Assembly: GCA_025057675.1 (NCBI GenBank)
Contig: JANWVE010000009.1
Coordinates: forward strand, 1-34,599
From: Bacteroidia bacterium
GTDB taxonomy: Bacteria > Bacteroidota > Bacteroidia > JANWVE01
Reading direction: 5' to 3'
Length of the DNA: 34,599 nt
In this document: piece by piece, positions 1 through 34,599 of the stretch
Layout: the number at the start of each line of letters is the position of its first letter
How positions within the stretch are numbered: position 1 is the stretch's first letter
The notes under the pieces: model-generated
What the model saw: the letters and a program-made list of their open reading frames with translations, nothing else
The model's database searches: none
What the model was told of the DNA's origin: nothing
Translations under genes and position numbers: made by a program

Positions 1-236
1 ATGTAATACTTACCAAAAAGATACTCAAATTTATTAGCTCGGTTAATGTCATAATAATGTTCTAAAACGGATAACCATAAACTTTTACCAAACTTACGCG
101 GACGTAAAAAAGATATGTTCCTCTCTTTACTTTGCTCTAATTTCTCTATGAACCTGGTTTTATCTACAAATACATACTCATCTCTGACTAATGTCTCAAA
201 ATTACTCACTCCATAAGGAAAAAATACTCTATTCAT
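1..236 (-). CDS. AAA-ATPase-like / PD-(D/E)XK family protein, 5' part only
   Basis: The first 78 codons of a gene that runs off the left edge. The protein begins MNRVFFPYGVSNFETLVRDE, followed by YVFVDKT and, at about residues 43-52, SFLRPRKFGKSL. This order (P-G-V-SNFE, Y-VDKT, then a RPR-FGKS P-loop) is the signature of the AAA-ATPase-like family PF09820, whose members usually carry a PD-(D/E)XK nuclease-like domain (PF08011) at the C-terminus; that part is outside the window. These genes are abundant in Bacteroidota, often multicopy, and their function is unknown. A TAnnTTTG box (241-248, minus) sits 4 nt before the ATG, supporting this start. Identification rests on the N-terminal motif only. 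Confidence 0.8.
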   Translation of the reverse strand, partial: MNRVFFPYGVSNFETLVRDEYVFVDKTRFIEKLEQSKERNISFLRPRKFGKSLWLSVLEHYYDINRANKFEYLFGKYY

Positions 237-240
237 AAAG

Positions 241-248
241 CAAAAATA
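241..248 (-). promoter_or_regulatory. -7 promoter box of the AAA-ATPase-like gene
   Basis: Minus-strand TATTTTTG, matching the Bacteroidota TAnnTTTG box. It ends 4 nt before the ATG at 236. No well-spaced -33 TTTG is seen. Confidence 0.55.
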
Positions 249-285
249 CAAGTATTTATGCGACTGACCTTACAAAATACCCCCT

Positions 286-502
286 TACCTTGTATGTGCT
301 TGATAATGAACAGAGTATGAAGTATAAAATAAGGTAAAATTTTAACCTTATTTATACTTGAAAGTGAATGAGTTAAAGCGGTTATTTTGCGTGAGGCATG
401 CGGAGGGTGCGTCAGCAGTGCGGAGCGCAGCGTAGCACCGAAGCGATAGCGCAGCCCGCAGCACGCCGACCCGAAGCGCAAGCGAGGGACACGCCCAAAA
501 AA
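286..502. repeat. Intergenic mosaic repeat, copy A (incomplete)
   Basis: One GC-rich arm (389-502) plus a short piece of the AT-rich core (about 286-388) that includes the TACCTTGT..TTGATAATGAA motif; the opposite arm is missing. The arm starts GCGTGAGGCATGCGGAGGG and ends in ACACGCCCAAAAAA at 502. The next three bases are the TAA of the TamA-like gene on the minus strand, so the element boundary coincides with the stop codon. Confidence 0.85.
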
Positions 503-3500
503 TTAAAATGGTAATCCTAAACCTAAATTAAACTGAGGTCCCCAACTCTGGCGACTTAACCCTCTTGGTTTTCGCTTAAATGTTTGTGATAAACGTTTAT
601 CCAATACATAACGACTACCCACAGGTTCTGCAGGGTCTGTAACTCGGTATGCTAAATCCAAACGGATAAGTAAAAAAGAGAAGTCCATACGTAATCCAAA
701 ACCTACATCAGACGCCAACTCCTGCATAAAACGATGAGTATCAAAAACGGCTTCACTCCGCACAGGCGTAGGCGATTTTTGTTTATTGACGGGATTGTAC
801 CAAGTATTCCCTATATCAAAAAATAATCCACCATAAAAAATTCCGCCTGCTTCAAAAAGTTTTCTACGAATTTCTATGTTTGTTTCTATCATAATTTCGC
901 CCCCTTGGTCAATAAAAGGAGTGTTTACTGTACCTGCACTACCGGGTCCCACCGTACGTGGCGCCCAACCCCGCAAAGAATTAGAACCCCCTAAAAAAAA
1001 TCTTTGGTCATAAGGAATAAAATAAGAACGGTTATAAGGCATAGCCCACCCCCCTGCGGTACGCATTGCAAAAATAAATTTTTCATATATGGGTATGTAC
1101 CACCTGAATTCTACCGAAGTTTTAAGATATTGACTAAAAAATAAACGGTCAGCAACTCGTAGGTCTGTTTTAGAACTATCTTTTTTTATTTGATAAGTAT
1201 CTATCCAGTGAGCAAGATTATTTCCCGCTTCTATGGTTGCTGAAAAAAAGTAAGCAACTTTTCTATTAACGCCTGATGTATAGTTGTTATATGTGTATGT
1301 ATAACGCACTGCGGTTAGAATGGTAGGTGAGAAATCCAAAAATACCTGTTGCTTGTAATTGATTTGCCTAAGGGTATCCGTAGGATAAAGGTTTTGAGCA
1401 GCAAAATTTAGGTCTGTGTAAAAGTTAGCATATAATTTCGGATTGACATAACTCATTACAATAGGAGAGAACGAACTTCTTGCAAAACGGTGATGTAACC
1501 ATTCATAATTAACAATACCTGTGATTCGCGTGCGTATGTAGTTCTGACGGCTTTCGAATATCAATTTAGCGTTAAGAGTAGTGTAAGGATTGAGAAACAA
1601 GTTACTACGGTTGTCTTTTTTTCTAAATGTGTTAATAATAGGGTCAATCAAATGGCGCCCAAATACTCGTGGCATAACCATTTGTGCAGAGAATTCTAAG
1701 TTTGAGCTGCGCAAAGGATTTTTTGTAGGGTCTTGCTGTGCTGCTCTATTGAGTGCTGTGTAAAAGTTAATATTAAACTCTAAACGTTCTGCACGTCTAA
1801 ACGTGTTACGGTTACGAAATATCAAACCGTTTCCTAAGTCTATATTGTTTGCGTTGCTGTTATTAGCATTGTTGCTGTTGCGTGAGTTAATATACGGGCG
1901 GTATTGGTACTCATTACGATGATGTAAGGTTAAATCTACAATCACATTGAGATACTGAGGTTTTTTGGATTTTTCGAAATTAATTTTGACGCTACGGAAC
2001 ATATTGAGTAGGTCTAACCGCCCTTGAATAAGGTTTTTTTGTTCAATAGAATAAGGCTGATTGTGTGGAAAGGATATTTTCTCACGTAATAAATCTAATT
2101 TGATGCGGTGATTGTGTCCAATAAGGATGAGATTATCTACCCGTAAAGTGTCTTGAAACATTTTTCGGTCATATTCTTTTTTGAATAAAGGTACTTTAGA
2201 ACGTAAAATACCCTCCATAAACACAGCTCGTGCTTCAATAGAAGCAGGTTCATAACTACGCCACTGCGGATATTTTTGATTGAGTAAGTGATGTTTGTGT
2301 AAAAAGCTCCGCTGCCATAACCAGAATGAGTATAAGTTAATCATAGCTTCTCTTTCCGTGTTATTAAGAGGGTCAGCAACAATAGTTTTACCTTTTTTAA
2401 GTCTTTTTTTCTTACGTTTAGAAAGGTTTTTATACATTTCGTCATCTACACTATTTGCATCTAATCTAAGCTTTCCTAGAATTTCTTTGCGTGCTTGTTT
2501 AGGTACAGGAGCGTACAAGGTATCTGTAGTATTTTGCCAAAATTTAGCAAAAGCAGGTGAGATGACCGAGAGTACTGAGTCTGCATCCCGTTTGACGCGT
2601 AAGCGTATTGCTTCAATAGTATCTCGCTCACTGATAAAGCCGAAGTAATCTAAATTATGAAAATCTGCCGCATACTTGCGGTAGGGTTGCCACTTTTTAT
2701 ATAAATTAACGATGCTCGTATCTGAATGTTTAGACAAAGTTTTTCTTAAACGGCGGGAGGGATGAAATTCATGATTGACTAAAGAACCTCTATAGTCCCG
2801 AATGTATACTTTTACACTGTCATACAACCAAGGTGATAAACGCTCCTCTGTGTCTTGGATATCTATATACAAAATAGCTGTGCATGGTTTAGATGTGTTG
2901 AGCGTGTCTACCCATACTGAAAAGGCATTTTTGGTATAAAAGTAATATCCCTTATTTTTGAGTTCGTTATATATCCTATCTCGCTCTGCAGATATTTTAT
3001 CCTCATTATAGATATCTCCTGCTTTTACCTCGGCTTTTTGTAAGGTACTCTGAATAATACTATTAACGTCCTCATCTTTACATCTATATACTACTTTTTC
3101 TATTCGTGTAGGCTGATTAAGATCTATGCGATAGACTAAATTAGTCATTTTTCTGGGTAGTAACCCTTTTCTATTGGTATCTATAATGCTCACCTTTGCT
3201 TTGAAAAAACCGTGGTGAGCAACATACTTCTGCATCAAACTAAGGCGAGAGGCATTAGCCAAGCGGTCATAAATAATAGGTTTCTCTCCTACCTTATTGA
3301 TAAGCCAGTTAGGAATTTTGCGTTCTGTATTAGGAAAACGAGTACCTATTTTATACAAAATAACATTTGGGCGAAGTAAAATTATCTTTCCAAAGCCAAT
3401 TTGATAATGCGCGTGTTGGGCAGATAGAGCTAATATATCACTACTACTAGGAAGTTCACTCTTTGTAACCCATTTTTTTTGGCTTACCATCTCCACGCTA

Positions 3501-3613
3501 ACTGTTTTAAGCAAAGTCTGTCCTTTAGGCGTGTAAGTTAGTCTAAAACAACCTGTGTAACACAACCCCACCCAAAGCAAATAAAACCACAAAGTGAGAT
3601 TAAAACGCTTCAT
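503..3613 (-). CDS. BamA/TamA family outer-membrane protein (TamL-like lipoprotein)
   Basis: An Omp85-superfamily protein of 1036 residues, expected to assemble or insert outer-membrane or surface proteins. The N-terminus (MKRFNLTLWFYLLWVGLCYTGC) is a hydrophobic leader ending in a probable lipobox YTGC, which fits TamL, the lipoprotein form of TamA in Bacteroidota. POTRA-like segments follow; the clearest is near residues 490-550, with LILIGHNHRIK and LLNMFRSVKINF. The C-terminal half is rich in alternating aromatic beta strands and contains FFLGGSNSLRGW, the conserved Omp85 loop motif. The chain ends in LGLGLPF, with the terminal Phe typical of barrels. It is longer than typical TamL, with a Lys/Arg-rich stretch around residues 380-430. 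Its ATG lies one base after the stop of the PP2C gene, so the two are cotranscribed. The family call is firm; the TamL assignment is inference. Confidence 0.88.
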   Translation of the reverse strand: MKRFNLTLWFYLLWVGLCYTGCFRLTYTPKGQTLLKTVSVEMVSQKKWVTKSELPSSSDILALSAQHAHYQIGFGKIILLRPNVILYKIGTRFPNTERKIPNWLINKVGEKPIIYDRLANASRLSLMQKYVAHHGFFKAKVSIIDTNRKGLLPRKMTNLVYRIDLNQPTRIEKVVYRCKDEDVNSIIQSTLQKAEVKAGDIYNEDKISAERDRIYNELKNKGYYFYTKNAFSVWVDTLNTSKPCTAILYIDIQDTEERLSPWLYDSVKVYIRDYRGSLVNHEFHPSRRLRKTLSKHSDTSIVNLYKKWQPYRKYAADFHNLDYFGFISERDTIEAIRLRVKRDADSVLSVISPAFAKFWQNTTDTLYAPVPKQARKEILGKLRLDANSVDDEMYKNLSKRKKKRLKKGKTIVADPLNNTEREAMINLYSFWLWQRSFLHKHHLLNQKYPQWRSYEPASIEARAVFMEGILRSKVPLFKKEYDRKMFQDTLRVDNLILIGHNHRIKLDLLREKISFPHNQPYSIEQKNLIQGRLDLLNMFRSVKINFEKSKKPQYLNVIVDLTLHHRNEYQYRPYINSRNSNNANNSNANNIDLGNGLIFRNRNTFRRAERLEFNINFYTALNRAAQQDPTKNPLRSSNLEFSAQMVMPRVFGRHLIDPIINTFRKKDNRSNLFLNPYTTLNAKLIFESRQNYIRTRITGIVNYEWLHHRFARSSFSPIVMSYVNPKLYANFYTDLNFAAQNLYPTDTLRQINYKQQVFLDFSPTILTAVRYTYTYNNYTSGVNRKVAYFFSATIEAGNNLAHWIDTYQIKKDSSKTDLRVADRLFFSQYLKTSVEFRWYIPIYEKFIFAMRTAGGWAMPYNRSYFIPYDQRFFLGGSNSLRGWAPRTVGPGSAGTVNTPFIDQGGEIMIETNIEIRRKLFEAGGIFYGGLFFDIGNTWYNPVNKQKSPTPVRSEAVFDTHRFMQELASDVGFGLRMDFSFLLIRLDLAYRVTDPAEPVGSRYVLDKRLSQTFKRKPRGLSRQSWGPQFNLGLGLPF

Positions 3614-3614
3614 T

Positions 3615-4454
3615 TCAACGTTTTAGGTGATATTTTAACATAGTTTGAGAAATACAAATAGCTAAGGTAGCGTCGTCGTCTAATAATTTGTGTATTCGTA
3701 GGTAGTCTAAGTACTGTTCTATTTGTTCGGCAAGTTTTTTTTCTGTGGTAGGTAGGGGTTTTAGGTATTCATAGAGTAAAGTTATTGTCTTTTCACCTTG
3801 TATCCAAAGATTATTCTTACTATCCTTACCCACTTGAACCTGATCGTTAGAAAATATACCATCGGTGCAGATTAGTAACATGTCTCCGTACCAATCTTTG
3901 TCTTTGGATATTCGTAAAATAGTAGGTGTATATTCTACCATAGACCCTTGTAAGGATAGATATTTATACAGTGCTTCTTTACCTTGTGCATTTTGAACAG
4001 TATGCGGATTGAGGTAGTTAATAGCGTTCCAGGGCAAGTATTGATTATTCTGAAAATGGTCAAAATTCCCCCGTATATGGAATATTCCGCCGTTGCCACA
4101 GTAGCCACAGATAAACTCGTCCTCGGTTTCTACGGCAACAATTAAAGTGGTTGCAAACAGGTCTGTTTGAGTAGAATCCAAATTATTTTTTTGTAGATAT
4201 TCATTTGCTTTTGCTTTTAGGACGTTTTGCGCGTACATAAATGCGCTTTGCATATCAAATGTTTTAGATGATTGCTTTTGACTATACTCTGCAATACCTG
4301 AACAAACATACATTGCGGCGAGGTCTGCTAACTCGTATGAGCCTAATCCATCGGCAACTGCCATTACTTTATAGGAGTTACAGTATCCTACCCAGCTGGC
4401 GTCTTGATTTTTAGCAGGACTACTTCGCGGGGTGATGGTTGCGGTACACATCAT
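3615..4454 (-). CDS. PP2C-type Ser/Thr protein phosphatase
   Basis: A metal-dependent phosphatase of the PP2C fold. With the upstream ATG at 4490 as residue 1, the landmarks are NQDA (28-31), VMAVADGLGS (42-51), LLICTDGIFS near 205 and DDDAT near 272; these are the metal-binding and structural motifs of bacterial PP2C proteins. The frame is open from 4490, and that version begins MVSKLLLFLLYCMM, which looks like a signal peptide. However, this stretch contains a TAnnTTTG box (4464-4471), followed 9 nt later by ATGATG at 4454/4451. I therefore prefer 4454, giving a cytoplasmic protein of 279 residues that starts directly at the first PP2C strand. It is the first gene of a two-gene unit with the TamL-like gene, one base apart. 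Substrates are unknown. Confidence 0.82.
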   Translation of the reverse strand: MMCTATITPRSSPAKNQDASWVGYCNSYKVMAVADGLGSYELADLAAMYVCSGIAEYSQKQSSKTFDMQSAFMYAQNVLKAKANEYLQKNNLDSTQTDLFATTLIVAVETEDEFICGYCGNGGIFHIRGNFDHFQNNQYLPWNAINYLNPHTVQNAQGKEALYKYLSLQGSMVEYTPTILRISKDKDWYGDMLLICTDGIFSNDQVQVGKDSKNNLWIQGEKTITLLYEYLKPLPTTEKKLAEQIEQYLDYLRIHKLLDDDATLAICISQTMLKYHLKR

Positions 4455-4463
4455 ACAATAGAG

Positions 4464-4471
4464 CAAAAATA
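4464..4471 (-). promoter_or_regulatory. -7 promoter box of the PP2C/TamL-like unit
   Basis: Minus-strand TATTTTTG, 9 nt before ATGATG at 4454. It lies inside the longer reading frame that starts at 4490 and argues against that longer start. Confidence 0.5.
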
Positions 4472-4556
4472 ATAAAAGCTTTGATACCATTTAGAGTGAA
4501 GTAAAGGAGGCGAGTAGTTAAATACGTACAAGAGTGATAATTTTTAGGGATGGATA

Positions 4557-5174
4557 TTTTTTGGGCGTGTCCTTGTGGGCGTTACGCTGCGCGTATGCCC
4601 ACAAGGTCGGCGTGCTACGGGCTGACGGTGCTACGCCCCACCCGCCCACCCCCTGGGTAAGGGTTTGAGTGTGGGCGAGGGGCTTCGCACCAAGCCTGAC
4701 GGCTTGCCCTTCGCATGCCTCACGCAAGTGGCAACTAAGCTAATCCCACTTATATAAAACTTAATCTTGTAAGTATCTGAAAATGAAGACTAAACAAGGT
4801 TAAAATGTATTTTGACACAGCAAATCATTGAAAATCAGCACAAAATAAAGTAAAACTTTTATATTCAAGATTAAAGGGTTAGAAGTCCATGTATTCAAGG
4901 TTTAATCTTGTACATGCTTGAAAATGAACACAAAACAAGATAAAACGGACGCAATTCAAACAAGGTAAAAAATTTTAACCTTGTAAATATTTGATAATCA
5001 ATATTGAACAAGGTAAAGCAAAGATGTGTATAAAACAAGGTAAAACATCTAAATACAGCTTGCGTGAGGCATGCGGAGGGTGCGTCAGCAGTGCGTAGCG
5101 CAGCGAAGCACCGAAGCGATAGCGCAGCCCGTAGCACGCCGACCCGAGCGCAGCGAAGGGACACGCCCAAAAAA
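4557..5174. repeat. Intergenic mosaic repeat, copy B (full)
   Basis: 618 bp. The left arm (4557-4725) is the long type with CCCACCCGCCCACCCCC. The core (4726-5061) is AT-rich with palindromic units at about 4761-4805, 4809-4855, 4901-4946 and 4974-5018. The right arm (5062-5174) is the short type. Termini are TTTTTTGGGCGTGTCC and GGACACGCCCAAAAAA. Hairpin 1 is CCTTGTGGGC (4571-4580) with GCCCACAAGG (4597-4606). Hairpin 2 is CAAGCC-TGAC-GGCTTG (4691-4706). It fills the gap between two minus-strand genes. Confidence 0.93.
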
Positions 5175-5221
5175 TCTAAAAGCTAATCAGTAAAAGTATC
5201 CTAACAGCAAATAAATTCATA

Positions 5222-6241
5222 TTATTTTTTTATTATGCGATTATGTGGACCGTTGGGATTCAAGATTTTTTGGATATCTGAATAAGACAGCGTAATTTCT
5301 ATCACACCGGCGGCATAAGGTGCTATTTCATACGGCTGATAAATAAAACTAATTCCTTGAGGATGTATATAAAAGTTATCTGAAAGATAAACTTTATCAA
5401 TATAAACAGGAATTCCATCCTCTTTTGCTTTTTTGGTTAGCATAGCTTCTAATACGGGTTTGTAATTACCTGTAAAAATATCGTTCAATTCAATAGTTTT
5501 CTCTCGTTCCAAATCATAATGCTTGTAAGAAGAACCATACATACCATGCGCTCCACCCTCATAGCTGCTATGTCCGTAAGCAATAACTAAAATATTATTC
5601 TGATTATAGATAACTGTTTCATAGCTTTGTTCAGTAAGATGAGAGGTATTATTATTTTTTAATTCTTCAATCTCACCTTTTAAGCCATCAGCACATTTTT
5701 TGAGAAAATTGTCTCCCATTTTTCTGTTAAATTCCTGGACTAAAAACTCAGGTACTGCATACAAACTGTAATGATAAAAATAGTTTGCAGTGCCCACAAC
5801 CATTGGGTACTCTCCGCGTTCTACATAACTATACTCATACAGTTTTACTCTAGTTGCTTTACTGTAATCCTCCTTTGCTTCTATACGTATATTGGCATAA
5901 CGACTCAACAAAAAACCTCTAAGACTGTCATTTTTAATTACTACCTTAATAATCTGCTCAACTTCAGTTTGATGGTCTATAAATACGGCTTCAATTTTAT
6001 CTTTGAAGAAAATTATGTTATGGTCTAAAAACTGAATTTTTTGAGTAGGAGTGTAAATATAAATGGTCGCATTCTTATAACTTTTCTGTATATGTATAAT
6101 GCCTATTTCATTACCCACGTTTCCTACAAATCTCTTATACCAAGGGCGAGATAAATCTCTTTTGGGTTTATTCGTTTGAGCATGAAGTGGAAGACACAAA
6201 GAAAGCACTACAGTAAAAACAAGGTGCATACCCTTTTTCAT
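5222..6241 (-). CDS. Secreted RsiV-like (DUF3298-type) protein
   Basis: A 339-residue exported protein. The ATG at 6241 gives a clear signal peptide (MKKGMHLVFTVVLSLCLPL followed by HAQ), and a TAnnTTTG box lies 8 nt upstream. The frame is open further up to 6355, but that extension reads through the promoter and into mutL. The C-terminal region has features of the DUF3298/RsiV fold: GHSSYEGGAHGMYGSSYKHY, then YDLEREKTIELNDIF, then FIYQPYEIAPYAAGVIEITL. In Bacillus RsiV, the related domain belongs to an anti-sigma factor that binds lysozyme. Here there is no anti-sigma domain, transmembrane segment or sigma factor nearby, so the role is unknown. The 3' end is followed after 47 bp by repeat copy B. 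Confidence 0.75.
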   Translation of the reverse strand: MKKGMHLVFTVVLSLCLPLHAQTNKPKRDLSRPWYKRFVGNVGNEIGIIHIQKSYKNATIYIYTPTQKIQFLDHNIIFFKDKIEAVFIDHQTEVEQIIKVVIKNDSLRGFLLSRYANIRIEAKEDYSKATRVKLYEYSYVERGEYPMVVGTANYFYHYSLYAVPEFLVQEFNRKMGDNFLKKCADGLKGEIEELKNNNTSHLTEQSYETVIYNQNNILVIAYGHSSYEGGAHGMYGSSYKHYDLEREKTIELNDIFTGNYKPVLEAMLTKKAKEDGIPVYIDKVYLSDNFYIHPQGISFIYQPYEIAPYAAGVIEITLSYSDIQKILNPNGPHNRIIKK

Positions 6242-6249
6242 AAGTATCA

Positions 6250-6257
6250 CAAAAATA
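6250..6257 (-). promoter_or_regulatory. -7 promoter box of the RsiV-like gene
   Basis: Minus-strand TATTTTTG, 8 nt before the ATG at 6241. It is part of a compact divergent promoter region shared with mutL. Confidence 0.5.
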
Positions 6258-6293
6258 AAAAAATTAGTTTTTATCTTTCGCACTTTACAAAAA

Positions 6294-6301
6294 TATTTTT
6301 G
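6294..6301 (+). promoter_or_regulatory. -7 promoter box of mutL
   Basis: TATTTTTG. An ATG follows at 6303 (1 nt away) and another at 6315 (13 nt away); the spacing seen elsewhere in the window favours 6315. Confidence 0.5.
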
Positions 6302-6314
6302 TATGTTTGTGCAA

Positions 6315-8150
6315 ATGCAAGGTATTATACAGCTTTTACCTGATGATATTATCAATCAAATTGCTGCAGGTGAGGTAGTACAAAGACCTTCATCTGTGGT
6401 GAAAGAGCTTGTAGAAAACAGTATAGATGCAGGTGCTTCGCATATCAAGGTTACAATTGTAGATGCAGGTAGAACACTTATTCAAGTAATAGATAATGGT
6501 TCAGGTATGAGTCCTGTGGATGCCACTCTTTGCTTTGAGCGTCATGCTACCTCAAAAATTCGGACAGTAGAGGACTTGTTTCGTATTTACACAATGGGTT
6601 TTCGGGGAGAAGCATTAGCTTCTATCGCCGCAGTAGCCCAAGTGGAACTCAAAACTAAACGCATAGAGGACGAAATCGGTACTATGGTAAGTATCCATGC
6701 TTCTAAAATCATAGCTAATGAACCTGTTTTATGTCCTAATGGTACATCTATATCTGTCAAAAATTTATTTTACAACATTCCTGCCCGCCGTAATTTCTTA
6801 AAATCTGACGCCGTGGAATTTCGGCATATTTTGGAAGAAATGTACCGCCAAGTTTTAGCACATCCTAATGTTGCTTTTACTTTACATCATAATCAACAAG
6901 AAGTTTTTAATCTTCCTATAAGCAATTTAGGGCAGCGAATTGTACATTTATTAGGTAAAAATTATACTTCTAACTTAGTCCCTGTGCAGGAACAAAGTAA
7001 TGGTATTAGTATTAAAGGGTATATCAGCAAACCTGATTTTGTCAAAAAAACGCGTGGAGAGCAGTTTTTCTTTATCAATAAACGTTTTATCAAAGATACT
7101 TACCTTAATCATGCGGTAATTAGTGCGTATGAGGAGATGCTGCCTAAGGGTAGCTACCCTTTTTATTGCCTTTTTTTAGCTATTGACCCTAAGCACATAG
7201 ATGTCAATATCCACCCTACTAAAACAGAAGTCAAATTTGATGATGAGAAAATTGTGTATACTACTTTACGTGCCGCTGTCAGGGTCGCACTCAATACACA
7301 TAATATCCAACCTCAAATGAACTTTGATACCAACCAGACAACTTTTCAAAACCTTGTACAAACTAAAAACTTAGACTTTAACTCTAAAACTAATTCTTAT
7401 AAGCCGCCCCGTATTAACCCAACCGAGAAGCAGAATATCAAGCATTTTCAAGAACTTTTTCATAAGTCTCAATGGCAGCAAGACATTCATCATTTAGAGT
7501 CAACTTTTACGGAAGCACCTACTACTCAACAAACTTTTTCTCAAATAAAACACTATCAACAGTCTGATAATCAAAATCATTATTGGCAATTGCATAGAAA
7601 GTACATTTTTGCTCAAATGCCACAGGGGGTTATGCTGATAGACCAGCATGCCGCTCACGAGCGGATTTTATACGAAGTTTTTTATCGAAGTTTAACTCAA
7701 CAGCAAGGTAAAATTCAGACTCTTTTATTTCCCATACAAATCTCTTTATCTCCCATAGACTTGACTTGGATACGAGAAATGTATTCTGAGGTTCGTTTAT
7801 TGGGCTTTGATATTGAACTACAATCTGATAGTATTTTACTCAAAGGTGTTCCTGCGGACTTACCCCCAGGCAAGGAAAGTACAGCTATACAGGAGTTAAT
7901 AGAACAGTTCCGAATGTATGAGCAGACGTTAAAGTTAGAAAAGCGAGATAATTTAGCCAAATCTTTGGCTTGCCGAGCGGCTATCAAAACAGGGGAGGCA
8001 CTTACTATGATACAGATGAAAAATTTAGTAGACCAGCTTTTTGGATGTACACAGCCATATTCTTGTCCGCATGGCAGACCTACGGCTATCACGCTCACTG
8101 TGGAAGAGTTAGATAAGTTATTTGGCAGGATTGGTCATTTAGAGCGTTGA
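6315..8150 (+). CDS. mutL: DNA mismatch repair protein MutL (endonuclease type)
   Basis: MutL couples mismatch recognition by MutS to strand incision. The N-terminal GHKL ATPase is complete: IIQLLPDDIINQIAAGEVVQ, LVENSIDAGA, VIDNGSGM, ERHATSKI and GFRGEAL. The C-terminal domain has the metal-dependent nicking motif DQHA(X)2E(X)4E (DQHAAHERILYE, near residues 443-454), plus ACRAAIK and CPHGRPT. This is therefore the latent-endonuclease form used in bacteria without MutH. The frame also has an ATG at 6303; 6315 is chosen because the -7 box ends at 6301 and because family members begin close to IIQLLP. The protein is 611 residues, usual for the family. No mutS is in the window. Repeat copy C begins 22 bp after the stop. 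Confidence 0.97.
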   Translation: MQGIIQLLPDDIINQIAAGEVVQRPSSVVKELVENSIDAGASHIKVTIVDAGRTLIQVIDNGSGMSPVDATLCFERHATSKIRTVEDLFRIYTMGFRGEALASIAAVAQVELKTKRIEDEIGTMVSIHASKIIANEPVLCPNGTSISVKNLFYNIPARRNFLKSDAVEFRHILEEMYRQVLAHPNVAFTLHHNQQEVFNLPISNLGQRIVHLLGKNYTSNLVPVQEQSNGISIKGYISKPDFVKKTRGEQFFFINKRFIKDTYLNHAVISAYEEMLPKGSYPFYCLFLAIDPKHIDVNIHPTKTEVKFDDEKIVYTTLRAAVRVALNTHNIQPQMNFDTNQTTFQNLVQTKNLDFNSKTNSYKPPRINPTEKQNIKHFQELFHKSQWQQDIHHLESTFTEAPTTQQTFSQIKHYQQSDNQNHYWQLHRKYIFAQMPQGVMLIDQHAAHERILYEVFYRSLTQQQGKIQTLLFPIQISLSPIDLTWIREMYSEVRLLGFDIELQSDSILLKGVPADLPPGKESTAIQELIEQFRMYEQTLKLEKRDNLAKSLACRAAIKTGEALTMIQMKNLVDQLFGCTQPYSCPHGRPTAITLTVEELDKLFGRIGHLER

Positions 8151-8172
8151 GATTATATATAGAGCAGGTTTA

Positions 8173-8801
8173 TTTTTGGGCGTGTCCTTACCCACGTCTC
8201 GCTGCGCTCGTGTGGGCAAGGTCGGCGTGCTGCGGGCTGCGCTATCGCTTCGGTGCTGCGCACTGCTGACGCACCCTCCGCATGCCTCACGCAAGCAGAA
8301 TTTTGATGTTTCACCTTATTTTTATACACGTCTTTGCTTTACCCTGTTTAACATTGATTATCAAGTACTTATGAGATTAAAAATTTTTATCTTGTTTGAA
8401 ATGCACACATTTTACCTTGTTTCGTGTTCATTTTCAAACACTTACAAGGTTAAACCTTGAATGCACAAACTTTCTGTGCCGTTTTAACGCTGAGTATTCA
8501 AGTTTTACGTTTTTTTCAATTGATTTTCAAAGATTTACAAGATTAAAGTATATTTTTACCTTGTTTAGTGTTTATTTTCAGGTACTTACAAGATAAAGCT
8601 TTGAATACATGAATTCTGCCGACCTACAAAGGTCTTGCGTGAGGCACGCGGAGGGCAAGCCGTTAGGCTTGGTGCGAAGCCCCTCGCCCACACTCTTACC
8701 CTTGCCTAGGGGGTGGGCGGGTGGGGCGCAGCACCGTTAGCCCGTAGCACGCCGACCTTGTGGGCATGAGCGCCAGCGAAACGCCCACAAGGACACGCCC
8801 A
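8173..8801. repeat. Intergenic mosaic repeat, copy C (full)
   Basis: 629 bp. The left arm (8173-8292) is the short type and the right arm (8637-8801) the long type; the AT-rich core (8293-8636) is the reverse complement of copy B's core, so the whole element is inverted relative to B. Hairpin 1 at the left is CCTTACCCAC (8186-8195) with GTGGGCAAGG (8212-8221), with one A-C mismatch; at the right it is CCTTGTGGGC/GCCCACAAGG. The right end reads ACACGCCCATA, so the terminal A-run is degraded. Confidence 0.93.
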
Positions 8802-8834
8802 TACATACAGTATTTTCTAAACAATTTTTAGTCT

Positions 8835-8842
8835 TAAATTTG
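8835..8842 (+). promoter_or_regulatory. -7 promoter box of the gamma-carboxylase homologue
   Basis: TAAATTTG, ending 5 nt before the ATG at 8848. This predicts a very short or absent leader. Confidence 0.55.
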
Positions 8843-8847
8843 CCTTG

Positions 8848-10140
8848 ATGAGTTTTCGAGTAAAATTAAATTCATTTTTATATACGCCTATTCCTGCATT
8901 GCCCTTTCAAGTATTCCGAATAGGTTGGGGCTTGCTGATGATTATCAGTGCGGTCCGCTTTATGGCGTTGGGTTGGATAGAAGATCACTACGTAAAACCT
9001 ATATTCCACTTCAAATACTGGGGCTTTGAATGGGTAGAACCTATCAGCCGAACAGGATTATACATAACCCATATTTTGATAATACTAGCCAGTATAGGGG
9101 TAGCCGTTGGTACTAAAATAGTGTATAGAATTTCTGCTATCGTTTTATTTGTATCTTTTACCTACACAGAGTTAATAGACTTAACCTACTATCTTAATCA
9201 TTATTATTTTGTAAGCCTGATTTGCTTTTTACTCTGCTTAATTCCCTCCCCTCCTCCGATTACAGACCGTAGTGCTTATATTCCTGCTTGGGTGGTGTAT
9301 TTATTTAAGTTTCAAATTTCACTTTTATACATTTATGCAGGTTTAGCTAAAATTAACGAAGACTGGCTTATTCATGCTTTACCTTTGAAAATATGGTTAC
9401 CTGCTCATTATGACCTGCCTATCATAGGTAACTTATTTGCTTGGAAATATACTTCTTACATTTTTTCATGGCTAGGGATGCTGTATGACTGTACTATTCC
9501 ATTTTGGTTAATGTGGCGAAAATCCCGCCCGTATGCTTATATAGCCGTGATTGTTTTTCATGCCATAGTAGGAATCCTCTTTCAAATAGGAGTATTTCCG
9601 TTGGTTATGATAGTATCTACTCTTATCTTCTTTGACTTTGATAAGTGGATGAAAAAAACCGAAAACAACGTCTTTGATATTCAACCTATACCCAAATGGC
9701 TTAAATACGTTTTGAGTTTTTACATCATTTTTCAAGTATTATATCCTTGGCGATATGTATTATACAGCGGAAATTTATTTTGGACCGAAGAAGGTTACCG
9801 TTTCTCCTGGCGAGTAATGCTGATGGAAAAAGCAGGAACGGCAACTTTTTATGTAAAAGATACACGTACAGGAAAAGAAGGATTAGTAAATAATCGTGAA
9901 TTTTTGAACGACCACCAAGAGAAACAAATGGCTATGCAACCTGACATGATACTACAATTTGCTCATTTTTTAGGTAAATACTATGAAAAAAAAGGCATAC
10001 ATAAGCCCGAGGTCCGAGCAGAGGTATATGTTACGCTCAATGGCAGACCCAGCCAACTACTGATAGACCCCAATATTAACTTAATGCAAGAAAAAGACAC
10101 TTTCAAACCTAAAAAGTGGATTTTACCCTATCCATATTGA
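8848..10140 (+). CDS. Vitamin K-dependent gamma-carboxylase homologue (HTTM domain)
   Basis: A polytopic membrane protein of 430 residues related to vertebrate gamma-glutamyl carboxylase. Several hydrophobic segments lie in the N-terminal two thirds. The stretch LLYIYAGLAKINEDW contains Lys168, which by my alignment from memory corresponds to the catalytic-base lysine of the human enzyme (second Lys of VKKLDADW). The family signature YPWRYVLYSGNLFWTEEGYR, then FSWRVMLMEKAG, follows near residues 297-330, and a soluble C-terminal part carries F-V-KDTRTGKEG. Bacterial homologues have no established substrate, and menaquinone rather than vitamin K1 would be the quinone available. The frame opens at a TTG (8845), but ATG 8848 is chosen because it follows the -7 box by 5 nt. 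sdhB lies 65 bp downstream but has its own promoter. Confidence 0.88.
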   Translation: MSFRVKLNSFLYTPIPALPFQVFRIGWGLLMIISAVRFMALGWIEDHYVKPIFHFKYWGFEWVEPISRTGLYITHILIILASIGVAVGTKIVYRISAIVLFVSFTYTELIDLTYYLNHYYFVSLICFLLCLIPSPPPITDRSAYIPAWVVYLFKFQISLLYIYAGLAKINEDWLIHALPLKIWLPAHYDLPIIGNLFAWKYTSYIFSWLGMLYDCTIPFWLMWRKSRPYAYIAVIVFHAIVGILFQIGVFPLVMIVSTLIFFDFDKWMKKTENNVFDIQPIPKWLKYVLSFYIIFQVLYPWRYVLYSGNLFWTEEGYRFSWRVMLMEKAGTATFYVKDTRTGKEGLVNNREFLNDHQEKQMAMQPDMILQFAHFLGKYYEKKGIHKPEVRAEVYVTLNGRPSQLLIDPNINLMQEKDTFKPKKWILPYPY

Positions 10141-10160
10141 TAAAACTTTTCTTGTCAATT

Positions 10161-10192
10161 TTTTGTAGTATAGTTGAAATTGTATAGTTTTG
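10161..10192 (+). promoter_or_regulatory. Complete Bacteroidota promoter of sdhB
   Basis: TTTTG at 10161-10165, 19 nt, then TAGTTTTG at 10185-10192. This is the textbook TTTG-N19-TAnnTTTG arrangement. The ATG is 13 nt downstream, at 10206. Confidence 0.75.
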
Positions 10193-10205
10193 CTATTCAA
10201 AGAAT

Positions 10206-10919
10206 ATGGCAACCCAAAAATTTACGGTTGAAGTCAAGCGTTTTAATCCTGATGTGGATAAAGAACCGCATTGGGAAACTTATACCGTTGAAGCAGACTT
10301 AATGGATAGAGTATTAGATGTACTCAATTATATTAAATGGCATATTGACGGTACTTTAACTTACAGGCGGTCTTGCGCGCATGCAGTTTGTGGCTCTGAC
10401 GCAATGCAAATTAACGGAGTAAATAAACTAGCTTGTGCTACCTTAATGAAAGAATTTGCTAAAACAGGAAAAGTTACCGTAGCTCCTCTACCCGGTTTGC
10501 CTGTAATCAAAGACTTAGTAGTTGATCAAAGTGAATTTTGGAAAAAATACGAAGCCATTAGCCCATTTTTGATTAACAACGACCCCGCACCCGAATTAGA
10601 ACGCTTACAAACCCCCGAGGAACATGCTCTTATTGAAGAGTCTACTAAATGTATCCTATGTGGTGCATGCACACAATCATGTCCCTCTACATGGAGTAAC
10701 CCCGACTACTTGGGTCCTGCGGCCATGTTAAAAGCTTATCGGTTTATTTTTGACAGCCGCGACCAAGGGGCTTCTCAAAGATTAAAAGTTTTAGATAGTA
10801 GCCAAGGTTTATGGAAGTGCTATACCGTGTTTAACTGTGTAGCCGCATGTCCTAAGGAGATTGATATTACTAAACACCTCTCTGCTTTGAAGCGTAAAGC
10901 ATTAACAGCAAACTTATAG
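10206..10919 (+). CDS. sdhB: Succinate dehydrogenase/fumarate reductase iron-sulfur subunit
   Basis: The electron-transfer subunit that passes electrons between the flavoprotein SdhA and the quinone site of complex II. All three clusters are recognisable in 237 residues: [2Fe-2S] ligands Cys57, Cys62, Asp65 and Cys77 (RRSCAHAVCGSDAMQING then KLAC); [4Fe-4S] Cys149, 152, 155 with Cys159 (CILCGACTQSCP); and [3Fe-4S] Cys205, 211, 215 (CYTVFNCVAACPKEID). Asp65 replaces the usual third cysteine; the same substitution is known in Escherichia coli SdhB, so the cluster should still form. Neither sdhA nor sdhC is adjacent: the upstream gene is the gamma-carboxylase homologue and the downstream gene is convergent. 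It has its own good promoter, so it is a free-standing gene here. Confidence 0.95.
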   Translation: MATQKFTVEVKRFNPDVDKEPHWETYTVEADLMDRVLDVLNYIKWHIDGTLTYRRSCAHAVCGSDAMQINGVNKLACATLMKEFAKTGKVTVAPLPGLPVIKDLVVDQSEFWKKYEAISPFLINNDPAPELERLQTPEEHALIEESTKCILCGACTQSCPSTWSNPDYLGPAAMLKAYRFIFDSRDQGASQRLKVLDSSQGLWKCYTVFNCVAACPKEIDITKHLSALKRKALTANL

Positions 10920-11010
10920 GGTAAATTTGCATAATGCTCTTAACGTGGTACTAGCTAAGCATGTAACGCAAGAACCAGTAAGCCGCTGACGTAAATATAA
11001 CGAAGAAAAC

Positions 11011-11589
11011 CTATTTTCTGCCCCTAAAATAAATACACTGTTCAGTAACCACGTACTTCAAGGGAATATCATGTGGGTCAGCTACAAATTCACCCTTCTG
11101 ACCCTCAAACGCCAGACCAATCGTAGTTGAAGCAGGATATTGACTAAGAAATTTATCATAATATCCCTTTCCATAGCCTATGCGATGATTTTTTCTATTA
11201 AATACAACCAATGGTACAAAAATAATGTCTAATCTCGGGTTACGAACAGGCATTAAAGGAAAGGGTACAGGAATACCGTATCGATCAGTTTGCCATGTAC
11301 AATTTTGTAGTATTTGGGTGTGGCACAATGTATTTGTACTGTAATCAATAAAAGATGTAAAGCAGTGTTGAAGAGGCACTATTCCGAGTATTTTTTCAAA
11401 AAGAAACAAGGTTTGTACTTCCTTTTTATGCTCAATAGAGAAAAACAAATGAACCTTATGAGCAGGTTGTATATCAAAAAAATTAAGTACATTATCAGTA
11501 ATTTGCCTGCTATATTCTGCTACCTTTTGTGGTTCTAACGCACTTCTCCAAGCTAATTTTTCTTTTCGCAGTAATGCTTTATCCAACAT
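11011..11589 (-). CDS. 5-formyltetrahydrofolate cyclo-ligase
   Basis: Converts 5-formyl-THF to 5,10-methenyl-THF with ATP, recycling a storage or inhibitory folate in the cytoplasm. The 192-residue length is normal. The family signature is RIGYGKGYYDKFL near residues 137-149, preceded by LDIIFVPLVVFN and by YGIPVP. The N-terminal LRKEKLAWRSAL matches the usual basic substrate-binding start. A TAnnTTTG box lies exactly 4 nt before the ATG. It is convergent with sdhB and has no partner gene. Confidence 0.93.
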   Translation of the reverse strand: MLDKALLRKEKLAWRSALEPQKVAEYSRQITDNVLNFFDIQPAHKVHLFFSIEHKKEVQTLFLFEKILGIVPLQHCFTSFIDYSTNTLCHTQILQNCTWQTDRYGIPVPFPLMPVRNPRLDIIFVPLVVFNRKNHRIGYGKGYYDKFLSQYPASTTIGLAFEGQKGEFVADPHDIPLKYVVTEQCIYFRGRK

Positions 11590-11593
11590 AAGA

Positions 11594-11601
11594 CAAAGAT
11601 A
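11594..11601 (-). promoter_or_regulatory. -7 promoter box of the cyclo-ligase gene
   Basis: Minus-strand TATCTTTG, 4 nt before the ATG at 11589. Confidence 0.55.
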
Positions 11602-11691
11602 AATGGAACGCTTTATATTTTAAGATTCTGTTTAATAAATGCACTTACCATTAAGGGTGGATCTTATATCAAGTCTAAAAAATAATTTTAC

Positions 11692-12077
11692 TTTTTTGGG
11701 CGTGTCCCTCGCTGGCGCTCGGGTCGGTGCATTCCGCACTACGCATACGCTTCGGTGCTGCACTTCGTTTCGCACAGGGCTGCGCCCTTGCTTCATGCCC
11801 CTCACGCATTTAACCCTGTATTTTGGGGTTTTTATCTTATTTTATGCATAATTTTGTTTTATCTTGTTTTTGCGTTATTTTGAGTTACCTACAAGGCTAA
11901 ACAGAGTATAGATGGTTTAAGATACTTGCAGAATGTTCTGCGTGAGGCATGCGAAGGGTGGGCGTTAGCCCAGTGCGTAGCGAAGCGCAGCACCGCAGCG
12001 ATAGCGCAGCCCGTAGCACGCCGACCTTGCCCACAACACGAGCGCAGCGAGACGTGGGCAAGGACACGCCCAAAAAA
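11692..12077. repeat. Intergenic mosaic repeat, copy D (short-core form)
   Basis: 386 bp. Both terminal repeats are intact. The left arm (11692-11807) is a divergent type ending in GCCCCTCACGC; the right arm (11940-12077) is a short-type arm carrying the long form of hairpin 1. The core is only about 130 bp and lacks the four-unit array. Hairpin 2 at the left is AGGGC-TGC-GCCCT; at the right, read inward, it is TGGGC-TAAC-GCCCA. Hairpin 1 at the right is CCTTGCCCAC/GTGGGCAAGG. It ends 32 bp from the stop of phoH. Confidence 0.9.
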
Positions 12078-12109
12078 TCATTCATTTTCTAGGAATTTTC
12101 TATGTATGA

Positions 12110-13075
12110 CTATGACAAATTTTGTCCCGTATTATCTTTCAAGGAGTCTGCATATTCGTATGCTTCAATGATTTTCTTGACCAAAGGATGCCTTACTACA
12201 TCTCGCCCATCTAACTCCACAAAAGCAATTCCTTTAATATCTTTGAGCAACTGAACCGCATGCTTTAGTCCTGAAAGAGTTTTTTTGGGCAAATCTATTT
12301 GAGTTAAATCACCTGTGGCTATAATTTTGGAGTCCATACCCAAACGAGTAAGAAACATTTTCATTTGAGCAGAAGTGGCATTTTGGGCTTCATCTAAAAT
12401 AATAAAAGCATTATTTAGCGTTCGTCCGCGCATGTAGGCTAGGGGTACAATCTCTATGACTTTGTTCTCTAAATAAGATTTAAGTTTTTCAGCGTGTATC
12501 ATATCATCTAAAGCGTCGTAGAGGGGACGCAAGTAAGGGTCTACTTTTTCTTTCATATCGCCAGGCAAAAAGCCAAGACTCTCACCTGCTTCTACGGCAG
12601 GGCGTACAAGTACAATGCGTTTTACTTGCTTGTTTTTTAATGCATTGACAGCAATAGCAACCGCAGTATACGTTTTACCTGTACCCGCAGGACCTATGGC
12701 AAAAACAATATCATTTTCTGCTGAAGCTTGTACCATGCGTTTCTGATTAACCGTTTTTGCTAAAATTGGCTGTCCATTAGCACCGAATAAGATAGGTTTA
12801 GCGTCTTTTTGTGTAAAGATTACAGTTTTTTGATTGTTCAGTAAATCTTTGAGTTGTACTTCGTTGATGTGTCCTTGTTTTTGGATGATATGCTTCATTT
12901 GTTCAAGGATAGCTTCTGCTAGCAGGATGTCTTCCTCTGTACCTATAAGTTTGATTTCCAACCCTCGAGCCACAATTTTTAGATTAGGATAAGCATTTTT
13001 GAGCATTTCTAATAGCTCATTATGCAATCCTGTGAATAAAATGGGATTTTGTACTTCAAATACTTTCTCTGCCAA
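12110..13075 (-). CDS. phoH: PhoH family ATPase (YbeZ type)
   Basis: A cytoplasmic P-loop NTPase of the PhoH/YbeZ family, linked in other bacteria to RNA metabolism and ribosome function. In 321 residues there is an N-terminal KH-like segment (about 1-80, with LKIVARGLEIKLIGTEEDI), then Walker A IGPAGTGKTYTAVA, VRPAVEAGESLGFLPGDM, Walker B AFIILDEAQNAT, and GDLTQIDLP. The start is a TTG at 13075: an in-frame TAA lies five codons upstream and no in-frame ATG precedes the conserved N-terminus. In many bacteria phoH sits beside ybeY; no ybeY is here. Confidence 0.95.
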   Translation of the reverse strand: MAEKVFEVQNPILFTGLHNELLEMLKNAYPNLKIVARGLEIKLIGTEEDILLAEAILEQMKHIIQKQGHINEVQLKDLLNNQKTVIFTQKDAKPILFGANGQPILAKTVNQKRMVQASAENDIVFAIGPAGTGKTYTAVAIAVNALKNKQVKRIVLVRPAVEAGESLGFLPGDMKEKVDPYLRPLYDALDDMIHAEKLKSYLENKVIEIVPLAYMRGRTLNNAFIILDEAQNATSAQMKMFLTRLGMDSKIIATGDLTQIDLPKKTLSGLKHAVQLLKDIKGIAFVELDGRDVVRHPLVKKIIEAYEYADSLKDNTGQNLS

Positions 13076-13103
13076 GGTTCTTTTTTGAGTTTATATGATA
13101 CTG

Positions 13104-13111
13104 CAAAAGTA
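13104..13111 (-). promoter_or_regulatory. -7 promoter box of phoH
   Basis: Minus-strand TACTTTTG, 28 nt before the TTG start at 13075. No matching -33 box at the usual distance. Confidence 0.4.
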
Positions 13112-13221
13112 TAAAATAGTATTCAAAAATAGAGGATAATCAAGGATTTTAGTAAAGTTTTTCTTTGTATGTATTACTGTTGGGTGTTTCGCCGCGCTAA
13201 TACCCACAAGACATCCCCAGG

Positions 13222-13262
13222 ATAAAAAATAAAAATCCCATCTGTTTATGCAACAGATGGGG
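13222..13262 (-). terminator. Rho-independent terminator of the type IX-secreted protein gene
   Basis: On the minus strand, CCCCATCTGTT and AACAGATGGGA form a stem of about 10 bp with a 5-nt loop (13236-13262). A T-rich tract (13221-13235) follows. The stem begins 27 bp after the stop codon. It is the only clear conventional terminator in the window. Confidence 0.8.
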
Positions 13263-13289
13263 AACCAGAATTGAGAATAATCAGAATAT

Positions 13290-15914
13290 TTAACGGGACA
13301 CGTTCAATCTGAAGTGTTGTGCGTTGTTATTATATATTGCTACGACGAGATAACTACCGTTCGGTAAATCAGATACAGAGAATTTCTCAACATACTGCCC
13401 TGTGCTAACATTGCCCTCGTATATGTCTTTTAACCTTCTACCCGTTAAATCATAAATAGCAAATTGTACTTTACCCGCTGTGGTAAGAGTATATTGTATC
13501 ATAACCTCATCAAAAGCAGGATTAGGTGCTATATTTTGAACAATAAATCCATCTAAAACAGGGTTAATAGTGATTTCAACGGTATTACTGTACGCTTCTG
13601 AACCATCTTTACTAACCTTCCGAGTCCTGTAATAATAATTTCCTGCTCTTACTCCCTGGTCTGTATATTCATACCTGTCCTGACCACTAACAGGGATAAA
13701 TTTAGCAAGGCTTTGGTAATTTATACCATCATTGCTACGTTCAAGTTCAAAGTATTTGAACGATAAGTCATTAGGATAGTCCCATGAAAGTAAAGCGTTT
13801 TGACCTTGAGAAATACCTCGTAGGAATAGAGTGGTAGGTAAGCAGGGTAGGATAGTAGTTGTGGCACTAGAAGTGCATCCGTTGGCATCCGTTACCGTAA
13901 GTGTATATGTAGTGGGGGTAGAGGTAGGATTACTAATAGGGTCTTCACAAGTAGTACAAGATAATCCTGTACCTGGCGACCAGCTGTAGGTATACCCCCC
14001 TGATGGTATAGTACAGTGCCTAAATCTCATATTAGGTATTTGTGAAGCTGTACTAGTTACACTATTATTTGTGCAAACTCCAGATACATCTGCTCTGTAC
14101 CATATAGCAGAGGTATAGGTCGTGTTGGTCATAAAGAAAACAGTGTTTTGAGTGTAGCTTGAATTATTAAAGCATGTTTCTACAATCAAATTACTTGTTC
14201 CATCCCAATAAAAAGGAGTACTAAAAACATGGCTATTCCATCCAGTAGTAGGAGTATGGTTAGTAGGTCCAAATACAGTAGTTAGACCAGTTGTTACAAA
14301 GCTAGAAAGACTTGTTAAAGAAGTGCATCCTAAACGTATTGTGAAGCCGTTATGAGTAACTCCGTTGGTACTTTGAACATTAAAGTCTAGTCTATCAATT
14401 CTACCTGCGGTAAGTCCTGCCGCAATTAGGTCTATAGCTCTGATTAAAAATTGGTGTCTTGCCCCCCAGTACCAGTTTCCATAAGGAGCGGGATATGTAG
14501 TGGTGGTGTTGGTTGTTGTGCCAGTGCCTACTATGTACAAGTTTTGTGGTCCTAAACAAGCACCAGAGTACAGGCCGCACGTAGCCGGTCCTCCACCTAT
14601 AGTGCCCCCTGTTACAGTTGCGTCAATTGCTATAGGTAAGCCGCAATAATTATAACTTGAAGAGAGTGTAATCGTAGGTGAGGGAGTTACATTTACTGTT
14701 ATATTTTTGCTAAACACCACGCCCCCACATATATCAGTTGCTGTGGCAGTATATGTGGTTGTGGTAGAAGGGGAGGCAACGACCGAAGTGCCTGTTGTCG
14801 TACTTAATCCTGTGGCAGGCGACCATGTCCAGTTCCATGTACCCCCTACACAGTTTCCTGCCCCACCAACAATACTCAATGTAACACTATTGCCCTGGCA
14901 TATTGTAGTACTGCCTGATGCCGTGATGTCTACTGAACCCGCATAAAACATCGGTGAGGTCGCATTTAGGGCAGACTCTAATTGTGCAGCAGAAAGAACA
15001 TACACATAAGCTAACGTAGCACACCCACCTGGGGGAATGTTACCTAAGTTAAAAGCTAATGAGATGCCTATATCACTAGTTGTAACAGCGCCAAGTGTAC
15101 TGGTGAAACCTACCCCGTTCCATATATCGCTTGGGTCCCAATTTGAAAAACCGCCATGTATCACTCTTGCACGAGTATCTTTTGTACCTAGTCCTAAATA
15201 TGCATTATGAGCTAGCCCTACCGCGCTCACCAATGCCCTTGACCCAGCGGACATGGGCTGTTGATATACAATTGTCTTTGTGGTAGTAAAATTTCCTGTC
15301 CAGGGTTGTTCATTATCAGGATCTACATTACGAGAGTAATAAACATTCGTGAAATTATTTGAACTTGTATTTTGAATGGTAACACAAGTCAAAATATACA
15401 AAGAGTCTGTAAATATCGTAGTTGTTTGTGTGATCTGTAATCCCATTATTGAACCTTGCCAAACCGCCTGGCGGGAGGTAGGGGTCACGTTATACGCAGT
15501 AATACCGCCTGGAACTCCCCCACTTACTAAACCCCATGTGCTACACAACTGATAATTTCCATATACATAATTGGTTGCACCAATGTTAAATTCTATTCCC
15601 CAACCTTCCTCGGGACTACCCGGAGTAAAGTAATCTCCCATAAACTGAGGAAATGAACCTGGTCCAGCCACAGTCCAGCCGTTTTTGTATGGGTCGGCTA
15701 CAAAGCCAAATCTATTTGTAGGCCAGCCCCAGCAGTCCCATTTTGGGTGATAGCCTGCAGGTGGAGTAACTCCTACTCCGTACACTCCGCAGCTAGAAAC
15801 TGCCATTTCGGCGTAGTTTCCCATCAAATAGCAGTTACCGCCCACAATTTGGGCAAGAACCCTGCCGCTAATCACTACTGCTATGCTCAGTATGAATTTA
15901 TATAGATTTCTCAT
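13290..15914 (-). CDS. Large secreted protein with type IX secretion sorting domain
   Basis: An 874-residue cell-surface or released protein. The signal peptide is MRNLYKFILSIAVVISGRVLAQ. A region of about 300 residues with no recognised family follows; it includes WGIEFNIGATNYVYG and ends in YVYVLSAAQLESAL. An Ig/PKD-like Ser/Thr-rich module lies at about 330-410 (GNSVTLSIVGG, TTTYTATATDICGG). A beta-rich insert spans about 440-620 (YPAPYGNWYWGARHQFLIRA), then a second PKD-like stretch (TTYTLTVTDANGCTSSATTT), a fibronectin III-like segment (LLSWDYPNDLSFKYFELERS), and the Por sorting domain from about residue 790 (IAPNPAFDEVMIQY, AIYDLTGRRL, LPNGSYLV) ending in FRLNVSR. This domain directs export by PorU/PorV-dependent type IX secretion. 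No promoter box precedes it; it is 41 bp downstream of the small secreted gene and is probably cotranscribed. Confidence 0.92.
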   Translation of the reverse strand: MRNLYKFILSIAVVISGRVLAQIVGGNCYLMGNYAEMAVSSCGVYGVGVTPPAGYHPKWDCWGWPTNRFGFVADPYKNGWTVAGPGSFPQFMGDYFTPGSPEEGWGIEFNIGATNYVYGNYQLCSTWGLVSGGVPGGITAYNVTPTSRQAVWQGSIMGLQITQTTTIFTDSLYILTCVTIQNTSSNNFTNVYYSRNVDPDNEQPWTGNFTTTKTIVYQQPMSAGSRALVSAVGLAHNAYLGLGTKDTRARVIHGGFSNWDPSDIWNGVGFTSTLGAVTTSDIGISLAFNLGNIPPGGCATLAYVYVLSAAQLESALNATSPMFYAGSVDITASGSTTICQGNSVTLSIVGGAGNCVGGTWNWTWSPATGLSTTTGTSVVASPSTTTTYTATATDICGGVVFSKNITVNVTPSPTITLSSSYNYCGLPIAIDATVTGGTIGGGPATCGLYSGACLGPQNLYIVGTGTTTNTTTTYPAPYGNWYWGARHQFLIRAIDLIAAGLTAGRIDRLDFNVQSTNGVTHNGFTIRLGCTSLTSLSSFVTTGLTTVFGPTNHTPTTGWNSHVFSTPFYWDGTSNLIVETCFNNSSYTQNTVFFMTNTTYTSAIWYRADVSGVCTNNSVTSTASQIPNMRFRHCTIPSGGYTYSWSPGTGLSCTTCEDPISNPTSTPTTYTLTVTDANGCTSSATTTILPCLPTTLFLRGISQGQNALLSWDYPNDLSFKYFELERSNDGINYQSLAKFIPVSGQDRYEYTDQGVRAGNYYYRTRKVSKDGSEAYSNTVEITINPVLDGFIVQNIAPNPAFDEVMIQYTLTTAGKVQFAIYDLTGRRLKDIYEGNVSTGQYVEKFSVSDLPNGSYLVVAIYNNNAQHFRLNVSR

Positions 15915-15955
15915 AGGATTTATTTTTTAATGAATTTCAATCTTACTTATACTTA

Positions 15956-16276
15956 TTAGAACGGAATAGCAGGAAATTGAGCTTTTCTTTGGTTGGCTTT
16001 ATTTTGCAAATACTCATTCCATTGAGCAACTGTCCAAGCGTTACGCAAGTGCTCGGGATAAAGTACTACGGTAACTTTTTTAGTTGCAAAGTTGAAGTCC
16101 TTGAAGGAGAATAGATTATCTCTGAACCAGTTGAAGAATTTTTGAGCTTGCTCCTCGGACTTGAAGCCCACAGCACTTAGGTCCGTGCTGTATTCTTTAA
16201 GTACAGTACTGCCATCAAGATGAATGACCCAGTTAGCGTCCATAGTAGCAGTGCCCATTACACTCTGTCTGGGCAA
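15956..16276 (-). CDS. Small secreted protein, mature part, apparently frameshifted from its signal peptide
   Basis: I do not recognise a family. The open frame encodes about 106 residues, with WVIHLDGSTVLKEYSTDL, AQKFFNWFRDNLFSF, FATKKVTVVLYPEHL and WTVAQWNEYL, and looks like a compact alpha/beta domain. Its only upstream start is a TTG at 16274-16276, and an in-frame TAA lies at 16289-16291. A perfect signal peptide is encoded immediately upstream in a different frame (see 16233-16334). The complete gene is therefore probably 15956-16334 with a one-base shift somewhere in 16236-16288. The cause could be an assembly error, a real inactivating mutation or, less likely, programmed frameshifting. 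The type IX-secreted protein gene follows after 41 bp on the same strand. Confidence 0.6.
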   Translation of the reverse strand: MPRQSVMGTATMDANWVIHLDGSTVLKEYSTDLSAVGFKSEEQAQKFFNWFRDNLFSFKDFNFATKKVTVVLYPEHLRNAWTVAQWNEYLQNKANQRKAQFPAIPF

Positions 16277-16334
16277 TTGATAGCTGATTTATCACTATCA
16301 AAAGAGACGCAAGAATGTAGATTACTCTTTTCAT
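16233..16334 (-). other. Signal-peptide-coding 5' end of the frameshifted small secreted gene
   Basis: A 33-codon frame: MKRVIYILASLLIVINQLSI then AQTECNG, ending at a TAA (16233-16235). It has a basic n-region, a hydrophobic core and an A-Q cleavage site like those of neighbouring exported proteins. The ATG at 16334 is 23 nt after a TAnnTTTG box (16358-16365). It overlaps the downstream frame, so one of the two frames must be shifted. Confidence 0.7.
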
Positions 16335-16357
16335 ATTGTTAACTTGCATCTGAGACG

Positions 16358-16365
16358 CAAATATA
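16358..16365 (-). promoter_or_regulatory. -7 promoter box of the small secreted gene / type IX protein unit
   Basis: Minus-strand TATATTTG, 23 nt before the ATG at 16334. It supports the signal-peptide frame as the true gene start. Confidence 0.5.
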
Positions 16366-16620
16366 TGACTTATCTTTAAATTTATTGAAAACATTTTTTA
16401 ATTTTATTATGTTTTTTTATGATGGCTTTTGATATGTATAAAATCTTCGGGAGACAAAATCAATCTATTTTTATTACATTTTAGACAATTTGATTTAAAC
16501 CTTACATCACATCTGATTCTGATACATTACTAAACTAACTCTAATTTTTGACAGATTTCTAAAGTGCCGTAGAAGTGAATACTTAAGTAAGGACACGCCT
16601 GGAGAACCTAAAAAATTACT
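16366..16620. other. Divergent intergenic region with no further recognisable feature
   Basis: AT-rich spacer between the small secreted gene and the aminotransferase gene. Apart from the two -7 boxes at its edges, I see only an isolated GGACACGCC at 16591-16599. This matches the core of the repeat terminus but has no arm around it. Confidence 0.5.
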
Positions 16621-16628
16621 TAACTTTG
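16621..16628 (+). promoter_or_regulatory. -7 promoter box of the aminotransferase gene
   Basis: TAACTTTG, ending 16 nt before the ATG at 16645. Confidence 0.5.
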
Positions 16629-16644
16629 CATAATCCCATAAATC

Positions 16645-17787
16645 ATGATACAAGTTCCGTTTTTTAAGCCAAGTTTGAGTAATAAAGCTATAGACAATGT
16701 TACCGATGCTATACGGAGCGGATGGCTGACCACAGGTAAATATACACAAACTTTTGAGGATACTTTTTCAGCATACAAAAAAGGTATTTATAGTATAGGA
16801 TTAACCTCATGTACAGCTGCTCTACATCTAGCCATGATTGCTTTAGAATTACCCAAAGGTTCAGAAGTAATAGTACCTACACTTACGTTTCCCAGTACTG
16901 CAACTATGGCTTTACATTCTGGCTTGAAGGTAGTATTCGCAGACATTGACCCTGACACACTCACTCTCTCCCCTGACGAAGTAAAACGTAAAATTACACC
17001 TCACACAAAAGTAATTATCGCAGTGCATATAGCAGGTAACATGTGCAATATGCAGTCCTTGCAAGAAATTGCAGAAAAACACAACTTATTTTTGATAGAG
17101 GACTGCGCACATGCTCTTGAAAGCACTTATCAAGGACGCGACTCAGGTAGTATTGGCGATGTAGGTGCTTTTAGCTTTTATGCTACTAAAAATTTAACCA
17201 CAGCAGAGGGCGGTATGCTGACCACTAAAAATCCACAAATAGCCCATAAAGTAAAACTGCTCCGTAGTCATGGCATTGATAAGGAAATATGGAAACGAAG
17301 ACAAAGTACAGCTTACCAACAGTATGATGTCCTTTATCCAGGATTTAAGTACAATATGTTTGATATTCAAGCTGCTATTGGGATAGCAGAAATGGAAAAT
17401 ATCTCATTAAACCATGAAAAGCGAAAAATCTTGTATCAAAATTATGAAAATGCTTTTGCACAAGACCCTCGTTTTGAATTAGTAAAAATACAGCCTAATA
17501 GTACTCATGCTTATCATTTGTTCATTCTCAAACTCAATTTGGATGCTATTCCTTGCACACGGGATATGTTAATGTTCAAACTTAAGGAAAGAGGGATAGA
17601 AACATCAGTACATTTTTTTCCCGTGCCTTTGTATTCTTACTACAAGCAAACTTTTGGATATACCGAACAAGATTTTATGATAAGTTATCAAACTTATTTA
17701 CGTTTGATTAGTCTACCCCTTTACCCGGATTTAAGCTTAGAAGCCCAAGAGTATGTAATTCAAACTTTGAAGGAACTCGCTGGTTAA
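16645..17787 (+). CDS. DegT/DnrJ/EryC1/StrS family aminotransferase
   Basis: A PLP-dependent enzyme of 380 residues that transfers an amino group to a keto-sugar nucleotide or similar substrate, usually for surface polysaccharide synthesis. Hallmarks in order: VPFFKPSLS, SGWLTTGKYTQTFE, LTSCTAALHLAM, PTLTFPSTATMALHSGLKVV, FADIDPDTLTLSP, the PLP-contacting EDCAHALES, and the Schiff-base lysine in SFYATKNLTTAEGGML (near residue 180), followed by LRSHG and PGFKYNMFDIQAAIG. The C-terminal GIETSVHFFPVPLYSYY matches the family's substrate-side loop. No sugar epimerase, dehydratase or glycosyltransferase is adjacent, so the substrate cannot be assigned. Repeat copy E follows after 43 bp. Confidence 0.94.
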   Translation: MIQVPFFKPSLSNKAIDNVTDAIRSGWLTTGKYTQTFEDTFSAYKKGIYSIGLTSCTAALHLAMIALELPKGSEVIVPTLTFPSTATMALHSGLKVVFADIDPDTLTLSPDEVKRKITPHTKVIIAVHIAGNMCNMQSLQEIAEKHNLFLIEDCAHALESTYQGRDSGSIGDVGAFSFYATKNLTTAEGGMLTTKNPQIAHKVKLLRSHGIDKEIWKRRQSTAYQQYDVLYPGFKYNMFDIQAAIGIAEMENISLNHEKRKILYQNYENAFAQDPRFELVKIQPNSTHAYHLFILKLNLDAIPCTRDMLMFKLKERGIETSVHFFPVPLYSYYKQTFGYTEQDFMISYQTYLRLISLPLYPDLSLEAQEYVIQTLKELAG

Positions 17788-17830
17788 TGTATATTTCTTT
17801 TGACGTATAAGTACCAAAAAACTTATTTAT

Positions 17831-18454
17831 TTTTTTGGGCGTGTCCCTCGCTGCGCTTCGGGTCGGCGTGCTACGGGCTGCGCTATTGCTTCGGTGCTTC
17901 GCTTGCGCTACGCACTGCTGACGCACCCTCCGCATGCCTCACGCAGCAGCGTTTTGATACCTTACCTTGTTTGTATATATACTTTTGCTTTACCTTGTTT
18001 AATGTTCATTATCAAGTACTTACAAGATTAAAAATTTTTACTTTGTTTTAATTACTGTCGTTTTATCTTGTTTTGTGTTCATTTTCAAGCATGTACAAGG
18101 CTAAACCTTGAATACATGAACTTTTGATAGCATTTTAACCCTCAATACACAAGTTTTACTCTGTTTTACATTGATTTTCAAGTATTTACAAGATTAAAAT
18201 ACATTTTAACTTTGTTGTATATTCATTTTCAGGTACTTACAGGGTAAAGATTTGAATAAATGAGATTAGCATACGTGCTGCGTGCGTGAGGCATGCGGAG
18301 GGCAAGCCGTTAGGCTTGGTGCGAAGCCCCCCGCCTACGCCCTTAACCCCATAACCAGGGGGTGGGCGGGTGGGGCGCAGCACCGTTAGCCCGTAGCACG
18401 CCGACCTTGCTTGCATGAGCGCAGCGAAACGCAAGCAAGGGCACGCCCAAAAAA
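17831..18454. repeat. Intergenic mosaic repeat, copy E (full)
   Basis: 624 bp, oriented like copy C. Short left arm (17831-17944), AT-rich core (17945-18283), long right arm (18284-18454). Hairpin 1 at the right is CCTTGCTTGC (18405-18414) with GCAAGCAAGG (18431-18440), a different stem sequence from copies B and C but perfectly paired. It lies between convergent genes. Confidence 0.93.
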
Positions 18455-18501
18455 TACTAAAAATTTAAATTCAATTACAAACTGTCAAATGAATCTCTAA
18501 T

Positions 18502-19008
18502 CTACGTCAGTAAATCACTTAGTATTTTCAAATCAGGTTTTATCTTACCTGCTAACATCAAACGCATATTTCTGCGAGCTAACGCATCTTCATATTGTGC
18601 TTTCTCTTCCTCGGTTTCAGGTTCAATAGGAGGTACAGAGATAGGCAGACCGTCCTGGTCCACTGCCACAAAAGTAAAATACGCTTGATTACAAAATTTC
18701 TCCTCTCCTGTGCGTAAATTCTTACCAATTACCTTTACATATACTTCCATTGAAGTATTAAAAGCACGAGTAACTCTTGCACTGAGTTTGACAATCTCCC
18801 CTAAGTGAATAGGATGCTTGAAATCTACAAAATCTACTGCGGCTGTAACTACAATTCTATTACAGTGCATCTGTGCAGAAATGGCTGAGACAATATCCAT
18901 CCAGTGCATCAAACGCCCACCCATTAAATTTCCTAATGTGTTAGTATCATTAGGTAGCACAAGCTCTGTCATTTCCGCAGCTGTTTCTTTTGGCTTTTTA
19001 GGCTTCAT
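18502..19008 (-). CDS. Acyl-CoA thioesterase (hotdog fold)
   Basis: A cytoplasmic thioesterase of the YciA/BACH type that hydrolyses acyl-CoA to free acid and CoA. The 168-residue protein has NTLGNLMGGRLMHWMDIVSA near residues 23-42, the family active-site stretch with catalytic Asn and Asp. AVDFVDFKHPIHLGEIVKLS (beta strand and loop) and a second conserved stretch at VYVKVIGKNLRTGEE then AYFTFVAVD follow. The C-terminal tail is charged (PETEEEKAQYEDA). It begins 18 bp after the MBL-fold gene on the same strand without its own -7 box, so it is probably the second gene of that unit. The acyl-chain preference cannot be read from sequence. Confidence 0.93.
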   Translation of the reverse strand: MKPKKPKETAAEMTELVLPNDTNTLGNLMGGRLMHWMDIVSAISAQMHCNRIVVTAAVDFVDFKHPIHLGEIVKLSARVTRAFNTSMEVYVKVIGKNLRTGEEKFCNQAYFTFVAVDQDGLPISVPPIEPETEEEKAQYEDALARRNMRLMLAGKIKPDLKILSDLLT

Positions 19009-19026
19009 AATACAAGAATTAGTATC

Positions 19027-20313
19027 TTAATAATTAGGAAAGAGCCTTCTTCGAAGTACTCCTAAAAGATAAAACATAGAATTAGGGTCAATACCCCTTG
19101 ACTTTAATTGGTTAACCCTAAATAAGTTGTAAAATCTTTTGTAATTTCCTTGCCTGGGCTTTTGCATTCTACCGTTAATCTGTGTAGTATCAATTCCATA
19201 AGGATACTTGAAACAAAATAATAAATTTTCACTTGTCAGAGAGACATCGCATTTTTCAGCATCAATCTTAACCTCAGTAAATCCCTTCAAAGACAAAGAG
19301 TAAGTTTTATTATAGTCTTTTACAAATATGTACGTAGGTTTTAGAATCATTTTAAGCAACCATGAGTTATTTCTGTTCATATCTTCAATAAATACAGATG
19401 CGGCACTTTGCAGTTCTTTTTCGGGTACGGTTTGGGTTGTTGTGTACTTATCCAAAGTAATTTGAGACACTTTTTCATAGTCTGCTTCATATAAAGCAAT
19501 AGACTGCATAGAATCATGAGCTTGTCCAAAAGTGTATTTTTGACCACAGTACAGAACCACAGGTTCAGCGTCTGTATTCTCCTTAAAGAAATTATATGTT
19601 TTTCTGGGGGTATTTATACTATCATTAAGCCAATGGTTTTCAGTGTGAGAGAAATAAATGTAGCTAGCTATGGGAATAACTACTTTGGGTTTGAATACCT
19701 CACATTGAATTTTGAATAGTTCTAATTTTTCTTGAGCTTTTTGTTGTCTTAGTCTTACGTCTTCAGGGTTACCGATACCGTACGCGTAAGAAAATTGAGA
19801 TAGTAACACATCTACTTTGCCAACTTTACAAGCTATTCTTTTTTGTGCTGCTTTATGGGTCATAATTCCACAGTCATTAGTATTGAGGTAGCATAAATCA
19901 TTTGTTTTGAAACATATCCAAGAGTCGCCTTCCTCATAAGGCTCACATAATACTTTCAAATCTTCGTGAATTTTGTACCATTGATTAGGCATAAGTTCTA
20001 TAACTTCTTTGAAGTTAATACTTTTGCAATAATCTACTACTCTTTTATCCTTAGTGTATTGAAAAAGGACAGTAATATTTTTTCTATACTCAACAGGTAT
20101 TTTAACTAAGTTAGGGGGGTAGAAGTGGTCAGGATGTTCGTGAGAGAACCATATATAGTTTATACTTGCAAAGTCTTCGTATTTGAATTTAGTTTCGCAA
20201 ATTAGTCTCCAACCATTATTGAATACACTACCTTCCAGCCACGGGTCGCATATTACTCTGACGCCTTTATAGTTGATAATAAAACACGAATGATTGACAA
20301 ATTCTATTTCCAT
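19027..20313 (-). CDS. MBL-fold metal-dependent hydrolase, CMAH-like
   Basis: A 428-residue protein with a metallo-beta-lactamase fold: MEIEFVNHSCFIINYKGVRV, DPWLEGSVFNNGW, and the metal site SHEHPDHF (HxHxDH, near residues 57-62), then LNTNDCGI. The middle part (VDVLLSQFSYAYG, KPKVVIPIASYIYFSHTENH, about 180-245) resembles, from memory, the UlaG-like domain of CMP-N-acetylneuraminate hydroxylase (CMAH). No Rieske domain is present. A C-terminal region (about 300-428) matches nothing I know. Similar stand-alone proteins occur near polysaccharide genes; here the only partner is the thioesterase, 18 bp downstream. The fold is secure; the function is unknown. A TATCTTTG box lies 21 nt upstream of the ATG. 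Confidence 0.8.
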   Translation of the reverse strand: MEIEFVNHSCFIINYKGVRVICDPWLEGSVFNNGWRLICETKFKYEDFASINYIWFSHEHPDHFYPPNLVKIPVEYRKNITVLFQYTKDKRVVDYCKSINFKEVIELMPNQWYKIHEDLKVLCEPYEEGDSWICFKTNDLCYLNTNDCGIMTHKAAQKRIACKVGKVDVLLSQFSYAYGIGNPEDVRLRQQKAQEKLELFKIQCEVFKPKVVIPIASYIYFSHTENHWLNDSINTPRKTYNFFKENTDAEPVVLYCGQKYTFGQAHDSMQSIALYEADYEKVSQITLDKYTTTQTVPEKELQSAASVFIEDMNRNNSWLLKMILKPTYIFVKDYNKTYSLSLKGFTEVKIDAEKCDVSLTSENLLFCFKYPYGIDTTQINGRMQKPRQGNYKRFYNLFRVNQLKSRGIDPNSMFYLLGVLRRRLFPNY

Positions 20314-20334
20314 AATTAGCCTGATCTAGGTTAG

Positions 20335-20342
20335 CAAAGATA
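20335..20342 (-). promoter_or_regulatory. -7 promoter box of the MBL-fold/thioesterase unit
   Basis: Minus-strand TATCTTTG, 21 nt before the ATG at 20313. Confidence 0.5.
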
Positions 20343-20411
20343 CATAAAAAGCCATTTTGAGTATAATCTATTTGTTATTTTACTGGTATTTTTTAGAAAA
20401 TTGAGTGTAGC

Positions 20412-21007
20412 TTTTTTGGGCGTGTCCCTTCGCTGCGCTCGGGTCGGCGTGCTACGGGCTAACGGTGCTGCGCCCCACCCGCCCACCCCCTGGTTATGGG
20501 GTTAAGGGCGTGTGCAAGGGGGCTTCGCACCGTGCTAACGCACGCCCTCCGCATGCCTCACGCAAACAGCAAGTACGCTAATCCCACTTATTCAAACTGT
20601 AACCTTGTAAGTAACTCAATATCAATGTTAAACAAGGTAAAAATATATTTTAACCTTGTAAGTTATTGAAAATCAATTGAAAATAAAGTAAAGCATTCGT
20701 ATTAAGGGTTAAAAAGTAGTGTAAAGTTCATATATTCAAGATTTAACCTTGTACATGCTTGAAAATCAATGTAAAACAAAGTAAAATAGCAATAGTTCAA
20801 ACGAGATAAAAAAATTTAACTTTGTAAGCATTTGATAATCAATCTTCAACAAGGTAAAGCAAGAACATGTATAAAAATGAGGTAGAACGTCCAAAGGCTG
20901 CTGCGTGAGGCATGCGGAGGGTGCGTCAGCAGTGCGTAGCACCGAAGCGATAGCGCAGCCCGTAGCACGCCGACCCGAAGCGCAAGCGAAGGGGCACGCC
21001 CAAAAAA
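20412..21007. repeat. Intergenic mosaic repeat, copy F (full)
   Basis: 596 bp, oriented like copy B. Left arm 20412-20563, core 20564-20902, right arm 20903-21007. The core shows the palindromic units best, at about 20601-20643, 20651-20694, 20744-20787 and 20817-20860. Hairpin 2 is CGTGC-TAAC-GCACG (20531-20544), replacing the CAAGCC/GGCTTG stem of copy B. The left arm has the short form of hairpin 1. The right end is 23 bp from the copA stop. Confidence 0.93.
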
Positions 21008-21030
21008 AGAAAAATAATTCAACTCCCTCT

Positions 21031-23169
21031 TTATGCTTCTATTTTTCTACTTCTTAAACGAAGAGAATTACCAATTACTACCACATCCGAAAATGCCATA
21101 ATCAAAGCACCTATCATAGGATTAAGCCAACCCAAAGCCGCAATCGGAATGCCAACACTGTTGTAAAAAAATGCCCAAAATAAATTTTGCTTAATCGTTT
21201 GAACAGTTTTTTGTGCAATTTGATGCGCCGTAACAATACTATATAATTTGTCTGTACGCAATACCACATCAGCCGATGCAATGGCTACCTGTGTGCCACT
21301 TCCTATGGCTATACCTACATTAGCCTGTTTAAGTGCAGGTGCATCGTTGATGCCATCGCCTACCATAGCCACAACCCCACTTTTTTGATACCTCTCAATA
21401 TAATGCAGCTTATCCGCAGGAAGTACATTGCAAAAATACTCAATGCCTAACTGCAAAGCTACCTTTTTACAGTTTACTTCAGTATCTCCAGAAAGTAAAA
21501 TCGGTTCTATGCCCCTGCTTTTCAAATATTGTATAGTCTGCTGACTGTCTGCTTTCAAAGTATCATAAAAACGTACAAAAGCTACGGGACTTTGGTCTAT
21601 CCATAAGGTTACTTGCTGCACTTCTTTATCTTGTACTTGTACTGCATTAAATCTTCCTATTTGCACCAACTTCCCTTGATAATATCCTTGCACTCCTTTA
21701 CCTACAATACTCTCCACTTGTTGTATAGAAACAGTGTTTACCTTTTTTTGAGTATAATGTCTTACCATGGATACCGCAATAGGGTGGTTGCTATGCTGCT
21801 GAAAAGATAAAAATAAAGACTCTATCTCCGTTTTAGAATATTTGGGATTAAGTACCTGCACTTCATCGAAAGTAAAGTTTCCTGTGGTTAAAGTACCTGT
21901 TTTATCAAAGAAGATGAACTTTATCCGAGCTAAATTTTCAATAGCGCGCCCATCTTTGAATAGTATGCTCATTTGAGAAGCACGCCCTACTCCGACCATA
22001 ATTGCGGTAGGTGTTGCCAATCCCATCGCGCAAGGACATGAAATGGCTAATACGGCAACAGCATTCAAAAATGAAGCCTCCAAAGGTTTTTCAGCTGCCC
22101 AAAAAGAAAGCACAAATGTAAGTAATGCAATTCCTATAACCACAGGTACAAATATTGCGGCAATGTCATCACCAATTTTTTGTATGCGTGGTCTATTCTG
22201 TTGTGCTTTTTGTACAAGGTTAATAATCTCCTGAACTAAACTTTGAGTACTTTTTTGTGTAACCTTGATTTTAGCGCTGCCCTGCATGACCAACGTACCA
22301 CTTAATACACAATCTTGATTTCTTTTATATTGTGGTATAGACTCCCCTGTCAGCATAGACTCATTGACTTCTATATCTCCCTCTGCTACTATTCCATCAG
22401 TAGGAATGGTATCCCCTGCTTTGACTAATACTATATCGCCTATTTCTAATTCTTTTACAGGAACAGAACGCACTATTTCGGTATCATTAAAATAATCTTT
22501 TTGAACTAAGTTGGCTACAGAAGGTTGAAGTTGTTGTAAAGATTTGAGAGCAGATTGTGTTTTTTGAATGGATACAGCTTCTAACCAATTTCCTAATATC
22601 ACTAATGTAATAATTGTAGCAGCTGTTTCAAAATACAGGTGAGCCTCTTTTATGTTGAACAAAAGAACATATAAACTATACAGAAAAGCAGTAGATGAAC
22701 TCATGGTAATCAGTACATCCATGTTAGGATATAAGTTACGAATAGACCGAACCGCACTTCTACCAAAGTATTTCCATCCTATAATCATTACAGGAACGCA
22801 TAATCCTAATTCTATCCATTTCTGATAAGGGATATGCATATCAACAAACATACTGGTCATGGATAGTAAAAACAAAGGAACGGCAAACAAACTGCTTTGC
22901 AAAAGCTTTGTTCTTAATAATGAGTGTTCTTGTTCAAAAGCACTATCTGTTTCCTGCTCTTGCTTTATCTGTGCGTGATAACCTAAATTTTGTATCTCTT
23001 TGAGTAAAGTTTCTATCTTAAAATCGGGATTATCTACATCAAAAGAAGCTTCATTTGTAGCAAAATTAACATATACATTATGCACTCCCTTATTTTTTTG
23101 TATCAATTTTTGAACAGACTGCGCACATGATGTACAGTGCATTCCTGTAACAGTAAGACATACTTTCAT
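21031..23169 (-). CDS. copA: Copper-translocating P-type ATPase
   Basis: An inner-membrane P1B ATPase exporting Cu(I) from the cytoplasm. In 712 residues: an N-terminal heavy-metal-associated domain with GMHCTSCA (about 9-16), eight predicted membrane segments, the actuator TGES (MLTGESIPQYK), the transmembrane CPC motif (SCPCAMGLATPTA, near 378-380), the phosphorylation motif DKTGTLTTG (near 420), the HP motif SNHPIAVS, and the hinge VGDGINDAPAL. YN and an M-x-x-S type motif in the last two helices (FFYNSVGIPIAALG, IMAFSDVVVIGNS) indicate Cu(I) rather than Zn or Cd. No CopZ, CueR/CsoR-type regulator or copper-box sequence is visible nearby. The pyrK-like gene ends 74 bp upstream on the same strand, but copA has its own -7 box. 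Confidence 0.95.
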   Translation of the reverse strand: MKVCLTVTGMHCTSCAQSVQKLIQKNKGVHNVYVNFATNEASFDVDNPDFKIETLLKEIQNLGYHAQIKQEQETDSAFEQEHSLLRTKLLQSSLFAVPLFLLSMTSMFVDMHIPYQKWIELGLCVPVMIIGWKYFGRSAVRSIRNLYPNMDVLITMSSSTAFLYSLYVLLFNIKEAHLYFETAATIITLVILGNWLEAVSIQKTQSALKSLQQLQPSVANLVQKDYFNDTEIVRSVPVKELEIGDIVLVKAGDTIPTDGIVAEGDIEVNESMLTGESIPQYKRNQDCVLSGTLVMQGSAKIKVTQKSTQSLVQEIINLVQKAQQNRPRIQKIGDDIAAIFVPVVIGIALLTFVLSFWAAEKPLEASFLNAVAVLAISCPCAMGLATPTAIMVGVGRASQMSILFKDGRAIENLARIKFIFFDKTGTLTTGNFTFDEVQVLNPKYSKTEIESLFLSFQQHSNHPIAVSMVRHYTQKKVNTVSIQQVESIVGKGVQGYYQGKLVQIGRFNAVQVQDKEVQQVTLWIDQSPVAFVRFYDTLKADSQQTIQYLKSRGIEPILLSGDTEVNCKKVALQLGIEYFCNVLPADKLHYIERYQKSGVVAMVGDGINDAPALKQANVGIAIGSGTQVAIASADVVLRTDKLYSIVTAHQIAQKTVQTIKQNLFWAFFYNSVGIPIAALGWLNPMIGALIMAFSDVVVIGNSLRLRSRKIEA

Positions 23170-23182
23170 ATCTTAATCTAAA

Positions 23183-23190
23183 CAAATATA
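23183..23190 (-). promoter_or_regulatory. -7 promoter box of copA
   Basis: Minus-strand TATATTTG, 13 nt before the ATG at 23169. Confidence 0.5.
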
Positions 23191-23243
23191 CACTTTTTGG
23201 TCAGATAAGTGTTATTACACTGCCAAAAGTATAACAAAACTTA

Positions 23244-24080
23244 TTAAAAAAAGTGTTTTAATCCTTCTTTATCTCGGTGGTATAAACCGAATTCTTGAAT
23301 TTGATTAAGTTGTTCTGTGGTCATTACAGGACCTTCTAAACATACTCTATCGCCTGTGTTGTCTAATACACATTGACCACAAACGCCAAAACCGCATTTC
23401 ATGTATCTTTCTATGGAGAGTTGTCCAGTTATCTTATGTTGCATACATATTTGATGCGTACGATAGAGCATTTTTTCAGGACCGCATGCAAAGACTTTAT
23501 GTATTATATGTGTTTTTAGTATTTTTTCTAATAGTTCTGTGTTATATCCTTTGTGTCCTTTGGAGCCATCATCTGTGGCTATATGTAAAAATGTATTAGG
23601 TAAATTTTGGATAAGTTCTAAATACAACAAATGCTCTTTAGTTTTGGCGCCTACGATAAAGTGAATAGTACAATTCATTTGCGAGGCTTTTTGGGCTAAA
23701 AAATACATAGGTGCTGCACCGTAACCTCCAGCTAATAAAGCCAAAGTAGAATGAGGTAAAAAACGGTAGTATGTTCCATAAGGTCCTCTGATGCCTATTT
23801 TATCCCCTTTTTTGTAGTTAAATAAATGATTAGTAAACTGACCTACGGCAAAAAAGGTAATTTTAAGTGTTTTACCATTATCCTCGGCTATGGAGAAAGG
23901 TTTTTCATCTAAACCTGGGATCCATATATTAACAAATTGTCCAGGTTGTGCATGTAAGGAGATATCCAAGGTAAAGGTTTTTACTTGGTTAGTTTCTTGT
24001 TTTACTTCAATTATTTTGACCATGGTAGGAATATCTATGCGTTTTTTAGCCGTAGGAAGGTCTATTTTCTCCTCAAACAT
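23244..24080 (-). CDS. pyrK: Dihydroorotate dehydrogenase electron-transfer subunit-like protein (PyrK)
   Basis: A FAD/[2Fe-2S] protein expected to pass electrons from dihydroorotate dehydrogenase PyrDB to NAD+. The FAD-binding domain (about 20-110) has PGQFVNIWIPG, EKPFSIA and IGIRGPYGTYY; the NAD-binding half has LLAGGYGAAPMYF and FACGPEKML. The [2Fe-2S] ligands are Cys229, Cys234, Cys237 and Cys247 (CGFGVCGQC, then DRVC), followed by EGPV, as in PyrK. The RYMKCGFGVCGQC and WIPG wording looks to me more like archaeal or thermophile PyrK than the usual Bacteroidota form; this is from memory. No pyrD is adjacent. The ATG at 24080 is 4 nt after a -7 box; the alternative ATG at 24023 would match shorter family members. 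Another ferredoxin-reductase-like role remains possible. Confidence 0.8.
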   Translation of the reverse strand: MFEEKIDLPTAKKRIDIPTMVKIIEVKQETNQVKTFTLDISLHAQPGQFVNIWIPGLDEKPFSIAEDNGKTLKITFFAVGQFTNHLFNYKKGDKIGIRGPYGTYYRFLPHSTLALLAGGYGAAPMYFLAQKASQMNCTIHFIVGAKTKEHLLYLELIQNLPNTFLHIATDDGSKGHKGYNTELLEKILKTHIIHKVFACGPEKMLYRTHQICMQHKITGQLSIERYMKCGFGVCGQCVLDNTGDRVCLEGPVMTTEQLNQIQEFGLYHRDKEGLKHFF

Positions 24081-24084
24081 TCTG

Positions 24085-24092
24085 CAAATATA
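24085..24092 (-). promoter_or_regulatory. -7 promoter box of pyrK
   Basis: Minus-strand TATATTTG, 4 nt before the ATG at 24080. Confidence 0.55.
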
Positions 24093-24160
24093 AACTGATT
24101 ACAAACATTTTGATTAGAGTGGGTCTATTTCTAACTCAAAGGAGGATTTATTTTAATTCT

Positions 24161-24725
24161 TTTTTTGGGCGTGTCCTTGCCCACGTCTCGCTGCGCTCAT
24201 GCAAGCAAGGTCGGCGTGCTGCGGGCTGACGGTGCTGCGCCCCACCCTCTGGGCAAGAGTGAGAGAGTGGGCGAGGGGCTTCGCACCAAGCCTGACGGCT
24301 TGCCCTCCGCATGCCTCATGCAGCAGCCTTTGGATGTTTTACCTCGTTTTTATACATACCTTTGCTTTATTTCGTTTAATGTTGATTATGAACTCCTTAC
24401 AAGGTTAAAATTTTTTACTTGTTTGAATTGCAATCACTTTATCTTGTTTAGTATTCATTTTCAATGATTTACAAAGTTAAACCTTGAATATATAGACTTT
24501 ACACGACCTTTTAACCTTGAATATACAAGTTTTACCCTGTTTTGAATTGATTTTCAAGGATTTACAAGGTAAAAGTTTGAATAAATAGACGCTGCCTACT
24601 TGCTGAGGTTCTTGCGTGAGGCATGCGGAGGGTGCGTCAGCAGTGCGTAGCGCGGCGAAGCACCGAAGCGTCAGCGTAGCCCGTAGCACGCCGACCCGAG
24701 CGCAAGCGAGGGACACGCCCAAAAA
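24161..24725. repeat. Intergenic mosaic repeat, copy G (full, rearranged)
   Basis: 565 bp between the divergent pyrK and dnaE promoters. The left arm (24161-24321) is the long type, yet the core (24322-24613) runs in the direction seen in copies C and E, where that side carries the short arm; the right arm (24614-24725) is the short type. Arm and core have been exchanged relative to the other copies. Hairpin 1 at the left is a hybrid: 5' half CCTTGCCCAC, 3' half GCAAGCAAGG, pairing only in the outer six bases. The left arm ends CCTCATGC instead of CCTCACGC. Confidence 0.92.
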
Positions 24726-24826
24726 TAAAATCTAAATCAAAAAATAACTTTCTGAACACAACAGACATACACCTTCTTTCAAAATATGATGCAAAATATA
24801 ATTGCTATTATATTCAAAAATTTAGT

Positions 24827-24834
24827 TACCTTTG
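24827..24834 (+). promoter_or_regulatory. -7 promoter box of dnaE
   Basis: TACCTTTG, 4 nt before the ATG at 24839; a TTG at 24802-24804 lies 22 nt upstream of the box. Confidence 0.6.
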
Positions 24835-24838
24835 TAGC

Positions 24839-27800
24839 ATGGTCAACTTTGCACATTTACATTCCCATACTCAGTACAGTTTGTTAGATGGCGCTTCTAA
24901 CATACCTAAACTCATGAAACACGTGGCAAAATCAGGTATGAAGGCAATTGCTATATCTGACCATGGCAACATGTTCGGCGTACCCAGCTTTTATTATGAA
25001 GCCAAAAAAAATGGCATTCAGCCTATTATAGGATGTGAATTCTATCTCTCTCCTACTACTCATGATGACAAATCTCCTAAACTACCACGTTATCACCAAT
25101 TATTACTGGCTAAAAACGTTACAGGATACAAAAATCTTGTTAAACTTAATTCCATTGCTTATCAAAAAGGATTTTATCGCTACCCACGCATAGATAAAGC
25201 CTTAATACAGCAATATCATGAAGGACTAATTGCTACTACTTGCTGCTTAGCTGCTGAGATCCCTTCTCTTATCATAGCTGGACGCATAGACGATGCTCGT
25301 AAAGCCTTTGAATGGTGGTTAGATGTATTCAAAGAGGACTATTACATAGAAATTCAACGGCATCCTATTCATGAACAAGGATTAGATGACATACCTGAAC
25401 AGAAAATTGTCAATGAAATACTTTTACAGTGGTCAAAACGATATAATGTTAAGGTGATAGCTACTAATGACTCGCACTATATTTCCCAACAGGATGCCCC
25501 TGCTCATGACGTTTTACTGTGCATTCAAACGGGTTCTGAACTGAATCAAACTAATAGATTTAAATTTTCAGGGGACCAATTCTATGTTAAAACGCCCCAA
25601 GAAATGCAAGCTATGTTCCCTGATCATTTAGAAGCCCTCGAAAACACCCAAGAGATTGTAGAAAAAACGAAATTTGATTTACCTTTTGGCGATATTCTAT
25701 TGCCACAATATCAATTGCCGCAAGGTTTTAAGAATGAAGATGAGTATTTAGCTCATTTAGCCTACGAAGGAGCAAAAATTCGTTATCAAGACGTACCTGC
25801 ACACGTAGATGAGCGTTTGCGTTTTGAGTTGCAAACCATTAAACAAATGGGCTATGCAGGATATTTCTTGATTGTTCAAGATTTTATCAATGCCGCTCGT
25901 AAAATGGGCGTTATGGTGGGTTTAGGAAGAGGTTCGGCAGCAGGTTCATTAGTAGCCTATTGCACGGGTATTACCAACATTGACCCTATAAAATATGATT
26001 TACTCTTCGAACGCTTCCTCAACCCTGAACGTGTATCTATGCCCGATATTGATACCGATTTTGATGATGTAGGGCGGCAAAAAGTAATAGAATATGTCAT
26101 TCAAAAGTACGGCAGACAAAGCGTATGTCAGATTGTTACTTTTGGGACTATGGGCTTAAAAACAGCCATCAGGGATGTAGGGCGCGTAATAGGCGTTCCA
26201 CTAACTAAAACGAACGAAATTTGTAAATGGTTAGATGAACTACCTTTAACTCTGCCTGATGGTGAAACAGAGTTTTCTTATGCCTTAAAAAATATTCCTG
26301 AATTTGCCCAAGCACGTTCCGAAAGCACAGGAGACCTAAAAAAGCTCTTTGATTATGCAGAGGTCTTAGAAGGTTCAGTACGACAAACTGGAATCCACGC
26401 TGCAGGGGTAATTATCGCCCCAGGGGATGTATCCGATTATGTTCCTGTATTTGTACAAAATAAAGATAACGAGGAAATTGTAGCAGTACAATATGACGGC
26501 AAATACATTGAAAAAGCAGGTATGCTCAAAATGGACTTTTTGGGCTTAGCTACCTTAACTATCATCAAAGATTGTTTGAGTTTAATAAAAAAACGGCATG
26601 GTATCGAGATTGATATTGATAATATCCCATTAGACGACCGTAAAACATACGAACTCTACCAGCAAGGTAATACTGTGGCTACATTTCAATTTGAAAGTGA
26701 AGGCATGCGCCAATATCTACGGCAACTCAAACCTACGAACATAGAAGACTTAATCGCCATGAACGCTCTGTATAGACCAGGCCCATTGCAATACATTCCT
26801 AACTATATTGCCCGCAAACACGGTAAAGAAAAACCTGAATATCCTCATGAATGTCTAATTCCAATTTTAGAAAAAACATTTGGTATTATGGTATATCAAG
26901 AGCAAATCATGCAGGCAGCACAAATTATGGCAGGTTACACTCTAGGCGGCGCGGATTTACTTCGTAGGGCAATGGGTAAAAAAGATGTCAAAGAAATGGA
27001 ACGACAAGAAAGCATTTTTGTGGAAGGGGCTATTAAAAAAGGAATAGATGAAAACACAGCACGCAAAACCTTTGGTATCATGAAAAAATTTGCCGAATAT
27101 GGCTTTAACCGTTCTCACTCAGCGGCATATTCCGTTTTAGCGTATCAAACGGCATATCTTAAAGCAAACTATCCCGCAGAATACATGGCTTCAGTACTTA
27201 CTAATAACATGAACAATATGGATAAACTCTCTTTTTACCTCACAGAATGCAAGCAAATGGGATTAGAAGTGTTAGGGCCAGATATTAACGAATCAGAATA
27301 TGTATTTACCGTTAATGAAAAAGGGCAAATTCGTTATGGATTAGGAGGACTGAAAGGAGTAGGCGAGGGTGTTATTGAGATAATTATTGAAGAGCGTAAG
27401 AAAAATGGCAAATTTAGAGATGCTTTTGACCTTGTTTCTCGTGTGGATTTGCGTCTATTAAATAAGCGTTGTATGGAGAGTTTTGCTCAAAGTGGTACAT
27501 TTGACAGTTTTGGGATAAAAAGAGAACAGTATTTTGCTCCTGTAAATGATAAATCAGGTTCTGTACTATTTTTAGAACGCATTTTACGGTACGGAAACAA
27601 AATACAAGCAGATAAGCAATCTCAACAAAATAGCTTATTTGGCACGACGAGTAATGAAAGTTCGCAAGAACTCACTCCTTCATTTCCGCCCGCAGAGGAG
27701 TGGTCTATTTTAGATAAGTTAAGTAAGGAACGAGAAATATTAGGGATTTATTTATCAGGACATCCTCTTGACCCCTATCGATTAGAAATTCATAGCATAA

Positions 27801-28354
27801 ATAGCAGTATTAGTAAATTAGAGGAGTTAAAAGCCCAAAAGTATAAGCAGGATATTCGCATAATTGCCATGGTAGAAGATGTACTCAAAAAACAAGATAA
27901 AAATGGCAATCCTTATATGCGCGTTACTCTATCGGATTTTGAAAACAGTATAGAGTTTACCCTGTTTAATAAACAATATGCAGAATTTGCCAATTACATG
28001 GAAAAAGGTCGCATTTTATACATTGTAGGGCGTTTTCAACCTCGTTTTAAGGATAGTCAAGAGTTAGAGTTTAGTATTCAGAGGGTGGATTTTATGACAG
28101 ACGTGGTAGATAAAATTAAAAATCTGCATGTAGAAATCTCATTGGATAAAATAAACACTGAATTAGTTACAAAATTAGAACAGGTACTTGCTCAACAAAA
28201 GGGTTCTACTAATGTTATGTTTTCTGTTTTAGATGAGGTCAGTCGTCAAAAAGTAGTAGGATATTCCAAAAAATATCAGGTAAAGCTCAACACTGCCGTA
28301 AAAGACTTTTTTGTGAAGGAGTTTGGGATAGAAAAGTGTAAAGTGATGTGGTAG
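24839..28354 (+). CDS. dnaE: DNA polymerase III subunit alpha
   Basis: The replicative polymerase, 1171 residues, DnaE type. The PHP domain opens with FAHLHSHTQYSLLDGASNIP and AIAISDHGNMFG, with its metal-binding His and Asp residues present. The polymerase active site has GLGRGSAAGSLVAYC and MPDIDTDFDD, with Asp403 and Asp405 as the first catalytic pair. RQTGIHAAGVII, LYRPGPLQYIPNYIARKHG, VYQEQIMQAAQIMAGY and FAEYGFNRSHSAAY follow. The C-terminal part has a helix-hairpin-helix region (YGLGGLKGVGEGVIE) and an OB fold near residues 1000-1080 (IIAMVEDVLKKQDKNGNPYM). The length matches other Bacteroidota DnaE proteins. It stands alone between repeat copies G and H; the stop is 11 bp from copy H. 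Confidence 0.98.
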   Translation: MVNFAHLHSHTQYSLLDGASNIPKLMKHVAKSGMKAIAISDHGNMFGVPSFYYEAKKNGIQPIIGCEFYLSPTTHDDKSPKLPRYHQLLLAKNVTGYKNLVKLNSIAYQKGFYRYPRIDKALIQQYHEGLIATTCCLAAEIPSLIIAGRIDDARKAFEWWLDVFKEDYYIEIQRHPIHEQGLDDIPEQKIVNEILLQWSKRYNVKVIATNDSHYISQQDAPAHDVLLCIQTGSELNQTNRFKFSGDQFYVKTPQEMQAMFPDHLEALENTQEIVEKTKFDLPFGDILLPQYQLPQGFKNEDEYLAHLAYEGAKIRYQDVPAHVDERLRFELQTIKQMGYAGYFLIVQDFINAARKMGVMVGLGRGSAAGSLVAYCTGITNIDPIKYDLLFERFLNPERVSMPDIDTDFDDVGRQKVIEYVIQKYGRQSVCQIVTFGTMGLKTAIRDVGRVIGVPLTKTNEICKWLDELPLTLPDGETEFSYALKNIPEFAQARSESTGDLKKLFDYAEVLEGSVRQTGIHAAGVIIAPGDVSDYVPVFVQNKDNEEIVAVQYDGKYIEKAGMLKMDFLGLATLTIIKDCLSLIKKRHGIEIDIDNIPLDDRKTYELYQQGNTVATFQFESEGMRQYLRQLKPTNIEDLIAMNALYRPGPLQYIPNYIARKHGKEKPEYPHECLIPILEKTFGIMVYQEQIMQAAQIMAGYTLGGADLLRRAMGKKDVKEMERQESIFVEGAIKKGIDENTARKTFGIMKKFAEYGFNRSHSAAYSVLAYQTAYLKANYPAEYMASVLTNNMNNMDKLSFYLTECKQMGLEVLGPDINESEYVFTVNEKGQIRYGLGGLKGVGEGVIEIIIEERKKNGKFRDAFDLVSRVDLRLLNKRCMESFAQSGTFDSFGIKREQYFAPVNDKSGSVLFLERILRYGNKIQADKQSQQNSLFGTTSNESSQELTPSFPPAEEWSILDKLSKEREILGIYLSGHPLDPYRLEIHSINSSISKLEELKAQKYKQDIRIIAMVEDVLKKQDKNGNPYMRVTLSDFENSIEFTLFNKQYAEFANYMEKGRILYIVGRFQPRFKDSQELEFSIQRVDFMTDVVDKIKNLHVEISLDKINTELVTKLEQVLAQQKGSTNVMFSVLDEVSRQKVVGYSKKYQVKLNTAVKDFFVKEFGIEKCKVMW

Positions 28355-28365
28355 GTTATAGATAA

Positions 28366-28781
28366 TTTTCTGGGCGTGCCCCTCGCTAACGCTCGGGTCG
28401 GGCTACTCCGCACTACGCTAACGCTTCGGTGCTACGCTGCGCTTCGCACTGCCTAACGGCATGCTGCATATCCCTCACGCGGTTTAACCCTGGATTTTGA
28501 GGTTTTACCTTGTTTTTAGACACGATTTTGCTTTACCTTGTTTGATATTTATTTTCAGATACTTCCAGGGTTTAATCTTGTATAAGTGGAGTTAGTTCAC
28601 TGCAAAGTTATCTGCGTGAGGCATGCGGAGGGCGTGCATCAGCACGGTGCGAAGCCCCTCGCCCACTCTTTCACTCTTGCCCAGGGGGTGGGCGGGTGGG
28701 GCGTAGCACCGTTAGCCCGCAGCACGCCGACCTTGCACACCTGCGCGCAGCGCAACGTGGGCAAGGGCACGCCCAAAAAAA
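28366..28781. repeat. Intergenic mosaic repeat, copy H (short-core form)
   Basis: 416 bp. The left terminus is degraded (TTTTCTGGGCGTGCC). The left arm (28366-28480) is the divergent type ending ATCCCTCACGC, the core (28481-28613) is short as in copy D, and the right arm (28614-28781) is the long type. Hairpin 2 at the left is TGCC-TAAC-GGCA (28450-28461); at the right, read inward, it is CGTGC-TGAT-GCACG. Hairpin 1 at the right has one mismatch. Confidence 0.9.
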
Positions 28782-28824
28782 TATCATCTTTACTTCAATC
28801 TACTACTTCTCAATAGAGAAAAAA

Positions 28825-28854
28825 TTTGAAAATGAAAGGAAAAATATAACTTCG
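28825..28854 (+). promoter_or_regulatory. Probable promoter of the WG-repeat gene
   Basis: TTTG at 28825-28828, 18 nt, then TAACTTCG at 28847-28854 (one mismatch to TAnnTTTG), ending 4 nt before the ATG at 28859. Confidence 0.5.
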
Positions 28855-28858
28855 CAAT

Positions 28859-31096
28859 ATGAAATACGTTTTGCTAGTTTGCATAAACGTTCTGATTTAC
28901 AATGCATGTACATGGGCGCAGCTAGCCCCCGTGCGTATATCCACTTATCTACCCGAAAAACATTTTCATGAAGGTTTATCCGTGTACAAAAAAAATGGAT
29001 TATACGGCTACATCAATGAAAAAAATGAATGGGTTATACCCGCACAATTTGAAGAAGCCTCTTTGTTTCATCAAGGTATAGCTACCGTCAAAAAAAATGA
29101 TGTTTATTTTTTTATTGACAAAACGGGCAAAAAAATCGGTTCTGAAACCTACACAGAAGCTAGTCCCTTCATTGAAGGCTTAGCAATAATCAAAAAGAAA
29201 AATAAATACGGCTTTATTAACACAGAAATGAAAATCGTGATACCCTGCGAATACGATAACGCTATCGCCTTTAAGCAAGGCTATGCAATGGTAAAAAAAG
29301 GAGACTATTGGCAAGCTATTAACAAGAAAGGAGAATTTGTGAGCGAACATCAAGTAGCCGTAACCGAAGGAATGGCACGCATCAAACGGGAGAGCTTATG
29401 GACTTTTATGTCCGTAGATAATGAAAAACTAATTACCGAACCTAAATTTGAAGAGGCTCGCCTTTTTCAAGAAGGATTAAGTGCGGTATTGTATCATCAA
29501 AAATGGGGCTTCATAGATAAAACAGGCAATTTTACTATTCCTGCGGAGTATGAAAAAGTATCAGACTTTGTACATGGATATGCTCGTGTGCAAAAAAATA
29601 AATACTGGGGGATTATAGATAAACAAGGTAAAATTACAGTTCCATTTGAATATGAGTTCATTGATGAGTGTAAAAACGGTTTTTATAGAGTTAAAAAAAA
29701 CAAATTATGGGGATTTTTAGACAGTACATTCAACCTTACTATTCCCTGCCAATATGCTAATGTATATCCTTTTGAGAAAGGAGTTGCTAAAGTAGAAAGA
29801 ACAGACAAACACATTAGCTACATTACTACAAAAGGGATAGAAATCATTCCATTTACTAACAAGAACAATGTTAGTGATTTTTCTCAATCCCTCTGCGCAA
29901 AGAAAGACGATGATACAGGTTTATGGGGTTATATTAACCTTGAAGGTAAATGGCAAATTCGCCCTCAGTATCATAAAGCAGGTGATTTTAAGCATGGATT
30001 AGCCGCTGTACAGTATAAATTAGCAAATGGTTCTATTAAAATACAGCTTATTAACACAGAAGGAAAGACCATAGCTAAAGAGTTAGATGAAGTTATTTTG
30101 ATAGAAGAACACAAATGCAACGTTAAAAGACAGGGACACGTTTTTTATATCAATCATGAGGGTAAGATATTAAATTTATGGGGTTTTGTAAATAAACAAG
30201 GTAAAATGATTATAGAACCACAATTTGTGCATGTAGAGTCTTTTTCAGAGGGATATGCTACGGTATTAGATACTCATTTTGTGTGGCACTACATAGATAA
30301 ACAGGGCAAAATAATTATAGGTGGATTTGAAGATGCCGAATCTGTAAGGGAAGGCATAATGGTCGTCAAAAAACAAGGTAAATGGGGTGCTATTACCCCC
30401 AAAAATGAACTTGTAATTCCATTTGAATATGAAAATATGTTTGGCTTTACGGAAGGGATTGCTCTCGTGAGTAGAGAGAAGTTGTGGGGTGCAGTGAATA
30501 AACAAGGTAAAATTATCATTCCTATACAATATACAGCTATTAAATCTTGCAGCGAGGGTAGAATTGCGGTTAAACAAGACAACAAATGGGGCTACATGGA
30601 TGTGCAGGGTAAATGGGTTATTAACCCTCAATATGACGCAGTAGGTAGATTTAATGAAGGATTATCAGCGGTTTGTATAAATTATCAATGGGGATATATT
30701 GATAAATGGGGTAGAATGGTCATTCCATTTCAGTTTGAGGGTGTATTAGGTTTTTCAGAGGGGTTAGCTTGTGTGAGAAAAGGTGATTTTTGGGGTTATA
30801 TTAACTCAAAGGGCACGTGGGTTATTGCTGCTAAGTATTTATCAGGGCTTAATTTTCATCAAGGTATGGCATCCGTACTGGTAAATAGGCAAGAAGAAAC
30901 TTTGACAGAAACCTGGCAGCTAATAGATAAACGAGGTAAAAAACTTGCATTAAAGGCACAATCTATTGGAATAACTACTACACCTTCACACATTCCCGTA
31001 GTAGTAGATAACTATGCAGGTTTTGCTAATTCAAAAGGAGAGATAGTTATTGAAAATCTGTACGAGGAGGTCAAACCCTTTGAAGCAGAAAAATAA
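28859..31096 (+). CDS. Exported WG-repeat protein
   Basis: A 745-residue protein made almost entirely of about 18 WG repeats of 32-36 residues (pattern W-G-[FYA]-I-[DN]-K-x-G-K-x-[IV]-I-P-x-[QEF]-Y/F, then F-x-E/H-G-x-A-x-V). Clear units are WGFIDKTGNFTIPAEY, WGIIDKQGKITVPFEY, WGFVNKQGKMIIEPQF, WGYMDVQGKWVINPQY and WGYIDKWGRMVIPFQF. A signal peptide is present (MKYVLLVCINVLIYNA then CTWAQ), so it acts outside the cytoplasm. Repeats 2, 4, 8, 9 and 11 are degenerate. WG repeats are thought to be beta-rich binding scaffolds; no partner or ligand is known. A weak Bacteroidota promoter lies 4 nt upstream. Confidence 0.92.
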   Translation: MKYVLLVCINVLIYNACTWAQLAPVRISTYLPEKHFHEGLSVYKKNGLYGYINEKNEWVIPAQFEEASLFHQGIATVKKNDVYFFIDKTGKKIGSETYTEASPFIEGLAIIKKKNKYGFINTEMKIVIPCEYDNAIAFKQGYAMVKKGDYWQAINKKGEFVSEHQVAVTEGMARIKRESLWTFMSVDNEKLITEPKFEEARLFQEGLSAVLYHQKWGFIDKTGNFTIPAEYEKVSDFVHGYARVQKNKYWGIIDKQGKITVPFEYEFIDECKNGFYRVKKNKLWGFLDSTFNLTIPCQYANVYPFEKGVAKVERTDKHISYITTKGIEIIPFTNKNNVSDFSQSLCAKKDDDTGLWGYINLEGKWQIRPQYHKAGDFKHGLAAVQYKLANGSIKIQLINTEGKTIAKELDEVILIEEHKCNVKRQGHVFYINHEGKILNLWGFVNKQGKMIIEPQFVHVESFSEGYATVLDTHFVWHYIDKQGKIIIGGFEDAESVREGIMVVKKQGKWGAITPKNELVIPFEYENMFGFTEGIALVSREKLWGAVNKQGKIIIPIQYTAIKSCSEGRIAVKQDNKWGYMDVQGKWVINPQYDAVGRFNEGLSAVCINYQWGYIDKWGRMVIPFQFEGVLGFSEGLACVRKGDFWGYINSKGTWVIAAKYLSGLNFHQGMASVLVNRQEETLTETWQLIDKRGKKLALKAQSIGITTTPSHIPVVVDNYAGFANSKGEIVIENLYEEVKPFEAEK

Positions 31097-31159
31097 GTCG
31101 GAATTAAGTGTGCTGTATATCTGTTTTATGGGTTTAAAGATTTTTATTATTTATTTAGT

Positions 31160-31791
31160 TTTTTTGGGCGTGTCCTTGTGGGCGTTACGCTGCGCGTATG
31201 CCCACAAGGTCGGCGTGCTACGGGCTAACGGTGCTACGCCCCACCCGCCCACCCCTTGGTCAAGGGTTAAAAGTGTGGGCGAGGGGCTTCGCACCGTGCT
31301 TACGCACGCCCTCCGCATGCCTCACGCAAGAACCTTGGCAGGTCGGCAAGTGCTATTTATTCAAAGTTCTACCCTGTAAGTACCTGAAAATGAACACTAA
31401 ACAAGGTAAAAATATATTTTTACCTTGTAAATTATTCAAAATCAATTCAAAATAAAGTAAAATTTTGGAAATCAGGGTTAAAGGATTGCAAAAAGTCCAT
31501 GCGTTCAAGGTTTAACCTTGTATATGCTTGAAAATGAATGTAAAACAAGGTAAAATAACCCCACTTGAAATAAGATAAAAAATTTTAACCTTGTAGTAAA
31601 CAGTTGATAACCCGTATTAAACAAGGTAAAGCTAATGTATGTCTAAAAATGAGGTAAAACGTGGAAATACAGTTTGCGTGAGGGATACGGAGCATGCCGT
31701 CAGGCAGTGCGAAGCACAGCGTAGCACCGAAGCGAACGCGTAGTGCGCAGTAGCCCGACCCGAAGCGCAGCGAAGGGACACGCCCAAAAAA
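31160..31791. repeat. Intergenic mosaic repeat, copy I (full)
   Basis: 632 bp, core oriented as in copy B. The left long arm is 31160-31327; hairpin 1 there is CCTTGTGGGC/GCCCACAAGG and hairpin 2 is CGTGC-TTAC-GCACG (31295-31308). The core is 31328-31675, with the 15-nt inverted repeat CAAGGTTTAACCTTG at 31506-31520. The right arm (31676-31791) is the divergent type beginning GCGTGAGGGAT, with hairpin 2 reading TGCC-TGAC-GGCA inward. Confidence 0.93.
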
Positions 31792-31873
31792 ATAAAATTA
31801 TTTTTTAGACTTGATATAGTAAAAATAAAATAGACGCCTCTTGTATAACAGTATCCATCACAAAGATTTTTGC

Positions 31874-31881
31874 TATTTTTG
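31874..31881 (+). promoter_or_regulatory. -7 promoter box of the TonB receptor gene
   Basis: TATTTTTG, 18 nt before the ATG at 31900. It falls inside an N-terminal extension of the reading frame (TTG at 31870), which is therefore not the start. Confidence 0.5.
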
Positions 31882-31899
31882 CAACATTATTGCAACTAT

Positions 31900-34176
31900 A
31901 TGAAGTTGTGGATGGCACTAATAGCAGTAATAACCACACACGCACTTTTATTAAACGCACAACAAGAAAAAATTATCTACGGAAAGATAGTTAATGAGTC
32001 AAACGAACCTATCCAAGGAGCAGTAGTGTGCATAAAAGGTACAAATTACTGTACTCAAAGCGACTCCTTAGGGAAATACGAACTCAAACACATCTGCCAA
32101 GATAGTTGTCAAATTTTTTGCTCTTTTTTAGGCTATAATACACATACAAAGATGCTTAAAATAAGCAATAAAACTCAGTGTGATTTTACTCTTCACTATT
32201 TAAGTACCAAAGAAATTCACGTCATAGGTGAGAAAAAGGAAAGTTATGAAAGTTATACCATTAGCACTCTCTCCGCCCAAGACCTAGACGCCGTGCGATA
32301 CAAAAATCTATCTGACCAATTAGCCGCTTTACCTGGTGTGAGAACGCTTAAAACAGGTAGTACTATCAGTAAGCCTATTTTACATGGTTTGCATGGCTAC
32401 CGAGTATTGATGTTGCATCATGGTATTCGTTTAGAAGGACAGCAATGGGGCAATGAACACGCACCCGAAATTGATCCATTTTTAGCCTCTCGTATTGAAG
32501 TAGTTAAAGGAGCTAATGCCGTTCGTTATGGAGCAGATGCTATGAGCGGTGTTATTCTTGTAGAACCTTCCCCAATTCTGGAAGTCAATCAACGAAAAAT
32601 ACAACTCTATCAGGTATTTCAAACTCAAAACAAGCAACACTCTTTATGTGGTATTATTGAAAATAAACTTTCAAAATCACTTAAATACCGCATACAAGGT
32701 ACAGGTATTATTGCAGGAAGTGCTAAAACTCCTCATTATTACTTATCTAATACAGCCTTTCAAAACTATAATGCTTCTGCGTCAGTAGGATTACTTAAAC
32801 CAAAATATGACGCAGAAGTATTTTATAGCTACTTTCACAATAAAATAGGTATATTTTCTGGTGCTCACATCGGTAATTTAACAGATTTACAATCAGCTTT
32901 TCAAAGAGATAAACCTTTTGTGATAGAGCCTTTTACGTACCATATTCAGCGACCTTTTCAGAACATAGAACACCACTTTGCTAAATACAAAATGAGTTAC
33001 TTTACATCCATAGGAGATTTTAGTCTACAAGTGGCTTATCAAAATAATCATAGGCAAGAATTTGATTTACACAATCGTAACAACTCTAAAAAAGCAGAAT
33101 TAGACCTCACTATTCAAACTACTATAGGGGAAGCAATATGGAAGCATCAACCTTTACACAATAATCGATTACAAGGTAGCTTAGGTATAACAGGCATGTA
33201 TCAATACAACGTTTTTGGAGGTAGTCGTTATTTTATTCCTGAGTACTACAATCAAACAGCAGGTATATTCTGGATAGAACATTATCAGAAAAATCGATTA
33301 GAAATAGAATTTGGTTTAAGGTATGACGCACGGTTAGTATCAGTATGGCTGTGGCAGAATAGAGTTCCCTCATTACGAAGATATGTATTTGATGCTCCTT
33401 CTGGCATGTTAGGTTGTGTATATCTGCTACGCCCTCACTGGAAATGGACTATGAACATTGCAACAGCCTGGCGGATGCCCGCTATGAACGAACTATTTGT
33501 CAATGGAGTGCATCACGGGGCAGCCAGCTATGAGATAGGTAATCCTAACCTGAAAACCGAACAAGGTATTAAAGGTATCTGTTCTTTACATCATCAAAAC
33601 CATGATAAAGTAAACATACAAATCTCTGCCTACTATCATTATATTCATAATTTTATCTATTTGAAACCTACCTTACAGCCTATTTTAACTATTCGTGGGG
33701 CATTTCCTAGCTTTGTCTACGAGCAAAATAATGCTATGTTATATGGCACGGACATTACCGTAAAGCATCAATTTTTCAGATACTATTATGTAGAGGTTCA
33801 GCAGAGTGTGGTTAGAGGGTGGAATACCAGCTTAAAAACTCATCTCCCGCTCATGCCATCAGATAATTTACAGGTTCATCTCAACTATCAAAACCGAATA
33901 AAAATAGCTTTTTTTGACCATTTAACTTTGAAAGTAGGGGGGCAGTATGTAGCCAAACAAATTCGTTATATGCCTAATACGGAGATAGTTTCTCCGCCGA
34001 ATGCTTACTACGTTTTTGATATTTCTATGCAAACTAGTATTCAAAATAAATTCTTTATTCAATTTCAGATAGATAATTTACTCAATCAAAGATACAGGGA
34101 TTATCTTAATCGTTTTAGATATTTTACTGATGAGGTGGGCAGAAATGCGATTTTTAGTCTTAAATATCAGTTTTAG
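31900..34176 (+). CDS. TonB-dependent outer-membrane receptor with carboxypeptidase-like regulatory domain
   Basis: A 758-residue outer-membrane transporter. Signal peptide MKLWMALIAVITTHALLLNA followed by QQEK; then a CarboxypepD_reg-like domain (about 20-105, IYGKIVNESNEPIQGAVVCI, SDSLGKYEL); then the plug (DQLAALPGVRTLKTGSTISK, LHGLHGYRVLMLHHGIRLEG, QQWGNEHAPEIDPF, IEVVKGANAVRYGADAMSG); then a 22-strand-type barrel ending in NAIFSLKYQF. The SKPILHGL..EGQQWGNEHAPEID wording is typical of a Bacteroidota receptor clade that resembles ZnuD-type metal receptors, so metal uptake is possible but unproven. No SusD partner follows. The ATG at 31900 is chosen because it begins the signal peptide and follows the -7 box; the frame is open from 31870. 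Confidence 0.92.
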   Translation: MKLWMALIAVITTHALLLNAQQEKIIYGKIVNESNEPIQGAVVCIKGTNYCTQSDSLGKYELKHICQDSCQIFCSFLGYNTHTKMLKISNKTQCDFTLHYLSTKEIHVIGEKKESYESYTISTLSAQDLDAVRYKNLSDQLAALPGVRTLKTGSTISKPILHGLHGYRVLMLHHGIRLEGQQWGNEHAPEIDPFLASRIEVVKGANAVRYGADAMSGVILVEPSPILEVNQRKIQLYQVFQTQNKQHSLCGIIENKLSKSLKYRIQGTGIIAGSAKTPHYYLSNTAFQNYNASASVGLLKPKYDAEVFYSYFHNKIGIFSGAHIGNLTDLQSAFQRDKPFVIEPFTYHIQRPFQNIEHHFAKYKMSYFTSIGDFSLQVAYQNNHRQEFDLHNRNNSKKAELDLTIQTTIGEAIWKHQPLHNNRLQGSLGITGMYQYNVFGGSRYFIPEYYNQTAGIFWIEHYQKNRLEIEFGLRYDARLVSVWLWQNRVPSLRRYVFDAPSGMLGCVYLLRPHWKWTMNIATAWRMPAMNELFVNGVHHGAASYEIGNPNLKTEQGIKGICSLHHQNHDKVNIQISAYYHYIHNFIYLKPTLQPILTIRGAFPSFVYEQNNAMLYGTDITVKHQFFRYYYVEVQQSVVRGWNTSLKTHLPLMPSDNLQVHLNYQNRIKIAFFDHLTLKVGGQYVAKQIRYMPNTEIVSPPNAYYVFDISMQTSIQNKFFIQFQIDNLLNQRYRDYLNRFRYFTDEVGRNAIFSLKYQF

Positions 34177-34254
34177 GTCAGCAAAACTTTTTAAGCCTAT
34201 TTTTTTACACAAAGTAAAATATCCGATTTATGTAAGTTATTTATTTGATATGAT

Positions 34255-34599
34255 TTTTTTGGGCGTGTCCTTGTGGGCGTTTCGCTGATGCTCATGCCCA
34301 CAAGGTCGGCGTGCTGCGGGCTGACGGTGCTGCGCCCCACCCCCTGGGCAAGGGTAAAAGCGTAGGCGAGGGGCTTCGCACCGTGCTATCGCACGCCCTC
34401 CGCATGCCTCACGCAAGAACTTTGCAGATTGGCAGAGTCTATTTATTGAAATCTTTATCTTGTAAGTACTTGAAAATGAACATCAAACAAAGTAAAAATA
34501 CATTTTAACCTTGTAAATTATTGAAAATCAATACTAAATAAGATAAAACTTGAATGTTCAGGGTTAAAGGATTGTGATAAGTCGATGTATTCAAGGTTT
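34255..34599. repeat. Intergenic mosaic repeat, copy J (cut by window end)
   Basis: Long left arm (34255-34414) followed by at least 185 bp of AT-rich core in the copy B orientation. Hairpin 1 is CCTTGTGGGC/GCCCACAAGG with a loop different from copies B and I. Hairpin 2 is CGTGC-TATC-GCACG (34382-34395). The right arm lies beyond the window. Confidence 0.92.

Follow-up and report, generated by a model that had tools for sequence, protein, structure and literature searches.

In enterobacteria, the BIMEs (bacterial interspersed mosaic elements) occupy intergenic DNA as patchworks of palindromic units with linker motifs. REPINs, which are connected with RAYT genes, are extragenic pairs of inverted palindromic units that occur in hundreds of copies, fold into hairpins and are found beside single units (Bertels and Rainey, 2011, PMC3116915). 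Among the Bacteroidota, Flavo-1 (RF01705; Weinberg et al., 2010, PMC2864571) has been entered in Rfam as an RNA without known function. To these described systems we compare a stretch of 34,599 nucleotides (hereafter the window), which forms one contig of an assembly, G000, from an uncultured member of the phylum Bacteroidota that comprises 2.89 Mb in 336 contigs. The window contains ten copies (A to J) of a repeated element, every one of which is intergenic. Our preferred reading, to which we assign a probability of about three in four, is that these copies are members of a single interspersed, non-coding family of inverted-unit elements that has expanded hugely, and whose modules have independent histories because they have been shuffled by recombination between copies.

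Each element consists of two inverted, structured, GC-rich arms that flank an AT-rich core of ~340 bp, and both of its ends carry terminal inverted repeats (T-run GGGCGTG and CACGCCC A-run). From the outside inwards, each end is composed of the T-run, GGGCGTG, an end hairpin, GGTCGGCGTGCTRCGGGCT, at least one side hairpin and the inner motif CCCTCCGCATGCCTCACGC. The end hairpin occurs in two sizes, a long form of ~36 bp and a short form of ~18 bp, and a C-rich CCCACCCGCCCACC hairpin is present in long arms and absent from short arms. The core contains several imperfect units with the consensus form TTTTACCTTGTTTAATGTTCATTTTCAAGTACTTACAAGGTTAAA. This organisation is represented by copy B (4557–5174, with arms at 4563–4725 on the minus strand and 5062–5168 on the plus strand), copy C (8173–8805; arms 8178–8292, minus, and 8637–8800, plus), copy E (17830–18454; arms 17837–17944, minus, and 18284–18448, plus) and copy I (31159–31792; arms 31166–31327, minus, and 31676–31785, plus). 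The outermost copies are incomplete: copy A (3–496) retains the right half of the element, with an arm at 389–496, together with a core remnant, and copy J (34254–34599; arm 34261–34414, minus) is truncated by the contig end. A few percent of the ends genome-wide share a longer sequence outside the T-run, AAGTCTAAAAAATAATTTTACTTTTTTGGGCG, which suggests that the original element was longer than the present one.

When folded as single strands, the elements are far more stable than shuffled controls (z about -13.5), although this score alone is no evidence of function since most of the energy stems from the inverted arms. The local hairpins are maintained by covariation. Among the long end-hairpins, 169 of 173 have at most one mismatch, compared with 67 expected when the halves are shuffled. 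The small inner hairpin likewise takes several self-complementary forms that are unrelated to each other (CAAGCC/GGCTTG, CGTGC/GCACG, TGCC/GGCA and TGGGC/GCCCA) around a near-constant T-N-A-C loop. Selection on a long arm-to-arm stem was considered and rejected, since an A/G site common to both arms is unmatched between them (p = 0.16) and the inner 19-mers match no more than expected; covariation is thus limited to the local hairpins.

The family differs greatly in abundance between G000 and two further species of the same genus, G001 and G002; in a scan for other relatives, none exceeded about 54% identity in DnaE. The exact end motif, GGGCGTGNCC-hairpin-GGTCGG, occurs 1,500 times in G000 (744 + 756, corresponding to ~750 elements), against 731 occurrences in G002 and 46 in G001; a search with the reversed pattern of this motif gave no match. 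The density in the window, ~20 ends per 34.6 kb, is in line with the genome-wide end count. Element statistics are based on 812 kb of G000, from contigs partly picked for element matches, in which 168 complete elements with paired inverted ends were parsed, mostly of 550–650 bp and together accounting for 11.7% of that sequence. The load of the repeat family in this genome is about 12–15%, which for a dispersed repeat is rare among bacterial genomes. In 593 kb of G002, 53 elements were parsed, with size classes of ~100, 300–370 and 550–650 bp. The minimal form in G002, of ~105 bp (for example L121:5090-5194), comprises two end hairpins and a short junction, and is apparently a deletion product that fuses two different arm types. 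Many short inverted pairs are found in G002, and the sampled loci of G001 hold single units only. The three species thus look like stages, with 46 end motifs as single units, 731 in a mixed state and 1,500 as pairs, and a plausible order of events would lead from single units, as in G001, to inverted pairs in G000 and G002 and then to the great expansion in G000.

An earlier note on the window had described its copies as mosaics, and most of what it reported is borne out when the sequence is re-read. In copies B, F, I and J, the long arm adjoins the core side reading ATCCCACTTAT or CTATTTATT, and in copies C and E the same relation holds in reverse. Copy G (24160–24725, from the T-run and GGGCGTG to CACGCCC and the A-run) has its long arm on the opposite side of the core, as is also evident from the core-oriented table: the long arm (24167–24321, minus strand) and the short arm (24614–24720, plus strand) enclose an AT-rich core (24322–24613, plus strand) that is inverted relative to the arms when compared with most copies. 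Hairpin 1 of copy G (24175–24210, plus strand; CCTTGCCCACGTCTCGCTGCGCTCATGCAAGCAAGG) is chimeric: a 5′ half of the CCTTGCCCAC/GTGGGCAAGG type is joined to a 3′ half of the CCTTGCTTGC/GCAAGCAAGG type, and consequently 3 of the 10 outer pairs fail. The nearest relative of copy G, L001:13290-13895 on contig C88 of G000, is ~97–100% identical through the arms and the core. The flanks of the two copies differ just outside the T-run and the A-run, so the whole element has recently been copied or converted between loci. The members of this close pair differ at the apex of hairpin 1, with nearly identical sequence to either side, and copy G is devoid of 51 bp (after position 24569) that lie between two TAAAAGTTTG direct repeats in its relative. 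This comparison provides local support for exchange inside a hairpin, as the earlier note had proposed. Such exchange is rare, with two clear cases in 173. The second half-and-half end hairpin, L111:9585, has a 3′ half as in copy G (CCTTGTGAGC...GCAAGCAAGG).

The proposal that copies D and H each join a divergent arm to a shortened core stands for copy H and falls for copy D. In copy H (28372–28774; arms 28372–28480, minus, and 28614–28774, plus), the left part belongs to the short-core subfamily and the long right arm is 95% identical to long-core copies. Copy D (11692–12077; arms 11698–11807, minus, and 11940–12071, plus) is an ordinary member of the short-core subfamily, with full-length identities of 92%, 91% and 89% to other short copies, one of which is in a sister species. 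In copy F (20412–21008; arms 20418–20563, minus, and 20903–21001, plus), a short end-hairpin is joined to a long arm, a combination seen at 40–43 ends among 284 arms; the reverse combination occurs at 23, and the type of end hairpin is thus partly unlinked from that of the arm.

The 142 full-length copies were oriented by their cores and classed by their short (S) and long (L) arms. S-L is the most frequent arrangement (95 copies), followed by L-S (24), S-S (17) and L-L (6). Independence of the two sides would predict about 8.7 L-S and 21 L-L copies; the departure from these values indicates a tendency for an element to retain one long and one short arm (Fisher p = 4e-11). One inversion of the core between the inverted arms turns S-L into exactly L-S, and S-S and L-L copies can be derived by replacement of one arm. 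The excess of L-S copies therefore speaks for core inversion, or for a rule that gives each element a single long arm, rather than for unrestricted swapping of arms. Core-reversed copies are not a clade, with a mutual core distance of 0.249 compared with 0.244 for random copies (p = 0.72), which implies either that several inversions took place or that later exchange wiped out the trace of a single one.

Some elements are longer, with the core interrupted by a gene. Among open reading frames (ORFs) that have an element end no more than 700 bp away on each side, nuclease genes account for 3 of the 6 situated inside an element in G000, compared with 0 of the 89 other ORFs (p = 1.4e-4), and for 2 of 2 in G002, compared with 0 of 16 other ORFs (p = 0.007). 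Two families of nuclease are involved. The first is Rpn-like, with a conserved D...ExQK pattern and, for one of four proteins, a match to TIGR01784 (E 1.2e-6) that is under the curated cut-off. The second is an AAA-ATPase with a PD-(D/E)XK domain (PF09820 and PF08011), to which the gene start in copy A (3–236, minus strand; cut by the contig end) belongs and of which a further example lies inside an element at L106:2331-4052. Additional copies of the nuclease genes, many of them cut by contig ends, mostly show the same orientation of element ends, with few exceptions. The same gene families stand alone in G001, outside elements, and are therefore not tied to element ends in general; for this reason, their link with the elements may reflect opportunistic insertion. 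No different inverted repeat was seen to flank the nuclease genes of G001. Other contents also occur between element ends. At L016:7594-9084 (contig C293 of G000), an outward-framing pair of ends encloses a CRISPR array of nine in-register repeats of 47 bp, GTTGTAAATACCGAGGAATCTTGGTATTTTTGTACAGCATTTACAAC, eight of them near-identical, with a spacing of 76–78 bp. An ORF with a KTSC domain (Pfam match) lies between plus and minus ends at L105:8657-8872, as do ORFs that resemble, by eye, PhoU and an rRNA methyltransferase, at L108:6101-6775 and L162:5490-6245; these loci are possibly elements without their inner ends, or captured genes.

That pairs of units frame such varied contents, namely nothing, a short core, a long core, a nuclease gene or a CRISPR array, and that unpaired units are present in G001 and elsewhere in the class, is what would be expected if the modules had come together through successive insertions, or if single units had been captured independently on either side of a core, with little later exchange. 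We regard this explanation as improbable, however, as it accounts neither for the exchange of blocks inside the core (see below), nor for the local change in the hairpin of copy G, nor for the joining of short end-hairpins to long arms. More improbable still is that the mosaics are artefacts produced when a short-read assembler joined copies at long identical stretches of the arms. The fragmentation of the assembly would favour such errors, since many of its 336 contigs end in elements (76 of 116 unpaired ends sit at locus edges), and exact stretches of at least 70 bp in common with another copy are found in copy G and in 94 further full-length copies. Exact stretches of at least 100 bp are common to copy G and its nearest relative, which makes a local assembly chimera possible at this copy; the genome-wide conclusion on recombination is independent of it. 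Against a general artefact, the proportions of the classes are unchanged in the 47 copies that have no exact repeat of at least 70 bp (31 S-L, 10 L-S, 5 S-S and 1 L-L; p = 6e-6), blocks of the core that are only tens of bp apart recombine in spite of a core identity of only 76%, and both arrangements of the core are also present in G002, which is a separate assembly.

Each arm represents one copy of a structured unit that is widespread in the Bacteroidota. In a class-wide search, 94 of 395 genomes had at least one match to the end motif, with very few matches each in most of them, and in other families of the phylum the motif often lies within a single unit, GCGTGAGGGAT...AGCCCGACC-hairpin-GGCACGCCC, that is closed by a GCGTG/CACGC stem. 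A covariance model, R1, built from 11 units of other families only, detects 18 of 18 arms in the window (E 7e-8 to 0.12) and nothing else there; in 550 kb of control sequence from other Bacteroidota, it gave no match at E values up to 1. Each arm of copy G thus corresponds to one such unit (19.8 bits, E 0.065, for the long arm and 34.1 bits, E 7.9e-5, for the short arm). Several single units of other families match RF01705 (up to 73.7 bits, E 8e-15). No match to RF01705 above the gathering score was found in the window or in G000, G001 or G002, and outer ends as in the window's family occur at only 3 of 30 sampled Flavo-1 loci; the unit family therefore overlaps with Flavo-1 without being identical to it. 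The idea that RF01705 is always a part of the unit was rejected on the same 3 of 30 loci. Flavo-1 itself is multi-copy in many Bacteroidota genomes, with at most all 29 scored candidates in one genome, as would be expected of a dispersed repeat rather than of a single RNA gene.

These matches to RF01705, together with the covariation that maintains the hairpins, are what could be put forward for viewing the elements as structured RNA genes or regulators of the Flavo-1 kind that are kept for their function, with the variants as functional types. We give little credence to this view. In the transcriptome of Flavobacterium psychrophilum, Flavo-1 matches lie in both sense and antisense directions and many are outside transcripts (PMC9723704), which fits a DNA repeat, and numbers of end motifs that range from 46 to 1,500 within one genus are unexpected for a functional RNA gene. 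Our findings suggest that the unit family overlapping the Flavo-1 "RNA" behaves, in one lineage or more, as a DNA repeat that moves or is copied.

Evidence for recombination comes from a comparison of modules among 86 copies of the common short-core-long type. The congruence of the left-arm, core and right-arm trees, on which the earlier note had proposed that its claim should be judged, was assessed as a correlation of distance matrices, with the agreement between alternate columns of one module providing the within-module value. Distances are consistent within the left arm (r = 0.88), the right arm (0.57) and the two 3′ quarters of the core (0.61 and 0.48). The two 5′ quarters are nearly without signal (0.04 and 0.09), and linkage disequilibrium (LD) in that half of the core is uninformative for this reason. 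Between modules, the trees are clearly incongruent: r is 0.14 for the left arm and the right arm, 0.04 for the left arm and core quarter 3, -0.12 for core quarter 3 and the right arm and 0.02 for core quarter 4 and the right arm; the adjacent core quarters 3 and 4 agree (r = 0.48). Within the core, r2 falls from 0.067 at 1–10 bp to 0.034 at 10–30 bp, 0.020 at 30–60 bp and 0.017 beyond 60 bp, compared with a level of 0.015 for permuted, unlinked sites. Since low LD would also be compatible with a star tree on which mutations recur, we examined multi-site haplotypes in four blocks, comprising a divergent left arm, an indel variant of the core (8 copies), a variant of the 3′ core (12 copies) and the type of inner hairpin in the right arm. 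The blocks combine freely, with 12 of the 16 combinations present. The sole association, between the left arm and the 3′ end of the core (p = 0.005), is not significant after correction for ~45 tests.

Modules that are internally consistent yet mutually incongruent, with LD gone within 60 bp, support recombination between copies, and the earlier claim of frequent recombination or gene conversion is thereby upheld genome-wide as regards recombination; the data do not tell apart reciprocal recombination, gene conversion and template switching. Radiation as a star tree from one or a few masters, with no recombination and with repeated mutation and compensatory hairpin change, would be in keeping with the mean identity of the cores (76%), the scant tree signal of their 5′ halves and the covarying stems (expected if pairing is selected), but is very unlikely given that LD decays with distance and is not flat, that multi-site haplotypes common by descent combine freely and that core orientation cannot be flipped by point mutation. 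Preferential exchange between neighbours was considered and rejected, since copies within a contig are no closer in similarity. As the arms are more conserved than the cores, identical arm tracts beside dissimilar cores may partly reflect constraint.

If the modules have been shuffled by recombination between copies, as we favour, the core would be flipped by a crossover between the two homologous arms, which are inverted, and arms, hairpins and blocks of the core would be swapped by template switching or by gene conversion over short tracts. The family itself may spread as a miniature non-autonomous element in the manner of a REPIN, and breaks, copying or both may be driven by the PD-(D/E)XK nucleases that some elements encode. 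In Escherichia coli, Rpn proteins raise RecA-independent recombination, for which primer-template switching has been proposed (Kingston et al., 2017, PMC5350276), and by analogy it is reasonable to consider the Rpn-like proteins as candidates for promoting exchange between copies. A bolder and rather doubtful extension, which we offer tentatively, is that the repeats reproduce and recombine within one genome almost as a sexual population, with passenger PD-(D/E)XK nucleases cutting the elements, perhaps at extruded hairpins, and template-switch repair moving hairpins, arms and cores and flipping the latter. The nuclease genes represent a testable candidate driver. Since hundreds of paralogous copies are near linkage equilibrium, a single genome suffices to measure the length of tracts, the rate of inversion and the selection acting on hairpins.

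With respect to mobility, no convincing excess of identical flanking k-mers, as expected for a target-site duplication, was found at any offset around the 168 and 53 elements, and the Y1/RAYT transposase domain (PF01797) is absent from G000, G001 and G002, in a search for which the control genomes were positive; both results count against the proposed mode of spread. No similar sequence was found in phage and plasmid records, and no relevant paper was found in a literature search for the end motif. We also considered the elements as a cause of breaks in gene order. Gene neighbourhoods at element boundaries are conserved to G002 in 2 of 69 tests, both of which concern a single boundary approached from either side, and to G001 in 0 of 49, compared with 4 of 20 and 0 of 10, respectively, for wide element-free gaps. 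Because element-free gaps are mostly broken and G001, with few elements, is equally scrambled, no causal claim is made. At one conserved gene boundary, G000 has an element with a degenerate left end (L178:1400-2090) and G002 only a possible decayed remnant of a core (L128:14700-15000); at another (L185/L164), a 105-bp element is present in G002 and none in G000.

Among the described systems, MITEs share terminal inverted repeats with this family and differ in their target-site duplication, which was not found here; as to an autonomous partner with matching ends, the nuclease genes are located within elements but in G001 also stand alone. The nucleases encoded inside elements resemble Rpn nucleases (PMC5350276) in their weak match to TIGR01784 and their D...ExQK pattern, although Rpn genes are not described as cargo of inverted-repeat elements in the literature examined. 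Flavo-1 RNA is alike in that units of other families match it at the central hairpin and the flanking AGCGGAAA/AGCCCGACC, and in that the full-unit model R1 also detects the arms in the window, and unlike in that the window's genus is without a match to RF01705. With REPINs, the family has in common its inverted, extragenic pairs of palindromic units in hundreds of copies, the single units beside the pairs and the folding into hairpins, whereas its units are larger (100–165 bp, with several hairpins), a core of 340 bp lies between them and the three genomes have no Y1/RAYT gene. As in BIMEs, palindromic units are observed in mosaic combination in intergenic space; the sequence architecture differs, being set apart from REP sequences by description only, and here the mosaic state is measurable as near linkage equilibrium at a load of about 12–15% of the genome. 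By analogy, the family resembles a REPIN or BIME population in the way it works, but it is without a RAYT transposase and a target-site duplication and differs in its sequence family; it stands out by its size, by how extensively it is shuffled and by overlapping with both the Flavo-1 family and nuclease genes.
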